A stretch of 64,000 nucleotides of DNA from Bacteroidaceae bacterium (GTDB taxonomy: Bacteria; Bacteroidota; Bacteroidia; Bacteroidales; Bacteroidaceae), in the NCBI GenBank assembly GCA_017428785.1, contig JAFRQD010000062.1, positions 1-64,000 of the forward strand, read 5' to 3'. The notes below the pieces were generated by a model. It was given only the letters and a program-made list of their open reading frames with translations. It was not told where the DNA came from and did no database searches. Positions 1-64,000 of the stretch are shown here, piece after piece. The translations under genes were made by a program, and so were the position numbers. Every line of letters begins with the position of its first letter. Position 1 is the first letter of the stretch.

Positions 1-646
1 CGGTCACTTTGCGGATCATCTCCGTTCCGGTGGTGATGTTACCCCATTGGTCCGCGCCACCCAACTGCAGTTTGCAGTTCTTGTGGCTGTTCAGGTATAC
101 GAAGTCATATCCTTGGAGCAATTGGTAGGAGAACTCGGTGAACGACATGCCGTCCTGGAACTCACCGTTGAGGCGGCGCTTCACGCTGTCCTTCGCCATC
201 ATGTAGTTCACAGTGATGCACTTGCCGATGTCACGGGCAAAGTCGAGGAAGGTGAAGTCCTTCATCCAGTCGTAGTTGTTGACCAGCTCGGCGCGGTTTG
301 GTGCGTCGCTCTCGAAGTCGAGGAAGTGGGCGAGCTGCTTCTTGATACACTCCACGTTGTGGCGCAACGTCTCCTCGTTCAGCAGGTTGCGCTCCTGGCT
401 CTTTCCGCTGGGGTCGCCAATCATGCCGGTTGCACCGCCAACGAGAGCGATGGGCTTGTGGCCGCAGCGCTGCAGATGGCGCAGCATCATCACACCGCAG
501 AGGTGACCGATGTGCAGGCTGTCTGCCGTCGGGTCGATGCCGACGTAAGCCGATACTTGTTCTTTCAGTAATAATTCTTCTGTGCCTGGCATCATCTGAT
601 GAATCATGCCACGCCATTTCAGTTCTTCTACAAAGTTCAATTTCAT
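1..646 (-). CDS. tyrS: Tyrosyl-tRNA synthetase, N-terminal part (runs off the window)
   Basis: This enzyme charges tRNA-Tyr with tyrosine in the cytoplasm. The visible 215 residues start with [17 protein letters not shown] and carry the class I signature HIGH at residues 45-48 (in [11 protein letters not shown]), followed by a glycine-rich tract ([13 protein letters not shown]) and the tyrosine-site region ending [15 protein letters not shown], all typical of bacterial TyrRS. The KMSKS loop and the C-terminal S4-like domain lie beyond base 1. The start at 646 gives the usual bacterial N-terminus. It is followed upstream by a 10-bp-period repeat and the M48 protease gene on the same strand. 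Identification is confident; only completeness is lacking. Confidence 0.95.
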
Positions 647-721
647 CTTTATATTATTTTTAGTAGATAGAGGAAGTTAGAGGAAGATATGCCGCTTCAG
701 CGGCGAAGATAGAGGACAATA

Positions 722-793
722 GCTTTGGTCCATAGTGGTATCTTCTTTTATCTTCTTTTATCTTCATCTATCTTCTTTTATCTTCATCTTCTC
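722..793. repeat. 10-bp tandem repeat between tyrS and the M48 gene
   Basis: The unit TCTTCTTTTA is repeated about five times with variants such as TCTTCATCTA, ending just before the M48 protease stop codon. Similar purine-rich wording (ATAGATGAAGATAGAAGG) recurs at about 22768-22800. It is an intergenic simple repeat with no coding sense. Confidence 0.8.
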
Positions 794-1792
794 CTAGAAT
801 TGTTCCAGGTAAGCTATTCTGCTCTCGATGCTTGGGTGTGTGCTGAAGAGCTTGCTCATCATGTTTGTGAACTCGCTCTTGAAGGCGATGGGCTTCACGA
901 TGAATAGCTGCGCCACATCTTCTCTGTCCACTTGCCCGAGGCCCGGGTCGCTGCTTATCTTGCGCAGTGCCGAAGCCAGAGCAAGCGGGTTGCCGCAAAG
1001 CTCTGCACCACCTGCGTCGGCCATGTACTCGCGCTTGCGGCTGATGGCAAAGCGAGTCAGCAAGGTAAAGAAGTAGCCGATTGCTGCCAAAACGATGGCG
1101 ACGAGAATGACAGCAATGACCGTGCCTCCGTTCTTGCCGTCGCGGCTGGTGCGGCGATTGCCTCCTCCGTAGATGAAGGTGTTCCAAAGCATGCGGACTG
1201 CCAGGCTGAGAGCCGTGCTCATGATGCCGACGAAGATGATGCTGATGATGAGCAGACGCGTGTCTCTGTTGCGGATGTGCGTCAGTTCGTGACCGATAAC
1301 GCCTGCCAGCTCGTCGTCGTTCAAGCGGTTGCAGATGCCTGTTGTGACTGTCACCGTGTAGCTCTTCTCGTCTATACCGCTGGCAAAGGCGTTGAGCTGC
1401 GGGTCGTCGATGATGTTTATCTTAGGCATCGGCATTCCGCAAGTCATCGTCAGGTTCTCCACAATGTTGTAGATGCGCGGGTTCTCTCTGCGCTCCAACG
1501 GCTTGGCTCCTGTAGCGCTTCGCACCATGCTTGCATTCGAAAAATAGGAAATCATGAACCAGATGCCCACGATTCCCAAGACCCAAGGCAGGGTGTAGAG
1601 GAACGCTTCGTTGGTCGCCATCGCGTCGAAAGCAAATGACGAGCCTCCGTATCCGTCGTACACCTGTTGCATGTTCATGAAGGCCACGAAGGCATACACG
1701 ATGGCAAGGATGATGCATGGGAAGAGAATGAGCAGCAACATGCTCTTGAAGTTGTTGCGAACCTGTTGCGTATGGATGCCGACGTAATTCAT
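794..1792 (-). CDS. M48 family membrane metalloprotease (HtpX-like)
   Basis: A 332-residue integral membrane zinc protease. Two membrane segments lie at about residues 17-38 and 68-84, and two more follow the catalytic helix (about 182-200 and 224-245). The zinc motif HELTH is at 168-172 inside GVIGHELTHIRNRD, and the downstream glutamate ligand is in the segment REYMADAGGAEL. The family (HtpX/Ste24) degrades misfolded membrane proteins. The gene lies directly downstream of lemA on the same strand, an association common in Bacteroidota, so the two are probably one operon with heptad repeats in the 93-bp spacer. The sequence does not tell whether it is a true heat-shock HtpX. Confidence 0.9.
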   Translation of the reverse strand: MNYVGIHTQQVRNNFKSMLLLILFPCIILAIVYAFVAFMNMQQVYDGYGGSSFAFDAMATNEAFLYTLPWVLGIVGIWFMISYFSNASMVRSATGAKPLERRENPRIYNIVENLTMTCGMPMPKINIIDDPQLNAFASGIDEKSYTVTVTTGICNRLNDDELAGVIGHELTHIRNRDTRLLIISIIFVGIMSTALSLAVRMLWNTFIYGGGNRRTSRDGKNGGTVIAVILVAIVLAAIGYFFTLLTRFAISRKREYMADAGGAELCGNPLALASALRKISSDPGLGQVDREDVAQLFIVKPIAFKSEFTNMMSKLFSTHPSIESRIAYLEQF

Positions 1793-1794
1793 TG

Positions 1795-1885
1795 TTTATA
1801 GTTCATAGTTATGAGTTCATAGTCCATAGTAAATGTCTCGTCCTGTTCGAGGGGGTAGCTTTAACTATGGACTATGGACTGTGGA
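1795..1885. repeat. Heptad (7-bp) degenerate tandem repeats
   Basis: The spacer between lemA and the M48 gene is made of 7-bp units such as ATAGTTC/ATAGTCC on one side and ACTATGG on the other, forming two oppositely worded arrays. It belongs to the degenerate heptad class seen throughout this window. Confidence 0.7.
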
Positions 1886-2452
1886 CTAAAACTTGATTTC
1901 CGGTGCCTTGTCCATATTCGAGCGTTCTGTTTCGCCCACGTCGAAGAGAGGCTCCTTGTGGAAGCCGAACATGTTAGCGAAGAGGACTGCGGGGAACTTC
2001 TGAACGCCATTGTTCAACTCCTTCGTTGCGCTGTTGAAGAAGCGACGAACGGCTGCGAGCTTGTTCTCGATGTCGCTGATCTCGGTTTGCAGTTGCATGA
2101 AGTTCTGGTTGGCCTTCAGGTCGGGATAAGCCTCGGCCACGGCCTTCAGGTTCACCATAGCGTTTGTCAGTTCCTTTTCTGCAGCAATCTTGTCGTTGAT
2201 GCTCGTTGCATTCATGGCAGCAGTGCGGGCAGATGTCACTTTCTCAAACACTTCCTTCTCGTGAGCGGCATAGCCCTTCACGGTAGCCACGAGCTGAGGG
2301 ATGAGGTCGTAGCGCTGCTTCAGCTGAACATCGATGTTGGCGAAAGCATTTTCGCGATTGTTACGCAATCCAACCAGATTGTTGTAGATTCCGATAACCC
2401 AAATGACAAGCAGTACGATGACCGCAATGACGATGATTGTAACTGTACTCAT
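1886..2452 (-). CDS. lemA: LemA family protein
   Basis: A 188-residue protein with an N-terminal membrane anchor (about residues 3-22, IIVIAVIVLLVIWVIGIYNN) followed by the alpha-helical LemA domain: NNRENAFANIDVQLKQRYDL then IPQLVATVKGYAAHEKEVFE, which are hallmark LemA motifs. LemA proteins are membrane-tethered coiled-helix proteins of unclear biochemical role, often encoded beside M48 proteases as here. A -7 box lies about 55 bp upstream on the minus strand. The length matches the family. The function beyond the family name is not known from the sequence. Confidence 0.95.
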   Translation of the reverse strand: MSTVTIIVIAVIVLLVIWVIGIYNNLVGLRNNRENAFANIDVQLKQRYDLIPQLVATVKGYAAHEKEVFEKVTSARTAAMNATSINDKIAAEKELTNAMVNLKAVAEAYPDLKANQNFMQLQTEISDIENKLAAVRRFFNSATKELNNGVQKFPAVLFANMFGFHKEPLFDVGETERSNMDKAPEIKF

Positions 2453-2507
2453 AATTGTTCTATTTTAGATTAAACCTTTTGTTCTTTATGTTATCATAAA
2501 AGTTGGG

Positions 2508-2515
2508 CAAAGTTA
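2508..2515 (-). promoter_or_regulatory. -7 box (TAACTTTG) for lemA
   Basis: Reading the minus strand gives CCGTAACTTTGCCC, which fits the Bacteroidota -7 consensus TAnnTTTG. It lies 56 bp upstream of the lemA start and would drive lemA and the M48 gene. Confidence 0.7.
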
Positions 2516-2631
2516 CGGAAAAAAGATGAGAAAAGAGGCATTTACGACCGCTAATTTGAAAAAGTTTGTGCGTTTTTGCGTGTTTTTGCATCTTTTAACA
2601 CAAGAAAGCGGAATTTCTAATTAAAAAGTTC

Positions 2632-2639
2632 TATATTTG
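2632..2639 (+). promoter_or_regulatory. -7 box (TATATTTG) for rpoD
   Basis: TATATTTGCGC fits TAnnTTTG and sits 37 bp before the chosen rpoD ATG at 2676. An in-frame TTG at 2637 falls inside this box, which argues against starting the protein there. Confidence 0.75.
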
Positions 2640-2675
2640 CGCGCTAATTCTTCGAAAAGACATATAAGGCAATAT

Positions 2676-3542
2676 ATGAGACAACTAAAAATCACAAAAA
2701 GCATCACCAGTCGCGACAGCGCTTCGCTCGACAAGTATTTACAGGAAATTGGTCGTGAAGCGCTTCTTCCTGTCGAGGAAGAGGTTGAGCTTTCACAAAG
2801 GATTCGAAAGAATGGCGACCGACGCGCTCTCGACAAGTTAGTTCGAGCCAATCTTCGCTTCGTGGTCAGTGTGGCAAAGCAGTATCAGAATCAGGGACTT
2901 TCCCTGCCCGACCTCATCAACGAGGGTAATGTGGGACTCATAAAAGCTGCTGAAAAGTTCGACGAGACACGAGGCTTCAAGTTCATCTCGTATGCCGTTT
3001 GGTGGATTCGCCAGACCATTCTCCAGGCTCTTGCCGAGCAGAGCCGTATCGTCCGCCTGCCCCTCAATCAGGTCAGCGCCGTCAACAAAATCACGAAGGC
3101 TATGACCAAGTTCGAGCAGGAGTATGAGCGCAAGCCAAGCGCAGATGAGTTGGCAGAACTTGTCAACGAGCTTCCCGAGAAGATCAGCGACTCGCTTCGT
3201 GCCAGTGGACGCCATGTCAGTGTGGATGCTCCCTTCATCGAAGGCGAAGAGAACAGCCTCCTGGATGTGATGACCAATCCCGACTCGCCTATGGCCGACA
3301 AGGGGCTGGTCAGCGAAAGCCTTTCGACAGAGATTGACCGTGCGCTGGGCGTCCTCAACGAACGCGAGAAGCAGATTATCGAACGCAGTTTCGGCATCAA
3401 CAACCAACCTGAGATGACCCTCGAAGAGATAGGCGAGACCTTCGGCCTTACCCGCGAACGTGTCCGCCAGATCCGCGAGAAAGCCATTCGCAAGCTTCGT
3501 GCCGGAAGCCGAAACAGCCTGCTTCGCTCCTACCTCGGCTAA
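2676..3542 (+). CDS. rpoD: RNA polymerase primary sigma factor (RpoD/SigA type)
   Basis: A 288-residue sigma-70 factor that directs RNA polymerase to promoters. Region 1.2 is at about residues 15-45 ([15 protein letters not shown]). Region 2 follows, with [32 protein letters not shown] and the -10 reading helix near [13 protein letters not shown]. Region 4 ends the protein with a helix-turn-helix ([20 protein letters not shown]). It lacks the long region 1.1 of E. coli RpoD, as expected for the short primary sigma of Bacteroidota. The ATG at 2676 ([14 protein letters not shown]) is chosen because the longer frame begins with a TTG inside the promoter. A terminator follows. Confidence 0.97.
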
Positions 3543-3571
3543 GCGAAATCTTACGGACAAAGAAGAAGTAA

Positions 3572-3606
3572 GGAGAGACGCTCAAATGCGCCTCTCTTTT
3601 TTTATA
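3572..3606 (+). terminator. Intrinsic terminator after rpoD
   Basis: A GGAGAGACGC / GCGCCTCTC stem with a short AT loop is followed by a run of T (TTTTTTTAT), 30 bp after the rpoD stop. Confidence 0.8.
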
Positions 3607-3638
3607 TTTTAAAAAGCAGGAAATCGCAGAGGTGCCAT

Positions 3639-4070
3639 CTACAACACCTTTGTCATTTTATAGCATGTAAACGTCTCGCCGACAATCTCCTGCGAGCAAT
3701 CGGAAGCATATCCCATTTGTTCGTAGAAGGGAATCTTGTTGTCTCGGCTTTCCACGACGGCAGTCTTGAATCCCAGTTCTCTTGCCCATCTTTCGGCTTC
3801 AGAGACGACGAGCGTGCCCAGTCCTTTGTGGCGATACTCAGGCAGGACAACAATCCTTCCGAGCATCACTTGCTCCTCGTCGATAGGATACAGCCGGCAA
3901 GTTGCTACGGGCAAATAGTCATCCACAGCCACAATGTATTTAGTGGTGGGCGTGTCGTGCTCGTCGAACTCCACATGAAGCGGTATCTGATGCTTGCGAG
4001 CCATTGCTTGAATGCGGACATAATAGGCTCCAGCCTGTTCTGCAGTCTTTGTCGCTCTGATGATTTCCAT
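3639..4070 (-). CDS. GNAT family N-acetyltransferase
   Basis: A 143-residue acetyl-CoA dependent acetyltransferase. The core acetyl-CoA site is visible as GRIVVLPEYRHKGLGTLVVS (about residues 71-90; motif A, R/Q-x-x-G-x-G/A in RHKGLG), followed by the beta5-alpha4 segment AVVESRDNKIPFYEQMGY typical of the fold. The substrate cannot be told from sequence. It is a single gene, convergent with rpoD and divergent from menA, with a weak TACCTTCG -7-like box at about 4099-4106 on its strand. Confidence 0.9.
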   Translation of the reverse strand: MEIIRATKTAEQAGAYYVRIQAMARKHQIPLHVEFDEHDTPTTKYIVAVDDYLPVATCRLYPIDEEQVMLGRIVVLPEYRHKGLGTLVVSEAERWARELGFKTAVVESRDNKIPFYEQMGYASDCSQEIVGETFTCYKMTKVL

Positions 4071-4200
4071 AGTTTAAGCTCTTGAACTGAATGCGATGCG
4101 AAGGTACGAAAAAGAGGGAAGATGGACGAAGGAAGACGGGAGAGTTTTTCTGTTATTATATGTTTTTTGCATTTCGATGCATAATATCCAATTTAATTTG

Positions 4201-4208
4201 TATCTTTG
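4201..4208 (+). promoter_or_regulatory. -7 box (TATCTTTG) for menA
   Basis: TATCTTTG lies 56 bp upstream of the menA ATG at 4264. It argues against the longer frame that begins at 4096, because that start would precede the promoter. Confidence 0.7.
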
Positions 4209-4263
4209 TGCCACAAATAACTCAGTAACACAAATTCCCCTTTACCTCTTCCATTTTAACATC

Positions 4264-5145
4264 ATGTTTCTTCTTTGGCTTCGCATCATCAGACCGCAGA
4301 CATTGTTTGCGTCGCTTTGTCCGGTGCTGGTTGGGCTTATGGTGGCGCACACGCTTATCGGCGAGACAAACCCATCAGGGCATCTGACAGCTCTGCTTAC
4401 AATCCTTTGCGCCCTTGCATTACAGATATTGAGCAACCTCGTCAATGACTATTATGACTACAAACGCGGAACAGACAAACAAGGTCGGGTAGGGTTCAAA
4501 CGCGCTTTGGCCGAGGGAACGGTACGAGAAGGCGAGATGCGGACGGCATGTTACATCACGCTTGCCTGTGCCCTCGTGCTTGGAGCTGCGCTATGTTATG
4601 TAGGTGGTTGGGTGATAGTGGCGATAGGCGTAACCGCGATTCTGTTCGCCTGGCTCTATACCGCCACGCCTTATTCGCTTTCCTATCTGGGCATTGCCGA
4701 CATTTTCGTCTTCCTCTACTACGGAGTCATCGCTTCTTGGGGAACCGTCTGGCTGCAGTATAAAGCTGTGGGGCAGACATTCGACCTCCATCAACTGTCT
4801 CCTCTCTATGCAGGAGCCGTTTGCGGACTCATTTCGATGTGCGTCCTTGCCATCAACAATATCCGCGACATCGAGGATGACCGTCTGGTGGGGAAGCGCA
4901 CCATACCCGTGAGGGTTGGGAAGAGGGCGGCACTCGTCATCTTAGGAGTCGTGGTGGCTCTCATGCCTTTGTTCGCCTGGCTGGCATTCGGGATGAGCTG
5001 GGCGACGGCAGTCATTCTTCCCGCATGTTTCTTGTATTACAAGGTGCTGAGGGCCGAAGGGACAGAGTACAACCTTTGCCTTCTGATGGCTGGCATCGTG
5101 AATCTCATCTATGTAGGATTAGTGTGGCTGAGCATCGCCGGTTAG
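4264..5145 (+). CDS. menA: 1,4-dihydroxy-2-naphthoate polyprenyltransferase
   Basis: This UbiA-family membrane enzyme prenylates DHNA in menaquinone synthesis. The chosen 293-residue form starts MFLLWLRIIRPQTLFASLCP. The first Asp-rich prenyl diphosphate site is NDYYDYKRGTDKQG (about residues 61-74) and the second is NNIRDIEDDRLVGKRTIPVR (about 198-217). Eight or so hydrophobic segments surround them. A MenA assignment rather than another UbiA member rests on the overall wording (RIIRPQT start, KRTIPVRVGK), since no other men genes are in the window. The promoter at 4201 supports the start. It converges with gltX across a GC-rich repeat. Confidence 0.9.
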   Translation: MFLLWLRIIRPQTLFASLCPVLVGLMVAHTLIGETNPSGHLTALLTILCALALQILSNLVNDYYDYKRGTDKQGRVGFKRALAEGTVREGEMRTACYITLACALVLGAALCYVGGWVIVAIGVTAILFAWLYTATPYSLSYLGIADIFVFLYYGVIASWGTVWLQYKAVGQTFDLHQLSPLYAGAVCGLISMCVLAINNIRDIEDDRLVGKRTIPVRVGKRAALVILGVVVALMPLFAWLAFGMSWATAVILPACFLYYKVLRAEGTEYNLCLLMAGIVNLIYVGLVWLSIAG

Positions 5146-5196
5146 CATGCGATGTCCTCATTTCCAGCGTCTTATGCTGAGACACGGGAAGGCTCC

Positions 5197-5283
5197 AAAC
5201 GCCGCGTGCGGCGATGGCAAATTCCGCGTGCGGCGATGACCATTTCCGCGTGCGGCGTTGGGCAATTCCGCAGGCGGCGTTTT
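5197..5283. repeat. 22-bp GC-rich tandem repeat (family 1, copy A)
   Basis: About four units of 22 bp, each with the core CCGCGTGCGGCG followed by a 10-base spacer such as ATGGCAAATT, bounded by AAACGCC at the left and GGCGTTT at the right. It lies between the converging 3' ends of menA and gltX, 10 bp from the gltX stop. The symmetric A-tract/stem/T-tract ends could make it a bidirectional terminator. Confidence 0.85.
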
Positions 5284-5292
5284 GAGATGCCC

Positions 5293-6858
5293 TTAGCCGA
5301 GAGTTTCGATGGCGAACTTCATGCGGCTAAGTGTCTCATTCTTACCGAGGAAGGCTGCCAGCTCGTACATGTCGGGACCTTGGCCTTCGCCAACGAGGCA
5401 GATGCGCCAGGCGTTCCAAGGCTTAATGCCGGTCTGCTCCGCCCATGCATCCACGGCGGGCTTCATGCTCTCGACCGTGAAATCCTCAACGGTGGCGAGA
5501 ATGTCGGCCAGTTGTCGCATCTCGGCTCCTGTCCCTTCCTTCCAGTTCTTGCGGACAAATTTGTCCTCTGTGTCGAAACCAGTCGGAGCGACAAAGAAGA
5601 AGCGCGTCAAAGGCCATAGGTCGCTGACGAAGCTGATGTTGCGTTTGTGCTTCTGCCCCTGTCCGTCGGTATATTCGATGACTTTCAGCTTCATCATCCT
5701 GACGACTTCGGCTTCCTGCTCGGGCGTTGCCTCAATGCCTTGCTCGCGGAGCACCTTGTCGAAACTGGGCACCCACGCTTCGTCGGGCTGCTTCAAGAGG
5801 TATTGGTGGTTGAACCAAGCCGCTTTGATGTAGTCGAACTTCGCGCCGTTCTTCGAGCACTTGCTGAGGTCGAAGAGCTGCACCATCTCGTCGAGGCTCA
5901 TTACTTCCTGATCGTTCCCCGGATTCCAGCCAAGCAAAGCGAGGAAGTTCACGACAGCTTCGGGCAGATAGCCTTTCTCGCGATAGCCGCTGCTTACTTC
6001 TCCGCTCTTCGGATCGTGCCATTCAAGCGGGAAGACAGGGAAGCCCAGTTTGTCGCCGTCGCGTTTGCTGAGCTTGCCGTTGCCGACAGGTTTGAGCAAG
6101 AGCGGCAGGTGTGCGAAGCGAGGCATCGTGTCGGCCCAACCGAAAGCCTCGTAGAGGAGGACATGAAGCGGCGCGCTTGGCAACCACTCTTCGCCACGAA
6201 TGACGTGCGTCACCTCCATCAAGTGGTCGTCCACGATGTTGGCGAGATGGTAAGTCGGGAGCTCGTCGGCACTCTTGTAGAGCACCTTGTCGTCGAGGAT
6301 GCTGCTGTTGATGTGCACCTCGCCGCGAATGATGTCGTCCACGATGACGTCGCGACCCGGCTCGATGAGGAAGCGAACCACATACTGCTTGCCTTCTGCG
6401 ATGAGCTTCTCGACCTCTTCTTTGGGGAGAGTCAGCGAGTTGCGCATCTGCATTCGGGTGCTTGCATCGTACTGGAAGTTCTCTATCTCAGCACGTTTCG
6501 CATCGAGTTCCTCGGGCGTATCGAAGGCGATGTAGGCCTTCCCGTTGTCGAGAAGTTGCTGAACATACTTCTTATATATATCGCGACGCTCGCTCTGACG
6601 ATAAGGTCCGTGATTGCCTCCGAAGCTCACGCCTTCGTCGAACTTGATGCCCAGCCAACGGAACGATTCGATGATATATTCCTCTGCTCCAGGCACGAAA
6701 CGCGTGGAGTCGGTATCTTCAATGCGGAAGATGAGGTCGCCGCCATGCTGACGGGCAAAGAGGTAGTTGTAGAGCGCGGTACGGACACCGCCGATATGCA
6801 AGGGTCCGGTTGGGCTTGGAGCGAAACGGACACGCACTTTCTTTAGTTCAGAGTTCAT
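5293..6858 (-). CDS. gltX: Glutamyl-tRNA synthetase
   Basis: A 521-residue class I synthetase that charges tRNA-Glu. The N-terminus has [20 protein letters not shown] with the HIGH-equivalent HIGG at residues 21-24. The KMSKS-equivalent KLSKRDGDK is near residue 262, preceded by [11 protein letters not shown]. The middle contains [11 protein letters not shown], the GluRS/GlnRS signature. The length is near the usual 470-510. The start [10 protein letters not shown] is upstream of the core by ten residues, and heptad-like repeat wording (TTCAGAGTTCATAG) begins at the ATG itself, so the first few residues may be repeat-derived. Transcription comes from the divergent promoter module at 6889-6948. 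Confidence 0.97.
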
Positions 6859-6888
6859 AGTTCAGAGTCCATAGTTATAAATTCCGTG

Positions 6889-6948
6889 CAAAAGTACAAA
6901 GAAATTAAGAATTAGGAAAGAAGAATTGAGAATTATTTCATATCTTTG
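6889..6948. promoter_or_regulatory. Divergent promoter module A (52-bp geometry) for gltX and the PgpH-like gene
   Basis: A minus-strand -7 box (CAAAAGTA read as TACTTTTG, 6889-6896) and a plus-strand box (TATCTTTG, 6941-6948) face away from each other. The start-to-start distance is 52 bp, with 44 bp between them. The interior is degenerate 7-bp units (ATTAAGA, ATTAGGA, ATTGAGA) ending ATTATTTCA. The same geometry is found at 17621, 24690 and 46820. Confidence 0.8.
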
Positions 6949-6977
6949 CAAACAAATCAACAAATTGCATCGCTGCA

Positions 6978-7013
6978 ATTCTTAACTCTTAACTCTTAAT
7001 TCTTAATTGGATT
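6978..7013. repeat. Heptad repeat in the PgpH-like leader
   Basis: Units TTAACTC and TTAATTC are repeated about five times just upstream of the ATG at 7019. They are complementary in wording to the ATTAAGA units inside the neighbouring promoter module, so the leader RNA could fold back. Confidence 0.7.
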
Positions 7014-7018
7014 AGTCA

Positions 7019-9115
7019 ATGAGCCGCTACAATCATAAGCATAAGTTAAGCGTCAAAGCTTACCTTTACCGTATCCTTTTCTCTGTCGTCGCGATTGCCA
7101 TTCTGGTGGCCTTCATGCCTAAGGGAAACACTTCTGCCTTCCATTACAAACCAGGCGAACCTTGGGACGAGGATGCCTTCATCGCTCAGGACAGTTTCCC
7201 GATTCTCAAGTCGGCCGAGCAGATAGCCAACGAGCAGGATAGCCTCAAGCAGTTCTACGAGCCCTATTTCCATATGGATATCGATGTCTTGGAGCACCAA
7301 CAGGAGTCCCTTCGGCAAGACTTCTCGTCGCTTCCCATGCAAGGCACTCCCTACTACTTCCAGCCGCATCTGCGCGACAAGTTGCACCACATCTATTCCA
7401 TCGGCATCCTTTCGGGAGAGGAACTGGCTCGTTTCGAGAAAGAGAAGCCCGAGAAGGTACGCGTTTATTACGGCAACGAATCGACTGGCCGCGCTTTCTC
7501 GCAAATCTTCACAGAGAAGACCGCCTACGAATATCTCGTCAAAGAGGAAGACAGCATCCGCTACAACCATAGCCGTTTGCATGGGCTCGACCTCATGAAA
7601 TACATTCAGCCCAACCTCACTTATGATAACGAGAAAAGTGCCCAGCAGCGGCAGGAGGTGGACAGCCGCCTTATCCGGACAAAAGGTGTCGTGTTGCAGG
7701 GACAGAAGGTGGTGGACCGCGGACAGATTGTAGATGACGAAGTGATGGGCATCCTGCGTTCATGGGAGCAACACCAGAAAGAGCACACGCTTACGGCACA
7801 GGAGCGGTTGTCCCGTTTCGGAGGCCGTATCGTCTATATCGCCATCCTTGTCGTGCTTCTGCTCTTGTATTTCCAGCAGTTCCGCAGCGACTATCTCGAC
7901 AGCCTTCGTACCGTATTGCTTGTGATGTCGTTCTTCCTCATCTTCCCCATCATCACCTATACCATCATGGCGCACATGTGGGCCAGCGTCTATCTTGTGC
8001 CCTATTGCGTCCTGCCGATAGTGCTCCGCATCTTCCTTGATTCAAGGACGGCCTTCGTGACGCATGTCATTACCATACTTGCTTCGGCTATTGTTCTGAC
8101 ACAACCCTTCCCGTTCATCGTGACGCAACTTGTGGCCGGACTCGTCGCCATCTATTCCCTGAGAGAGCTTTCCCAGCGCTCTGAACTCTTCCGGGCAGCA
8201 GTCTGGGTCACCATCTCCACCTTGCTCACCTACCTCTGCCTCGAGTTTGTGAGAGGCACAGCCGACGGCGGACAGGTGATGAGCCGCTGGCCCTACATCT
8301 ACCTGATGGTGGCAGGCGTGCTCTCCATGCTTGTCTATCTGCTGCTCATTCCCATCGAGCGCATCTTCGGCTTCACCAGCATCGTGACGCTTGTCGAGCT
8401 GCAGAACGTCAACAATCCTCTGCTCCGACGTCTCTCCGAGGAAGCCAACGGCACCTTCAACCATAGTCTTCAAGTCGCCAACCTCGCAGCAGAAGTGGCA
8501 AACAGGCTGGGAGCAAGGGCACAGCTTGTGCGTACCGGTGCCCTCTATCACGACATCGGGAAGCTCGAGAACGCTGTCTTCTTCACAGAGAACCAGAACG
8601 GCCAGAACCCGCACGACGGAATGTCGTTCGAGCGCAGCGCCCAGATCATCATCCAACATGTGGAGAGCGGCCTTCGTCTTGCCGACAAGTACAAGCTTCC
8701 TGCCGTTGTCAAGGACTTCATCGCCACGCACCACGGCAAGAGCCTGACAAAGTATTTCTATGTCAAAGCCCAGCAAGAGATTGAAAGCTCCAAATTGAAA
8801 ATAGAAGGCGGCGAACTTCAATCTTCAACTTCCAATGTTCAATCTTCAATGTTCCGTTACCCAGGCCCCAAGCCGCAGACCTTGGAACAAGCCATCCTGA
8901 TGATGTCCGATGCCGTGGAAGCCGCTTCGAGAAGCCTGACGGAATACACCGAAGAGAGCATCTCTGCATTGGTGGAGAAGATAGTCGGAGCGCAGGTGGC
9001 CGACGGCAGCTTCGACGAGTGCGCCATCACCTTCCGCGAGATAGCCGAAGCCAAGGAAGTGCTTTGTGCCCGCCTCCGCACCGTCTATCACACCAGGATA
9101 CAGTATCCGGAGTAA
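7019..9115 (+). CDS. 7TM-HD family c-di-AMP phosphodiesterase (PgpH-like)
   Basis: A 698-residue membrane protein. A first membrane helix lies at about residues 20-36, then a long extracytoplasmic 7TMR-HDED region to about 265, a block of six or seven membrane helices (about 270-460), and a cytoplasmic HD domain from about 478. The HD catalytic motif is ALYHDIGK near residue 508, with further metal ligands in NPHDGMSFERSA and ATHHGK. PgpH-type enzymes hydrolyse cyclic di-AMP. A stretch of about 25 residues (587-612, ESSKLKIEGGEL...QSSMF) is encoded by heptad repeats and sits in the loop before the conserved FRYPGPKPQTLEQAI. It looks like an in-frame repeat insertion that the fold tolerates. 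Confidence 0.9.
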   Translation: MSRYNHKHKLSVKAYLYRILFSVVAIAILVAFMPKGNTSAFHYKPGEPWDEDAFIAQDSFPILKSAEQIANEQDSLKQFYEPYFHMDIDVLEHQQESLRQDFSSLPMQGTPYYFQPHLRDKLHHIYSIGILSGEELARFEKEKPEKVRVYYGNESTGRAFSQIFTEKTAYEYLVKEEDSIRYNHSRLHGLDLMKYIQPNLTYDNEKSAQQRQEVDSRLIRTKGVVLQGQKVVDRGQIVDDEVMGILRSWEQHQKEHTLTAQERLSRFGGRIVYIAILVVLLLLYFQQFRSDYLDSLRTVLLVMSFFLIFPIITYTIMAHMWASVYLVPYCVLPIVLRIFLDSRTAFVTHVITILASAIVLTQPFPFIVTQLVAGLVAIYSLRELSQRSELFRAAVWVTISTLLTYLCLEFVRGTADGGQVMSRWPYIYLMVAGVLSMLVYLLLIPIERIFGFTSIVTLVELQNVNNPLLRRLSEEANGTFNHSLQVANLAAEVANRLGARAQLVRTGALYHDIGKLENAVFFTENQNGQNPHDGMSFERSAQIIIQHVESGLRLADKYKLPAVVKDFIATHHGKSLTKYFYVKAQQEIESSKLKIEGGELQSSTSNVQSSMFRYPGPKPQTLEQAILMMSDAVEAASRSLTEYTEESISALVEKIVGAQVADGSFDECAITFREIAEAKEVLCARLRTVYHTRIQYPE
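8779..8853 (+). repeat. In-frame heptad repeat insertion inside the PgpH-like HD domain
   Basis: Units ATTGAAA/ATAGAAG, then a GGCGGCGAA centre, then CAATCTT/CAACTTC/CAATGTT form an imperfect inverted pair of 7-bp arrays. The same composite occurs inside the Xaa-Pro aminopeptidase gene at about 58937-59012. Confidence 0.75.
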
Positions 9116-9165
9116 GGAAGGCGGCAAAATGTTCCCCGAAATGGCGTTAAAGATTCTTAAAGACG

Positions 9166-9591
9166 CTATTCCTTGGGTGCCATGCCTTCGAAGTAAGTCT
9201 TCTTGCCATTCACGAAGGACTTGAGTTTGAGGAACTCGAGGGGAACCCATTCTGAGCCTCTTGTCTCAAGAATGAGGAAGTGGAAGCCGTGTTCGGCAGG
9301 TTGGGCCTGTATGGAGTATGTTTCAGGGATGTGGGAGGCATAGCATTTCAGTATGTCAGGGGTGAACCCACCAAACGTGACGCCGTAGTTATACTGATAA
9401 AAACAGTCCTGCTGGTAGTTGGTGAACTTCAACGCTATGCTGTCGATGGCGGCAAGCAACTGCTGGGCGAGCGGCTCTTGTTCTTCTGGCAAGGAATAGA
9501 TTGATGCTTCCGTCAAGCCTGCCTTTCCGTGTGCCCAATCTCCATAGGATAGGTTCCCAAGCCTATCCATTCGCTCCAGCCATTGTCCCAT
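9166..9591 (-). CDS. C-terminal part of a probable frameshifted secreted protein
   Basis: A 141-residue frame with no signal peptide. From about residue 20 it reads as an ordinary globular protein (LTEASIYSLPEEQ, then FYQYNYGVTFGGFTPDILKC, then EHGFHFLILETRGSEWVPL). It overlaps the 3' end of the next gene upstream (9513-10289) by 79 bp in a different frame. Joining the two near 9515-9530, where the first frame ends HTERQA and this one continues LTEASIYS, would give one protein of about 370 residues. The first 25 residues of this frame are therefore probably not real. No family was recognised. Confidence 0.55.
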   Translation of the reverse strand: MGQWLERMDRLGNLSYGDWAHGKAGLTEASIYSLPEEQEPLAQQLLAAIDSIALKFTNYQQDCFYQYNYGVTFGGFTPDILKCYASHIPETYSIQAQPAEHGFHFLILETRGSEWVPLEFLKLKSFVNGKKTYFEGMAPKE

Positions 9592-10289
9592 ATTGAGTCG
9601 GAATAAACCATGTCGTGCTGCCAGAGTGCATTGCGATGGCTGATGCCGTGCTCATCGAAGAGACGGGCGATGTCGGCTTTCATCCTTTTCCAAGAATAGA
9701 CATCGGATGTGGTGGAGTATTCTTTACGAGGCAAAGAGACGATATAGTTGAGGTATCCATCGAAGGTTCCTTCCTGCTTGCCCGATTCGAGAGAGAAGTC
9801 GAGGAACTCGTCGGAATAGTAGTAAGTGCGTTTTCCCTCTTGCTGCTTATGAACCCTTGTGGTGTCGTGGCTGAGGTTCATGGCGTAGTAGATGGTGTCC
9901 CTTCCGCTTTTATGGTTATCGTAGATGTACTTGTCCTGAGCCTCTTTCGCCAGTTTGTCGAGGGTTCGACGGATGGCTTTCACCTGCTTCTCGAAGCTCG
10001 TCTTTTCTGCCCGAAGCAGGCTGTCCAGGACACGCGGCTCTTCCTTTCGCTGTCTGGAATACCACAAATCGGGCCTGAACCAAGGCCGAACGGTATATTC
10101 CAGCTGCGTGGGGTTGTCCCACTGCTCCATGCCGCCTCGCTTTGTGACCATTGGCGCTCTGCCGAGCTTCGTGAGCTCATCGAAGAGTTCGCTCATTCTG
10201 GGGTTTACTGAGGAGTGGCTCACCTTCACTTGAGCCAAGGATGCCGCACTCATGAGTGCAGCTATCATGATTGACATTACCTTTTTCAT
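9513..10289 (-). CDS. Secreted protein of unknown function, probably truncated by a frameshift
   Basis: The start at 10289 gives a clear signal peptide, MKKVMSIMIAALMSAASLAQ, which the longer frame from 10370 hides behind repeat-encoded residues. The 258-residue product is rich in charged and aromatic residues (WFRPDLWYSRQRKEEPRVLD, KRTYYYSDEFLDFSLE). It ends abruptly in GTYPMEIGHTERQA just where a second frame takes over, so gene and downstream frame are most likely one coding sequence broken by a one-base change. It lies downstream of the sigma/anti-sigma/secreted-protein set, separated by repeats. The family is not recognised. Confidence 0.6.
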   Translation of the reverse strand: MKKVMSIMIAALMSAASLAQVKVSHSSVNPRMSELFDELTKLGRAPMVTKRGGMEQWDNPTQLEYTVRPWFRPDLWYSRQRKEEPRVLDSLLRAEKTSFEKQVKAIRRTLDKLAKEAQDKYIYDNHKSGRDTIYYAMNLSHDTTRVHKQQEGKRTYYYSDEFLDFSLESGKQEGTFDGYLNYIVSLPRKEYSTTSDVYSWKRMKADIARLFDEHGISHRNALWQHDMVYSDSIWDNGWSEWIGLGTYPMEIGHTERQA

Positions 10290-10335
10290 TGTCTTATTTC
10301 GTTTGTCTTGTTGCCAGAGATATGCATTTGGGTTG

Positions 10336-10401
10336 ATTGCACATACATGTAGTTGCAATTGCACGTACATGTAAATGCAATTGCACGTACATGTAAATGC
10401 A
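10336..10401. repeat. 22-bp tandem repeat (family 3), exactly three units
   Basis: Three consecutive 22-bp units, the last two identical: ATTGCACGTACATGTAAATGCA written end to end. Each unit contains the palindromes TACATGTA and, across junctions, TGCAATTGCA. The array ends 46 bp upstream of the secreted-protein start at 10289, so it lies in or near that gene's promoter or leader. Confidence 0.9.
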
Positions 10402-10559
10402 AAGAGTGCGACCTGTTAAATCGACAGGAATCTGCTGCCGCATCTCTCGACGCAGCAGCAGGAAGGCGCCATTTATTAACGTCTAAAACTAAACTGATAT
10501 GAGTTCTTTCTTTTGTCTCGTTCATGCAGATTTGTTGTTTTGTTCGGTCGGATTTGCCG

Positions 10560-10735
10560 CCTTAGCCTGCAAGGCTATACTTTGAGTAACCGAGGGCAAC
10601 GCCCTTGGCTTTAGGAGGTTGCTCCATTCTTCACTGCCTGGAGGGCAGTACATTGAGTTTTATGGTATTGCCTTCCAGGCAAGAGAATCAAGTTTCTCTT
10701 TTGTCCTGGGGCGATGCCCCAGGTTACTTAATGTA
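10560..10735. repeat. Interspersed GAGGGCAACGCCCTTGG-type palindromic repeats
   Basis: Several short palindromes (CGAGGGCAACGCCCTTGG, CTGGAGGGCAG, CTGGGGCGATGCCCCAGG) lie between the secreted genes. They resemble the block at 21510-21740, where CCCAGGGCGCTGCCCTGGGC occurs. The whole 10290-10757 interval holds only this block, the 22-bp array and spacer; no gene is seen. Confidence 0.65.
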
Positions 10736-10757
10736 TTGGCTTCCAGTCAACACTTCA

Positions 10758-12353
10758 TCACGGCAGGTCTCCTGTCCTTTCGAGCTTGAAATCGACGGCC
10801 GAGAGCCAACGCCCCGTGAATTGACGTCCCGTGAAGTCTTTGTCGCAGGAAACGCCATAAGTGACTTTGCCGTCACGCACGATGATGCCGTCTATCACGA
10901 TGCGGTTCCAGCCGTAACCCATTCCGCCGTTTGCCAAAGCGATGCGGACGTCCTGCGGCGATATTTGCTGTCCCTTCTCGTCGGCTTGCTTGACGCGTAT
11001 CGCAGCATCTCGCCATATGTCGCCTCCGCGGTCGTCGCAGGCGGGAATCTCTTTCAAGAGCAGGTCTTCGGCCTTTGCAAAGATGAAAGCTCCCGTGTTG
11101 CCGCTATAGGAGGAACGCCCTGCGGCGGTCAGTCTGTAGATGCCCGGCTTGAGGTTCGTCTCTTTGTGTTCGGCCGTGTATCTCAGTACGCCGTCCTCGT
11201 CGGCACAAGCATCGAGGTATTCCAACTCGGGATTGCCCGTGTAGTGTTTGCCCCAAACGGCGAAGTACGGACGTCCGTTTTCGTGTTTCGTCACGGTGAA
11301 GCCAATCTTTTGCAAGAACTTGTGACGCCTCGTATCAGTAAATGCCAGGTATCTCGACTCGTTGACCTTGTCCTTGAGGATGCTTTCCGAAGCCTTGAAA
11401 TAGTCTTGTATCTGTGGGTCGCAGCGCTTTGCCTTGGCCTCCATAGCGTAGAGTCCCTTCCAAATCAACGCGTATTCCTCGGTCGTGAGAAGTCGTTCGT
11501 AGCGCGAGGCCTCACGTTTCAGAGCGAAACCAATCGAGGCGAGTTCCGTTTCGCCGGCTTTCTTGCTGAGCTTCACAAGCTCCTCAATCTTGTTGTTAAG
11601 GCCGGGGAAATCGTCGTAATGGTCGCTGACGTGGTCCATCGCCCGCAGGACATCCCGATGATACTTCGCGCTGACTGCCCACTTGCCGTCAATATAAGTC
11701 GTGTCGATTTCCTGCTTCGGATTGTTCTTCACCGTTTCGCCAACCTTGATGGCCGTGCGTACGCTGTCCATCGTGACGCGGTCAACTTCCTGCTCAACCG
11801 TTACGATTTCCATGTCGTAACCCAGGCACTTGTAGATGAAGCCCTTTTTCTTGCCTTTTGGCAAGTCGTTCCATTGCAGCACGAACCCCAGTTGTAGCCC
11901 GTCTGCATCTATTTTATAGACAAGAACCCTCGTGTTGTGACAGAGATGGAGGTCGCAGCCGCCTCTTTCTCCCCTTCCCTTCGGTCCTATATTTGCCATC
12001 AAGAGTAGTGTCGTTCCTCCTATAAAACCTTCGTAGCTTCGATAGAGTTCAGCCCAGTGTTCCTGCTCTTCGAAGGCTTTCACAAGCTGATTCAAAGGCT
12101 TTTCGCCCTTGCAGACAAACTCTGCTATCTGCATGCTGTCCTTCGGAAGGTCGGTGAAATAGTTTGTTGTAAATGCGTAATTGCTTTTCGTTATCGTCAC
12201 GTGTTTGTCCTTCAAGAACTTTTCGATGAGTTCTTCCATTTCCTCATCCTCCCAGGATTGCGCTTGGAGCGGCCAGAACAGAAGCAGGCCAGCGAGCAGG
12301 ATGCTGAGTTGAGTGATCTTTTTCATAGTGGTATTTTGGGTTGTTTGATTCAT
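10758..12353 (-). CDS. Secreted protein of unknown function with C-terminal sandwich domain
   Basis: Start taken at 12353 because ATGA there overlaps the stop of the upstream gene, a coupling typical of an operon; an internal Met at 12326 would begin the signal peptide directly (MKKITQLSILLAGLLLFWPL). The mature part opens with an acidic segment (WEDEEMEELIEKFLKDKHV), has a mixed alpha region rich in Lys/Glu, and ends with a beta-rich module (KPGIYRLTAAGRSSYSGNTG to GYGWNRIVIDGIIVRDGKVT) like carbohydrate-binding or jelly-roll modules of Bacteroidota secreted proteins. It is encoded with an ECF sigma factor and its likely anti-sigma partner, so it may be a target or effector of that system. 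The family is not recognised. Confidence 0.75.
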   Translation of the reverse strand: MNQTTQNTTMKKITQLSILLAGLLLFWPLQAQSWEDEEMEELIEKFLKDKHVTITKSNYAFTTNYFTDLPKDSMQIAEFVCKGEKPLNQLVKAFEEQEHWAELYRSYEGFIGGTTLLLMANIGPKGRGERGGCDLHLCHNTRVLVYKIDADGLQLGFVLQWNDLPKGKKKGFIYKCLGYDMEIVTVEQEVDRVTMDSVRTAIKVGETVKNNPKQEIDTTYIDGKWAVSAKYHRDVLRAMDHVSDHYDDFPGLNNKIEELVKLSKKAGETELASIGFALKREASRYERLLTTEEYALIWKGLYAMEAKAKRCDPQIQDYFKASESILKDKVNESRYLAFTDTRRHKFLQKIGFTVTKHENGRPYFAVWGKHYTGNPELEYLDACADEDGVLRYTAEHKETNLKPGIYRLTAAGRSSYSGNTGAFIFAKAEDLLLKEIPACDDRGGDIWRDAAIRVKQADEKGQQISPQDVRIALANGGMGYGWNRIVIDGIIVRDGKVTYGVSCDKDFTGRQFTGRWLSAVDFKLERTGDLP

Positions 12354-13084
12354 AATGGGATGTATCTTGTCGTGGTATCTACGAGGTATTCCTCTTGGTA
12401 GGCAGTCTCCACTTGCTTGTTGATGATCTTGTTCACCAAGTCCTTGATGCGTTCGTCGGCTCGCATGAGGCCGGTCAGCTCAGCCAGGCAGGAGCTGTCT
12501 CGGCAGTCGCCCATCTGGTTCTCGAGTTGCGTGAGGTAGTAGTAGAGACTGTCTGCGGCAGAGGCAAGCACGACGGCTTCGGTCTGGGGCTGAGGCTCTT
12601 CGGCAGGCTTCACTCGGGTCGCCTTCGAACGTGGCACGCTAACTTCGTCAACTTCACGTGTTAAGTTGGCCAACTTCACGTGCTTAGTTTGCGATTCATC
12701 CACGTTATCTTTTTCGATGACCTTAGGCGTGTCTTTCAGCTCGACAGGTTTCTCCGTCTTTTCAGCGAGTTGCGTGGGTTGCTGAGGCTTGAAGTTCCAC
12801 CAGGTGAAGAGTGCTACAACTGCAATCAAGACTGCGGCGATAGACCAAAACAGCCTCCCCCGACCCCTCCTAAGGAGGGGAGAACCGCCTGAGGCTTTGG
12901 GCGAAGATTGGCGAGACGCCAGCAAAGCGTCGAAGAGCGCCTCGTCGCGGTCGAGCTCGTCGTCAGTCGGCAGTTCCCACTTCTTCTGCTCTATCGGGTG
13001 CTTCCCTTGCAAATAATCGTCGAGAAAGGAATCCATTCTTAATTCTTCTCTCTTCATTCTTAATTTCTTGGTGTAGTTATCCAT
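12350..13084 (-). CDS. Probable anti-sigma or regulatory single-pass membrane protein
   Basis: A 244-residue protein with a cytoplasmic N-terminal part (about 1-80), one membrane helix (LFWSIAAVLIAVVALFTWW, about 81-99) and an extracytoplasmic tail. It overlaps the ECF sigma gene by 8 bp and its successor by 4 bp, which with the topology suggests an anti-sigma factor. No zinc-binding anti-sigma motif is visible. Two parts look repeat-derived: residues 6-17 (KKLRMKREELRM) are encoded by heptads, and residues about 60-76 (SSPKASGGSPLLRRGRG) by the palindromic CCCCTCCTAAGGAGGGG element. Confidence 0.75.
   Translation of the reverse strand: MDNYTKKLRMKREELRMDSFLDDYLQGKHPIEQKKWELPTDDELDRDEALFDALLASRQSSPKASGGSPLLRRGRGRLFWSIAAVLIAVVALFTWWNFKPQQPTQLAEKTEKPVELKDTPKVIEKDNVDESQTKHVKLANLTREVDEVSVPRSKATRVKPAEEPQPQTEAVVLASAADSLYYYLTQLENQMGDCRDSSCLAELTGLMRADERIKDLVNKIINKQVETAYQEEYLVDTTTRYIPL
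12848..12905. repeat. In-frame CCCCTCC/GGAGGGG palindromic element in the anti-sigma-like gene
   Basis: ACCCCTCCTAAGGAGGGGAG lies inside the coding sequence next to the membrane helix. The same element class is intergenic at 16170-16214, 43490-43690 and 53515-53640. Confidence 0.75.
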
Positions 13085-13589
13085 CGATATATCCTCCTTC
13101 CTTTAATACATTATATATATGGTGTCGTGCATGACTCAACATCGAGCTGACTGTCCTGACGTGGATGCCTGTGACGAGAGCTATTTCGCGTGGCTGCATC
13201 TCTGCTTCGGCGAAGAGTTGCCACAAGCGCCATTCTGACCTCCGGAGCGTGCCGGCAGCCTGTTGGATGGCTTCTGTGAGTTCGTTTTCCTCGAGCGTCT
13301 GGTCTTCGCTTGAAGCAGGATGCGTCTGCTCCTTGCTGATGCTGAGCGAAGTGTGAGGTCGCCGCTGCTCCCTCCGCCACATGTCGATGCACTCGTGCTT
13401 GGCTATTCTGATGGCCAGCCTCTCCGCCTCCAAAGGCGAAGACAGCGAAGGCCAAGCCTTCCAGAGGCGTATCATCACCTCCTGCGCCACATCCTCGGCC
13501 TGCTCTTCCGACGAGAAGAAACTCATGCCGACGGCCATCGCCTTTGAGCGCAGAATGTGTGCCAAGCGTTCGAACTCTGTGTGCTCCAT
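13077..13589 (-). CDS. ECF-type RNA polymerase sigma factor
   Basis: A 170-residue sigma-70 family factor of the extracytoplasmic function group, with region 2 at about residues 10-75 (SSEEQAEDVAQEVMIRLWKA, then AIRIAKHECIDMWRRE) and region 4 at about 115-160 (MQPREIALVTGIHVRTVSSM as helix-turn-helix). The linker is short, as usual for ECF factors. The gene is first in a tight cluster with the anti-sigma-like and secreted genes. It is divergent from the tRNA-Leu. The start at 13589 (MEHTEFERLAHIL) is the only sensible Met. Confidence 0.92.
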   Translation of the reverse strand: MEHTEFERLAHILRSKAMAVGMSFFSSEEQAEDVAQEVMIRLWKAWPSLSSPLEAERLAIRIAKHECIDMWRREQRRPHTSLSISKEQTHPASSEDQTLEENELTEAIQQAAGTLRRSEWRLWQLFAEAEMQPREIALVTGIHVRTVSSMLSHARHHIYNVLKEGGYIDG

Positions 13590-13728
13590 ACACCTTTATA
13601 ACGACAAAATACATGAAATGTTATGCGACATTAAGAAACATTAACAGTTTCCCGGGGCCGTTCTGCCTTTATTTCGTGCTTTCCCTTCTTTTTTTTGTTA
13701 TTTCCTTTGGCGTTTAGTTAAAAAAGTG

Positions 13729-13736
13729 TAACTTTG
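13729..13736 (+). promoter_or_regulatory. -7 box (TAACTTTG) for tRNA-Leu
   Basis: GTGTAACTTTGTGGC fits TAnnTTTG and lies 12 bp before the mature tRNA 5' end. Confidence 0.7.
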
Positions 13737-13748
13737 TGGCGACAAAAT

Positions 13749-13830
13749 GCGCTTGTGGTGGAATTGGTAGACACGCCAGACTTAGGATCTGGTGCCGAGA
13801 GGCGTGTAAGTTCGAGTCTTATCAGGCGTA
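13749..13830 (+). tRNA. tRNA-Leu (anticodon UAG)
   Basis: The acceptor stem is GCGCTTG (13749-13755) with CAGGCGT (13823-13829) and discriminator A. The D arm is GTGGAATTGGTAGACAC. The anticodon stem CCAGA/TCTGG encloses the loop CTTAGGA with anticodon TAG. A long class II variable arm follows (GTGCCGAGAGGCGT), then the T arm GTAAG-TTCGAGT-CTTAT. The long variable arm and A73 are leucine features. CCA is not encoded. Confidence 0.95.
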
Positions 13831-13907
13831 CACCTATATGAGCGAAAGGGTAAAAAGATAAAGAGTAAAAAGGGTGAAAAGGTAACTCGTTTAAGGGATT
13901 AGGAGAT

Positions 13908-15992
13908 ATGAAGAAACTGTTGTCTATTGTCTGTCTATTGTCTGTTTTCCTCGTGGCATGTCATGAGGATATCGATACATCGGCTCGCTATGTGTTTAAG
14001 GAGAGGACTATTGCCGGCTATCTCGACAGCCATTCGCAGTTCAGCGAATATGTGCGCCTCATGAAGGAACAACCCGTGAGCGACATCAGCCAGACATCCG
14101 TCTATCAGCTCATGACGGCTTACGGCTACTATACTGTCTTTGCCCCCACCAACGATGCGATACAGCTCTACATGGACTCGCTCGTCATCAAGGGCATTAT
14201 CCCCGAAGCCAACTGGAACGCTTTCCCCGACGAGAAGACGAGGGACAGCATACGCGCTGTCTTGGTGCTCAACAGCATACTGGACGGCACAAAGCAGGGC
14301 AGGACGTTCGTGACGGGCGACTTCCCGAAGACGAACGAGGAGTTTGAGATAAACACGATGGCCGACAGGAAAATCAGTGTCGTCTACAACAAGAGAGACC
14401 TGGACAGCATGGCCATCGACGGCATTTGCCCTGTCTCGAAAAAGAACCGCGACATAGAGGCCATCAACGGCTTCATACACGAAGTGGGTTATGTCATCAA
14501 CCCAAGCAACGAGACGCTGGGCAGCACACTTCACAAGTTCACCACCGATTATGAGAGCAACCTCAGCGTCATGGCGCGACTCGTGGAGGCTTGTGGCCTG
14601 ACCGACACGCTGAGCAGGGTGAAGGACGAGCGCTACGATTTGCTTTATCGGACAGGAGCTTTCCCGAAGTTCCATTGGAATCTGCTTAATGTGGACGTGG
14701 AAGCGCCCGAACACCGCAAGTACGGCTTTACGCTCTTCGCAGAGACCGACGAGTTCTGGGAAGAGGAGCTGGGCAAGGACCGCAAGGACATCACGAAGGA
14801 GGACGTCATCGAATGGGTGAAGGACCAGGGCTTCTATCCTGACGCCGTGAACGACGACAAGTACACAGAAGAGAATAATCTGCTCAACATGTTCGTCACC
14901 TATCACCTCTTGCCCGAGCGCATTCCTGTCGACAAGCTGGCGCTCCATGCCAAGGAGAAGGGCTACAACTATAAGCTCAAGAATGCCAAGCCGACCATTC
15001 CCGTCTGGGCTCATTACGTCACGATGGGCAAGCGTCGTCTGCTTCGCCTTTGGGAGAGTGCGGAGAGCGGTGGACCTTGCCTCAACCGCTTCCCAAAACT
15101 CAACAACGGACGCCACGAGGACTATCATGAGAAGGAATGTAGCGAGGAGAACGAGGGTATATTCATCGCCACCGACGAGACATCGAGCCTCGTCAAGCTC
15201 ATCAATGGTATGATCTATCCCATAGACAAGCCCCTTGCCTATACAGAACATGTCCGCAACGAACTCGCCAAGGTGCGTCTCCGCTACGATGCCTGGGAAC
15301 TTCAGCCAGAAGCCATGAACAACGACATGCGCATCATGACCTACTTCAAGCGCTTCTATTTCTCCAGCGACCCGGACAAGCAGTACTTCGACAACCTTAC
15401 AGTCAACAGCAAACAGACCGACCTTATGCTCCTCAACGGCTACGACCAGGACTGGCCTAACTATCAGCTGGATGAGGTGCTGGCGGAGGGTGTCTACGAC
15501 ATCACCATAACCCTGCCTCCCGTACCCAAGCACGGTATTTATGAGATACGTATGGGTGTGTCCACCTATAGCGGAACCCGCGGCATCTGCCAGGTTTATT
15601 GGGGTTCGCGCAAAGACCAGCTTGTCGCTCAGGGTATCCCTGTGAACATGCAGTTGGGTGGTAACAGCGCAAACAACATACTCGGTTGGGAACAGGATAC
15701 CGACGATGAAGACTATGACGCAGAGGTCGACAAGAAGATGCGTAACAATGGTTTCCTGAAAGGGCCTGAGTACATTATCAGCACTCCTGGCGGAAGGACG
15801 ACCAACCGCTCGAATGCCGGCTCAACGCGTCGTATCGTGGTTCGTGAGAGCATGTCGCCAGATGTGGTTTATTATATGCGCTTCAAGACGGTGCAGCCCG
15901 ACTACACGGCAAAGCAGCTCTTCGTCGATTACCTGGAATGGTGCCCGAAGGAGGTTTACGACAACCCAGAGCATCCCGAAGACATCTGGTAA
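13908..15992 (+). CDS. Fasciclin (FAS1) domain lipoprotein
   Basis: A 694-residue surface or outer-membrane lipoprotein. The lipoprotein signal ends in FLVAC, with the lipidated Cys at residue 18. A first FAS1 domain spans about 35-200 with the diagnostic YTVFAPTNDAIQLY. A second, more divergent one spans about 210-450, with FTLFAETDEFWEE and ending INGMIYPIDKPLAY. The C-terminal 200 residues form a beta-rich module (VYDITITLPPVPKHGIYEIR). In Bacteroidota such proteins often accompany SusC/SusD loci, but no SusC or SusD is present here, so its ligand is unknown. It follows the tRNA by 78 bp and is probably its own transcription unit. Confidence 0.88.
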   Translation: MKKLLSIVCLLSVFLVACHEDIDTSARYVFKERTIAGYLDSHSQFSEYVRLMKEQPVSDISQTSVYQLMTAYGYYTVFAPTNDAIQLYMDSLVIKGIIPEANWNAFPDEKTRDSIRAVLVLNSILDGTKQGRTFVTGDFPKTNEEFEINTMADRKISVVYNKRDLDSMAIDGICPVSKKNRDIEAINGFIHEVGYVINPSNETLGSTLHKFTTDYESNLSVMARLVEACGLTDTLSRVKDERYDLLYRTGAFPKFHWNLLNVDVEAPEHRKYGFTLFAETDEFWEEELGKDRKDITKEDVIEWVKDQGFYPDAVNDDKYTEENNLLNMFVTYHLLPERIPVDKLALHAKEKGYNYKLKNAKPTIPVWAHYVTMGKRRLLRLWESAESGGPCLNRFPKLNNGRHEDYHEKECSEENEGIFIATDETSSLVKLINGMIYPIDKPLAYTEHVRNELAKVRLRYDAWELQPEAMNNDMRIMTYFKRFYFSSDPDKQYFDNLTVNSKQTDLMLLNGYDQDWPNYQLDEVLAEGVYDITITLPPVPKHGIYEIRMGVSTYSGTRGICQVYWGSRKDQLVAQGIPVNMQLGGNSANNILGWEQDTDDEDYDAEVDKKMRNNGFLKGPEYIISTPGGRTTNRSNAGSTRRIVVRESMSPDVVYYMRFKTVQPDYTAKQLFVDYLEWCPKEVYDNPEHPEDIW

Positions 15993-16103
15993 CCTTGTGA
16001 CGCTTGCTGGCCGAAGGCCTTCCTGGCTCATCACACAAACTTACTTATTCATTAGAAAAGCTGTCAGCTCGAGGTATACCCTCGGGTGGAGAGCACAGCG
16101 TCT

Positions 16104-16214
16104 TGACTCCCCTCCCTATCCAAGGGCAATTGCTCATTTGTGGTGGAGCGATTGAGGAGAGCATGCATCCTGACTCCCCTCCCATTTAAGGGGAGGGGTA
16201 GGGGTGGGGTGAAA
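16104..16214. repeat. CCCCTCCC/GGGGAGGGG palindromic repeats
   Basis: Two related copies (CTTGACTCCCCTCCCTATCC, then CTGACTCCCCTCCCATTTAA followed by GGGGAGGGGTAGGGGTGGGG) lie downstream of the fasciclin gene. The 15993-16492 interval contains only this element and the 22-bp GC array; no gene is seen. Confidence 0.75.
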
Positions 16215-16313
16215 ACTGATGGGGAATAGCCGGAAAACAATGAAAACATGGGGAGTTCAGAGCTGTTTGCGCTGAGCATTTTGAGCCCCCTGTGGAGCAT
16301 CGTAAAACGCCGG

Positions 16314-16391
16314 CTGCGGCGATGGCCAACGCCGCAGCCGGGGATTGCCATCGCCGCACGCGGAAATTGCCATCGCCGCAGCCGGCGTTTT
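16314..16391. repeat. 22-bp GC-rich tandem repeat (family 1, copy B)
   Basis: About 3.5 units with core CGCCGCAGCCGG/CGCCGCACGCGG and spacers such as ATTGCCAT. Bounded by AAAACGCC and GGCGTTTT. It lies between the converging fasciclin and kinase genes. Confidence 0.85.
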
Positions 16392-16492
16392 CAGCCCCCC
16401 TTAACCTGCCTTTTTCCCTGGCCTGAAACATGGCTGGTTCGGGCAGGCTGAAGATGGATGGAGAGGAGTGTGCGGTCTGTCGCTAACCGCCT

Positions 16493-17590
16493 TTATTTCA
16501 GGCAGCCAGCTATGAAAGCTTGCATCTCGGGATAGCTCTTTTCGATGCTTAGGAGGAGGTGCAGCTGGTTGTTGGCGCGGACGAAGTTGTGGTCGGGGTA
16601 CTGACATTTCCAGTACTTGTCGCCGCTCAGGTAGTCCCACAGGAAGCGAACGCATTGCATGTAGGGGAAGAGAGCCGTGGCGTAGGGCAGGTTCTCTATC
16701 TCGACGGGCAGGAGGAAACTCTTGGCGCTCTCAAGATAGCCTTCCGTGAAGGCCTTGAAGATGTCCATGCGGAACTGCACCTTGTCCATCTCCGGGCAGT
16801 CCTCGGCAACCTCGTTGGCGGCGGTGCGCAGGAAGTCGCCGTAGTCGGAGAAGATGAAGTTGGGCATCACGGTGTCGAGGTCGATGACGCAAAGCACATT
16901 GTCTTGCTTGTCGAACATCATGTTGTTGACCTTCGTGTCGCAATGGCAGACGCGTTTCGGCAGCGTCCCTTCGCGGCCCATTCGCTCGGCCTTGCACATC
17001 TCGTCGGCTCGCTTCTCTATCTCGGCAAGCATGCTCTGTACGCGTTCTTCCTTCACACGGCCAGCCGGGTCGCGCTTGACGACGTCGCGCAATTGTTCGA
17101 GGCGGAACTCCATGTTGTGGAAGTCCTTGATGGTCTCGCCCAGCTGGACGGGGATGTCGGCCAGCATTGCCTGGAAGTTGCCGAAGGCTTTGCCGGCTGC
17201 ACGACTGCTCTCGGGATCGACCGCTTGCTTCGTGATGGCATCAGCGATGAAGACCATCAGGCGCCAATACTTGCCATCGACGATTGTATAGAGCTTGCCG
17301 TCGTCCTTTGTGGGGATGAAGCGGAGCACTCTCCTGTCGATGTCGGGCGTTCCTTGTTCTGCAAGCTTCTTGCGGATGTGTGAAGTGACGGCATCGATGT
17401 TGCGCATCACCATGTCCACATCCGGGAAGACCAGATGATTGACGCGTTGCAGCACATAGTCGGGCTTGTCTGTCTCCGCAGTCTTCACCTTGTAGGTGTC
17501 GTTGATGAGTCCTTCGCCCAAGGGCTTAATCTCGCTAATGGTTCCTTCGTAGGCAAAGCGGCCCACGATTGTTGTTAGTTCAGGGTTCAT
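16493..17590 (-). CDS. APH-fold sugar kinase, N-acetylhexosamine 1-kinase (NahK)-like
   Basis: A 365-residue protein of the aminoglycoside phosphotransferase/choline kinase fold. The catalytic loop is CHCDTKVNNMMFD (about residues 212-224; Asp and Asn) and the metal-binding segment is VIDLDTVMPNFIFSDYGD (about 232-249). The C-terminus (MQCVRFLWDYLSGDKYW, then YPDHNFVRANNQLHLLLSIE) and the N-terminal YVLQRVNHLVFPDVDMVMRN closely match what I remember of bifidobacterial NahK, which phosphorylates GlcNAc/GalNAc at C1. Most databases would call it an aminoglycoside phosphotransferase-family protein, but resistance is unlikely. The substrate is inferred. It is transcribed from the divergent module at 17621-17680. 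Confidence 0.8.
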   Translation of the reverse strand: MNPELTTIVGRFAYEGTISEIKPLGEGLINDTYKVKTAETDKPDYVLQRVNHLVFPDVDMVMRNIDAVTSHIRKKLAEQGTPDIDRRVLRFIPTKDDGKLYTIVDGKYWRLMVFIADAITKQAVDPESSRAAGKAFGNFQAMLADIPVQLGETIKDFHNMEFRLEQLRDVVKRDPAGRVKEERVQSMLAEIEKRADEMCKAERMGREGTLPKRVCHCDTKVNNMMFDKQDNVLCVIDLDTVMPNFIFSDYGDFLRTAANEVAEDCPEMDKVQFRMDIFKAFTEGYLESAKSFLLPVEIENLPYATALFPYMQCVRFLWDYLSGDKYWKCQYPDHNFVRANNQLHLLLSIEKSYPEMQAFIAGCLK

Positions 17591-17620
17591 AGTTTATCAG
17601 TTTATAAATAGTTTTCTGTG

Positions 17621-17680
17621 CAAAGATACGAAGAAAATAATAATTAAGAAAGAAGGATTAAGAATTATTTCGTATCTTTG
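17621..17680. promoter_or_regulatory. Divergent promoter module B (52-bp geometry)
   Basis: The most symmetric copy: TGCAAAGATACGAA on one side and TTCGTATCTTTGCA on the other. Boxes are at 17621-17628 (minus) and 17673-17680 (plus), 52 bp start to start. The 44-bp interior is AATAATAATTAAGA-type heptads ending ATTATTTCG. It serves the NahK-like kinase and the MG2-type gene. Confidence 0.85.
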
Positions 17681-17707
17681 CATGCGAAACCACTTAAAAC
17701 AGATAAC

Positions 17708-20590
17708 ATGAAGCGTCATTTCTTTCTCTTATTGCTTATTGCCTCTTGTTCCTGGCCGCTTTTGAGGGCACAGCAGGCAGCGGCTCCTACTACGCTCGAA
17801 GGCTGGGCCGACCGTCTCGACAAGTTCGGCAAGTCCATCCCGCAGGAGCAGGTCTTTGTCCACATGGACAACACATGCTATTTCCTTGGCGACACCATCT
17901 ATTATAAAGCGTACGTTCGTCGAAGCGACACGGGGACGCCGAGCCGCCTGAGCGGCGTGCTTTATGCGGAGCTGCTGAATCAGGACGGTTACCTCGTGGA
18001 GCGTCAGCAGCTCGAACTGCAGAACGGACAGGTGCACGGCAGCTTCGTCTTGCTCGACACACTCTACGGCGGCTATTATGAGCTGCGGGCTTATACGCGA
18101 TGGCAGCTCAACTGGGGCATCACGGAGCATCCGCACAACAAGGTCTCCGAGCAATGGTTCTTCAACAAGCGCATGGCGAGGGAATACTATCTTGATTACG
18201 AGAAGCTCTACAGCCGCGTCTTTCCTGTCTTTGACAAGCCGAAGGAACCCGGCGACTTCTATCACGAGATGACATTGCGCCCGTTGCGTCGACAGTCGAA
18301 GATAGACGAGACCTCGCCCAAGCCCAGGCTACAGCTCTTCCCCGAAGGCGGCAACCTCGTGGCAGGCGTCCCCAATCGCGTGGCTTTCGAGGCGACAAGC
18401 AATGAGGGCCTGCACCTGGATGGCAAGGTCACTGTGGTCGAAGGACAAAGCAATGTCGTTGCCGAAGCAGATGTAGAGCAGAGAGGTCGCGGCTCGTTTG
18501 TCTTCACTCCACAGAGCGGCAAGGGCTATATGGTGACATACACTGGTAAGAAAGGAACGGTGAAGGAGACGCTGCCAAGCCCCGACAAGGACGGCTGCGC
18601 TGTTCAAGTCCTGACAGATGATGCAGGGAAGGTGAGAGTGGAGATTCAGAAGGCGGGCACTGCAGCCACCGAAGACCTCGGCATGACTGTGATGCACGAC
18701 GGCGTGATGCTCGACTTCCAATCTGTCCCGTCAGGCCCTTCTGCAACGCTTGACATTGATGAAGATAAGCTGAAGACCGGCGTTTGCCAAGTCACTATAT
18801 ATAATAATGTAGGACGCGTCTATGCCGACCGCCTCTTCTTCTGCCGCAAGCCGGACTTCGTTCCGAGCAACCTCAGCATCAGCGGCGTGAGTGGTAAGCC
18901 GGTAGAGCCTTTTGCCCCCGTCAGCCTTGCAGTGGAGGGGGGCAAGCCGGGAGCCACAGTCAGCGTCTCAGTCTGTGATGCGACGCACAGCGAGTACCTC
19001 TACGACAACGGCAACATCCTGACCGAGATGCTCTTGGCAAGCGAGATACGAGGCTTCGTGGAGGACCCGGGCTACTTCTTCGAAAAGGATGACAAGGAAC
19101 ACAACCGCGCCCTCGACCTCCTGCTCATGATTCAAGGATGGCGCCGCTACGACTGGCACACGATGACCGAGCCAGGCGCCTTTGTCCTCAACCACAAGCC
19201 CGAGCAGACACCGCTCCTTGTGGGCGAGGTCAACAAGTACATGGCAAGCGAGCAGGAGTCCTTGTATGCCGACAACTATCAGTCGGTGAGTGCAGGGACA
19301 GATGCTACGGATGCGGTCAGCCTGACTGGCGAGCAGCAGATAGCAAGCAATGAGGACAGCGATGTGAAAGAGGCTGAGGACGGTGGCAGCGTTACCGAAG
19401 CCCGTGCTCTCACCGAGACGACTGGCCCGGAGGTGACTACGCCGCGCGACGAGCTCGCCCGCTTCTCTCAGACAGATAGGGAGCTGAAGCAGGAACTCCT
19501 CGTCAAGGCACGCTTCGCCAAGCCTGGTGCCGAGCAAGGTATCGACGGCGAGATGATGACGGAGAAGCATCTCTTCTCCATTCCCTCGCCTCGCTTCTAT
19601 GAAGGCTGCATCTTCCATCTTGCCGCCAGCGACAGCAGCAAGTGGAAGAAAGGGAAGGCGCATGTGTGGGAGCTGCCAAGCACGGACAGGAACGACAAGC
19701 TCAACTATCCGGAGTTCTATGTCCGCCTGCGTCCTTACTTCCCGCGCTTCGTGAAGCCCTACGACTGGTATCAGTGCCATTTGGCAGAGGCCCCGAAGGG
19801 TTCTGTCATTGCGCCTGATTGGGTGCTGGACGGCTCGCGTCTGCTTGACGAGGTGACCATCGGCATCAAGCGCGCTCGCTTGGGTAAGTTCGACCCTACG
19901 AAGCCTGCCTATGTCATTGACGCCTACGCTGCTTTCAACGAGACCTGCGATGCAGGCTTCTGCCCGGGCGTCTATTACGGCTACAACCGCTTTGCCCGCG
20001 ACATCTCGCGCACCTTCATCGGCGACATGAACCTGTCGCGCGATTATGTGCTCGAGCTTCGTATTGATGGCAAGAAAGAGTCCAATGTGTCTGCTTCGGA
20101 GTGGAACCGCACCGATACCGGCGTTGACAGAATGCCTACCGAGACCTTCAATGTCTCTTCCCACGAAAAGGATAAGTACAACCTGCTGAAGAACCTCGGC
20201 AAAGTCTATATCTATACCGACTACAGCCCGCGCCGCGAAGGCAACTCGCTCTACGACGGCGAGGATATCCCGATAGTTACCGTCGATATTCACCTCATCG
20301 ACAAGCTCGACTCGCATCGGGCCACTTCCCGCGACCGCAGGTACATTCTTCCCGGCTACAGCGCTCCCGAGGAGTTCTACCAGCCCGACTACTCGAACAA
20401 GCCTCTGCCCCAAGTCAAGGACTATCGCCGCACGCTCTACTGGAACCCGGACCTCAAGCTCGACGATGCTGGAAAGGCTGAGTTCAAGTTCTACGGCAAC
20501 GGAAAGCAAACGCACCTGAGCATCAGAGCGGAGGGACTGGCAAACGACGGAACGCTCCTCACGGGCAAGAGCATGCCGGAGGACAGATGA
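17708..20590 (+). CDS. Large exported MG2 (macroglobulin-like) domain protein
   Basis: A 960-residue exported protein. The start at 17708 (MKRHFFLLLLIASCSWPLLR) gives a signal peptide and lies behind the -7 box at 17673; the longer frame begins inside the promoter. Residues about 35-130 form an MG2-type module (EQVFVHMDNTCYFLGDTIYY, then GYYELRAYTRWQLNWG), a Bacteroidota motif related to alpha-2-macroglobulin MG2 domains. Further beta-sandwich segments follow, with RLQLFPEGGNLVAGVPNRVA at about 210. The C-terminal third has a plug-like stretch before the ending. Such proteins are outer-membrane or periplasmic and of unknown role. The FGE-like remnant follows after 43 bp. Confidence 0.75.
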   Translation: MKRHFFLLLLIASCSWPLLRAQQAAAPTTLEGWADRLDKFGKSIPQEQVFVHMDNTCYFLGDTIYYKAYVRRSDTGTPSRLSGVLYAELLNQDGYLVERQQLELQNGQVHGSFVLLDTLYGGYYELRAYTRWQLNWGITEHPHNKVSEQWFFNKRMAREYYLDYEKLYSRVFPVFDKPKEPGDFYHEMTLRPLRRQSKIDETSPKPRLQLFPEGGNLVAGVPNRVAFEATSNEGLHLDGKVTVVEGQSNVVAEADVEQRGRGSFVFTPQSGKGYMVTYTGKKGTVKETLPSPDKDGCAVQVLTDDAGKVRVEIQKAGTAATEDLGMTVMHDGVMLDFQSVPSGPSATLDIDEDKLKTGVCQVTIYNNVGRVYADRLFFCRKPDFVPSNLSISGVSGKPVEPFAPVSLAVEGGKPGATVSVSVCDATHSEYLYDNGNILTEMLLASEIRGFVEDPGYFFEKDDKEHNRALDLLLMIQGWRRYDWHTMTEPGAFVLNHKPEQTPLLVGEVNKYMASEQESLYADNYQSVSAGTDATDAVSLTGEQQIASNEDSDVKEAEDGGSVTEARALTETTGPEVTTPRDELARFSQTDRELKQELLVKARFAKPGAEQGIDGEMMTEKHLFSIPSPRFYEGCIFHLAASDSSKWKKGKAHVWELPSTDRNDKLNYPEFYVRLRPYFPRFVKPYDWYQCHLAEAPKGSVIAPDWVLDGSRLLDEVTIGIKRARLGKFDPTKPAYVIDAYAAFNETCDAGFCPGVYYGYNRFARDISRTFIGDMNLSRDYVLELRIDGKKESNVSASEWNRTDTGVDRMPTETFNVSSHEKDKYNLLKNLGKVYIYTDYSPRREGNSLYDGEDIPIVTVDIHLIDKLDSHRATSRDRRYILPGYSAPEEFYQPDYSNKPLPQVKDYRRTLYWNPDLKLDDAGKAEFKFYGNGKQTHLSIRAEGLANDGTLLTGKSMPEDR

Positions 20591-20633
20591 ACAGGCAATA
20601 CTTGGCAGCATAACGACCTAAACATAAAGCATA

Positions 20634-20966
20634 ATGAAGAAAAGCAGCATTCTTGCAGCCTTGCTCCTGATGGTGGCAGGCTTGCAGACGGCGCAGGGCC
20701 TCGGGTGCTGTGAAGTAGCCACCAAAGCACCGAACGAACTTGGCATCTACGACATGAGCGGCAATACGTGGGAGTGGTGTCAGGATTGGTACGGCCTATA
20801 CGAGAGTAGCAGTCAGACGAATCCTACAGGGCCGGCCTCTGGCACTATGCGCTTGCTTCGAGGGGGCGGCTTTTCAACCTTCCTCAGAAGTACTCGTGTG
20901 GCGTGCCGTATGAGAAGAGAACACCAGGATTCTTTCGATTCAAGCGGTTTGCGCATCGCACTATAG
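20634..20966 (+). pseudogene. Truncated FGE/SUMF1 (sulfatase-modifying factor) domain behind a signal peptide
   Basis: A 110-residue frame. Residues 1-22 are a good signal peptide (MKKSSILAALLLMVAGLQTA). Directly after it comes only the C-terminal part of an FGE-sulfatase domain: PNELGIYDMSGNTWEWCQDW (hallmark GxYDMxGNxWEW) then RLLRGGGFSTFLRSTRVACR and the closing SSGLRIAL. A complete FGE-type domain has about 230-280 residues, so the N-terminal two thirds are missing. The frame is open and has a start, so it may be expressed, but catalysis is unlikely; a recombination remnant is the simplest reading. Confidence 0.75.
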
Positions 20967-21053
20967 TTTCGCTATAGTGGTTTTGACATTTTGCTTGCGA
21001 AACGGCGGTTTTGCTTACACTTCGGTTTAAGGGTAAACTCCCGAGAATCGCTT

Positions 21054-21097
21054 AAAATCCTCTCGGCGGCACTTTTCTGCCCCGAGGGGATTTTTTG
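21054..21097 (+). terminator. Intrinsic terminator after the FGE remnant
   Basis: A long stem AAAATCCTCTCGGCGGCA / TGCCCCGAGGGGATTTT with loop CTTTTC, running into TTTTTT. Confidence 0.8.
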
Positions 21098-21247
21098 CGC
21101 TCAGAACGCTTTCGGTTGATACTGAACGGGTTGCAAACAAGAAAATCAGGCGGAAAATGCGATTTTGACAAGTGGAGATGTCAAAAAGGCCTGCTTTTTC
21201 GCCAATTTCGGCCCGTTTCGATAGTGAATCTCCGCAGGCGAAAAATC

Positions 21248-21372
21248 AAACGCCGCACGCGGCGATGGTCATCCCCGCACGCGGCGATGGTCATCCCCGC
21301 ATGTGGCGATGGTCATCCCCGCACGCGGAGTTGGAAATTGCCCCATGCCGCGACTGCAAATACTGCGTGTTT
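21248..21372. repeat. 22-bp GC-rich tandem repeat (family 1, copy C)
   Basis: Three regular units (core CCGCACGCGGCG with spacer ATGGTCATC) then a decaying fourth and fifth (CCGCACGCGGAGTTGGAAAT, CCGCGACTGCAAATAC). Left end is AAACGCC; the right end GCGTGTTTT is degenerate. It is the only copy more than about 200 bp from a stop codon. Confidence 0.8.
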
Positions 21373-21509
21373 TGTGCCCTTTTCCGACATTCCGAAAACT
21401 GACAGATTGAAAGGAAAAAATGGGATTCTTGCTACAAAATGATAATTGACACAGCCGCCGGTTCGGGCCATTCCCGTTCCCTCGGAAACCGGATTTTAAT
21501 ATTGCCGTC

Positions 21510-21740
21510 CGGGGAATTCGGCCTGTAGGGCCGATAAGATGTCAGCCCAGGGCAGCGCCCTGGGTATTGAAATGCCGCGGCAAATGACGCTCTGTAAGAG
21601 CAAAAGCACTAAACACAAATCTTTTGCCCCTTTAGGGCGAACTCTCCTCCTGCGTCATATACCCAGGGCGCTGCCCTGGGCTGACATCTTTCTGCCCCTT
21701 TGGGGCGTCCCAAGCCCCTGCCACTTACATCTTGCTCTAA
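21510..21740. repeat. CCCAGGGC palindromic repeat block
   Basis: Two inverted copies of CAGCCCAGGGC...GCGCCCTGGGTAT (21541-21567 and 21660-21690) flank short palindromes such as CCCCTTTAGGGCG and CCCCTTTGGGGCG. Repeats of this style are common between genes in Bacteroidota. Nothing else is seen in the 20967-21928 gap apart from the terminator, the GC array and this block. Confidence 0.7.
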
Positions 21741-21860
21741 ATACCGATGGTTGGAAAGGGGCAAGAGATGATTAAATATTTTTACCGGACAGCAATAATT
21801 TTGTTATTGCCGTCCGCTGTTTTTTCCCCCGTCGCTTCTCGTTTTCTCACATTTTCTTTG

Positions 21861-21868
21861 TACCTTTG
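21861..21868 (+). promoter_or_regulatory. -7 box (TACCTTTG) for the SpoU methyltransferase
   Basis: TTGTACCTTTGCATG fits TAnnTTTG. The in-frame TTG at 21866 falls inside it, so the ATG at 21929 is the better start. Confidence 0.7.
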
Positions 21869-21928
21869 CATGTGGAAACCTGCAAAGCGCCCTCTTCCGG
21901 AAGGGAAAGACGGGTGCCAGAAGATGAA

Positions 21929-22768
21929 ATGAACATAACAGAACTCACATCGCTCGGAGCCCCCGAGTTGCAAGTCTATGGTACGCTGACGGAAGCGCAG
22001 CTGCGCAACAGGCTCGAGCCGGCGAAGGGCGTCTTCATAGCCGAAAGCCCGAAAGTGATAAGTGTGGCGCTCGATGCCGGCTTCGAGCCACTCTCTCTGC
22101 TCTGCGAACGCAAGCATATCGAGGGAGATGCCCGCAGCATCATAGCCCGTTGTCCCGCCGAGATGCCCGTCTATACCGGCAGCCGCGAGCTCTTGGCGCA
22201 GCTGACGGGCTACACCCTGACTCGCGGCGTGCTCTGTGCCATGCGTCGCCCCCAGCCGCTTACTCCAGAGGAAGTCTGCAGGGATGCCCGCCGAATCGTG
22301 GTGCTCCACGGCGTCTGCGACACAACAAACGTGGGTGCCATCTTCCGCTCGGCAGCAGCTCTCGGCATAGATGCCCTGCTGATGACGCGAGATTCGTGCG
22401 ACCCGTTGAATCGTCGGGCTGTTCGCGTCTCAATGGGCAGCGTGTTCCTCGTGCCATGGACGTGGCTCGATGCAGAAGACGGGACAGCCGCCGGCACCAT
22501 TCATAAACTGCAGGAGATGGGCTTTACCACAGCGGCGATGGCGCTCAGGAAGGACGACGTCAGCATCGACGACCCGCGGCTCAAGGCAACGGAGCGTCTG
22601 GCCCTCATCATGGGAACAGAAGGCGATGGCTTGCCCGACGCCGTCATCGATGCCTCGGACCTCGTCGTGAAGATACCCATGCATCACGGTGTGGACAGCC
22701 TCAATGTGGGAAATGCAGCTGCAATCGCTTTCTGGGAACTGGCCAAAGACTTTCGCAAGCTCCTGTAG
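21929..22768 (+). CDS. TrmH/SpoU family RNA 2'-O-methyltransferase
   Basis: A 279-residue SPOUT enzyme using S-adenosylmethionine to methylate ribose in tRNA or rRNA. An N-terminal substrate-binding region (LGAPELQVYGTLTEAQLRNR, then AKGVFIAESPKVISVALDAG) precedes the catalytic part. Motif 1 is VLHGVCDTTNVGAIFRSAAA (Asn and Arg). Motif 2 is LALIMGTEGDGLP. Motif 3 is IPMHHGVDSLNVGNAAAIAF. These form the knotted cofactor site. The exact RNA target cannot be read from sequence. The start at 21929 is chosen because the upstream TTG lies in the -7 box. Confidence 0.9.
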   Translation: MNITELTSLGAPELQVYGTLTEAQLRNRLEPAKGVFIAESPKVISVALDAGFEPLSLLCERKHIEGDARSIIARCPAEMPVYTGSRELLAQLTGYTLTRGVLCAMRRPQPLTPEEVCRDARRIVVLHGVCDTTNVGAIFRSAAALGIDALLMTRDSCDPLNRRAVRVSMGSVFLVPWTWLDAEDGTAAGTIHKLQEMGFTTAAMALRKDDVSIDDPRLKATERLALIMGTEGDGLPDAVIDASDLVVKIPMHHGVDSLNVGNAAAIAFWELAKDFRKLL

Positions 22769-22860
22769 ATAGATGAAGATAGAAGGAGATAGAAGACATT
22801 AGTTTTTGCCGCTTGACCTTGCCTCCTTTTCACCTTTTAACTTTTTCACCTGTTCGCCTT

Positions 22861-24651
22861 TTACATGTCGTACCTCAGGTTCTCCCAGTCCGTCTCTTGG
22901 TCGAGCTGAGCCATGAAGTCGTCCAGCACACTTTGGTCAATGTCGCCAAGCTCGAACTCCTTCTGTGCGTCCTTGCGTATCTCGGCAATCCAGGCACGAC
23001 GGGCAGTCACGTAGTCCTCGTGAACCTGCTTGGCCGTCTCTTCCGTTATCTCGTCTATGCCATAATACTCGCAGATGAGGCGATAGCTCCAAGCCCATCT
23101 GTACTCGGCATAGTTGTCGTTCGCACGGACAAACTCTTCGCGGATGTCATGGATGTTGTTGAGCGTGCCGTCCTTTATGGCGTTGACGATGCGCAGCTCT
23201 TCGCTCAAGGGGATGAGCAAGCCACTCAGGTCGCTCCACTTGCCTGTGCCGGTCGAGGAGGCCGGGCGTGCCAGCTTGTGTCGCTTCATGACCGCCCCCA
23301 TGTAGATGCGCAGGGCGATGTCGTAGTACTTGATGCCCTTCTTGAGCGACGAGTTCTTGATGACATAGTCGTGGAAGTTGTAGGTCTCCACGTCGCCCGA
23401 CACCTCTCTCAGAGCTTCGAGCGTCCGCTTCGCCACCATGATGCCGCCCACCGAGAAAGGCGAGAGCCAGTCGAAGTTGACGATGGAGTTCTTGCCGCGG
23501 TCGTGGCGTTTGTCGCGTTTCGGCCACTTGCGTATGTCGCGATAAAGGCCTACAGTCGTGAGGTTGCGGCCAGGCACGAGGTACATGTCGTCGCCGTAGG
23601 CAATAAGATATGAGAAGGGCAGTTTATGCGTGTCGGGATGGTGCATGAGCTTGCCGAAGCAGACGCTGAAGGTGCCAATGCGGGCAGGCAGCAGGACATA
23701 GCTTCCGCTGGCAGTCTTTGTGCCTCTCTCTAGGACGCCCCAGTGCATCGGCCCCATCTTGTAGGCATGGTTCGAGAAGTTCGTGGCCGAGCCGGCATTG
23801 TAGAACGAGAACATGCCGCCGATGAGCAGCGAGCTCTTGTGGTGAGAAGCCGAGAAGGGGCCGCAGAAGGCAGCGCACGCCTCGCCGTTGCTCATGAAGC
23901 AGTTGGCGAAGAAAAGGCTGTTCTCGGCCGTGAAGCCGTCGGTTATCTTGCAGGCCTCGCCCACAAAGCAGTTCTCGAGCTTTGCAGCATTGGTGATAAC
24001 AGAACCGTTGTAGATGACGGAGTTCTGGCAGATGACGCCGACGCCGATGGTGACGGTAGCGCCTTGTATGCTCTTCAGCGTGCAGTCGCGGAGGCGGAAG
24101 GCGCCGTCGATGATGCAGCCGTCGCTGATGTGGCAGTTCGTGATGTCGTGCGTGGATGTGATGCGCACGTCGTTGCCAATCGTGGTGACGGCGAGGCTGT
24201 GTTCTGCGATGTTCTTCGTGACGAGGCGCCGCACGATGTCGGTGAACTCCTTGTCCTGTTCGTACTTGACCATGAGAGAGGCGAGCTGGGAGTTGAGGCC
24301 GTCGAAGATCATCACGTTGCCGTCGCCCACTTCGTTGAGGACGGAAATGACTTTGCCTTCTCCAAACGATGCGTCGGGCGTCGTGTTGATGCAGCCCACG
24401 TCCTCTATGAGGCAGTCGTTGCCGATGACGCAGTTGCGAAGCATGGAGCGTCGGATGCCGCTGTGCTTGGTGAAGCCGCCTGCTATCTCTATTGTCTTAG
24501 TGAACGAGCCCAGAATGACTTCTCCGTAGAAGTCCGTGTTCTGTATGAAGTCGGTGCAGAAGTCGTCGGCCACTGTGATGTTCTGCCAATCCTCTGCCGT
24601 GCAGCCCTGGCTCTTGAGGGCGGCAATCTCGTGTTCATTTAGTTTTCTCAT
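22861..24651 (-). CDS. DUF4954 family protein (left-handed beta-helix, acyltransferase-like repeats)
   Basis: A 596-residue cytoplasmic protein. Residues about 65-300 are hexapeptide-type repeats (for example IGNDCLIEDVGCINTTPDAS, ITNCHISDGCIIDGAFRLRD, KLENCFVGEACKITDGFTAE), which predict a left-handed beta-helix like nucleotidyl- or acyltransferases. The C-terminal 250 residues are helical and Lys/Glu-rich. I recognise this as the Bacteroidota family DUF4954, whose function is unknown. It is divergent from queD across promoter module C. Confidence 0.85.
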   Translation of the reverse strand: MRKLNEHEIAALKSQGCTAEDWQNITVADDFCTDFIQNTDFYGEVILGSFTKTIEIAGGFTKHSGIRRSMLRNCVIGNDCLIEDVGCINTTPDASFGEGKVISVLNEVGDGNVMIFDGLNSQLASLMVKYEQDKEFTDIVRRLVTKNIAEHSLAVTTIGNDVRITSTHDITNCHISDGCIIDGAFRLRDCTLKSIQGATVTIGVGVICQNSVIYNGSVITNAAKLENCFVGEACKITDGFTAENSLFFANCFMSNGEACAAFCGPFSASHHKSSLLIGGMFSFYNAGSATNFSNHAYKMGPMHWGVLERGTKTASGSYVLLPARIGTFSVCFGKLMHHPDTHKLPFSYLIAYGDDMYLVPGRNLTTVGLYRDIRKWPKRDKRHDRGKNSIVNFDWLSPFSVGGIMVAKRTLEALREVSGDVETYNFHDYVIKNSSLKKGIKYYDIALRIYMGAVMKRHKLARPASSTGTGKWSDLSGLLIPLSEELRIVNAIKDGTLNNIHDIREEFVRANDNYAEYRWAWSYRLICEYYGIDEITEETAKQVHEDYVTARRAWIAEIRKDAQKEFELGDIDQSVLDDFMAQLDQETDWENLRYDM

Positions 24652-24689
24652 AAACCAATCTTTTTACCTGTTTAAGTTCTTTCAGCGTG

Positions 24690-24749
24690 CAAAAGTACAA
24701 AAAAACTATGAACTAAGGACTATGAACTATGAACTTTTTCGTATCTTTG
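24690..24749. promoter_or_regulatory. Divergent promoter module C (52-bp geometry)
   Basis: Minus box CAAAAGTA (24690-24697) and plus box TATCTTTG (24742-24749), 52 bp start to start. The 44-bp interior is ACTATGA/ACTAAGG heptads, a different repeat word from modules A and B, ending TTTTTCG. It serves the DUF4954 gene and queD. Confidence 0.85.
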
Positions 24750-24765
24750 CAAAAACTTTAGCATT

Positions 24766-25098
24766 ATGTACTACATCAGTAAGCGAATGGTGATATCGGC
24801 AAGCCATCATTTAGAGTTGTCGTATCCCAGCAAGTGCAGCCAGCTGCACGGACACAATTGGACCATCACGGTCTATTGCAAGGCCCGCGAGCTCAATGCC
24901 GACGGGATGGTCGTCGATTTCAAACTCATCAAGCAGCGCATCGAATCGCAGCTCGATCATGCCAATCTCAACGAGGTGCTTCCTTGTAATCCCACTGCCG
25001 AGAACATCGCGAAGTGGGTGTGCGACCAGCTGCCTGAGTGCTATCGTGTCGATGTGCAGGAGAGCGAGGGCAACATGGCTACCTACGAGGAGAGTTGA
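24766..25098 (+). CDS. queD: 6-carboxytetrahydropterin synthase
   Basis: A 110-residue PTPS-fold enzyme that converts 7,8-dihydroneopterin triphosphate to 6-carboxytetrahydropterin in queuosine precursor synthesis. Zinc ligands are visible: a His in SASHHLEL (14 or 15), then H28 and H30 in QLHGHNW. The catalytic Cys is C24 in PSKCSQLHGH. DHANLNEV and the ending ESEGNMATYEES are typical of QueD. It is slightly shorter than the usual 115-140 residues. queE follows 136 bp downstream across heptad-like repeats, so the two likely share the module C promoter. Confidence 0.95.
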   Translation: MYYISKRMVISASHHLELSYPSKCSQLHGHNWTITVYCKARELNADGMVVDFKLIKQRIESQLDHANLNEVLPCNPTAENIAKWVCDQLPECYRVDVQESEGNMATYEES

Positions 25099-25234
25099 GA
25101 GTTGAGTGTTTAGAGTTTAGAGACAGTTGAAAGTTGATAGTGCCGCCCCACCGGCGGAGCTTCTAAGTAACTGATTAAACTCTAAACTCCCAAAACTGAC
25201 TCTAAACTCTTATCTCTAAACTATAAACTAAGCA

Positions 25235-25843
25235 TTGAGGGTCAACGAAACATTCATATCGCTTCAGGGCGAGGGGCACTTCACCGGAACACCGGCCTTC
25301 TTCCTTCGCCTCTCCGGCTGCAACCTGCAGTGCCCGTTCTGCGACACGCGCCATCTGGACTACAGTGAGATGAGCGAGGACGAGATTGTCGCTGAGGCAA
25401 GCCGACACAAGCCGCGTCACATCGTCATCACCGGCGGCGAACCTGCCTTGCAGCTCACGCGGACGCTTGTCGACAAACTGCACGAAGCCGGTTTCTTCAT
25501 ACAGGTCGAGACGAACGGCACGCTGCCTTTGCCCGAAGGCATCGACTGGGTGACGTGCTCGCCGAAAAGCCTCACCCCCGCCCCCTCTCCGAGGAGAGGG
25601 GAGTTGAATCTTCATATTGATGAACTGAAGGTATTATATAAAGGAATAGGCGACGACCCCGAGCGTTTCCTCGAGTCACTCCCCCAAAGGGGGAGCAGGA
25701 GGGGGCTTCTTTATCTCCAGCCGCTCGATACGGGTGACGAGAAGCAGAACCGCATCATCCTCCGCTCCTGCATCGACTACATCCTGCAGCATCCCAAGTG
25801 GTCGCTCTCGCTTCAAACACATAAAATTATAGGCATAAAATAA
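25235..25843 (+). CDS. queE: 7-carboxy-7-deazaguanine synthase
   Basis: A 202-residue radical SAM enzyme that converts 6-carboxytetrahydropterin to 7-carboxy-7-deazaguanine. The start is a TTG at 25235 giving MRVNETFISLQGEGHFTGTP, the normal QueE beginning; an in-frame stop lies just upstream and there is no ATG. The 4Fe-4S cysteines are C29, C33 and C36 in SGCNLQCPFCDTRH, and the SAM glycine motif is VITGGEPAL. Two segments, LTPAPSPRRGE (about 113-123) and LPQRGSRRG (about 149-157), are encoded by palindromic intergenic-type repeats and interrupt otherwise standard QueE sequence (CSPKS / LNLHIDELKV and FLES / LLYLQPLDTG). Activity is likely kept, since both lie in probable loops. Confidence 0.93.
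   Translation: MRVNETFISLQGEGHFTGTPAFFLRLSGCNLQCPFCDTRHLDYSEMSEDEIVAEASRHKPRHIVITGGEPALQLTRTLVDKLHEAGFFIQVETNGTLPLPEGIDWVTCSPKSLTPAPSPRRGELNLHIDELKVLYKGIGDDPERFLESLPQRGSRRGLLYLQPLDTGDEKQNRIILRSCIDYILQHPKWSLSLQTHKIIGIK
25571..25706 (+). repeat. Two in-frame palindromic elements inside queE
   Basis: CCCCCTCTCCGAGGAGAGGGG lies at about 25580-25601 and CTCCCCCAAAGGGGGAG at about 25679-25695, followed by CAGGAGGGGG. Both keep the frame. They match in style the intergenic CCCCTCCC elements. Confidence 0.8.
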
Positions 25844-25887
25844 AGTCCTCACATTCAGGGTGTTACGATACTGCGTGGAGGGCTTCC

Positions 25888-25998
25888 AAACGCCGCCTGC
25901 GGGGATTGCCAACGCCGCCTGCGGGGATTGCCAACGCCGCACGCGGGGATTGCCATCGCCGCACGCGGAATTTGCCATCGCCGCACGCGGCGTTTTTT
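25888..25998. repeat. 22-bp GC-rich tandem repeat (family 1, copy D)
   Basis: About five units with core CGCCGCCTGCGG or CGCCGCACGCGG and spacer GGATTGCCAA, bounded by AAACGCC and GGCGTTTTTT. It sits between the converging ends of queE and the AlbA-type gene, 45 bp after the queE stop. Confidence 0.85.
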
Positions 25999-26022
25999 AC
26001 TATGGCATAGGGGCATTTTCAG

Positions 26023-26655
26023 CTACACAGATGTCAGGCCGAAAAGGAACTGCTGACCGGTGTATTCCCAGCTGGCTGTACCGAAGTGGATAAGGCGCGC
26101 CAGGAGGGTGATGACCTTGTGGCGTGGGAGCTTGGAAAGGCGGACGATCTGGTTCAGCGTCAGGCGGTTGTGCATGACATCCAAGAGGCGGTGGATGTCG
26201 TCGCCAAAGGTGATAATCGAACCTTGCGGCTTCTGCGACTCACGCCACAGGGCAAGATGGACGGGAGAGGCCAGGATGTTCTCGTCCTTGATGCGGATAT
26301 AGGCACGCATGAGGCCCTCTTCGTTCTGGGCGCACACGGGGCGACGGGCCGAGGGAGGCACTGTGGCAACGACTATGGTGCGCCCTTCGGCATGATATGT
26401 GTCGAACTTGATGCTGGGCTCGGGCTTGCAATACTTATAGGCAGCCTGGTGCATCATGTAGATCTCCTCCTCAGAACGGACGCCGGAAAGGTGTCCGTCG
26501 TCGCGCACACCGATGAGCAGACGCCCGCCATCTGTGTTGGCAAAGGCCGACACCGACTTCGCAAGCTTGCAGGCATCAGCCACCTGGTACTTGAAGTCCT
26601 GCTGCTGGTGTTCGCCTTCGTGTATGAGACTGAGTAAGAACCGCTTGTCGTCCAT
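26023..26655 (-). CDS. AlbA_2 / schlafen-like putative DNA-binding protein
   Basis: A 210-residue protein. The N-terminal half is an AlbA_2 (schlafen AAA_4-type) domain: a glutamate/glutamine start (EGEHQQQDFKYQVAD), then SVSAFANTDGGRLLIGVRDD at about residues 35-54, the family signature. The C-terminal part (about 150-200) looks like a winged-helix (HNRLTLNQIVRLSKLPRHKV). The family is often linked to transcription control or stress but has no uniform function. It lies 22 bp downstream of the PurF-like gene on the same strand and is probably cotranscribed. Confidence 0.85.
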   Translation of the reverse strand: MDDKRFLLSLIHEGEHQQQDFKYQVADACKLAKSVSAFANTDGGRLLIGVRDDGHLSGVRSEEEIYMMHQAAYKYCKPEPSIKFDTYHAEGRTIVVATVPPSARRPVCAQNEEGLMRAYIRIKDENILASPVHLALWRESQKPQGSIITFGDDIHRLLDVMHNRLTLNQIVRLSKLPRHKVITLLARLIHFGTASWEYTGQQFLFGLTSV

Positions 26656-26677
26656 ACAGGAAAGGGTGAGGCGTGAT

Positions 26678-28111
26678 TTAGAGTGGGCTGTTCTCCTCTT
26701 CGAGAGAATAGAAGGAGCTGCCGTCGAAGCAATGCGTGCAGATGCGCTCCTTCGGCAGGCCGATGGCCTGGACGAGTGTCTCGAGCTTGGAGAAACGCAG
26801 CGAGTCGAGGTTCAGACGGCGGGCAATCTCATCGACCATGCGTTTGTACTCGGGGCTGTCGGTACGCGTGTAGGCCTCAAGGTTCTTGCTGTCGTCACCC
26901 TCGAAGTCCTTGATGATGCGTCGGGTGAGCAGCTCCAGGTCGCTCTTGCTTGCGCTGTAGTTGACGAAGGGGCAGCTGTAGACGAGCGGCGGACAGCCGA
27001 TGCGCATGTGCACCTCCTTGGCGCCGAGGTCGTGAAGCACCTTCGTGTTGTCCCTCAACTGCGTGCCGCGAACGATGCTGTCGTCGCAGAAAAGCACGCG
27101 CTTGCCTTCCAGGACATCCTTGTTGGCGATGAGTTTCATCTTGGCCACCAGGTTGCGCGTCTCCTGATTGCTGGGCGTGAAGGAGCGGGGCCAAGTGGGT
27201 GTGTACTTGCTTATGGCGCGCATGTAGGGGCAGCCGTGGCCTTGGGCATAGCCCACAGCCATGCCGACACCGCTGTCAGGGATGCCGCAAGCGCAGTCCA
27301 CCTCAGTCTTGTCTTCCTCTCCCATGACGCGTCCGCACTCGTTTCGCACCATTTCCGTGTTCTTGCCCTCGTAGTTGCTGGTCGGGAAGCCGTAGTAAAC
27401 CCAGAGGAACGAGCAGATTTGCATGCGGGGATTGGCAGGCCGGAGCACTTCCATCTCGTCGGAAGTGATGCGGACTATCTCGCCGGGACCGACATAATAG
27501 CTCGTTTCGAAGCCCAGGTTGGGGAAAGCCGACGTCTCGCTCGTCACGGCAAGCGCACCTTCCTTCTTGCCCACCACGATTGGCGTCCTGCCCCAAGCGT
27601 CGCGGGCTGCAATGATGCCGTTCTCGGTGAGGAGCAGCATGGAGCACGAGCCCTTGATGAGCTTGTGGACTATCTCGATGCCGTCCACGAAGCTTTTGCC
27701 TTTTATAATAAGGAGTGCCACGAGCTCCGTCGGGTTGATCTTGCCGCTGCTGAACTCGCTGAGGTGTCCGCCTTCGTCGAGCAGATGCTGCGCCAAGTCC
27801 TCCTGATTCGTGATTTTCGCCACGGTGACTATCGCGAAACGCCCCAAGTGACTGTTCATAAGCATGGGTTGCGCATCGGTATCGCTGATGACGCCGATGC
27901 CCGACTTGCCCTGGAACTTGTCGAGTTCCGGCTCGAATCGCGTGCGGAAATAGGTGCTTTCGAGGTTGTGGATGCTTCGCAGGAACTCGCCTGAGTCGCT
28001 CAGAGAGGCCATGCCTCCACGCTTTGTACCAAGATGCGATTGATAGTCTGTGCCATAAAAGAGGTCGTAAGCACACTTTTGCTTCTGAACCGTACCGAAG
28101 AATCCGCCCAT
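26678..28111 (-). CDS. Amidophosphoribosyltransferase paralogue lacking the N-terminal nucleophile
   Basis: A 477-residue PurF homologue. The start at 28111 gives MGGFFGTVQKQKCAYDLFYG; the longer frame runs into repeats. In active PurF the residue after the initiator Met is Cys (MCGIVG type) and is the glutaminase nucleophile; here it is Gly. The PRPP motif is intact (VLFCDDSIVRGTQL, near residue 340). Cysteines matching the 4Fe-4S ligands of Bacillus-type PurF are present (CSFLWVYY, CPPLVYSCPF, ICTHCFDG). It may use free ammonia or have another role. I believe this MGGFFG variant recurs in Bacteroidota, but this was not checked. The -7 box at 28201 (TACCTTTG, minus) would drive it. Confidence 0.85.
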   Translation of the reverse strand: MGGFFGTVQKQKCAYDLFYGTDYQSHLGTKRGGMASLSDSGEFLRSIHNLESTYFRTRFEPELDKFQGKSGIGVISDTDAQPMLMNSHLGRFAIVTVAKITNQEDLAQHLLDEGGHLSEFSSGKINPTELVALLIIKGKSFVDGIEIVHKLIKGSCSMLLLTENGIIAARDAWGRTPIVVGKKEGALAVTSETSAFPNLGFETSYYVGPGEIVRITSDEMEVLRPANPRMQICSFLWVYYGFPTSNYEGKNTEMVRNECGRVMGEEDKTEVDCACGIPDSGVGMAVGYAQGHGCPYMRAISKYTPTWPRSFTPSNQETRNLVAKMKLIANKDVLEGKRVLFCDDSIVRGTQLRDNTKVLHDLGAKEVHMRIGCPPLVYSCPFVNYSASKSDLELLTRRIIKDFEGDDSKNLEAYTRTDSPEYKRMVDEIARRLNLDSLRFSKLETLVQAIGLPKERICTHCFDGSSFYSLEEENSPL

Positions 28112-28200
28112 AGCCTTAAGAGTTGAAAAGGTTAAAAGGTGAAAAGGCAAAGGTTGTTCGATAAGCCTTTCGCCATTTCCCCCCTTTTTTATTTCGGGTG

Positions 28201-28208
28201 CAAAGGTA
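28201..28208 (-). promoter_or_regulatory. -7 box (TACCTTTG) for the PurF-like gene
   Basis: CAAAGGTA on the plus strand reads TACCTTTG on the minus strand, 90 bp upstream of the 28111 start. The leader contains AAAAGGTG-type repeats. Confidence 0.65.
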
Positions 28209-28283
28209 CGGCAAAACGCACTTTTCTGCAAGTTTTCCCGTCCTTTTTTGTGTCACCTTTTCACCTTTTCACCATTTCACCTT

Positions 28284-30503
28284 TTATATAATGAGCTTGA
28301 AGTCGAGCTGCTTTCGGTAGAGGTCTGCCCTTGCGACCTGTACTTTGACGCTGTCCCCGAGGTTGTACTGATGGTGATAACGGCGGCCTTTCAGGCAATA
28401 GTTGTTCTCGTCGAAGTCATAGTAATCGCCCTCCAAGTCGCGGAGCGGTATCATGCCTTCGCACTTGTTCTCGTCTATCTCGACATAGAGACCGAACTCC
28501 GTGACGCCGGAAATCGTGCCCTGGAAGGTCTCGCCCAAGTGGTCGTTCATGTACTCGACCTGCTTGTACTTGATGCTTGCCCTTTCAGCCGAGGCCGCGG
28601 TCTGTTCCATGTCGCTGCAGTGCTCACAGTATTCCTCGTATTTATCCTGATTGACATTGCGCCCGCTTTCTGCATAACGAGTGAGAAGCCTGTGCACCAT
28701 GAGGTCGGGATAGCGGCGGATGGGGGAGGTGAAGTGTGTGTAGTAGTCGAACGCCAAGCCGTAGTGGCCGCAATTGAACGTGCTGTACTTGGCCTTCATC
28801 ATCGCTCTGAGCGTAATCATCTCGATGACATTCTGTTCGCGCTTGCCTTTGACGTCGTCGAGGAGGCGATTGAGGTTGCGGCTTATCTCTGTCCTGTTGC
28901 CTGTTGTCTTCAGCCTGTGACCGAACTTCTTGACAAAGTCGGCGAGGTTCAAGAGCTTTTGCGGGTCTGGATTCTCGTGGATACGATAGGGCAGAACCTT
29001 AGGCTTGACGTTCTTCGGAACCTTGCCGATGCTCTCGGCCACCGTGCGGTTTGCGAGGAGCATGAACTCCTCGATGAGTTTGTTGGCGTCCTTCGCCACC
29101 TTGAAGTACACGCCAGTCGGGTGTCCGTCGGCATCGATGTTGAAGCGCACCTCACACCTGTCGAAGTCAACTGCCCCGTTAGCGAAGCGTTTTTGACGCA
29201 GCATCTTTGCCATTTTATTCAATACAATAATTGGTTCGGCGAAGTCCTCTGCCGGTTTTGCCTCTTTGCAATCGGGAGCGGGCAACGGAGCGGAATCTCC
29301 AGGGGCGTTGTAATCCTCCTCGCTTGCCTCGTGATGGTCCTCGAGGACCTTCTGCACCTCTTCGTATGTAAAGCGCCGGTCGCTTCGCGTTACCGTGTGA
29401 GCCAGCTTCCAATCCTTCACCTCGGCCTTTTCGTTCATGTGGAAGATGACCGAATACGTCAGCTTGTCCTCGTCGGGGCGAAGCGAGCAGATGTAGTTGC
29501 AGAGGCGTTCCGGCAGCATCGGCACCGTGCGGTCCACGAGATAGACGCTCGTCGCGCGCTTGTACGCCTCCTTGTCGATGATAGAGCCCTCCTTGACGTA
29601 GTGGCTGACGTCGGCAATGTGGACGCCCACTTCCCACAGCCCTTTCTTGATTTCACGAAAGCTGAGGGCGTCGTCGAAGTCTTTTGCGTCGTACGGGTCG
29701 ATGGTGAAGGTGAGCACATCTCGCATGTCGAGACGCCGACCGACCTCTTCCTCGGTGATGCCCGGCGTGAGCTTCTCGGCCGCTTTCTCCACGGCGGCAG
29801 GATAGACATAGGGCAGTCCGTACTCCGCCAGGATGGCGTGCATCTCGGCATTGTTCTCGCCGGTCTTGCCAAGTATGTCTATCACCTTGCCAATCGGGTT
29901 CTTCGCCTTGTCCGGCCATTCCACGATGCGGACCACGGCTTTGTCGCCCGTCTTGCCCTTCTTGAGGTATTCCGTCGGGATGAAGATATCGTTGGCAAGG
30001 GTTCTGTCCTCAGTCAGGAGATAGGCGTAACCCTTCTGCACCTGCAGGGTTCCCACGAAAGTCTTGTCGCTTCGCTTGATGATGTCGGTCACCGCAGCCT
30101 CGCGAACATGGTGTTTCCGTCGGGCAAGCAGCGTGACTTGCACGGTGTCGCCGTCCATCGCATGCTGGCTGTTTCGCTCTGCCACCAGTATGGGTTCGCC
30201 GCCGTCGGCAGGCTCGAACGTGTTCTTGCCATTGGCCTTTCGGTGGAAAATGCCGGTCATGACCTGCGAAGGCATGTTCAAAGTGTAGTACCCACGCGGC
30301 TGTTCCTTGACGAAGTCGTCCATGAGAAGGCCTTCGAGCACATCGATGAGGAGCATCTTGGCTTGGCTCGTCCGCAAGTGAAGCTCCTTGCAGATGCTCT
30401 TCAAGGGAAACGTGACGGCTGGGTTCTCCTGGAAAAAGTCAATAACTACCCTTTCTAAATCGGTCTTGCGCAGTCCTCTGCTGCCTGTTTTCTTCTTGCC
30501 CAT
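28284..30503 (-). CDS. rnr: Ribonuclease R
   Basis: A 739-residue 3'-5' exoribonuclease that degrades structured RNA. Cold-shock-like domains occupy about residues 60-240. The RNB catalytic domain contains the metal motif TIDPYDAKDFDDALSF (near 270; essential Asp residues), WEVGVHIADVSHYV and HFTSPIRRYPDLMVHRLLT. An S1 domain ends the protein (TFQGTISGVTEFGLYVEIDE, about 645-735). Length and order match RNase R rather than RNase II. A -7 box (TAAATTTG) lies at 30521-30528 on the minus strand, 18 bp before the start. Confidence 0.97.
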   Translation of the reverse strand: MGKKKTGSRGLRKTDLERVVIDFFQENPAVTFPLKSICKELHLRTSQAKMLLIDVLEGLLMDDFVKEQPRGYYTLNMPSQVMTGIFHRKANGKNTFEPADGGEPILVAERNSQHAMDGDTVQVTLLARRKHHVREAAVTDIIKRSDKTFVGTLQVQKGYAYLLTEDRTLANDIFIPTEYLKKGKTGDKAVVRIVEWPDKAKNPIGKVIDILGKTGENNAEMHAILAEYGLPYVYPAAVEKAAEKLTPGITEEEVGRRLDMRDVLTFTIDPYDAKDFDDALSFREIKKGLWEVGVHIADVSHYVKEGSIIDKEAYKRATSVYLVDRTVPMLPERLCNYICSLRPDEDKLTYSVIFHMNEKAEVKDWKLAHTVTRSDRRFTYEEVQKVLEDHHEASEEDYNAPGDSAPLPAPDCKEAKPAEDFAEPIIVLNKMAKMLRQKRFANGAVDFDRCEVRFNIDADGHPTGVYFKVAKDANKLIEEFMLLANRTVAESIGKVPKNVKPKVLPYRIHENPDPQKLLNLADFVKKFGHRLKTTGNRTEISRNLNRLLDDVKGKREQNVIEMITLRAMMKAKYSTFNCGHYGLAFDYYTHFTSPIRRYPDLMVHRLLTRYAESGRNVNQDKYEEYCEHCSDMEQTAASAERASIKYKQVEYMNDHLGETFQGTISGVTEFGLYVEIDENKCEGMIPLRDLEGDYYDFDENNYCLKGRRYHHQYNLGDSVKVQVARADLYRKQLDFKLII

Positions 30504-30520
30504 AATACAAATGTTTTGGG

Positions 30521-30528
30521 CAAATTTA
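30521..30528 (-). promoter_or_regulatory. -7 box (TAAATTTG) for rnr
   Basis: CAAATTTA on the plus strand reads TAAATTTG, close to the rnr ATG, implying a very short leader. Confidence 0.6.
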
Positions 30529-30633
30529 CGAAAAAATCATGATATGTGCGTAATTTCGTGCAGGAAAATTACAAAATAACGCGTGTTTGTCGACTCAACT
30601 TTGCACAGAGCGATACTCAACATCGCAGGCGGC

Positions 30634-30706
30634 GTTCGTTGATTTATCATGATGCAGCAATTGAATCATCATGATGCAGCAATTGATTTATCATGATGCA
30701 GCAATG
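30634..30706. repeat. 22-bp AT-rich tandem repeat (family 2, copy A)
   Basis: Three units of TTGATTTATCATGATGCAGCAA (one variant with GAATCATC), beginning GTTCGTTG. It lies in the rnr-fabG divergent gap (30504-30913), which otherwise holds two promoters and no gene. Confidence 0.85.
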
Positions 30707-30868
30707 AACTTAACCTGCCAAGTTGAGTCGCCAGGCATGTGGAGGCAGGTAGGCAAGCATGCGGAAACAGCCGTCGCGGAATGCTCCCTTATATAATATA
30801 ATAATGTATAAAAGGCGATTGACCCTATAATTTTCAATAATGCATTTTTAATTTTCAATTTATTGTCG

Positions 30869-30876
30869 TACCTTTG
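30869..30876 (+). promoter_or_regulatory. -7 box (TACCTTTG) for the fabG-type operon
   Basis: GTCGTACCTTTGCAGCC fits TAnnTTTG, 37 bp before the ATG at 30914, preceded by an AT-rich tract with ATTTTCAAT heptads. Confidence 0.75.
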
Positions 30877-30913
30877 CAGCCGCAAACCACATTAAGCAAG
30901 AAACGACAAGGCT

Positions 30914-31645
30914 ATGAAATATGCTTTAGTTACTGGCGGATCTCGCGGACTTGGACGTGCCGTCTGCCTCAAGTTGGCCGCCCAGGGGCTGCCCGTCATT
31001 ATCAATTATCAGAGCAATCAGGCTGCTGCGGAAGCCGTCAAGGCTGAGATAGAGGCCGCAGGCGGTACGGCGGAGCTGATGCCCTTCAACGTGGCAGACG
31101 AGCAGGACGTTGACCGCGCCTTCGAGGCTTGGACGGAGGCTCATCCCGAGGACTACATCGCGTACCTCGTCAACAATGCCGGCATCCGCCGAGACGGCAT
31201 GATGTTCATGATGCCGACGGAAGACTGGAAGGCCGTACTCAGCACGTCGCTCGACGGATTTTATTATGTCACGCGTCGCTGTCTGCCAGCCATGCTTCGC
31301 AGGAAACACGGGGGTCGAATCGTGAACATGACTTCGTTGTCGGGCCTCAAAGGCTTGCCCGGTCAGACGAACTACAGCGCAGCAAAGGCCGCTCTCATCG
31401 GTGCGACGAAGGCTCTGGCACTCGAGGCAGCCGCTCGCGACGTGACAGTCAACGCCGTTGCTCCTGGTTTCATCGAGACCGACATGACCAAAGACCTGCC
31501 GGTTGACGAGCTGAAGCAGCAGATTCCTATGGGCAGGTTCGGTCGTCCGGAAGAGGTGGCCGACTTGGTCTGCTTCCTCCTCTCCGACGCAGCCTCTTAC
31601 ATAACGGGTGAGGTGATATCGATAAACGGGGGATTATACACATAA
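30914..31645 (+). CDS. 3-oxoacyl-ACP reductase (FabG/ApeQ-type SDR)
   Basis: A 243-residue short-chain dehydrogenase/reductase that reduces 3-oxoacyl chains with NADPH. The dinucleotide motif is TGGSRGLGRA (residues 7-16) and NNAG is at 87-90. The catalytic Ser141-Tyr154-Lys158 lie in NMTSLSGLKG and TNYSAAKAAL, and IETDMTKDLP follows. It leads a four-gene cassette with two hotdog dehydratase-like proteins and a thioesterase, so it is more likely part of polyene/aryl-polyene synthesis than the housekeeping FabG. This last point is inference from context. Confidence 0.9.
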   Translation: MKYALVTGGSRGLGRAVCLKLAAQGLPVIINYQSNQAAAEAVKAEIEAAGGTAELMPFNVADEQDVDRAFEAWTEAHPEDYIAYLVNNAGIRRDGMMFMMPTEDWKAVLSTSLDGFYYVTRRCLPAMLRRKHGGRIVNMTSLSGLKGLPGQTNYSAAKAALIGATKALALEAAARDVTVNAVAPGFIETDMTKDLPVDELKQQIPMGRFGRPEEVADLVCFLLSDAASYITGEVISINGGLYT

Positions 31646-31734
31646 AGGAGCAAGGGGCAAGGTGCAAGGAGCAAGAGAAATGCCTTGAGATGCAGTGACT
31701 ATCCTCTTGCCCCTTGCTCCTTGCTCCTCGCCCC
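31646..31734. repeat. Inverted pair of heptad arrays inside the operon
   Basis: AAGGAGC/AAGGGGC/AAGGTGC units (31646-31676) face CTTGCCC/CTTGCTC/CTCGCCC units (31703-31734). The RNA could form a long imperfect hairpin ending 17 nt before the next ATG, which could affect cotranscription or translation. Confidence 0.75.
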
Positions 31735-31751
31735 CAATAAAAAGACGACTC

Positions 31752-32183
31752 ATGTTTAGAGATATAGACATACTCGAACTCCTGCCGCAGAGGCCGCCGT
31801 TTGTGATGGTGGACCACTTGGAGGATTACAGCGAGACACAGACCACTTGCTCCCTCACCGTTCGTCCCGACAATGTGTTCTGTGAGAACGGCGAACTGGC
31901 AGCTGCAGGTCTCATCGAACACATCGCGCAGACTTGTGCCGCACGGCTCGGCTACTACAACAAGTACATACTGAAGACGGGCGTCCGCCTCGGGTTCATC
32001 GGCGAAGTGAAGGACCTCGACATCGTCCGCCTGCCTCGCGAAGGCGAGACCCTCTGCACGACAATCGTGGTCATGCAGGAGATATTCGACGTCACCCTCG
32101 TCAGCGCCGAAGTGCGAGTAGGCGAGGAGGTGATAGCCACCACACGCCTGAAGATAGCTCAGGGACAACAGAGTTCAGAATAA
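31752..32183 (+). CDS. Hotdog-fold 3-hydroxyacyl-ACP dehydratase-like protein (ApeP-type)
   Basis: A 143-residue hotdog protein starting MFRDIDILELLPQRPPFVMV, which parallels the beginning of FabZ/ApeP dehydratases. The central helix is AGLIEHIAQTCAARLGYYNK with a conserved Glu. The usual FabZ HFPxxPxxPG segment is replaced by NVFCENGELAAAGLIEH, as in ApeP-like members. It probably dehydrates 3-hydroxyacyl-ACP intermediates. The start at 31752 removes repeat-encoded residues. The 121-bp gap to the next gene holds a large hairpin. Confidence 0.8.
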   Translation: MFRDIDILELLPQRPPFVMVDHLEDYSETQTTCSLTVRPDNVFCENGELAAAGLIEHIAQTCAARLGYYNKYILKTGVRLGFIGEVKDLDIVRLPREGETLCTTIVVMQEIFDVTLVSAEVRVGEEVIATTRLKIAQGQQSSE

Positions 32184-32209
32184 GACAACACGATGAGATT
32201 GATAAAAAA

Positions 32210-32288
32210 CAACGGATTACACGGATTATACGGATGGGCTATGCTCCCGATAATAAAGCCTAATCCGTAAAATCTGTGTAATCCGTTG
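32210..32288. repeat. Long inverted repeat between dehydratase-like and thioesterase genes
   Basis: CAACGGATTACACGGATTAT is mirrored by AAATCTGTGTAATCCGTTG with about 28 bases between arms. It is an in-operon hairpin of the kind scattered in Bacteroidota genomes; it has no T-tract directly after it. Confidence 0.8.
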
Positions 32289-32304
32289 TGAGAGATAAAA
32301 TAAT

Positions 32305-32760
32305 ATGGTAGTTAATGATATGCATGAAAACGTGTTGCGTTTCTCGCGGGAATTCGAGGTTCGCTTCAGCGAAGTGGACATCATGGGCGTCGTATGGCAC
32401 GGAGCCTACCCGCTCTATCTGGAAGATGCGCGTGAGGCGTGGGGCCATCACTACGGCCTCTGCTACGACGATTACCTGAAGAACAATGTCTTCGCGCCTA
32501 TCGTCGATATGGACATACGCTATCATCGTCCCATCTTCTACTCGACCCGCCCCCGCATCGACATCGTCTATCGGTACACTCCAGCCGCCAAGATTGTCTT
32601 CGACTACGAGATACGCGACACGAAGGACGATGCTCTGCTCACCTCCGCACGCACCATTCAGGCCTTTACCGACCAGCAGTATCAGCTCATCCTCGAGAAT
32701 CCGGAGTTTTATCTCAAATGGAAACGCTTACACTTTAAAGAAGATGAAGTTACAAGATAA
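32305..32760 (+). CDS. 4HBT-type acyl-CoA/acyl-ACP thioesterase
   Basis: A 151-residue hotdog thioesterase. The signature is VRFSEVDIMGVVWHGAYPLY followed by LEDAREAWG, with the catalytic Asp and Glu in the expected places for the 4-hydroxybenzoyl-CoA thioesterase family. DIRYHRPIFYSTRPRIDIVY and IVFDYEIRD complete the fold. In aryl-polyene clusters such a thioesterase (ApeK) occurs beside the dehydratases, matching this setting. Its 3' end overlaps the next gene by 17 bp. The first Met is at 32305, and MHENVL (32320) is an alternative. Confidence 0.85.
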   Translation: MVVNDMHENVLRFSREFEVRFSEVDIMGVVWHGAYPLYLEDAREAWGHHYGLCYDDYLKNNVFAPIVDMDIRYHRPIFYSTRPRIDIVYRYTPAAKIVFDYEIRDTKDDALLTSARTIQAFTDQQYQLILENPEFYLKWKRLHFKEDEVTR

Positions 32761-33112
32761 CCTGTTTACAATCCTCTCGCAGCAGGAAGCGGAAGGCCTC
32801 GCAACCTTCCATCTCCGCATACATCCCGAGTGGCCCATCTACAAGGCGCACTTCCCGGGACACCCCATCACGCCTGGCGTCTGCATCGTCCAGATGGTGC
32901 AGGAACTGCTCGGGCTCGCCTTGCATCGCGACGTCACACTTCGCAAGGCAAAGAACGTCAAGTATCTCGCCATCATCTCGCCAGAAGAAGTGGCCGAGCT
33001 GACCGTCTCTTTCACCAAGATAGAGGAGCAGGAAGACGGCAGCCTCAAGGTTCATGCACAAGTGGCAGCAGGCGAAACCATCTACACCAAGCTGTCGGCA
33101 ACCTTCGCGTAA
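32744..33112 (+). CDS. FabZ-like hotdog dehydratase (ApeI-type)
   Basis: A 122-residue protein, start at 32744 overlapping the thioesterase by 17 bp; the longer frame is only a shadow of that gene. It has the FabZ core YKAHFPGHPITPGVCIVQMV, including the catalytic His of HFP. The usual catalytic Glu (GVLxxEAMAQ) is replaced by Gln in IVQMVQE, as tends to happen in ApeI-like proteins and dehydratase relatives. The role, dehydrating polyene intermediates, is inferred from the cassette. Confidence 0.82.
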   Translation: MKLQDNLFTILSQQEAEGLATFHLRIHPEWPIYKAHFPGHPITPGVCIVQMVQELLGLALHRDVTLRKAKNVKYLAIISPEEVAELTVSFTKIEEQEDGSLKVHAQVAAGETIYTKLSATFA

Positions 33113-33154
33113 CCTGTTATTTATAGTAACGAGAGTCGCTTTTGTAACAATAGC

Positions 33155-33196
33155 AACAGCCCCCTGCAGTTTGTTCTGCAAGGGGCTGTTTCCTTT
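33155..33196. terminator. Terminator between the converging cassette and CobW gene
   Basis: AACAGCCCCCTGCAG / CTGCAAGGGGCTGTT stem with loop TTTGTT, followed by TCCTTT. It lies between stops at 33112 and 33247 and may act in both directions. Confidence 0.75.
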
Positions 33197-33246
33197 ATGG
33201 TTGAGATTGCTTGCCGCTGTGGCCTGTTGCGCTGACAATTGACGGC

Positions 33247-34479
33247 TTATTCAGCGAGGCACGCGTCGAGCAGCGTGGAGATGGCCTCCTTGTCGAGATG
33301 CTGGCCGATGAACACCAGCTTCTGCATCCTGTCACCATACGTGTCGTCCCAGTCGCGGCGCAGATTGGGGTCGCGCTGCTTCATCATCTCCAGCTCGGCT
33401 GCAGGCATCGTGGCATACCATTGCCCCACGTTCTGCAACTTCACCTGCTTGCCGGCCTGCTCGAACAGGTAGCAGATGTCCTCTTCGCCTTTGAAGTAGC
33501 AGATGCCCTTTGCCCTGATGATGCCTTTCGGCCAGAGACGAGCCACGAATTGGTCAAACTCGCTGAGCCGCATAGGCTGTCGGCGATACCAGACAAACGT
33601 GCCGATGCCGTACTCCTCGGCTTCGCCCTCATCGTGGTCATGATGGTGATGATGGTGATGCTCGTGGTCGTCATGGTGCTCTTCGTGTTCGAGGTGATGA
33701 TGTTCGTGCTCGTGCTCGTCGTCATCATCATCGTCGTGATCGTCGTGATGTTGTTCCAACTCGGCAATCCATGTTGCGCTTGTCGCCACCTTCTCATAGT
33801 CGAAGAGGTTGGTGTTCAGCAGCTTGTCGAGCTCCACATCACCGTAGTTGCACTCGATTATCTGTGCCTTCTTCTGTATGCCGCGCACAATCTGACGGAT
33901 GCGCTCCAGCTCGTGTGGCTCCACGTCGGCAGCCTTGTTGAGCAAGACGATGTTGCAGAACTCTATCTGCTGAATGACGAGGTTCTCGATGTCCTCTTCG
34001 TCGATGTCCTTCTTGGTGAGGTCCGAGCCGCAATTGAACTCGTCCTTCAGCCTCAGGGCGTCCACCACGGTGACGATGCAATCGACGTATGGGAGGCCGT
34101 TCTTCGTGACTTCCGGAGCCATTCTGGCCATCGAGCAAATCGTCTGGGCGATAGGCTCCGGTTCGCAGATGCCGCTGGCCTCGATGACGATGTAGTCGAA
34201 CTTCTTCAACGCGATGATGTCGTAAAGCTGCTGCACCAAGTCCATCTTGAGCGTGCAGCAGATGCAACCGTTCTGCAGGGCGACCAGGCTGTCGTCCTGA
34301 CTCCCGACGATTCCGCCCTTCTGGATGAGGTCGGCATCGATGTTCACCTCTCCTATATCGTTAACTATCACGGCAAATCGTATGCCTTTGCGGTTAGAGA
34401 GAATGCGGTTCAGCAGCGTCGTCTTGCCGCTCCCCAGGTAGCCTGTGAGCAGCAGAACAGGGATATCATATTTCATCAT
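33247..34479 (-). CDS. CobW/P47K (COG0523) GTPase, putative metallochaperone
   Basis: A 410-residue G3E GTPase. Walker A is TGYLGSGKTTLL (12-23). The metal-binding CxCC motif is NGCICCTLKMD (C72, C74, C75). The switch region is VNDIGEVNIDADLIQ and the guanine-specificity motif is LLNKAADVEP. A His/Asp-rich tract at about 233-285 (EHHHLEHEEHHDDHEHHHHH in part) separates the GTPase domain from the CobW_C domain (IGTFVWYRRQPMRLSEFDQF). His-rich members deliver zinc. This points to a zinc chaperone, but the metal is inferred. A -7 box lies at 34509-34516. Confidence 0.92.
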   Translation of the reverse strand: MMKYDIPVLLLTGYLGSGKTTLLNRILSNRKGIRFAVIVNDIGEVNIDADLIQKGGIVGSQDDSLVALQNGCICCTLKMDLVQQLYDIIALKKFDYIVIEASGICEPEPIAQTICSMARMAPEVTKNGLPYVDCIVTVVDALRLKDEFNCGSDLTKKDIDEEDIENLVIQQIEFCNIVLLNKAADVEPHELERIRQIVRGIQKKAQIIECNYGDVELDKLLNTNLFDYEKVATSATWIAELEQHHDDHDDDDDDEHEHEHHHLEHEEHHDDHEHHHHHHHDHDEGEAEEYGIGTFVWYRRQPMRLSEFDQFVARLWPKGIIRAKGICYFKGEEDICYLFEQAGKQVKLQNVGQWYATMPAAELEMMKQRDPNLRRDWDDTYGDRMQKLVFIGQHLDKEAISTLLDACLAE

Positions 34480-34508
34480 AGTGTTTGTCTGTTTGTGTTT
34501 AGCGCCTG

Positions 34509-34516
34509 CAAAGTTA
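34509..34516 (-). promoter_or_regulatory. -7 box (TAACTTTG) for the CobW gene
   Basis: CAAAGTTA on the plus strand reads TAACTTTG, 30 bp upstream of the CobW start. The divergent box for the glutaminase-like gene is 81 bp away, unlike the 52-bp modules. Confidence 0.65.
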
Positions 34517-34589
34517 TGAAATAATTATGAAATACGCGAAATAAGGCATGTTTTTATTGATAATCTATTGCGAATTGCAAAGAAAGTGT

Positions 34590-34597
34590 TAACTTTG
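34590..34597 (+). promoter_or_regulatory. -7 box (TAACTTTG) for the glutaminase-like gene
   Basis: GTGTTAACTTTGCCGCC fits TAnnTTTG and lies 38 bp before the ATG at 34636. Confidence 0.7.
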
Positions 34598-34635
34598 CCG
34601 CCACTTAGCTACAAATGAGATAAATAAACAAGAAC

Positions 34636-37600
34636 ATGCGCAAAACATTACTCGTGCTCGCTGCCTTCGTCGCAGCCATTTTCATGCAGGCTCAGACGTC
34701 TGACTATTTCGTGCCTTACAAGCAGGTAACACTCCGTCTGCCCAGCGTTCCCTTGCTGGTCAACGACCCTTACTTCTCTTTCTGGTCGCCGTACAACCAT
34801 CTATATGATGGAACCGTCAAGCATTGGGACAATCAGCAGAAAGCTATGGACGGCTTGCTTCGCGTTGATGGCAAGGTCTATCGCTTCATGGGGGCACAGC
34901 GCTCCACGAAGCTCCTTCCCATTGCTCCTATGGGCAACAGGGGCGGCTATCGTGCCAGAGTAAGGACAAGCCTGTCGTCTTCAATGACGGATACCTGGAT
35001 GAACCTCGACTTCAACGACACCAACTGGCAGTTCCAGTCAGGCCCTTGGGGAACAAAAGGCGATTACCCTTATGTCCAAACGGAATGGGGGAACAGCGCT
35101 GACCGCTACATCCGCCGCCATATCACGCTTACGGCAGAGGACATAAGGGGCGACCTGTGGCTTATCTATTCCCACGACGACAAATGCGAGGCATACATCA
35201 ACGGTGTGCGGGTTGTGAATGTGACCGAAGAGAAATGGAATCAGAACGTAAAGCTTCACCTGACGGGTGCGGCCAGGGCAGCTCTCGTGGAGGGCGACAA
35301 TGTGATTGCCTATCATGTACACAACTCTAAGGGCGGTGCCTTGGCAGACATCGGTCTCTACAAGAACGAGCTCGGCTTCCATCCCGGATACGAGGCCATC
35401 CCTGGTGCGGCAATGGCCGACGAAGCCCCTTGGGAGGCAAAGGTGAAGACGACTTCTGTCAGCGGCACAGTCTGGGCAAGGGAAACCTTCGACGACTCTT
35501 CCTGGGAGACAGAGCAGGGCGCGTTCGGCACTCCGAATGAATATCCCAATGTCAATACCAGCTGGACGGCAACGGGCAGCGACTATTACATCCGTCGCCG
35601 CATTACACTTACGGCAGAGGACTTGCAGAAAGAACTCACGCTCATTTATTCTCACGACGATGTATGCCAGGCCTACATCAATGGCCGCCGCATAGTCAAC
35701 ACAGGGAACACTTGGGTGCAGAACGTCGTCTATAAGCTTACCGCGAATGACAAGGCGGTGCTCCACGAAGGCGAGAATGTCATTGCCTACCATGTCCACA
35801 ATACGACGGGCGGAGCCTTGGCAGACATCGGCCTCTATTACAGCACCAACACCGAAACGCCGGCTGTGCAGACGGCTTGCGATGTGCTGCCTACAAGCAC
35901 CTACTATACCTTTACATGCGGCCCTGTCGACCTCGATGTGGTCTTCACGGCGCCTTTCCTCATGGACGACATCGAGCTGATGTCCACACCCATCAACTTC
36001 ATCTCCTATCAGGTGCGTAGCAACGACGAGCAGGAGCACAATGTGCAGTTCTACTATGGCACGACGCCAGAGCTGACGGTGGACAACAACCTCCAGGCTA
36101 CCGTCTCCACTATCGAAAGTGACAATGACGGGCGCCGTTACATCAAGAGCGGCAGCAGGGACCAGAAGGTGCTTGGCAAGGCCGGCGACGGCATCACCAT
36201 CGACTGGGGTTACCTCTACCTGCCCGACGTGAATGGCTCGATAGCTGTTGCAGACCAAGGCCTTACCGCCTCCACCTTCGCTTCCACGGGAGCGCTGCCC
36301 GAGAGCACATTGCCTTTCGCCAGTTCCGATGAAGGCGAGATGCCGCAGCTCTCTTATGTGCACGACTTCGGCACCGTCAGCCAAGCCAGCAGCTACATGA
36401 TGTTCGGCTATGATGAGGTTAAAGACATACGATACATGGATGTTGACTACAAAGGCTATTGGGCTCGCAACGGCAAGACCATCCAGCAGGCATTTGCCGA
36501 GTTCCAGCAGAGCTACGACGATATCATGACGCGCTGCAGGGTTCAGGACCAGATTATCTACGACGACGGACTTGCCGCCGGCAATGTCAAGTATGCCGAG
36601 CTTCTCTGCGCATCCTACCGACACTGCATCGCTGCGCACAAGATATTCGAGGACAACAAGGGCAACCTCCTCTTCTTCTCGAAGGAGAACAACTCGAACG
36701 GCTGCGTCAACACCGTGGACCTCACATACCCCTCGGCTCCGCTCTTCCTGCTCTATAACACAGACCTGATGAAGGGCATGTGCACCTCTATCCTCGACTA
36801 CTGCGAGAGCGACCGCTGGGGCTTCGACTTCGCTGCCCACGACCTCGGCACCTATCCGCACGCCAACAACCAGGTGTATGCCATCCGCTTCCCGGGCGCT
36901 GGCGGCGACTTCGGCGGCAATATGCCTATCGAAGAGAGTGCGAACATCGTCATCCTGGCAGCTGCCATATCAGACATCGACGGGAACACGGAGTGGGCTG
37001 ACCGCTACTGGGCAACGCTCACCAAATGGACCAACTACCTCGTGGAGAACGGACAAGACCCCGAGAACCAGCTCTGCACCGACGACTTCAGTGGCCACCT
37101 CGCCCACAACGCCAACCTCGCAGTCAAGGCCATCATGGGTGTGGCTGGCTATGCCAAACTCTGTTGGCTGAGGGGCGACCAGGAAGGCTACACCTCCTTC
37201 TTGGCGAAGGCAAAGGAAATGGCCTCCAACTGGGTAAGGCTTGCCAAGGAAGGCTCCCACTTTAAGCTTGCTTACGACAAGCCGGGCACCTGGAGCCAGA
37301 AGTACAACATGGTGTGGGACAAGGCTTGGAATACAGGCGTCTTCTCCGACCTGGTCAAGACCCAGGAGTTCAATTATTATGTGAGCAGCGATAACAATCT
37401 TCTCAAAACATACGGTCTTCCTCTCGACAGCCGCTCCAGCTATACCAAGAGCGACTGGGAGATGTGGACGGCAGCAATGGCAAACACCAATCTCCGCTTC
37501 CTCACCATCTCCGATCTCGTATGGAAGTATGTCAACGAGACGCCCTCCCGCGTGCCTCTCTCCGACTGGTACTATACCGACGGCAACGGCGGCATGGCAG

Positions 37601-37830
37601 GCTTCCGTGCCCGCAGCGTAGTAGGCGGCCACTGGATGAAAGTCTATGTGGATAAGAAGCTGAGCGGCGAGATAGGCACCTCCATCGCCCCCATCCAGGC
37701 TCAGGAAGAAACCAATGGCCAATGGTCGACATTCAGCGGCCAGTGGTACAACCTCAGCGGCCAGAAAACAGAGGCTCCCGCACAGCGCGGAATCTACATC
37801 CAGAACGGCAAAAAGAAGGTCGTCAGGTAG
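34636..37830 (+). CDS. Secreted glutaminase-like (DUF4964/DUF5127/DUF4965) protein with duplicated inserted module
   Basis: A 1064-residue exported protein. Signal peptide MRKTLLVLAAFVAAIFMQAQ, then the N-terminal module LRLPSVPLLVNDPYFSFWSP. Two tandem copies of a roughly 130-residue beta-sandwich follow, at about 111-241 and 269-400 (compare RRHITLTAEDIRGDLWLIYS with RRRITLTAEDLQKELTLIYS). The DUF5127 beta region comes next, then the (alpha/alpha)6-like DUF4965 region from about 650 (NGCVNTVDLTYPSAPLFLLY, GYTSFLAKAKEMASNWVRLA). The C-terminus WYNLSGQKTEAPAQRGIYIQ plus a Lys-rich end resembles a type IX sorting signal. The enzymatic role is uncertain. Confidence 0.85.
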   Translation: MRKTLLVLAAFVAAIFMQAQTSDYFVPYKQVTLRLPSVPLLVNDPYFSFWSPYNHLYDGTVKHWDNQQKAMDGLLRVDGKVYRFMGAQRSTKLLPIAPMGNRGGYRARVRTSLSSSMTDTWMNLDFNDTNWQFQSGPWGTKGDYPYVQTEWGNSADRYIRRHITLTAEDIRGDLWLIYSHDDKCEAYINGVRVVNVTEEKWNQNVKLHLTGAARAALVEGDNVIAYHVHNSKGGALADIGLYKNELGFHPGYEAIPGAAMADEAPWEAKVKTTSVSGTVWARETFDDSSWETEQGAFGTPNEYPNVNTSWTATGSDYYIRRRITLTAEDLQKELTLIYSHDDVCQAYINGRRIVNTGNTWVQNVVYKLTANDKAVLHEGENVIAYHVHNTTGGALADIGLYYSTNTETPAVQTACDVLPTSTYYTFTCGPVDLDVVFTAPFLMDDIELMSTPINFISYQVRSNDEQEHNVQFYYGTTPELTVDNNLQATVSTIESDNDGRRYIKSGSRDQKVLGKAGDGITIDWGYLYLPDVNGSIAVADQGLTASTFASTGALPESTLPFASSDEGEMPQLSYVHDFGTVSQASSYMMFGYDEVKDIRYMDVDYKGYWARNGKTIQQAFAEFQQSYDDIMTRCRVQDQIIYDDGLAAGNVKYAELLCASYRHCIAAHKIFEDNKGNLLFFSKENNSNGCVNTVDLTYPSAPLFLLYNTDLMKGMCTSILDYCESDRWGFDFAAHDLGTYPHANNQVYAIRFPGAGGDFGGNMPIEESANIVILAAAISDIDGNTEWADRYWATLTKWTNYLVENGQDPENQLCTDDFSGHLAHNANLAVKAIMGVAGYAKLCWLRGDQEGYTSFLAKAKEMASNWVRLAKEGSHFKLAYDKPGTWSQKYNMVWDKAWNTGVFSDLVKTQEFNYYVSSDNNLLKTYGLPLDSRSSYTKSDWEMWTAAMANTNLRFLTISDLVWKYVNETPSRVPLSDWYYTDGNGGMAGFRARSVVGGHWMKVYVDKKLSGEIGTSIAPIQAQEETNGQWSTFSGQWYNLSGQKTEAPAQRGIYIQNGKKKVVR

Positions 37831-37836
37831 GCCCTG

Positions 37837-37924
37837 AAAACGCCGCGTGCGGCGATGGCAAATTCCGCGTGCGGCGTTGCCCATTTCCGCGTGCGGCGTT
37901 GGCCATCGCCGCACGCGGCGTTTT
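37837..37924. repeat. 22-bp GC-rich tandem repeat (family 1, copy E)
   Basis: Four units with core CCGCGTGCGGCG, bounded by AAAACGCC and GGCGTTTT, beginning 7 bp after the stop codon of the glutaminase-like gene. Confidence 0.85.
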
Positions 37925-37944
37925 CAACCCCCTTTAGGAGCATA

Positions 37945-37975
37945 AAACAAGGTCCCTCGCAGGGCCTTGTTTTTC
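37945..37975 (+). terminator. Intrinsic terminator after the glutaminase-like gene
   Basis: AAACAAGGTCCCT / AGGGCCTTGTTTTTC hairpin with CGC loop, followed by T-rich sequence, about 115 bp after the stop. Confidence 0.8.
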
Positions 37976-38065
37976 TTTTGTTTTTGTTGAGACACTCTCA
38001 GTGCTTTTTTGTGAATTTTAGCAACATTTTATAACAGATTTTTTCGTTTATATATATAAATTATG

Positions 38066-38073
38066 TATATTTG
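38066..38073 (+). promoter_or_regulatory. -7 box (TATATTTG) for the adhesin gene
   Basis: ATGTATATTTGTAGTCG fits TAnnTTTG, 85 bp before the ATG at 38158. The long AT-rich leader is unusual for this window. Confidence 0.65.
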
Positions 38074-38157
38074 TAGTCGATTAGGTGCAAAAGGCATATA
38101 ATTGTCCCGACAAAACATATTCAATTAACTCAATTATAAACCTTAAATCAAAACGAG

Positions 38158-41100
38158 ATGAAAAAACAAAAACTATTAACATTGCTCGCCGCGGTGCTTA
38201 TGTTGCTGGGCGTGCAAAGCGTTAATGCCGTTACGCTACAGGTGGTGGACGGCACTAATGGTGGCAGTATTGCTCGTCTGGTTGACGGCAATAACGGCAC
38301 CAAGTGGGAAGGCGGATTCGGTAGCGGTCAGTTCGTCATCCTGAAGAATGCCGCTAACTTGCCTGTCATTCCCGCCAATTACACGATTGTGACGGGTAAT
38401 GACAATGCAAGTTGGAACGGTCGTGGCTGGAAGGCATGGAAGATTTACGGTGCCAACTTTGCTTACGATGCTGCTGCCGCACGCGACGCAGAGGATTGGG
38501 TATTGCTCGACCAGAAGAGTAACATCACACAGGACATCGTTCCTGACGTGAACAGCCAGCCGTTTGACTTCAACTTCTCTGAAGCTGTCACAAAGGGCTA
38601 TGTTTACTTCAAGATTGAGGTTCTCGAACTGCAAGGCGCTGGCTACATGCAGATGTGTGAGTTCATCCTCAACGGTTGCACAGTAGATGCTTCCTTCTCA
38701 GATGTACTGAACAGCTATGATCCTACAGGCTCAGACGCCGACCTCGTCAATGCTTACGCTGCAGGCAAGGCTGCCCTCGCAGCTGCTTCGACTCAAGAAG
38801 AAACCGAAGCAGCAATGGCCACTATGTCAGCCTTGCGCCAGGAGATGGAGACCATTAAAAGCGGCAGATTCGTCGCTCTCAGCTGGGCAGCCGGTGCATG
38901 GGGCGACGGTCCTGGCTCCAACTTGGTCGACAAGAAGGAAAGTACAAAGTGGGGCGGCAACTTCCAAGGCTCGGACCCACAGTACGTCATCTTCCGTGGC
39001 CAGTCCATGCAGCCCTTCTTCTACAAGCTCGTGACTGGTAACGACACAGCAACCAGCACAGGCCGTAACTGGAAGACTTGGAAAGTCTTTGGCGGCAACT
39101 TCGCTTCAGAAGCCGAAGCTACAAGGGATGCTGAAGGCTGGGTAGTTCTCGACGACAGACAGGATGTGAATGAAGAATACCTGCCCATGAAGAACTTCTA
39201 TCCCGCCACATTCGACTTCAATCAGGGTGTAAGCACCGCTTATACCTATTATAAGGTAGAGGTTTACGCACCTCATAATGGCAACCAGCATCAGATGTCT
39301 GAGATGTATCTCTGCACACAGGAAGAGTTCGAGGCCATTCGTGCTCCTTATGTGGCAGAGTTCGAAGAATTCGCTGCTGGCTTAGGTGACTTGGCTGTTG
39401 AGCCTTCACTTGAGAGCGACAAGGAAACCTTCGCAACACTCTTTGCAGAACTGAAGACCACATCCGACGCAGTTCGTCTGACTCAGATATATAATCAGCT
39501 GATTCCTTTGAAGGAGAATCTCACAGAGTCTGCTGCATTCTTGGCTGGCGGCTACCGTGCTCTTGATGGTAATGTAGGCTCAGCTACTTCTGGTGAAGGC
39601 TTTGCTAAACTGTTAGACGGAACCAGCAGCACCAAGTGGTGCGGCACTATCCCCGAAGGCGGTGCTTACGTCATCTTCAAGAAGTACGCCGGCACTGGGC
39701 TCGCTCAATATATGATGATTACAGGTAACGATACCGGTAATGGTGGCGGTGCCCGTAACTGGAAGAGCTGGAAGATTTACGGCGCATCATTTGATGCTGA
39801 TGCCGATGCCACCCGCAATGCTACAGCGTGGACACTCATTGACCAGAAGGCAAACATCGGCCAGGACCTCCTGCCTGCAGCTAACTACGCTCCCGCTTAC
39901 TTCAACTTCAGCGAGACATGGTCGGGCTATACACACTTCAAGATTGAACTGGAATCATGCTACAACGGCACACTCCAGCAGATGGCTGAGTTCAAGATGC
40001 TTTCAGACGAAGCCTATGCAGCAGAGCGTCAGGCAATGATTGATGAGCTGACAGCAGCAGCCACCGCAGTTTTGGCAGGCGCAGGCATTGAAGTTCCCGC
40101 TACACTGATGCAAAAGCTGATGGCTGCTACTCCGGTTGCCGCATTGATGAACGCTCCCGCAAGCGAGTTGCTTCCCAAGTACAACGCAGCGCTGAACTTT
40201 ATCAACACAGGCTTGCTGGCCTTGGCAGCTACTGCTGTTCCCGCCCAAGCCGACGGCATTTATCAGATTGCCAATGCTATGCAGCTGGTTTACTTCGCCG
40301 AGAAGGTGAACAGCGGCGAGGCTGATGCCGATGCCGTATTGGTTGCAGACATTGACCTCGCAGATGTCAGCCCGTATGAATGGTCGGCCATCGGTACACC
40401 CGATGTTGCCTACTCTGGTTCCTTCGACGGCCAAGGTCATGCTATCACAAACTTCGAAGGCACAACACCGGTAGCTACTGGTAAGTTTGGTCTCTTCGGC
40501 AATGTCAACGAAGCTACCATCGAGAACTTCAGCATCGCCGGTAGCCTGACAGTTCCTGCAGGCGCATTAAATGGCTCTGGCGTTGTCGGTTGGGCTCAAA
40601 GCAGTACTATCTCCAATATCTACTCAACTCTCGTTATTGAAGTAGGCGGCGATGATGCAAGGCATGTCGCTGGTGTACTTGGTTCTGCTCAGAAGGGTGC
40701 CAACACCATCACGAACTGTACATTTGCCGGTTCTATTACTGTTGCAGATGGCAGCCACGACTGCTTCGCTGGCATCGTGGGTTATATGTCATCAGATAAG
40801 ATTGAGAATTGTGTTAACCTTGGCACCATTGACTTCTATGATAAGGGTTGCAACGCAGGCGGTATCACAGGTTACATCAACAATGAAGGCCCAACTGTTG
40901 CTAATTGCTTGAACGTAGGTGCAGTTACATACAGAGGTGAAGGTACACCAACTTATAGCGGTGCCATCGTAGGCAGACTCAAAAAGGATGTTCCTAATAT
41001 TAAGAACAACTACTGGCTTGAGGGCAGCGCCGTTGCTTCATGTGGTGAGAAGGCTCTGGCATCTCCTGCAGTTACATCTGTTACAGCCGAGCAGCTTGCA

Positions 41101-43161
41101 AGCGGTGAGGTTGCTTATCTGTTGAATGGCAAGACGAGCGATGGCGACCTGGCTTGGTTCCAGACATTGGATGAGCCGAAGGTTTACTTGGCCGAGCAGT
41201 ATGTCGCTACCATCAACGGCTCGCAAAAGGCTCCGAGGACTGCCGACGTTACTTTGAGCGAGAATGGCGACGGCACCTACACCTTCATGCTTACAGACTT
41301 AGTTATCAGCGTGATGGGCCAGGAGCTCACAGTAGGCGACATCAGCCTCGATGGCGTTGTTGTCAATGACGACGGCACATTCTCAAAGGAAGGTACATAC
41401 GATGTTCCTAACGAGAACATTCCTAGTGAGTACGCTATGTTGAAACCTTACTTCAAGAACCTTCCTTACACACTCAGTGGCAAGGTTAACAATGACAAGC
41501 TTTATGCAGTTATTGACATCACGCTCAATATTGTTGTCACAGGTACCACCTATGCTATCAATGTTGTGGCAGGCGTGGACGACTTCGAAGCTGTTGCTCC
41601 GGCTCTCACAAGCGATCTGTATCCTGTGCTCGACGCAACTCATGGCATCGTTTATCCGGTAGGACAAGTGCACTGCGACGGCACTCCCTATGAGGATGTG
41701 ACTTATTCCAATAATCCTGCAGAATCGACGCAGGACGATCATAACTTCGTGGATGGCTTCTGCACCTATTGCGGTGCATGCATCATGACACCTAACGAAG
41801 ACGGCATCTACGAGATTGGCACAGCAGAGGAACTTGTTATGTTCGCTCAGATAGTCAATAAGGGCGCATACGATGCAGACGCAATCCTTACTGCCGATAT
41901 CGACATGACCGATGCTGACATCACCAAGTTCCCCATCGGAAGCATTACTGATGCCACAGCCGGACGCTATGTGGGCACCTTCGACGGTCAGTTCCACAAG
42001 CTCTCGAACTTCAAGCTCGTCAATCCTTCCGCTCCGAAGAACTACGGCATGTTCAATACGACCACTGGCGTTGTGCTCAAGAACTTCTGGCTCGATTCGT
42101 CATGCGAGATTGAGGGTACTGAGGTAGTCAGCCTCATTGGTCGTCACGATGGCGGCGGCACCTTCGAGTGCATTGGCAACTTTGCAAATGTAACAGGTAA
42201 GAACAATAACATCGGCGGTCTCTTCGGCGGCGTCTTTGGCAATTCATCAAGCATAAAGCAAGTAACCATAACGGACTGCTTCTCTGCCGGCAAGGTTACC
42301 TCTACCAACACTTCTGTAACGAACCACTTGGACTGCGGTGCATTGAGCGGCTGGTTCAACAATGTCAATGTAACCCTTACCAACTTCTGGACAATTGCTG
42401 AAGTAGTAAACTACAGGGACGAGGCAAGATACATCATTCGCTGCGGTAATGGTGCAACCTTCACTGCTGACAACTGCTACAGCCTGTATTATGCAGAGAA
42501 TCTGACTAAGGCCACCTTCTCTCCTGTCACAGAGGAACAGGTTCAGAGCGGTGAGCTTACTTACATGCTCGGCAGCGTATGGCGCCAGACCATCGGAACA
42601 GACCAGACTCCTGTGCTCGATCCTGCTCACGGCATCGTGAACAAGATTACCGAGGCCGGCTATGCCACTCAGTATATTGCCGACACCGACGTCACCATTC
42701 CTGAAGGCGTTCAGGCATTCACCGGTGAAATAGAAAGCACATGGCTGAAGCTGAATGCACTCGACGGTGTCATCGCAGCTGGCGAGCCCGTTGTCCTGAA
42801 GGGTGCTGCAGGCTTCTACAGCTTCATTCCCACCACAGGCGCCACAAAGGTTGAAGGCAACGTCCTGAAGGGTGCTGACGAGGATATTCCCGCCGAAGGC
42901 CTGTATGTTCTCGCTAAGCCCGATGAAGCATCTCCAATCGGCTTCTATCTGGCAGACAGCGGCACCATCAAGGCTGGTAAGGCTTATCTCGAGGATGCTT
43001 CCGGCGTCAAGGCCTTCTTCTTCGAAGGCGACGAAGCTACTGGCATCGCCAATGTCGGAAATGCTGTCGAGGACGGCCTCATCTACAACCTCGCCGGTCA
43101 GCGCGTCGGCAAGATGCAAAAGGGCATCAACATCGTGAACGGCAAGAAGGTGCTTTATTAA
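38158..43161 (+). CDS. Giant secreted adhesin-like protein with F5/8C-like repeats and GLUG motifs
   Basis: A 1667-residue secreted protein. Signal peptide MKKQKLLTLLAAVLMLLGVQ. Three repeats of a galactose-binding/F5-8C-like module lie at about 25-170, 235-385 and 455-615, sharing GxxWKxWKIYGAxF and TGNDxAxxxGR. Next comes a GLUG region (about 700-970; YSGSFDGQGHAITNFEG, CNAGGITGYINN), a lipocalin-like domain (about 1025-1160), the linker HCDGTPY...HNFVDGFCTYCG, and a second GLUG block (about 1215-1450). The tail IYNLAGQRVGKMQKGINIVN plus GKK is of the type IX kind. Third codon positions are visibly richer in A/T than in its neighbours. A surface adhesin or carbohydrate-binding role is inferred. 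Confidence 0.8.
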   Translation: MKKQKLLTLLAAVLMLLGVQSVNAVTLQVVDGTNGGSIARLVDGNNGTKWEGGFGSGQFVILKNAANLPVIPANYTIVTGNDNASWNGRGWKAWKIYGANFAYDAAAARDAEDWVLLDQKSNITQDIVPDVNSQPFDFNFSEAVTKGYVYFKIEVLELQGAGYMQMCEFILNGCTVDASFSDVLNSYDPTGSDADLVNAYAAGKAALAAASTQEETEAAMATMSALRQEMETIKSGRFVALSWAAGAWGDGPGSNLVDKKESTKWGGNFQGSDPQYVIFRGQSMQPFFYKLVTGNDTATSTGRNWKTWKVFGGNFASEAEATRDAEGWVVLDDRQDVNEEYLPMKNFYPATFDFNQGVSTAYTYYKVEVYAPHNGNQHQMSEMYLCTQEEFEAIRAPYVAEFEEFAAGLGDLAVEPSLESDKETFATLFAELKTTSDAVRLTQIYNQLIPLKENLTESAAFLAGGYRALDGNVGSATSGEGFAKLLDGTSSTKWCGTIPEGGAYVIFKKYAGTGLAQYMMITGNDTGNGGGARNWKSWKIYGASFDADADATRNATAWTLIDQKANIGQDLLPAANYAPAYFNFSETWSGYTHFKIELESCYNGTLQQMAEFKMLSDEAYAAERQAMIDELTAAATAVLAGAGIEVPATLMQKLMAATPVAALMNAPASELLPKYNAALNFINTGLLALAATAVPAQADGIYQIANAMQLVYFAEKVNSGEADADAVLVADIDLADVSPYEWSAIGTPDVAYSGSFDGQGHAITNFEGTTPVATGKFGLFGNVNEATIENFSIAGSLTVPAGALNGSGVVGWAQSSTISNIYSTLVIEVGGDDARHVAGVLGSAQKGANTITNCTFAGSITVADGSHDCFAGIVGYMSSDKIENCVNLGTIDFYDKGCNAGGITGYINNEGPTVANCLNVGAVTYRGEGTPTYSGAIVGRLKKDVPNIKNNYWLEGSAVASCGEKALASPAVTSVTAEQLASGEVAYLLNGKTSDGDLAWFQTLDEPKVYLAEQYVATINGSQKAPRTADVTLSENGDGTYTFMLTDLVISVMGQELTVGDISLDGVVVNDDGTFSKEGTYDVPNENIPSEYAMLKPYFKNLPYTLSGKVNNDKLYAVIDITLNIVVTGTTYAINVVAGVDDFEAVAPALTSDLYPVLDATHGIVYPVGQVHCDGTPYEDVTYSNNPAESTQDDHNFVDGFCTYCGACIMTPNEDGIYEIGTAEELVMFAQIVNKGAYDADAILTADIDMTDADITKFPIGSITDATAGRYVGTFDGQFHKLSNFKLVNPSAPKNYGMFNTTTGVVLKNFWLDSSCEIEGTEVVSLIGRHDGGGTFECIGNFANVTGKNNNIGGLFGGVFGNSSSIKQVTITDCFSAGKVTSTNTSVTNHLDCGALSGWFNNVNVTLTNFWTIAEVVNYRDEARYIIRCGNGATFTADNCYSLYYAENLTKATFSPVTEEQVQSGELTYMLGSVWRQTIGTDQTPVLDPAHGIVNKITEAGYATQYIADTDVTIPEGVQAFTGEIESTWLKLNALDGVIAAGEPVVLKGAAGFYSFIPTTGATKVEGNVLKGADEDIPAEGLYVLAKPDEASPIGFYLADSGTIKAGKAYLEDASGVKAFFFEGDEATGIANVGNAVEDGLIYNLAGQRVGKMQKGINIVNGKKVLY

Positions 43162-43168
43162 AAGTCAG

Positions 43169-43194
43169 GCTTCCTCCTCTTCGGGGGAGGAAGC
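43169..43194 (+). terminator. Hairpin without T-tract after the adhesin gene
   Basis: GCTTCCTCC / GGAGGAAGC stem with a TCTTCGG loop, then TATATATA rather than a T-run. It could be a weak terminator or a processing hairpin that allows the downstream 50-aa gene to be cotranscribed. Confidence 0.55.
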
Positions 43195-43237
43195 TATATA
43201 TAATAATGTAATAACAAATAATTAAACATATAAGACT

Positions 43238-43390
43238 ATGAGATACATTGCACCTGCAATTAAGATTGAAGAAGCTCAGGCAGCTCAGATGCTTGCCGAG
43301 AGCCTGCCCATCATTAGCGGCACAACCGTCAGTGGAGACAAGACATTGGCTAACGAGGACAACGCCTGGGACATCTGGGGCGAAGAATAA
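43238..43390 (+). CDS. Small 50-residue peptide gene downstream of the adhesin
   Basis: An ATG frame of 51 codons with product MRYIAPAIKIEEAQAAQMLA... and an acidic, Trp-rich end (NEDNAWDIWGEE). The upstream AAACATATAAGACT is A-rich, as for Bacteroidota starts. The pattern of a short basic/hydrophobic start (RYIAPAIKIEE), a helix with ESLPIISG and an acidic aromatic tail resembles small orphan proteins often found near secreted-protein genes in Prevotella-like genomes. There is no signal peptide. It sits between the adhesin and a strong terminator, so it is likely a real gene of that transcript. The function is unknown. Confidence 0.7.
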   Translation: MRYIAPAIKIEEAQAAQMLAESLPIISGTTVSGDKTLANEDNAWDIWGEE

Positions 43391-43410
43391 TATTCCTTGA
43401 ATCAACAGAA

Positions 43411-43446
43411 AAAGGCAACTCTCTCATGGGGAGTTGCCTTTTTTTG
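43411..43446 (+). terminator. Strong intrinsic terminator after the small peptide gene
   Basis: AAAGGCAACTC / GAGTTGCCTTTTTTT stem with a TCTCATGG loop, 20 bp after the stop at 43390. Confidence 0.9.
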
Positions 43447-43483
43447 TTGCCGTCCGATGGAAACGTCCACAGCCGTTTTTTCA

Positions 43484-43690
43484 CCCCACCCCTCGCTTCG
43501 CTCGTCCCCTCCCCTTAACTGGGAGGGGAGTTGAAAGCGGTCTCCCCATCCCTTCTGGTAAGCACTCTCCGCTGTTGTGAAGCGGCCTCCCCATCCCTTC
43601 TGGTAGGCACTCTCCGCTCTTTGGGGTAAGGGAAGTTGGCATCCCAGCTCCCCTCCCATTTAAGGGGAGGGGTAGGGGTGGGGTATGCTG
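43484..43690. repeat. CCCCTCCC-type palindromic repeat cluster
   Basis: It contains CACCCCACCCCTCGCTTCG, CCCCTTAACTGGGAGGGGAG, two copies of CTCCCCATCCCTTCTGGTA-AGCACTCTCCGCT about 48 bp apart, and CCCCTCCCATTTAAGGGGAG. The rest of the 43391-43904 gap holds a terminator and the 22-bp family 2 array; no gene is seen. Confidence 0.75.
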
Positions 43691-43827
43691 GGAAAGGGCG
43701 TGGAGCCGGGGAGAGTCAATGCTCTCCGCACCATGTTGGAGGAGTGGCCGAAGGTCGCAGCAATGCCTTTTTCCATGTGCCTGCCGGCTCTGCTTCCCCT
43801 GCTTCGTTGCCAAACATGCCACGCGAT

Positions 43828-43881
43828 GTTCGTTGCTGCATCATGAATAATCAATTGCTGCATCATGATGAATCAACGAAC
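43828..43881. repeat. 22-bp AT-rich repeat (family 2, copy B) with inverted ends
   Basis: About two units (TTGCTGCATCATGAATAATC and variant) bounded by GTTCGTTG at the left and CAACGAAC at the right, a perfect 8-bp terminal inverted repeat. It lies 23 bp from the gldH stop. Confidence 0.8.
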
Positions 43882-43904
43882 GCCGCTGCAGGGGTTGGGC
43901 GTTT

Positions 43905-44360
43905 CTACCGGTCGAACCTGATGCCGACCTCTGTGATGTTGGGGATTACCTCGTTTGTCATGAGGTGATGGATGCGGACGGAGCCGCTCTGCCCCTTCTG
44001 CATGTGGAGGGGGAGCTGCTGTGTCTCGTACTGATAATGATTGACGCCTTTGGTGAGGGCATAGCCTTCGGCATCGGTCAGGGGATAGCGGACCGTGTCG
44101 CATCGATAGGCGTGGGGTGCATCGAGGCATTGCTCAATGGCGAGCACTATGTTGCGGATGCCGATGCCTGCAGTCGTGCGAAGTCCGATGAAGAGTGTGC
44201 CGTCGATGTCCGCCTCGGCTTCCGGCAGGAGGAAACGAACGGTGTCGCGCCTCTCCCAACCCTCGGCGGGCAACGGCTTGTAGCTGTGCAAGAGCGTACC
44301 CCTGTTGTTGCAGGCAGCGAGAAGCAAGCCTAGAGCGAGCCAGAAATTGCGATGCGTCAT
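43905..44360 (-). CDS. gldH: Gliding motility lipoprotein GldH
   Basis: A 151-residue lipoprotein. The lipobox is LGLLLAAC with Cys at 17. The family signature HSYKPLPAEGWERRDTVRF follows, then beta-rich sequence with LFIGLRTTAGIGIRNIVLAI and YPLTDAEGY. It overlaps the PSP1 gene by 4 bp (ATGA), in the Bacteroidota order holB - PSP1 - gldH. GldH belongs to the gliding/type IX secretion gene set but also occurs in non-gliding species, so motility is not implied. Confidence 0.88.
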   Translation of the reverse strand: MTHRNFWLALGLLLAACNNRGTLLHSYKPLPAEGWERRDTVRFLLPEAEADIDGTLFIGLRTTAGIGIRNIVLAIEQCLDAPHAYRCDTVRYPLTDAEGYALTKGVNHYQYETQQLPLHMQKGQSGSVRIHHLMTNEVIPNITEVGIRFDR

Positions 44361-45475
44361 TCGGTATGGCTGTCGCCGCGACGCTGTTTGTTGCGGTTCT
44401 TTTTCTTGCGCTTCTTCTTGTCGAAGCGGTTGAGGTCTTCCTGCGTGGCGAGGTCAACGGGGCGCTCGGGCTCTTTGTGCCCGCCTTCTTCGAGTGCGAC
44501 GGGTTTCTCGCCGCGCTGGTTCATCTCGATGACGGCTTTTGCCCGCTCGGCATTGATGGTGACGAGGTTGGCGGCGTTGCGCTTGTCGGTGGAGTAGGTC
44601 ACTTGTCCCGACAGGATGTCTGCCTTGAAGAGGAAGTATTCGGAGTCCTGCGTGTAGAGTATTGTGTCGCGGGGCGGCAGCTTGCGTGAGGCCTCCACAT
44701 ACTGGTCCACCTCATAGTTCATGCAGCATTTCAGCTTGGCGCACTGCCCTGCAAGCTTCTGCGGGTTGAGGCTCAGGTCCTGGAAGCGAGCGGCTCCTGT
44801 GCCCACACTCTGGAAGTTCTTCATCCATCCGGCACAGCAAAGCTCGCGTCCGCAGGGCCCGAAGCCGCCGATGCGACCTGCTTCCTGGCGCGCTCCTATC
44901 TGCTTCATCTCGATGCGAACGTGGAAAACGTCGGCCAGCACCTTGATGAGCTGGCGGAAGTCAACGCGGCCGTCGGCTATGTAATAGAAGATGGCCTTGT
45001 TGCCGTCGCCCTGATACTCCACGTCGCCAATCTTCATCTCGAGGCCCAGGTCCTTGGCTATCTGACGGCTCTGTATCATCGTGTCGTGCTCGCGGGCCTT
45101 TGCCTCGGCATAGCGTTCCATATCGGTCTCCCGAGCCAGTCGATAGACCTTGCGTATCTCCTCGTTGGGCTTCAGGTTGGCATGCTTCATCTGCAATGGC
45201 ACGAGCTTTCCCGTGAGGGACACCACGCCGATGTCGTGCCCCGGGTTCGACTCGACGGCCACGATGTCGCCCTTCTTGAGCGGCAGGTTGTCGCAGTTGT
45301 GGAAGTATGCCTTGCGGGTGTTCTTGAACTGCACCTCTACGAGGTCGGTCACCTCACTGTTGCCGGGAACATCGGCCAGATAGTCATAGGTGTTGAGCTG
45401 GGCGTAGTGCCCTGTATTGGCGCTTTGGGCAGCGAATCCATGTCCGCCTTCGCCACTTTGGTATTGCTTATCCAT
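44357..45475 (-). CDS. PSP1 domain protein (RicT-like)
   Basis: A 372-residue cytoplasmic protein with a PSP1 C-terminal domain. The conserved core runs DIVAVESNPGHDIGVVSLTG, REHDTMIQSRQIAKDLGLEM, FYYIADGRVDFRQLIKVLAD and RIEMKQIGARQEAGRIGGFG. It carries the cysteines known in RicT (YaaT): CGRELCCAGWM and LKCCMNYE. RicT in Bacillus takes part in an Fe-S-containing complex affecting RNA decay; whether this holds in Bacteroidota is unknown. The C-terminal 50 residues are Lys/Arg-rich. Confidence 0.88.
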   Translation of the reverse strand: MDKQYQSGEGGHGFAAQSANTGHYAQLNTYDYLADVPGNSEVTDLVEVQFKNTRKAYFHNCDNLPLKKGDIVAVESNPGHDIGVVSLTGKLVPLQMKHANLKPNEEIRKVYRLARETDMERYAEAKAREHDTMIQSRQIAKDLGLEMKIGDVEYQGDGNKAIFYYIADGRVDFRQLIKVLADVFHVRIEMKQIGARQEAGRIGGFGPCGRELCCAGWMKNFQSVGTGAARFQDLSLNPQKLAGQCAKLKCCMNYEVDQYVEASRKLPPRDTILYTQDSEYFLFKADILSGQVTYSTDKRNAANLVTINAERAKAVIEMNQRGEKPVALEEGGHKEPERPVDLATQEDLNRFDKKKRKKKNRNKQRRGDSHTE

Positions 45476-45544
45476 TGTCGTCGTTCCATTAAGAATTAAA
45501 AGGGAAGAATCAAGAATCGATTCCTGCCACGGGTATGGGAACCG

Positions 45545-45657
45545 TTTTTTGTAATCCTTCTTTCTTAACTCCTCATTCTTGATTCTTAACTCTTAACTCT
45601 TAATTCTTATCTCTTAACTCTTAATTCTTAATTCTTAACTCTTAACTCTTAATTCTG
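45545..45657. repeat. Long heptad array between holB and the PSP1 gene
   Basis: About 14 units of 7 bp mixing TTAACTC, TTAATTC, TTATCTC and TTGATTC. It runs up to the holB stop (45649). It is the longest heptad array of the window and could vary in length between strains. Confidence 0.85.
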
Positions 45658-46776
45658 CTTCAGCAGTACAATCATTTTCAGTGCGAGGTCGAAGAAAACC
45701 ATTCGTGCGCTGACGTTCTGTGCGATGTCGCGGGCCGCGTCGCTCAGCTCGTTCATGATGCCGACAACGTTGCGCTCGCCTATGAACGGCGCAAAGCGTG
45801 TGCTGAAGTTCTCCTCCTCACGACCGAGGAAGTTTATCTTGGGTTGGTGGAAGTTGTAGATGAAGTTCTCGCGCAGTTGCTGCTGGAAGTAGTCGAGCAT
45901 TCGCTTCTGGCGTTCCCTGCCGAGCTCGGCCACGGCGAGCGACCACGCCTGCATCTCCTTGATGCGACGGGCATAGCTGTGGCGCATCAGTTGCACGAAG
46001 AGGTCGAAGAACAGCTGCTGCTCCGAGTCGCGCTGCATGCGTTTCAGCGCCTCGGTGTAGCTGCCCTGGGCGATGTGTGCCAGCAGGTTCGCATCGTCCG
46101 GCTGCATGTCGTGGCGCTCTTGCAAGGCTTGGCTGACAACCTCTTCCGGCAGGGCCGGCACATTGATGCGCTGCACACGGCTCTGTATGGTGCCGAGCAC
46201 GAGGTCGGGCTCTTGGCTGACCAGCAGGAAATGCGTGCCGACAGGAGGCTCCTCGATGAGCTTCAGGAGCTTGTTGCCCGTCTGCTCGTTCATGCGCTCC
46301 GGCAGCCAGATGACCACCACCTTGCGTCCGCCTTGACTCGACTTCAGGGCAAGCTTCCTCTGCAGGCTGTCGCTCTCCTGCACATAGATGACTATCTGCT
46401 GGTTCTCTGCCCCGATGTCCTCCAGCCAGTCCTCGATGTCGAAATATGCAGAGCGGCTTATCTGGTCGCGCCATTCCTGCAGGAAGTCATCGGAGACAGG
46501 CTTGTCGCTGCTCTTGCCCTTATATATAGGAAAGGAGAAATGCAGGTCGGGATGCGTCCATAGGGAAGACATCCGGCAGTCGGAGCACACGCCGCAAGCA
46601 CCTTCCTCGGTAGGATGCTGGCAGAGCAGCATCTGTGCAAAGGCAAGCGCCAGCGGCAACTTGCCCGCACCTTTCGGTCCGCAGAACATGATGGCATGCG
46701 GTAACTTGTTCTCGTTGAGAAGCCTACGAAGGTGCAGCTTCACATCTTCCTGTCCTATGATGTCGTCGAACGTCAC
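45649..46776 (-). CDS. holB: DNA polymerase III subunit delta'
   Basis: A 375-residue clamp-loader AAA+ subunit. The start MTFDDIIGQEDVKLHLRRLL is typical. The P-loop is FCGPKGAGKLPLALAF (about 31-46). A four-Cys zinc module follows (CQHPTEEGACGVCSDC, about 52-68). Sensor regions are KVVVIWLPERMNEQTGNKLL and EEPPVGTHFLLVSQEPDLVL, the DnaX/HolB-type helix. The Walker Lys is kept, but ATPase activity in delta' is usually weak. It heads the holB - PSP1 - gldH set and is driven from promoter module D. Confidence 0.9.
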   Translation of the reverse strand: MTFDDIIGQEDVKLHLRRLLNENKLPHAIMFCGPKGAGKLPLALAFAQMLLCQHPTEEGACGVCSDCRMSSLWTHPDLHFSFPIYKGKSSDKPVSDDFLQEWRDQISRSAYFDIEDWLEDIGAENQQIVIYVQESDSLQRKLALKSSQGGRKVVVIWLPERMNEQTGNKLLKLIEEPPVGTHFLLVSQEPDLVLGTIQSRVQRINVPALPEEVVSQALQERHDMQPDDANLLAHIAQGSYTEALKRMQRDSEQQLFFDLFVQLMRHSYARRIKEMQAWSLAVAELGRERQKRMLDYFQQQLRENFIYNFHQPKINFLGREEENFSTRFAPFIGERNVVGIMNELSDAARDIAQNVSARMVFFDLALKMIVLLKQN

Positions 46777-46819
46777 CTCTTGTTTAACATTTAATCACTT
46801 GCCTTTAGCCATTTGTTTG

Positions 46820-46879
46820 CAAAGGTACAAAGTTTTTTTGGATTAGAGCTTAGAGATTAGGGATTATTTCGTATCTTTG
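46820..46879. promoter_or_regulatory. Divergent promoter module D (52-bp geometry)
   Basis: Minus box CAAAGGTA (TACCTTTG, 46820-46827) and plus box TATCTTTG (46872-46879), 52 bp start to start. The 44-bp interior has ATTAGAG/CTTAGAG/ATTAGGG heptads ending ATTATTTCG. It serves holB and ugd. Confidence 0.85.
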
Positions 46880-46972
46880 CACAGAAAAAGGTAAGAATAA
46901 AAGCTAATAGTAAATGGCGAATGCCAAATCGTTAAATGGTAAATGGTAAATCGTTAAATGGTAAATGATAAG

Positions 46973-48316
46973 ATGAGAGACTTTAGTGATCTTAAAATAG
47001 CAGTGGCAGGCACGGGCTATGTAGGCTTGTCCATCGCCACGCTGCTCAGCCAGCATCATGAGGTGACGGCTGTGGACGTGATTCCCGAGAAGGTAGAGAA
47101 GATAAACAACCGCATCTCGCCCATCCAGGACGAATACATCGAGAAGTATCTTGCTGAGAAGAAGCTGAACCTGAAGGCCACGCTCGACGGTGCCGCTGCC
47201 TACCGGGATGCCGACTTCGTTGTCATCGCCGCTCCAACAAACTACGACCCGGTGAAGAACTTCTTCGACACGCACCACATCGAAGATGTCATCAATCTGG
47301 TCATCTCGGTCAACCCCGATGCCGTGATGGTCATCAAAAGCACCATCCCCGTCGGCTATTGCCGTAGCCTCTATGCAAAGTATGCCCTGACGTTCCTCTA
47401 CAAGCCCGAGCTGAAAGGCAAGAAGTTCAATCTGCTCTTCTCTCCTGAGTTCCTCCGCGAGAGCAAGGCGCTCTACGACAACCTCTACCCCTCGCGCATC
47501 ATTGTCGGTTACCCCAAGATTCTCGAGATAAGCGACAGCAACTTCACAGAGGAGAATGCTGCCATCACAGCCATCGGCAACCCCGATGCCAAGCTGTATG
47601 CTGAGACTTTTGCCAAGCTCCTGCAGGAAGGCGCTGAGAAGGAGAACATCGACACACTCTTCATGGGCATGAAGGAGGCAGAGGCCGTCAAACTCTTTGC
47701 CAACACCTACCTCGCCCTGCGCGTCAGCTACTTCAACGAGCTCGACACGTACGCAGAGGTGAAGGGCCTCGACCCGAAGGCCATCATCCGCGGCGTCGGC
47801 CTCGACCCGCGTATCGGCACGCACTACAACAACCCTTCCTTCGGCTACGGCGGCTACTGCTTGCCGAAGGACACCAAGCAGCTGCTCGCTAACTACCGCG
47901 ACGTGCCGCAGCAGATGATGACGGCCATCGTGGAGAGCAACCGCACCCGCAAGGACTACATCGCCGACGCCGTGCTCCGCATGGCAGGCTACTACAGCGA
48001 GAATGCCCAGTGGGACAGCCAGAGCGAGCGCAACTGCGTCATCGGCGTCTTCCGCCTCACCATGAAGTCGGGCAGCGACAACTTCCGTCAGTCGGCCATA
48101 CAAGGCATCATGAAGCGCATCAAGGCAAAGGGCGCAGAGGTCATCATCTACGAACCCACGCTGCAGGACGGCGAGAGCTTCTTCGGCTCGCGCGTCGTGA
48201 ACGACCTCGAGGCCTTCAAGAAGCAGTCGCAGGCCATCGTGGCCAACCGCTATGAGTCTGTCCTCGACGACGTCCGCGACAAGGTCTATACCCGCGACAT
48301 CTTCGGCTGCGACTAA
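46973..48316 (+). CDS. ugd: UDP-glucose 6-dehydrogenase
   Basis: A 447-residue NAD-dependent enzyme that oxidises UDP-glucose to UDP-glucuronate for surface polysaccharides. The N-terminal Rossmann motif is [43 protein letters not shown] and [20 protein letters not shown] are the family blocks. The catalytic Cys is in [17 protein letters not shown] (near residue 298). GDP-mannose dehydrogenase is the alternative, but [12 protein letters not shown] and SPEFLRE favour UDP-glucose. An upstream in-frame ATG at 46958 lies in TAAATGG repeats, so 46973 is preferred. Confidence 0.92.
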
Positions 48317-48348
48317 GCGAGCCACACATTATTATATTATATATAACA

Positions 48349-48388
48349 AATCAGGGAGCAACACAACATTGCTCCCTGATTCGCTTTT
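48349..48388. terminator. Terminator between ugd and the Cys-rich gene
   Basis: AATCAGGGAGCAA / TTGCTCCCTGATT perfect stem with loop CACAACA, then TCGCTTTTAG, between the converging stops at 48316 and 48400. Confidence 0.85.
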
Positions 48389-48399
48389 AGTAGGGTGAA

Positions 48400-51300
48400 C
48401 TATTTAACCAAGATCTTCTTGCCGCCCTTGATGTAGATGCCAGATTGCTTCACAGCCTCGAGCTTGCGCCCAGAGAGGTCGTAGATGGCGTCATCGTCGT
48501 TATTGTCCTTTATCTCGTCGATGCCTGTAATGCGATCGTAAACCATGAGGATTTCCTTCAATGTCGAGCCTTCGGGACCGAAGACAATCGTGTATTCTCT
48601 TAACGTGTTCAGCCTGCCGGTGGACATCTGCAACATCATTATGGGCTGGCCGGTGGGTGTTCCCTGAATGCCTTCTATCTGTCCTCTGGCGAGGAGAATT
48701 CCATTGATTGTCCCTATATCCAGAGCCGTGGTACTTGGCATATCGTAGATGACAGAACCGTCGTTGAAGTCATACACATTGACACCAGGAACGTTGATGC
48801 CCAATAGCTTAGTGTTCCCCTGAACGAAGGTAAATGAGCTAAAGCTGACGTCCACCTTGCCGCCACCTTCTGCCGCCGGCTTTATCTTCAGCGTATTTGC
48901 CACAGGGTCGGTAACTTGCTTTTCCCCCGTCCGGTCTAAATAGATCTGCCAGAGGTTGCCGGCAAACTCCTGCTCTCCGATAACCGTCAGCTGATAGTAA
49001 ACCTTCTCGGACTTATAGTATCTGTCGCCTTCGAAGTTCGCATAGATCTTCACATCGCCGCCAGACAGAGGCGTCACTTCGCCAGTCTCGGGATTGACGG
49101 TTGCCACGCTGTTGTCCGAAGAAGTCCACTTGACCTTCACATTTGCTATTGTGTGATTAGCCCTCGGTGTAGGCGACATGAATTTCTTACCGGGACGGGT
49201 TATGTACACCTTGTTCGGCAAAAGCAGGTTGAGAGTTCCCTTGTTGAACTTGATGGTGTAGGTGATGCTGGGAGCCGTGATGTTTTCAGAGCTAATCTGG
49301 CCTTCTCCCGTGTTGACTAGATCTACGCCTACCACCTCTTGCTCGCCAGCCATCATCCAATCCAGGTCCTTCGTTGGCTTGATGGTTACCCTCATGCCGA
49401 TTACACTTATGCTGGAACAGCCAAGTTCCCAGTCAGAGGCTTTCTGAATGCTTGTTATCGGGTTGCGTCCCACGGAGGTGAAGGTGACGGTCTGCGGTGC
49501 GATGGGCTTGCCATAGGTGTATTCGAAGACGAGTTTCGTCTTGTCGGCTTTGAGGCGATAGTCGGGACCGGAGTAGTCTGTTACGCGCGTTTCCTTGTGA
49601 CTTTCATCACGTGCACAGACACGCTGCTCCATTCCCTTCACTCTTGTAGTGGCTTCGCGGATGACTGTCCATTCGCCCCAGTCGTGGCCGAGACGCTCGA
49701 GTTTATGGCCTTTGTCTGTCATCTCTCCACAGTGGTCGCAGTATCTGTCGCCATAGTAACCATCGGATGTGCAGGTCTCTTCGCGTTCGTTCTCCCAATG
49801 ACTGTTGTAGTTGATTACGCTGCCAGTTCTGGTGTCATAGTATCCATGCGCAACAGGTATTGCCTTGCCCCTGACGCTCAGATTGCAACGGGTGCAGATA
49901 AAGTCGCCACTATAGCCGCGAGCAGAAGTGTCAGTTACTTTACCAACACCGGCAATGTAATTGGTACAATAAACTGTCTGTTTTGTTCCTGGTACAGGTG
50001 TATTGGACAGAACATGACCCAGAGGAGCGATGGGCTGGCCGGGAATAGTTACCTTTCCGCAATCCAGGCAGACGCGGTCACGCTTATGTCCGTAGAGGGT
50101 ACAGGTGGGATTCATCTGGTCATTCCAGCCTTCTCTGGTGTGGTGGCATTCTTCAACTTCGGCGACTACGGTAGCAGGACCGTTAGGCATTACGAATGTG
50201 GTAGTCTGAGCAGTCGGATTACTAAATACTGTGCGTGGGACTGTAATCCAGCTATTGCCATAAGGAATGTCGCTACTTCCATCCCAGCTAACCAGGTCGT
50301 GCCACTTCTTCAGTTTCACGGGGTATGGGTAGCTGTCGTCGCCATTACCATACTGGGCGGCAATGGGGTCATAAGTAATCGTGACTGTCTCGCCTGGACG
50401 GGCATAGAACTTGTCGGCCGTTGCGCCAATCATAAGGATGGGATAGGTGCCATTGGGGAAGGTCTTATACTCACTGTAGAAACAGGTGACGCACTGCCGC
50501 GACATGGCTCCTGGATTATCCGATGTCGGAGTGCCTTTCACAGACCAGAACATCCAGGCGTGGTTCTCGTTCCTCACAGCATCGCAGGATTTGCAGCGGA
50601 AGAAGTGGTAGTCGCTGTAGCGGCCCCAATACTTGGAGTTGGGTTCGCGAGCCTTACCGCTCTGCTGTATCCACATATTATTGTCGTTGAGCGTATACCA
50701 TACGTGGGTGTGAGGCAGCTTGTCGATCTTCTCGGTCTTCGTCATGCCACACTTGGTGCATGTAATCTCCTTCTGACCAGGATGCTTCTCGGTGGCAGGC
50801 TGTGTCACTACGGTTTTGTCCCAAAGGTGGGCTTCGCGGGTGGCTGGGCTCAGCACGCCGCACTTGCAGGCGAACCAGTGCTCTGTGTTGTTGTAGCGAG
50901 GTTGGTCATACTTATGCGTGTGTCCGGGCTCAACCTTTGGAATGACGGTCTGCTTCTTGTTGAGGCAGTCCTGGCATTTCTGTTCGTACAAGCCTGTTTG
51001 GGTGTCTGTGGCAGGACGAATGAGTGTCCATTCTCCAAAGCGGTGCTTCGAGTTGGACTTCACTTCCTCGCAGCCGTCACCATTGCAATGATAGCTGTGC
51101 GTTCCGTCACCATTGTCCATATACCAGCCATACACATGCTGAGCATTCTGCTTGGCGCGTCTTGTCGTCACGCTGCCCTTGTCGTTGGTGATGACGCAAT
51201 AGTACTCATATGTATCATAGCAGGAGCAACCGAAAACAAAAACAGTCAATCTGTTAGTCGTTGCACCGCTAATCTCATCCTTGCCGCTGATATCGTAATA

Positions 51301-53193
51301 AAACGAATCTCCTTGCTTGTCCACTAACTTCGTTGGAGTAGATGAGCGTATAAGTCTGTACCATTGATAAGTCAGGTTCTTGCCTCCTGCCTTCACGGTA
51401 TAGGTGGCATAGCGTGGCACCTCGTTGTAGGCTATGTCGCTCGTCTTGCCCTCGTAGTCCTTGGGCTGGTCGATGATGTAGGGCGAGCCGTCTTCGGGTA
51501 TGGGAACATAAGGTATGGAGACTGTTCCTGTGAACTGCTCGCAGACGGCGCAGTACACGTTGGCTGTGCCGTTCAAGTGCATAAGGGGATTGGGCTCGCT
51601 CACGGTAACGGTCTGTCCTTCGGTGTGGATGGCTTTGTTGACGGCAGCGCCGCAGTCCTCGCAGACCTTCCAGTGAGCCTTGCCGTCGCTCTCCCATTCG
51701 CTGCTAATGCTGTTGTGAGCGCAGTCGGCATTGTGGTTGCACTTCTCCAGGCATTGCTCGTCTTCGTAGCACCAGTGCTCGGCAAAGTCTTCGCTCTCCA
51801 CGCAGAAGTCGTGGTCGCAACCCATCGACGAGGTGTTGGCACCGCAGCAATCGTTGCAGAGCTCGCAATATTCGCAGCGGTCGAAGCCTTCGTAGCAGTC
51901 GCCGCATTGCTGGCAGATGAAGTGGTCGGAGTCGTCCTCGAAGGAACTGTCGTCGGGGCAGTAGCCGTGTTCGCAATGGTAACCGTCGGCACAATCCTCG
52001 CACTTGCCGCAAAACTCGCAGAGTTCGTCGGGCTCGAAGCAGTTGCCGCAGTCGGAGCAGAGATGCTCGTCCCATTCGCTGCTCTCGAGACATATTTCAT
52101 GCTCGCAATGATAGTCTTGCTGGCAATCTTCGCAGAGCATGCAGTCCGGGCATTCCGTGTCCTCGGGGCAGGTTCCGCACTCGGGACAGGCATGCTCTTC
52201 GTAGTCGCCCGACAGGAGGCAATAGCCGTGCGTGCACCCCGAATCTTCAGATTTTTCGTTGCAGCATTCTTCGCAAAGGCCACAATCATCGCAAATCTCT
52301 TTGCCGGAGGCTTCTACGCAATCGCCGCACTCACCGCATATCCAATCGTTGTCTTCGCAGCAGTGGATGCAGTGTTCGCCGTCTTGCAGGCACCATTGTA
52401 TATTGTTGCCGTAGCCGAAGCAGAAGTCACATTCGGGACAATGATTCTCGTCCATATAGCATCCTTCGCAGAGGCCGCACTCGGAACATATCTCCTGGTC
52501 GCAGTTGTGGCACTCGGGGCAGTGGATGCCGTCCTCGCCGAGGTCTCCCTCGAGGCATAAACCGCAGATGTTGTGCTCCATGCAGGCGTTCTCGGCCAGA
52601 TAGGTCTCCTCGCCGGCCACAACCATGCAGCCGCCACAGTTCTCGCATTGCACTTCGGAGCAGTCTGTGCAATGCCAAACGACCATGTCGGTACAGCCGC
52701 ACTCCTTTGCACCGCTTCTGAAAGCCAGGGTACAATAGTTACAGAACATCTCGGGATACTGGGCCATCAAACTCTCCCAACAGGAATCACACGTGCGGAA
52801 TCCGAGGCCTAAATCGTAGCTCTCATCGTCGTCCAAACAGGCTCCGCAGTCGGCACAGTGATGGCGGGTATAGCATTCGTCGTTGCCATTTTCGCTGCAA
52901 TAGCCGCATTCTTCGCAGAAGTTTTCCATCAGATTGTTCTCGATGTCACTCCAGATATCCGATGCATACTCTGTAAACGGGTCATAATCTTGTTCTTCGC
53001 CATAGCGGGCTCCGCACTCCTCACAGGCAAAGCACAGATACACCGTTCCTTCCCCGTCGGCATAGGACTCGTGAACCCAGTAGTCGTCGGGTGTCCAGGC
53101 AAAGGCCATGCCCGTATGCAGGAGCAGCAGCGTCAGAATAGCGAGGATGCTCCTCCCTGGCGGCATCCAGCGCTTAGCAGTTGTCGTTTTCAT
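48400..53193 (-). CDS. Giant secreted protein with an extremely cysteine-rich N-terminal half
   Basis: A 1597-residue secreted protein. Residues 1-32 form a signal peptide (RSILAILTLLLLHTGMAFA). Residues about 50-500 contain roughly 80 Cys by my count, mostly as CxxC and CxxCxxC knuckles separated by acidic Glu/Asp-rich spacers (for example CPECDFCFGYGNN, CGECGDCVEASGKEICDDC). From about 500 to 1150 come Ig-like segments and repeats of the form HxWGEWTVI...RxCxxC. A BIG2-like module follows (VKWTSSDNSVATVNPETGEV). The tail DLSGRKLEAVKQSGIYIKGG plus KKILVK is type IX-like. No known family was recognised for the Cys-rich part; metal binding or disulfide-rich surface structure is possible. Confidence 0.78.
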   Translation of the reverse strand: MKTTTAKRWMPPGRSILAILTLLLLHTGMAFAWTPDDYWVHESYADGEGTVYLCFACEECGARYGEEQDYDPFTEYASDIWSDIENNLMENFCEECGYCSENGNDECYTRHHCADCGACLDDDESYDLGLGFRTCDSCWESLMAQYPEMFCNYCTLAFRSGAKECGCTDMVVWHCTDCSEVQCENCGGCMVVAGEETYLAENACMEHNICGLCLEGDLGEDGIHCPECHNCDQEICSECGLCEGCYMDENHCPECDFCFGYGNNIQWCLQDGEHCIHCCEDNDWICGECGDCVEASGKEICDDCGLCEECCNEKSEDSGCTHGYCLLSGDYEEHACPECGTCPEDTECPDCMLCEDCQQDYHCEHEICLESSEWDEHLCSDCGNCFEPDELCEFCGKCEDCADGYHCEHGYCPDDSSFEDDSDHFICQQCGDCYEGFDRCEYCELCNDCCGANTSSMGCDHDFCVESEDFAEHWCYEDEQCLEKCNHNADCAHNSISSEWESDGKAHWKVCEDCGAAVNKAIHTEGQTVTVSEPNPLMHLNGTANVYCAVCEQFTGTVSIPYVPIPEDGSPYIIDQPKDYEGKTSDIAYNEVPRYATYTVKAGGKNLTYQWYRLIRSSTPTKLVDKQGDSFYYDISGKDEISGATTNRLTVFVFGCSCYDTYEYYCVITNDKGSVTTRRAKQNAQHVYGWYMDNGDGTHSYHCNGDGCEEVKSNSKHRFGEWTLIRPATDTQTGLYEQKCQDCLNKKQTVIPKVEPGHTHKYDQPRYNNTEHWFACKCGVLSPATREAHLWDKTVVTQPATEKHPGQKEITCTKCGMTKTEKIDKLPHTHVWYTLNDNNMWIQQSGKAREPNSKYWGRYSDYHFFRCKSCDAVRNENHAWMFWSVKGTPTSDNPGAMSRQCVTCFYSEYKTFPNGTYPILMIGATADKFYARPGETVTITYDPIAAQYGNGDDSYPYPVKLKKWHDLVSWDGSSDIPYGNSWITVPRTVFSNPTAQTTTFVMPNGPATVVAEVEECHHTREGWNDQMNPTCTLYGHKRDRVCLDCGKVTIPGQPIAPLGHVLSNTPVPGTKQTVYCTNYIAGVGKVTDTSARGYSGDFICTRCNLSVRGKAIPVAHGYYDTRTGSVINYNSHWENEREETCTSDGYYGDRYCDHCGEMTDKGHKLERLGHDWGEWTVIREATTRVKGMEQRVCARDESHKETRVTDYSGPDYRLKADKTKLVFEYTYGKPIAPQTVTFTSVGRNPITSIQKASDWELGCSSISVIGMRVTIKPTKDLDWMMAGEQEVVGVDLVNTGEGQISSENITAPSITYTIKFNKGTLNLLLPNKVYITRPGKKFMSPTPRANHTIANVKVKWTSSDNSVATVNPETGEVTPLSGGDVKIYANFEGDRYYKSEKVYYQLTVIGEQEFAGNLWQIYLDRTGEKQVTDPVANTLKIKPAAEGGGKVDVSFSSFTFVQGNTKLLGINVPGVNVYDFNDGSVIYDMPSTTALDIGTINGILLARGQIEGIQGTPTGQPIMMLQMSTGRLNTLREYTIVFGPEGSTLKEILMVYDRITGIDEIKDNNDDDAIYDLSGRKLEAVKQSGIYIKGGKKILVK

Positions 53194-53311
53194 AGCTGTA
53201 TAAGTTTAGGGGTTATATGTAAGTGAATTTGTGGGTTAGCGTGTAGGAATAGAAGCATGGGAAGGGCGATGTGGTTATTCTTGCCACAGCCTTTATAAGT
53301 GTTTCTGCTTG

Positions 53312-53319
53312 CAAAGATA
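53312..53319 (-). promoter_or_regulatory. -7 box (TATCTTTG) for the Cys-rich gene
   Basis: CAAAGATA on the plus strand reads TATCTTTG, 119 bp upstream of the 53193 start, implying a long leader. Confidence 0.65.
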
Positions 53320-53514
53320 AACAAAAATGTTAATTTTTCCTTGTTTGATTGAAAAAAAGTGAATGGTTTCTGCTGTAAAACACAGAAAGGACTACAGGGA
53401 AAGGGTTATTTAACCGTTAAATTCTTATTATTGGTGTCTGCGGAAACGGCTTGCAGGGCTCTGCATATCCCATCTCGGCCCTCGGTCACTCCTTTCCTTA
53501 AGGGCGGAGAGCAC

Positions 53515-53640
53515 AACTTCCCTTACTCCCCTCCCATTCCCAAAAGGGGAGGGGCAGAGCGAAGCGAGGGGTGGGGTGAAAGATACCCCACTTTTGCATA
53601 CCCCAACCATGCCTCTCTTCTTTATAGGGAGGGGAGTTGG
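53515..53640. repeat. CCCCTCCC-type palindromic repeats
   Basis: CTCCCCTCCCATTCCCAAAA then GGGGAGGGGCAGAGCGAAGC GAGGGGTGGGGTG occur first, and CCTCTCTTCTTTATAGGGAG GGGAG next. With the 22-bp array and the promoter they fill the 53194-53818 gap, where no gene is seen. Confidence 0.75.
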
Positions 53641-53711
53641 AATGCAAATCGCGTATCTGTTTGTGGATGAGTGTCTTATGTGGACCTTTCGGATGCCGTA
53701 TGGGGAGCCTG

Positions 53712-53799
53712 AAAACGCCGCGTGCGGCGTTGGCAATTTCCGCGTGCGGCGATGGCAATCCCCGCGTGCGGCGTTGGCCATTTCCGCAGGCGGCGTTTT
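53712..53799. repeat. 22-bp GC-rich tandem repeat (family 1, copy F)
   Basis: Four units with core CCGCGTGCGGCG, bounded by AAAACGCC and GGCGTTTT, ending 20 bp from the CotH gene stop at 53819. Confidence 0.85.
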
Positions 53800-53818
53800 C
53801 AAACCCTCTGTAGGGGGG

Positions 53819-55804
53819 TTATTTCACCAGCACTTTTTGTGTATTTCCGTTGATGCTGATGATGTGGATTCCCGATTTCAGCAGCGGCCCTTCTTCCCCG
53901 CTGATGCCCTGTGCTTCGAGTCTTCCTTGTGTGGAGAAGACATAGTAGGGCGTGCCTCCCGGAATGCCGCTGATGAAGATGCGACGCCCCCAGACATGTA
54001 TCTCTGCCCTCGACCATTGCTCATTGACCGTAGGCCGTTGGCTCGTGGCGAAGGCTTCCTCGTTGTATTTCAGCTTGTTGTCCATCCATGCGATGCGTCG
54101 CTCCAAGTAGTCCTTGACGTTCTGCACCTCGGCTTCGTAGCTGCCCCATAGCTTCGGGTTCTGATGGACCTTCTTGTTCATGATGGGCCATCGGATGAAA
54201 TTGAGCCTTTGCGACTCCATCAGCTCGTTTGCCATGCTGTCGACATAAGCCTGCAATTCCCTGACGTTGATGCCGTTGAAGTAGCGGACATTCGCCCACA
54301 TCTCTTGCAGCGCGGCTGCTGCGCTATAGTCTGATATCAGCATGCGGTCCACCAGAGTCTTGAAGTTGCCCGCATAGGAGCCTTTGGTGCGATAGATGTA
54401 GTCCGAGAGGTTGCAGATGGGGTAGGTGCGGTCGTCGTTCTCGAAGGCGAGGTCGAAGTCCCAGACAGGCTCCACGAAAAACTGCGTCTCGTAGCGGTCC
54501 TTGTACATGTAGGTGCTCCAGTAGGTGTCGGTGTTGCCGGAGAATTCTCCAACGATGAAATGCCTCAGGAAGCTTGGCATGTTGAGGTATTGCCGATAGC
54601 CCCGCTCTGGGTCTTTCCAGTAGCTCTTGTAGAGCGTGTTCTCGAAGGCGCCGTAGTATTGCTTGATGTAGTTGAACTGCAGCGACAGGATGTCGTCGGC
54701 GTCGGGGTACTTGACGGTGACCGGCGTGTTGCGGTTGGAGGTGAAGTGCTTGGGCTCTCTCGAGGCGTAGGCATCAATCTCAATGAGGTAGCCGCCGGTG
54801 AGCATGTCGCCCTCCGTGCAGGTGCTGTCCATCTCGTAGATGTCCACGCGGTGCGGGCGGATGTCGATGGCGTCGCAGAACTGGTAGCAGCCCTTGTACT
54901 CGCCGTTCATGAAGACATCGACAGGCTGGCAGTATGGCGTGAAGCCGATGCCCACGCGCTTGCTTATCTCGAATGCCAGGCAGTTGCGCAGCAAGGTCTT
55001 GTCGCCATAGTTGTTGATGAGCGTCCATTTCCTCGCTAGGGCTTTTGCGTTGAGAGGGCGGCGCTTCTCGCTGAACTTGATGCGATAAGGCTTCTTGGGG
55101 TGCGTCATCGAGTTGTTGCCTCTGAGGCGCGACGTGCCGTCCTGCTCGAGGATGGTCTTGCCGTCGTTCGAGATGATGCTGATGTTCGACTCAAGTTCGT
55201 TGACCTTGTCGACAGGATCGCTGCCCGATGCGGTGTGTATGACGACTGTCGGCAGGTTCGTTACCTGGTAGAACTGGCTGTCGTCGCCTGTCGAGTCGTA
55301 CCCCCAGAACTCCAGCTCCGCCATCGTGCTGCGCGTGCCTTCGATGCCTTTGTAGCGGACATAGCGGAAGGCCCGCGAGACATTCACGTCGGTGTATGTC
55401 ATCTCCCAGGAAGGCGCCTCCTCCTTTATCATGAAGAGAGGCAGGGCGTCGGAGAAGTCGGGCTGGTTGGCGCCTTCAAAGAGGCCGAGCAAAGTGCGAT
55501 CGGGGCCATTGCTGCGCGTGCTTGCGGCAAAGCCAATCCTCGTGATGATGTATGTGTTCCCGAGGTCGAGCCCCACCCAGCCACCGCTCGTAGAGGACGC
55601 AGCGAAGTAGGTCGTAAGGTCTCCGTCGAACGCCCATGGACCGATGTTCACGGTGGAAGAACTGCCGCCGGTGCTGTAGTTGTAGCCTTTCGGCGTGCCA
55701 ATGACCGTGCCCGTCAGCTTGTGTCCTAACGGGAAGGCAGGCAGGCTGACAAGAAGGAGGAGGAAAAAGAAGAGCCCTCTGTTAGTATGTGATCTCTTGT
55801 GCAT
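53819..55804 (-). CDS. Secreted CotH kinase family protein with discoidin-like N-terminus
   Basis: A 661-residue exported protein. The start at 55804 gives MHKRSHTNRGLFFFLLLLVS; a longer frame begins at 55834. Residues about 30-170 are an F5/8C-like module (WAFDGDLTTYFAASSTSGGW, FRYVRYKGIEGT). The CotH kinase-like region is about 190-560, with SRLRGNNSMTHPKKPYRIKF, KWTLINNYGDKTLLRNCLAF, VFMNGEYKGCYQFCDAIDI and VWDFDLAFENDDR. CotH proteins are atypical secreted protein kinases in spores and fungi. The sequence is paralogous to the C-terminal part of the channel fusion at 59434. It overlaps the GH43 gene by 23 bp. Confidence 0.87.
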   Translation of the reverse strand: MHKRSHTNRGLFFFLLLLVSLPAFPLGHKLTGTVIGTPKGYNYSTGGSSSTVNIGPWAFDGDLTTYFAASSTSGGWVGLDLGNTYIITRIGFAASTRSNGPDRTLLGLFEGANQPDFSDALPLFMIKEEAPSWEMTYTDVNVSRAFRYVRYKGIEGTRSTMAELEFWGYDSTGDDSQFYQVTNLPTVVIHTASGSDPVDKVNELESNISIISNDGKTILEQDGTSRLRGNNSMTHPKKPYRIKFSEKRRPLNAKALARKWTLINNYGDKTLLRNCLAFEISKRVGIGFTPYCQPVDVFMNGEYKGCYQFCDAIDIRPHRVDIYEMDSTCTEGDMLTGGYLIEIDAYASREPKHFTSNRNTPVTVKYPDADDILSLQFNYIKQYYGAFENTLYKSYWKDPERGYRQYLNMPSFLRHFIVGEFSGNTDTYWSTYMYKDRYETQFFVEPVWDFDLAFENDDRTYPICNLSDYIYRTKGSYAGNFKTLVDRMLISDYSAAAALQEMWANVRYFNGINVRELQAYVDSMANELMESQRLNFIRWPIMNKKVHQNPKLWGSYEAEVQNVKDYLERRIAWMDNKLKYNEEAFATSQRPTVNEQWSRAEIHVWGRRIFISGIPGGTPYYVFSTQGRLEAQGISGEEGPLLKSGIHIISINGNTQKVLVK

Positions 55805-56891
55805 CAGTCGTTGGTCCCTCGACCGTGAGGACACCGTTCTCGTCGATGTTGATCTTGTCCATCAGGACGACGCGTTCTCCCGGATTGCTTGTCATGCGAC
55901 CGTGATAGACGCAGTAGCGATTGCCATCGGGCATCGTAATCACCATGTTGTGGCCTGTGCCCATCACCTTGCCGCCGCGGCTCACGTTCTCCTGCAGCAC
56001 AGGATTGTTCTCTGCCTTCGTGAAGGGACCGAGTGGGTTGTCGGCTGTGGCATAACCTACTGCATAGTACTGTCCGCCATAGTGGTTCGCGCTATACATT
56101 ATATAATATGTGTCGCCTTCGCGGAAGAGGTAGCTGCCTTCCGTCCAGCGGCGGTTCACCTCGCCATGCGTGGCGCTGCGGCTCTCCCATTCGCTCTGCT
56201 TGTCTTCAAGTTCTGTAGGCGGACAGAGCAGCAGCACAGGCTCTCCGATGACGCCACTGAAGTCGGGCTTCAGCTCGACGCCATAGACCCAGCTCTCCTC
56301 TATCTCCTGGAAGTTGCCGGCCTGGCGCAGGCTGTCTGCTATCTCGCTCTCCACGGCATGCTTATAGCAGCAGCGGCTGAAGTAGAGATAGCACTTGCCA
56401 GTCTTGTCGTCGAAGTAAACATTGGCATCGATGATGGGATAGGGGGGATTGAAGACAGGGCGGTCGTAGAGGTCCTTGAAGGGGCCTGCAGGAGAATCGC
56501 TGACGGCCACACCGATCTTGAAGTTCTCGCCTTCGTGCGTCGGGTTCTCTCTGTAGTTGGAACTATAGAAGAGATAGTACTTGCCACCACGCTCGTAAAC
56601 CTCCGGCGCCCAAAAGCAGTCGAGGTTCCACTGGTTGGGGCTGCCGCCTTTATACACTTGTCCGCACGAGTCCCACTCTACGAGGTCGTCGCTCACAAAG
56701 GCTTCGAAGCCGTCGCCGAGCGAAGTGCCGTACATGTAGTAACGCCCGTCGCTGGCATGCAGCAGGAAGGGGTCGCCGAACTTCAGCGGGATGGGGTTCG
56801 TCACGGTGCTTGTCTTCATCTCGGCCTCCTTGCCAGTATTGCAAGCGAGGAAGCATAGGCACAGAAGGGCCATTAAGAGTTTAGAGTTCAT
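55782..56891 (-). CDS. Glycoside hydrolase family 43 lipoprotein
   Basis: A 369-residue five-bladed beta-propeller glycosidase. The lipobox is LCLCFLAC (Cys at 17). The catalytic triad of GH43 is suggested by Asp in KFGDPFLLHASDGRYYMYGT, Asp in PIIDANVYFDDKTG and Glu in RRWTEGSYLFREGDTYYIMY. FWAPEVYERGGKYYLFYSSN is the typical second blade. It likely acts on arabinan, xylan or a related sugar; the substrate cannot be told. It is encoded 21 bp after the gamma-carbonic anhydrase gene and overlaps the CotH gene, so it belongs to the operon. Confidence 0.9.
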   Translation of the reverse strand: MNSKLLMALLCLCFLACNTGKEAEMKTSTVTNPIPLKFGDPFLLHASDGRYYMYGTSLGDGFEAFVSDDLVEWDSCGQVYKGGSPNQWNLDCFWAPEVYERGGKYYLFYSSNYRENPTHEGENFKIGVAVSDSPAGPFKDLYDRPVFNPPYPIIDANVYFDDKTGKCYLYFSRCCYKHAVESEIADSLRQAGNFQEIEESWVYGVELKPDFSGVIGEPVLLLCPPTELEDKQSEWESRSATHGEVNRRWTEGSYLFREGDTYYIMYSANHYGGQYYAVGYATADNPLGPFTKAENNPVLQENVSRGGKVMGTGHNMVITMPDGNRYCVYHGRMTSNPGERVVLMDKINIDENGVLTVEGPTTDAQEITY

Positions 56892-56912
56892 AGTTTAGGG
56901 TTAAGAGTTATC

Positions 56913-57491
56913 CTAGATTGGTTTATAGTCTTCGCTGGTTGTCACTGTTTGCGTGTTCCTTGGGTCGCTGTCGGCTTCGCGGAACCAGTCGCTGTATTCG
57001 ATGTAGTGGCGTGCGTAGGTCTTGTTCAGGGCTTGAGCCTGCTCGGCGTCAACCTTCTTGATGAATTTGGCAGGCACGCCGCCCCAGAGCTCGCCGTCGC
57101 CTATCTGTGTGTTGCTGAGCACGAGCGCTCCTGCTGCTACGATGGCGCCTTTGCCCACCACGGCGTGGTCGAGCACCGTTGCGCCCATGCCGACGAGCGC
57201 TCCGTCCTGCACTTCGCAGCCATGCAGGGTGACGCAGTGGCCGATGGTCACGTCGTCGCCCAGGATGCAAGGCGCTTTGCCGTTGAGCGTATGGATGCAC
57301 GAGTTGTCCTGGATGTTCGTGCGGTTTCCTATCTTGACGAAATGTACGTCGCCTCGCACGACGGCGTTGAACCAGACGGTGCAGTCGTCGCCCATCTCCA
57401 CATCGCCCACTATCACGGCGCCTTCGCTGAAGTAACAGTGCTTGCCGAATCGGGGAGCGGGCATCCCCTTGAGTGTTTTGATTATTGCCAT
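56913..57491 (-). CDS. Gamma-class carbonic anhydrase family protein
   Basis: A 192-residue left-handed beta-helix protein. The start at 57491 (MAIIKTLKGMPAPRFGKHCY) follows the XPP stop by 17 bp. Hexapeptide repeats dominate the sequence. The zinc ligands of the family are visible as His in VRGDVHFVKIG and the pair in TIGHCVTLHGCEV. GGVPAKFIKKVD and an alpha-helical end complete the fold. Activity as carbonic anhydrase is not assured; many family members are transferase-like or of unknown role. Confidence 0.88.
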   Translation of the reverse strand: MAIIKTLKGMPAPRFGKHCYFSEGAVIVGDVEMGDDCTVWFNAVVRGDVHFVKIGNRTNIQDNSCIHTLNGKAPCILGDDVTIGHCVTLHGCEVQDGALVGMGATVLDHAVVGKGAIVAAGALVLSNTQIGDGELWGGVPAKFIKKVDAEQAQALNKTYARHYIEYSDWFREADSDPRNTQTVTTSEDYKPI

Positions 57492-57508
57492 AGATGTTGA
57501 TGATTTTG

Positions 57509-59326
57509 TTATATATGTTGCGATGGCATCGCAACACACTGAACCTTGAGCCACTGGCTGTCTTCTTTATTAAGAAGAGGAGAGAGAGCGTCATATACCT
57601 TCTTGTGATATGCTTCGAGGTAGGCTATCTCTTCCGGCGTCATCATGTCCCAGAGGACGGGGGTGAGGTCGATGGGGCAGAGCGTGAGCGGTTCGAGACG
57701 CAGGAAGCGGCCGAACTCTGTTTCGCCGCCGTCGATGATGAGCATCGTGTTCTCGATGCGCACGCCATGCTTGCCTTGGCGATAGATGCCGGGCTCGTTG
57801 GTGACCGTCATGCCTGCATGCAGCGGGGCGGGCTTCCATGTGTGGCGAATCTGATGAGGCCCTTCGTGGACGCACAGATACGAGCCGACGCCGTGCCCGG
57901 TGCCGTGTCCGTAGTTGATGCCGTGCTGCCACATCGCATAGCGAGCCAGCGCGTCTATCTGCGTGCCGCTGATGCCGTCGGGGAACCTGGTGAGCGCCAA
58001 GCGTATGTGTCCCTTGAGCACCAAGGTGTAGTCGAGTCGTTCCTCGTCCGTCAGCGGACCGAGCGCGATAGTTCGTGTGATGTCGGTCGTGCCGTCCTGG
58101 TACTGAGCGCCGCTGTCCAGCAGCAGCAAGCCTTTGGGCTCGAGCACGACGTCCGACTCCGGAGTGGCTTCGTAGTGGACGATGGCGCCATGCGGTCCGT
58201 AGGCGGCAATCGTGTCGAACGAGAGGCCTCGGTACAGGTCTTGCTCTGCCCTCAAAGCCGTCAGCTTCCTGTCGATGCTGAGTTCTGTCTCCTTTCCTGC
58301 TTCTACGGCTGGCTTCAACCAACGCAGGAACTTCACCATCGCCACGCCGTCGCGAATCATCGCCCTGCGGAAACCAGCTATCTCGGCAGGGTTCTTGACC
58401 GACTTCAAAGACCCTACCAAACCTCCCCTTAAAGGGGAGGCTTTCTGAGCCTTGTCCTCTCCCTTTAAGGGAGAGATAGAGAGGGTCTGGATTTCTCCGT
58501 ATGGTTTTACCCTTACACCTATTCTTTTTAGGTAGTCCTTTACGCTGTCGTCGAGCTTTTCGCTGTCGATGAAGAGCGTCACCTCGTCCTGAGTGAGCAG
58601 GACATAGCTGACGAAAACGGGGTTGCAATGTACGTCGGAGCCTCGCATGTTGAGGAGCCAGGCTATTTCATCCAGTTGGGAGATGAGGATGCTGTCGGCG
58701 TTCTGCTCGCAAAGCGCCTGCCGCACGCGCTCTATCTTGCTTTCGGCCGACTCTCCGGCGAACTCCAAAGGCTGAATCTCCACCTTGTTCTTGGGGATAG
58801 GCGGGCGGTCTGTCCAGAGCTCTTCGGCAGGGTCGAGGTCCGTCCTGAGCAGGATGCCGGCCTTGCCCAACGCAGACCTCAGCTCCTCTATCTCGGCTGG
58901 CGTAAAGACTTCACCGTCCACTCCGACCGTGTTATTATTGAAGATTGAAGATTGAAGATTGAGGTCACAGCCTTCCGCCTCCTTTTCAATTTTCAATTTT
59001 CCATTTTCAATTTGGTCTGTAAGCCAAGTGGTGATGGAAGGTGTCTCCGGCAGTCCGTCCTTCATGAGCGTGAAGGGTGTGCCTTCGAGCTGCTGGGCGG
59101 CGGCGATGAAATAACGGCTGTCTGTCCAAAGCGCTGCGTCGGAGAGGGTGACGACGGCGGTTCCGGCACTTCCGTCGAAGCCCGAAATCCACTTCCGCGT
59201 CTGCCAATGCTCGGGCACATACTCGCCCTGATGCGGGTCCGTGCTTGGGAAGATGAAGGCACTCAGGCCGTTCCGTTGCAAATAGTCGCGTAGTGCGTTA
59301 ACTCTTTCAGCGATGTGTGTTGCCAT
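57509..59326 (-). CDS. pepP: Xaa-Pro aminopeptidase (M24B)
   Basis: A 605-residue cytosolic metallopeptidase that removes residues N-terminal to proline. Two creatinase N-terminal-type domains precede the pita-bread catalytic domain. Metal ligands are seen as two Asp in LLDSGAQYQDGTTDITRTI, His in GHGTGHGVGSYLCVHEGPHQ, Glu in TNEPGIYRQ and Glu in ENTMLIIDGG...LEPLT. Two stretches are encoded by intergenic-type repeats: ENGKLKIEKEAEGCDLNLQS (about 108-135) and ISPLKGEDKAQKASPLRGGL (about 285-305). They lie between or inside the N-terminal domains. The length exceeds the simplest family members partly for this reason. Confidence 0.93.
   Translation of the reverse strand: MATHIAERVNALRDYLQRNGLSAFIFPSTDPHQGEYVPEHWQTRKWISGFDGSAGTAVVTLSDAALWTDSRYFIAAAQQLEGTPFTLMKDGLPETPSITTWLTDQIENGKLKIEKEAEGCDLNLQSSIFNNNTVGVDGEVFTPAEIEELRSALGKAGILLRTDLDPAEELWTDRPPIPKNKVEIQPLEFAGESAESKIERVRQALCEQNADSILISQLDEIAWLLNMRGSDVHCNPVFVSYVLLTQDEVTLFIDSEKLDDSVKDYLKRIGVRVKPYGEIQTLSISPLKGEDKAQKASPLRGGLVGSLKSVKNPAEIAGFRRAMIRDGVAMVKFLRWLKPAVEAGKETELSIDRKLTALRAEQDLYRGLSFDTIAAYGPHGAIVHYEATPESDVVLEPKGLLLLDSGAQYQDGTTDITRTIALGPLTDEERLDYTLVLKGHIRLALTRFPDGISGTQIDALARYAMWQHGINYGHGTGHGVGSYLCVHEGPHQIRHTWKPAPLHAGMTVTNEPGIYRQGKHGVRIENTMLIIDGGETEFGRFLRLEPLTLCPIDLTPVLWDMMTPEEIAYLEAYHKKVYDALSPLLNKEDSQWLKVQCVAMPSQHI
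58413..58482. repeat. Two in-frame palindromes inside the Xaa-Pro aminopeptidase gene
   Basis: CCTCCCCTTAAAGGGGAGG (58422-58440) and CTCTCCCTTTAAGGGAGAG (58457-58475) lie 16 bp apart in the coding sequence and keep the frame. Confidence 0.8.
58937..59012. repeat. In-frame heptad composite inside the Xaa-Pro aminopeptidase gene
   Basis: Three GAAGATT units, a GC-rich centre (CACAGCCTTCCGCCTCC), then CAATTTT, CCATTTT, CAATTTG units. The same layout occurs in the PgpH-like gene at 8779-8853. Confidence 0.8.
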
Positions 59327-59340
59327 ACTTAGCGTGTTAT

Positions 59341-59437
59341 GTTCGTTGCTGCATCATGATAAATCAATTGCTGCATCATGATAAATCAATTGCTGCATCA
59401 TGATAAATCAATTGCTGCATCATGATAAATCAATCAA
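59341..59437. repeat. 22-bp AT-rich tandem repeat (family 2, copy C)
   Basis: Four units of TTGCTGCATCATGATAAATC with AA, starting GTTCGTTG. It fills almost all of the gap between the channel-CotH stop (59434) and the Xaa-Pro aminopeptidase start (59326) and touches the stop codon. Confidence 0.9.
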
Positions 59438-62400
59438 CTCCCCCTGCGGTGTTGTGTGACGGGGAAGGCGAACTTGCGTCCTCCCTTGATGTAAATGCCG
59501 TGAGACGGCGTGCCGAGGATGCGGCGGCCGCTGAGGTCGTACCATTCATCGTCAGGCCGTTTCCCGTCTGCCAACTGGTCGGGGATGCCGACGGGATTGT
59601 CGTTGCGGTATGAGTCTCCGTAGTACCAGACGGGCTGATGCCTGTTGTCGGGCACGGGATAGCTGTCCTCGTCGAGTGTCTGGAACCAGGCCTGCTTCCC
59701 ATCCGTCCTGCCGGCATTGAGCTCGTAGCACAGCTTCCCGCTTCGCATGTCGTAGTAGTCGGTGCTTTTTGCATCGGCAGACACCTGGGCGTTCCAATCC
59801 GTGTAGTAGTATGTGTCGAGGACAATGGCTTTGCTGTTGTTGCGGCAGAGGATGTCGCCGCCGTTCGAGCTGATGTTCATGCTGCCCTTCATGAGGCAGT
59901 TTGATATGAATCCTGTCGCCGTAGCCCAGCCCACGAGTCCTCCGCAGCAATCTACTGCGTTGCCGTTTATGCTGCCGGCGAAGATGCAATCCTGCAGCAC
60001 GCCGATGCCATCAGCCTCGCTGAAGAGGCCGGTCAGCCCGCCGTGAGTGCCGTCGCCGCTGATGGTGCCGTTGATGTCGATGTAGCTCTGGCATCGGAGC
60101 AGCGTGCCGCCCAGCAGTTCGGCAGCAAGGCCGGCAAACTTCTGGCTTGTGGTTATCGTGCCACGCACAATGAGGTCTTGCACCGTTCCCGACAGGTGGC
60201 AGAAGAGTCCGGCATAGTCCGCATTTCGAACCAGCGCGATGGTGATGGTGTGGCCGGCGCCGTCGAAGGTCCCGCTATAAGTCTTGCTTTGTCCGATCAT
60301 CGTGGAGGGATAGGCGGTGAAGTCAATGTCGTCGGTCAACACACCGCAGATGTCCGTATATCCCTGGTCTATCAGGTGTGCGAACTGATTGAGCATTTCT
60401 GCCGAAGCAATCATGTAGTATCCGCGTTCGTCGCGTGGCAAGTATTCCAACTTGATGCGTCCGCAGTACTGACAGATGCCGTTCAGGAAGTTGTGCTCGT
60501 CCTGCATGTTGAGCGACGCGTCGTTGGTGAAGTCGCCGATGGTGGTGTAGGGCGTGCCGTCGCAATGTACGTGGGAGAAGCAATAGACAGTCTTGTGCGT
60601 CGTGTCGGGCACGGGAGAAATGTCTGTGCCGAGTGTCTGCCTCCACGATGTACTGCCCGGCTGACAGCCTTCCAGCATGAAGCAGGCCTCGCCGTACATC
60701 ACCTGGTTCTCTGTCAGAATGGTGACATCGCCGCATGCATTCGAGGCGTCCCAGTTCCCCAGGAAGTAGTTGTTCGTGGATGTGACATTGTTGCTGTTGC
60801 GAGCCAGCAGGTCGCTGCCGCTGGTGCTGACTGTGAAGTTGCTCGTGATGAGGCAGTTCGAGATGTTGGTCGAGCCGCTTGCCCATCCCGATACGCCTCC
60901 GCAACAGTTCGTTCTCGTGCCGGTTATGCTGCCGCTGATGAGGCAGTCGCGGACAATGGTCCCAGTGTTCGAGATGCCCATTATGCCGCCGTGTGTGCCG
61001 TCGCCGTTAATCGAACTGACAATCTTCACACGGCTCTGGCACCGCTCTATCGTGGCATTCTCTGTCTGTGCCGCTATGCCGCCGGCATACTTGTCGGATG
61101 TCGTGATAGTGCCTTCCGTGATGAGGTCGTGCACATAGCCGGAGAGGTAGCGGAACAGACCGGCATATTGCTCCGTCCGGCTCTGGTTCAACTTGATTTT
61201 GTGCCCTGCTCCGTCGAACTCTCCCTTGTAGTAACTGCCGTTGCCTATCATGGTGTTCCGATAGGAAGAGAAGTCGATGTCGGCCTTCAGCACAGCGCCG
61301 AGCGATACTTGCCCCGAGTTGACGCGATTGGCGAACTCAGCCAAGTCGGCCGCCGAAGCAATCTCCATAACCTCCTGCTCCTCGCCGCTTGTGTCGTTGT
61401 TGATGAATCTGTCGAGCCACGCGACACGGTTCTCCACGTACTCCTTCATCCATCCCACCTCGACTTCATACGAACCTCCGGCTCGCGGATTGACCTGTAT
61501 CAGTTGGTCCAATATGGGCCACCGCATAAAGTTCAGGCGTTGGGATTGCATCATCTCTGCCGCCATCGAGTCGATGTATGCGGTGAGACTCTCGGCGGTA
61601 ATGCCCAAGTGCTCTCGCGCATCGTTCCACATCGCCGCCATCGAGTCGCGAAGAGCTTTGTCGGAGAACAGCCTTTTGAGCAATGCCCGCGAGTTCCCTG
61701 CGCCGCCACGGGCAAGGGAAAGGAAGTCCCCGAGGTCGTTCGTCGGGAAGTTTCGGTAGTCGTTGTCGAAAGCATTGTCAAAGTCCCAGACAGGTCCGAC
61801 ACGGAATAAGTCCTCGTTTCGCTCTTTCGTCAGATAGCAACTCCAGAAGGCATCGGGATTGCCAGCCAGCTCTTCTGTCAGGAAGTACTGCAGAAAGCTC
61901 CTCTCGTCGAGTCGTGAGCGGAAGCCCAACACAGGGTCGTCGAAGTTGGATGCCAGTATCTTCGCCTCCATCAGGTTGAACTCGCGACGGATATACGCCG
62001 CCTGTTCTGTCACAATCTCATCGTCGCTCGGGCTCTTGATGGTAATGGGATTGCCTGCCGCACTTGTGAACCATGAGGCTTCATTGCTGGCGTAGCCGTC
62101 AAGCTCAAGCAGGTAGCCACCCGTCAGCGCCTCGCCTTCGGTGTCGGAAGGCTGCATCTCCCAGATATCGATGCGGTTCCTGTCAACAGACAACTGGTCG
62201 GTCAGTTGGTAACAACCGCGGTATTCACCGTTGACTATGACGTCCACCGGTTCGCTCCACGGCACGTAGTCCATCCCCATTCGACGCGCTATCTCGAATG
62301 CCACGAGGTTGTGCATCAGGGTTTTGTCGTCGTAGTTGTTGATGAGCGTCCATTTCTTGGCTTTCGCCGGCGAACGCATATCAGAGTTCCTGAAGATGCG

Positions 62401-63993
62401 GTGTGACTCGGTGAACTTGATGCGGTAAGGCTTCTTGGGGTGCGCCATCGAGGCATTGCCGCGGAGTCGCGATGTGCCGCTCTCTTCCTGAATCATCGTG
62501 CCGTCAGCATATATGAAGGTGAAGGACGAGGCGATTTCGTTCACCTTGTCGTAGGGCTCCACATTGTCGACGGTATGAAAAGAGACGGTTGGCAGGTTGG
62601 TCACCTGATAGAAGCGTGTGTCGTCGCCTTCGCCAGCATGCCCATAAAACGCAACTTCCGCTATGTTGCACCGAGCGTCGGCAGGACCGACATAGCGCAC
62701 ATAACGGAAGCCTCGCGACACATTCACATCGGCATAACTCATGCTGCCAATCGTGCCTTCTTGGTCTATTAAATAAAGTGGGACACCGTCCAGGAAGTTC
62801 GGGTCGTTAGCCCCTTCAAAGAGAGCCAGAAGCATTCGCCTCGGCCCAAGGCCATCGTTGCGAGGCGACCAGCCGACACGGGTGATGACGTGCGGCTCTC
62901 CAAGGTCCAGCCCGACCCAAGTCCTGCTTCGTTCGTAGGAAGCAAAGAAGGTGTTGAGGTCGCCGTCGAAGGCATCGGCCGCTGTATTGACGATCGTGCT
63001 GGCTTGCCCTGTGGAGTAGTCAACGCTTACGGCTGTGCCAATCACCGTTCCTGAAAGCAGTTTGTCCTGAGCGCTCAGCGTGAAGCAGGGCATCAGCAAG
63101 AGCAGAATCAGGGCCAGCGGCGACTTTGTGTTTATCAGATTCTTGTTTGTGTCTTGCTTCAAGCCACAGAAAGGACAGAAGTGTGCGTCGAAGGGTAGGG
63201 GAGAGCCGCATTCGGGGCATAGCTCTTTCTTGTGTTGGACTTTGTGGTCATGCACCATCTGTGCACTCACGATACCCGTCGGCACAGCCATGATGGTGTA
63301 GCCCATCAGCATGACTATGGCAGAAAGTACGCGGCCGAGGAACGTGGCAGGAGCGATGTCCCCGTAGCCAACTGTCGTCATCGTCACGACGGCCCAGTAG
63401 ATGCTGGTCGGTATGTCGGTGAACGGCGTGTTGGGAATGCTGCCTTCCACCATATACATCAGCGTCCCCATACTGATGACCATGATGACCATGAAGAGGA
63501 AAAAGACGCCAATCTTCGGGGCGCTGATGATGATGGAACGCATCAGGAGGTCGCCTTCCTGAAGGAAGCTGAAGAGCTTGAACACGCGGAAGACACGGAT
63601 GAGGCGGAAGGTGCGCACCACCATAAGGTAGCGAACAGGGCCGAAGACCCATCCGATGTAGAGCGGCAGCGTGCTGAGCAAGTCAATGATACCAAAGAAG
63701 CTGAAGGCATAATCGCGTGGCTTGTCGGAGCAGTAAAGGCGGCAAAGGTACTCGAGGGTAAAGAAGAATGTGAAGACATACTCCAATACGGTGAACACCA
63801 GCTTTGCCTTGGGCGGCATGCCCTGCAAGCTTTCCAATATGACAATCAGTATGCTTGCGACAATGCTGCAGAGCAACGCGACATCGAAAGCCTTCCCAAG
63901 CGGTGTGTCGCTTTGGAAGATAATGACGCGCAGCTTCTTTCGCAATGCCTCATTATGCATGGCTTTCTGCCACAGCCTCCGTATCGTGTTCAT
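59434..63993 (-). CDS. K+ channel fused in frame to a secreted CotH kinase/GLUG protein
   Basis: An uninterrupted 1519-residue frame. Residues 1-250 are a 6TM voltage-gated-like cation channel: the S4-like helix RTFRLIRVFRVFKL (127-140) and the filter TTVGYGD (206-212). A zinc ribbon follows (C259, C262, C273, C276). Residues 291-309 (SPLALILLLLMPCFTLSAQ) look like a signal peptide. From 310 the sequence parallels the CotH protein of 53819: KLLSGTVIGTAVSVDYSTGQ, FRYVRYVGPADARC, SRLRGNASMAHPKKPYRIKF. The CotH domain is followed by two GLUG blocks and a type IX-like tail (YDLSGRRILGTPSHGIYIKG). Alternative starts for a separate CotH product are TTG at 63162 and CTG at 63138. It heads a five-gene minus-strand cluster. 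Confidence 0.82.
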   Translation of the reverse strand: MNTIRRLWQKAMHNEALRKKLRVIIFQSDTPLGKAFDVALLCSIVASILIVILESLQGMPPKAKLVFTVLEYVFTFFFTLEYLCRLYCSDKPRDYAFSFFGIIDLLSTLPLYIGWVFGPVRYLMVVRTFRLIRVFRVFKLFSFLQEGDLLMRSIIISAPKIGVFFLFMVIMVISMGTLMYMVEGSIPNTPFTDIPTSIYWAVVTMTTVGYGDIAPATFLGRVLSAIVMLMGYTIMAVPTGIVSAQMVHDHKVQHKKELCPECGSPLPFDAHFCPFCGLKQDTNKNLINTKSPLALILLLLMPCFTLSAQDKLLSGTVIGTAVSVDYSTGQASTIVNTAADAFDGDLNTFFASYERSRTWVGLDLGEPHVITRVGWSPRNDGLGPRRMLLALFEGANDPNFLDGVPLYLIDQEGTIGSMSYADVNVSRGFRYVRYVGPADARCNIAEVAFYGHAGEGDDTRFYQVTNLPTVSFHTVDNVEPYDKVNEIASSFTFIYADGTMIQEESGTSRLRGNASMAHPKKPYRIKFTESHRIFRNSDMRSPAKAKKWTLINNYDDKTLMHNLVAFEIARRMGMDYVPWSEPVDVIVNGEYRGCYQLTDQLSVDRNRIDIWEMQPSDTEGEALTGGYLLELDGYASNEASWFTSAAGNPITIKSPSDDEIVTEQAAYIRREFNLMEAKILASNFDDPVLGFRSRLDERSFLQYFLTEELAGNPDAFWSCYLTKERNEDLFRVGPVWDFDNAFDNDYRNFPTNDLGDFLSLARGGAGNSRALLKRLFSDKALRDSMAAMWNDAREHLGITAESLTAYIDSMAAEMMQSQRLNFMRWPILDQLIQVNPRAGGSYEVEVGWMKEYVENRVAWLDRFINNDTSGEEQEVMEIASAADLAEFANRVNSGQVSLGAVLKADIDFSSYRNTMIGNGSYYKGEFDGAGHKIKLNQSRTEQYAGLFRYLSGYVHDLITEGTITTSDKYAGGIAAQTENATIERCQSRVKIVSSINGDGTHGGIMGISNTGTIVRDCLISGSITGTRTNCCGGVSGWASGSTNISNCLITSNFTVSTSGSDLLARNSNNVTSTNNYFLGNWDASNACGDVTILTENQVMYGEACFMLEGCQPGSTSWRQTLGTDISPVPDTTHKTVYCFSHVHCDGTPYTTIGDFTNDASLNMQDEHNFLNGICQYCGRIKLEYLPRDERGYYMIASAEMLNQFAHLIDQGYTDICGVLTDDIDFTAYPSTMIGQSKTYSGTFDGAGHTITIALVRNADYAGLFCHLSGTVQDLIVRGTITTSQKFAGLAAELLGGTLLRCQSYIDINGTISGDGTHGGLTGLFSEADGIGVLQDCIFAGSINGNAVDCCGGLVGWATATGFISNCLMKGSMNISSNGGDILCRNNSKAIVLDTYYYTDWNAQVSADAKSTDYYDMRSGKLCYELNAGRTDGKQAWFQTLDEDSYPVPDNRHQPVWYYGDSYRNDNPVGIPDQLADGKRPDDEWYDLSGRRILGTPSHGIYIKGGRKFAFPVTQHRRGS

Positions 63994-64000
63994 AAACTAT

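Follow-up and report, generated by a model that had tools for sequence, protein, structure and literature searches.

The window, the 64-kb stretch of DNA analysed here, contains four gene junctions at which two −7 boxes of the sigma-ABfr type (exact TAnnTTTG on both sides) lie divergently across a gap of 44 bp (Table 1). A pattern search of the window with GCAAANNTA-N44-TANNTTTGC gives exact matches at 6888, 17620, 24689 and 46819, and a fifth match, with two mismatches, when up to two are allowed. Among 100 shuffles of the window searched with the same tolerance the mean number of matches is 0.19 and the largest 2. The original prediction, made from the letters of the window, of four divergent junctions with boxes 52 bp apart from start to start and 44 bp between them is thereby confirmed. 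The inner ends of the four pairs read ATTTCA, ATTTCG, TTTTCG and ATTTCG, and the interiors consist of 7-bp repeats of differing words, also as predicted.

The open reading frame list places divergent genes on either side of all four pairs. Pfam matches support the assignments of gltX, the PgpH-type 7TM-HD protein, the APH/choline kinase (NahK-like), DUF4954, QueD (PTPS), HolB and Ugd, and the MG2 match of the gene to the right of the 17620 pair falls under the Pfam cut-off (21.8 against 32.8 bits). Elsewhere in the window, a −7 box at 21861-21869 shares bases with the initial start codon of the open reading frame 21866-22768, which suggests that translation either is leaderless or truly begins further downstream.

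Table 1. Predicted promoters, box pairs and repeat arrays (window coordinates unless a locus handle, L, is given)
Feature	Position	Boxes and gap (bp)	Remarks
Predicted bidirectional promoter, gltX (-) / PgpH-like (+)	6888..6949	boxes 6888-6896 and 6941-6949, gap 44	GAATTAA-type heptamers, central GAAAGAA
Predicted bidirectional promoter, NahK-like (-) / MG2-type (+)	17620..17681	gap 44	GAATTAA-type heptamers, central GAAAGAA
Predicted bidirectional promoter, DUF4954 (-) / queD (+)	24689..24750	gap 44	GAACTAT-type heptamers
Predicted bidirectional promoter, holB (-) / ugd (+)	46819..46880	gap 44	GATTAGR-type heptamers
Divergent −7 boxes	2507..2640	gap 116	on helical ladder
Divergent −7 boxes	34508..34598	gap 73	on helical ladder
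Divergent −7 boxes	30520..30877	gap 340	too distant for rung assignment
Elements with central GAAAGAA/GGAAGAA	L009 1501, window 6888, window 17620, L146, L167, L195, L212, L219, L221, L223, L243		
Heptamer array outside promoter boxes	6845-6876		start/leader of gltX
Heptamer array outside promoter boxes	6977-7008		start/leader of PgpH
Heptamer array outside promoter boxes	46906-46971		start/leader of ugd
Heptamer array	45562-45656		13.6 copies of TTCTTAA
22-bp-unit tandem arrays	5202-5279, 10336-10402, 16306-16387, 21253-21328, 25889-25990, 30639-30705, 37843-37922, 43833-43876, 53718-53797, 59346-59434		

Divergent spacing and the helical repeat

The window belongs to a 2.98-Mb assembly (G000), in which divergent-box searches covering gaps of 0-29, 30-60 and 62-121 bp (gap 61 lies outside them) found 7, 36 and 51 pairs, against 0, 0 and 2 for reversed-pattern controls. 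The original prediction had staked itself on a genome-wide comparison of 44 bp with other spacings, and 44 bp comes out as the commonest gap, with 15 of the 36 pairs of gap 30-60. Of the same 36 pairs, 1, 5, 2 and 3 have gaps of 42, 43, 45 and 46, eight have gaps of 51-54 and two have gap 35. The excess at 44 corresponds to a Poisson probability of about 2e-15 relative to the mean of the other 30 values in this range. A crude gene caller reads 93 of 133 gap-44 elements as divergent, compared with 129 of 376 neighbouring gene pairs overall, and misreads at least one gap-44 element (that at 46819, divergent by the open reading frame list).

The wider gaps in G000 are uneven as well: most of the 50 pairs listed and used, from 51 with gaps of 62-121, fall at 62-66, 72-75, 84-85, 95-97, 105-107 and 115-117. 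Taken together, gaps cluster near 44, 53, 64, 74, 85, 95, 106 and 116, which is a period of 10.5 bp. In a Rayleigh test at this period nR2 is 38.8 (86 pairs, gap 35-119), and it is 21.6 for the 50 pairs with a gap of at least 57, which exclude the 44 and 53 peaks.

The regularity is thus real and stronger than first described. The predicted divergent promoters of this genome are helix-quantised, and the 52-bp geometry, originally taken for a special module, is the commonest rung of a helical series to which wider pairs belong as well. The accompanying claim that other divergent pairs of the window lie off the rule fails for the 124-bp and 81-bp pairs, whose gaps of 116 and 73 are both on the 10.5-bp ladder; the 348-bp pair (gap 340) is beyond judging, and the 102-bp pair (GNAT gene/menA) was not found as a strict box pair in the window, nor by a further pattern search at roughly that gap length.

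Stretches from five other genomes of the genus (G018, G003, G023, G008 and G019) give nR2 21.1 at 10.5 bp (62 pairs). We place more weight on the value for gaps of at least 57 (8.5, 33 pairs), because the stretches of G008, G018 and G019 come partly from contigs known to carry the studied junctions, which biases the 44-gap counts upwards. The period is well followed by G019 and G003 (7 pairs each); other periods score better in G018 (12.2) and in G008 (5.3, which is half of 10.5); G023 has no gap phase at 10.5 (nR2 0.4, 10 pairs); and no divergent box pair was detected in the stretches of a sixth genome, G001. Once the seed element is excluded, pattern-found loci from named genomes again have their best period at 10.5 (nR2 11.4, 31 pairs, gap 38-180; nR2 4.8 for the 20 pairs with a gap of at least 60). 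Same-strand box pairs at these loci, used as a control, number 25, with 16 in range, and have their best period at 9.1 (nR2 5.5); convergent box pairs number 18.

For a rung test, one rung (gap 94-97) and one interval half a turn off it (89-92) were fixed beforehand from the ladder of G000, and 121 genus genomes were then searched. These genomes are drafts, related to one another, and G000, the source of the rung choice, is counted among them. The search found 914 pairs on the rung, not all independent since related genomes have orthologous junctions in common, and 71 off it. The rung is favoured in 120 of the 121 genomes, with one tie and no genome in the opposite direction. Reversed-pattern controls over the 121 genomes total 4 and 5, so the 71 off-rung pairs also exceed background. 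No gap phase is seen in other families (nR2 0.4 for the 75 of 101 pairs that were listed, from 9 of 12 genomes), and we therefore claim the rule for this genus, noting that chance matches may mask a phase in those families.

A/T-rich blocks upstream of single boxes

From the window and the genus stretches we collected 243 boxes upstream of genes, 126 of which lack a strict divergent partner at distances up to 130 bp. Upstream of these partnerless boxes, A/T-rich blocks lie at about −6, −15, −27, −38, −48, −59, −67, −80 and −89 from the box, forming a ladder with a period of 10.4-10.5 bp that extends to about −100 and whose portion from −100 to −45 is matched by none of 2000 shuffles. The ladder is equally clear, and has nearly the same phase, at 54 boxes whose upstream neighbour is co-directional and 100 bp or more away, and it disappears once every sequence is displaced at random by 0-10 bp, indicating that it is a property of the single promoter. 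In the 126 boxes T is also weakly enriched near the −33 position, at −24 to −21 counted from the start of the box. In genomes of other families the upstream ladder is weak (G012, in which 1 of 500 shuffles reaches the signal) or, in its distal part, absent (G013, 432 of 500).

Within the blocks A-rich sequence weakly precedes T-rich sequence, by 2.1 bp overall and 0.5 bp distally. AAATTT occurs 14 times and TTTAAA 3 times in the upstream DNA (about 12 each in shuffles), and the bend predicted for this DNA by a wedge model is 52 degrees, compared with 34 in shuffled sequence.

If two promoters share blocks of phase x, their gap is predicted to be −2x−1 modulo 10.5. The 126 boxes give a predicted gap phase of 0.4-1.0, and the observed phases are 0.8 (G000, gap of at least 57), 1.2 (G000, all gaps) and 1.6 (other genus members), so that predicted and observed values differ by up to about 1.2 bp.

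In the explanation that we consider likely, these are helix-phased divergent promoters that share one ladder of A/T blocks, 44 bp being its most frequent rung. The pairs would be bidirectional promoters of the main sigma type of the Bacteroidota, with TAnnTTTG at −7, and each box carries A/T-rich blocks one helical turn apart out to about −100, the −33 signal being only weak and T-rich. As the blocks look A/T-rich on either strand, two divergent promoters could use the same ones, in which case they must stand in helical register, at a gap of about 1 + 10.5k. Gap 44 is the tightest common rung. At this distance the −4 to −10 block of each promoter coincides with the −35 to −42 block of its partner and the two −33 positions share the same central bases, so two polymerases probably compete. 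Gaps near 33 lose the shared block; they are present but rarer in G000. The blocks may be alpha-CTD sites or curved DNA, the boxes are presumably active as promoters, and selection probably keeps the gap. Inside the fixed frame the spacer turns over and is often made up of 7-bp tandem repeats whose G or C lies where the promoter tolerates it, three repeats (3 x 7 = 21 bp) making two turns.

More tentatively, and with clearly less confidence, we can imagine a coupled unit throughout the genus, in which a curved A/T ladder would hold two polymerases on one face and permit nearly only helix-quantised distances, the 44 rung acting as an either-or switch in which heptamers would be free to replace the spacer sequence.

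Spacer turnover, heptamer register and alternative explanations

Orthologous junctions were compared at 106 loci (21 of 30 for PgpH, 30 of 30 for NahK, 25 of 30 for DUF4954 and 30 of 30 for holB). A box pair is detected at 38 of them (12, 10, 9 and 7, in the same order), and the gap is 43-44 in 29 (5, 9, 8 and 7); the nine others have gaps of 32, 34, 34, 34, 35, 42, 45, 45 and 46, with alternative gap readings, 32 at two loci and 54 at one locus, set aside. Three distant genus members have gap 34 in place of 44 at gltX/PgpH, about one turn shorter, and the DUF4954 junction of G063 has gap 32. Many more distant loci have no pair and, by eye, often a different sequence next to the gene. Many of the orthologs differ in their words, bearing out the earlier statement that spacing is kept while sequence changes. 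At holB/ugd the word is GATTAGR in G000, G047 and G063 and GAATTAA in G005, and it is reversed in G046 (GATTAGR-like) and in G036 and G018 (GAATTAA-like). The NahK junctions of G008, G019 and G018 keep a gap of 43-44 with little or no heptamer pattern by eye. This turnover of words is a concerted change, for which conversion between loci, re-expansion of repeats, recombination and selection acting on a weak signal at −33 are all possible sources.

A register-specific heptamer scan of named genomes returned at least 119 stretches; it fixed gap and register and is thus uninformative on either. Among the 80 stretches listed, 79 are assigned to Prevotella, Xylanibacter, Prevotellaceae, Bacteroidaceae or Bacteroidales and one to an uncultured bacterium, and these taxon names are the only basis for setting the genus close to Prevotella and Xylanibacter. 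The genomes hit by the scan include those of the cultured relatives Xylanibacter brevis ATCC 19188 and X. ruminicola Ga6B6. Together with one G000 element the stretches make 120 elements, 114 of them distinct, with GAATTAA, GAATTAT, GAATTGT, GAATTAC and GAACTAT as leading words.

A set unselected for register comprises 48 of 69 gap-44 elements, from the four genomes with most (G000, G005, G008 and G001). By threshold 36 of the 48 are heptameric, a fraction that overstates the share in the genus because the 21 omitted elements come from heptamer-poor genomes; a few of the 12 below threshold look partly heptameric. The 36 heptamer elements place 106 of their 225 G on a single register, p mod 7 = 6. 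In the profile of the partnerless boxes, p mod 7 = 4 and 6 make the smallest demand for A/T (0.572; 4 mirrors 6), followed by 5 (0.595), and the heptamer register is therefore among those that the promoter profile tolerates best.

We rejected the heptamers as the cause of the geometry, because gaps of 42-44 account for 10 of the 19 pairs listed for G034 and 11 of the 22 listed for G006, in both of which the interiors are heptamer-free by eye, and because of the 12 sub-threshold elements. Since heptamers fit a tolerated register, are not seen in the interiors of these two genomes and form arrays elsewhere too, they are best read as intergenic repeats that fit a promoter frame. A central GAAAGAA (or GGAAGAA) repeat is found in 11 elements from seven distinct locus groups, three of the elements being in G000 (Table 1); in our reading it would supply one promoter with a T-rich, −33-like stretch.

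The original prediction attributed the geometry to a mobile or gene-converted promoter. A cassette bounded by the boxes, carrying a fixed length from locus to locus, would account for the changes of word and strand at orthologous junctions of close species and for the recurrence of the central GAAAGAA (or near) variant at seven locus groups. It would also fit the DUF4954/queD interior of G047, which is 0.89 like that of G005 and 0.68 like that of G000, with a change in every repeat, even though G047 and G000 are sisters (support 0.98 in a three-protein tree). However, the flanks of this junction compare at 0.82 with G005 and 0.84 with G000 on the left and at 0.85 and 0.72 over 40 bases on the right, so that ordinary recombination across a wider region may account for some of the switch. 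Nor would a cassette explain why G034 and G006 favour the same gaps with heptamer-free interiors, why wide pairs obey the same ladder or why the heptamer register is predicted from partnerless promoters. In the junctions compared by eye, no sequence common to different loci was seen outside the boxes. No ortholog in which the array is absent and the boxes are joined, as in a MITE-type empty site, was seen among the junctions read by eye, though the G063 junction is shortened to gap 32, and we rejected an inverted-repeat-bounded cassette on this ground. We regard a cassette as an improbable source of the fixed length. Of the original proposal, a selected geometry is supported; mobility or gene conversion is not needed for the geometry and at most fits the interior words.

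A requirement for two polymerases to share a helical face, through contact or torsional coupling, with the A/T ladder as a consequence, agrees with box starts that are near whole turns apart (52 bp, or five turns, at gap 44). It is nonetheless unlikely, as the ladder is present at co-directional promoters that have no divergent partner and is hence not a product of pairing, and as the phasing reaches gaps near 117, where direct contact is not to be expected. Were the heptamers operators of one regulator that sets the spacing, a dictionary of words common to many species, with GAATTAN foremost, would follow naturally (the underlying scan fixed the register); the use of several words and both strands at orthologs, the elements under the heptamer threshold and the period-7 arrays elsewhere in the window make this very unlikely. 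As tandem repeats, the arrays would suit slippage of a founder array, yet the gaps of 37 and 51 expected from 7-bp steps are seen 0 and 1 times among the 36 pairs of G000, against 15 at 44, and steps of 10.5 bp are not obtainable in this way. Slippage was rejected as the source of the spacing, and we give slippage or chance almost no credence. Helix-phased promoters sharing A/T blocks remain our preferred explanation.

Relation to known promoters and repeats

The −7 box is that of the sigma-ABfr promoter (TAnnTTTG at −7, TTTG at −33), and here the T-rich signal at −24 to −21 is weak. What sets this genus apart from that type is a strong A/T ladder of helical period, reaching about −100, together with phase-locked divergent pairs; the portions consulted of the Bacteroides thetaiotaomicron sigma-ABfr literature mention neither, and the words periodic, AT-rich and divergent are absent from a Flavobacterium promoter paper (PMC9723704). 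In the periodic A/T promoters of Campylobacter (PMC3656092) a periodic A/T pattern likewise stands in for a clear upstream box, and here too A/T-rich sequence recurs with the helix upstream of the core box (period 10.4-10.5 bp; the distal part matched by none of 2000 shuffles). Campylobacter differs in phylum and core box, and the available part of that paper does not mention divergent promoter spacing. The core here is TAnnTTTGC and the extended −10 TGxTATAAT was not found, so the promoters may work similarly but do not belong to the Campylobacter type.

The bidirectional promoters of Escherichia coli (PMC12825309), according to the part of the report available, also have pseudo-symmetric DNA and transcription in both directions, with polymerases that may exclude each other. 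They have one shared −10 element, whereas the pairs described here have two separate −7 boxes at least 44 bp apart, and the words spacing and helical are absent from the text of that report. As far as the accessible open-licence literature goes, we found no report of quantised divergent promoter spacing, or of an A/T-ladder promoter in this group.

A helix-quantised distance between promoters is a direct, genome-scale readout of face-specific use of upstream DNA, and it supplies a promoter rule for a little-studied group of the gut and rumen. It tells constraint (the phase) apart from free sequence (the heptamer words), and the pairs provide many natural candidate bidirectional promoters for work on polymerase competition and coupling.

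Seven-bp intergenic direct repeats are also known as the TAACTGA heptamers of Beggiatoaceae, cyanobacteria and five Bacteroidetes (PMC4679880). In the part of that source consulted these are a single word, mostly located just upstream of start codons in the Beggiatoaceae genome; here the repeats lie between −7 boxes, use several words and have a preferred register. Period-7 arrays also occur elsewhere in the window, some of them in leaders. The three arrays just outside promoter boxes (Table 1) differ in word or strand from the adjacent promoter array, and the TTCTTAA array is far longer than the promoter arrays. The window also contains tandem arrays of 22-bp units (CCGCGTGCGGCGATGGCCAATT-like, TTGCTGCATCATGATAAATCAA-like or others), a unit length of approximately two helical turns.
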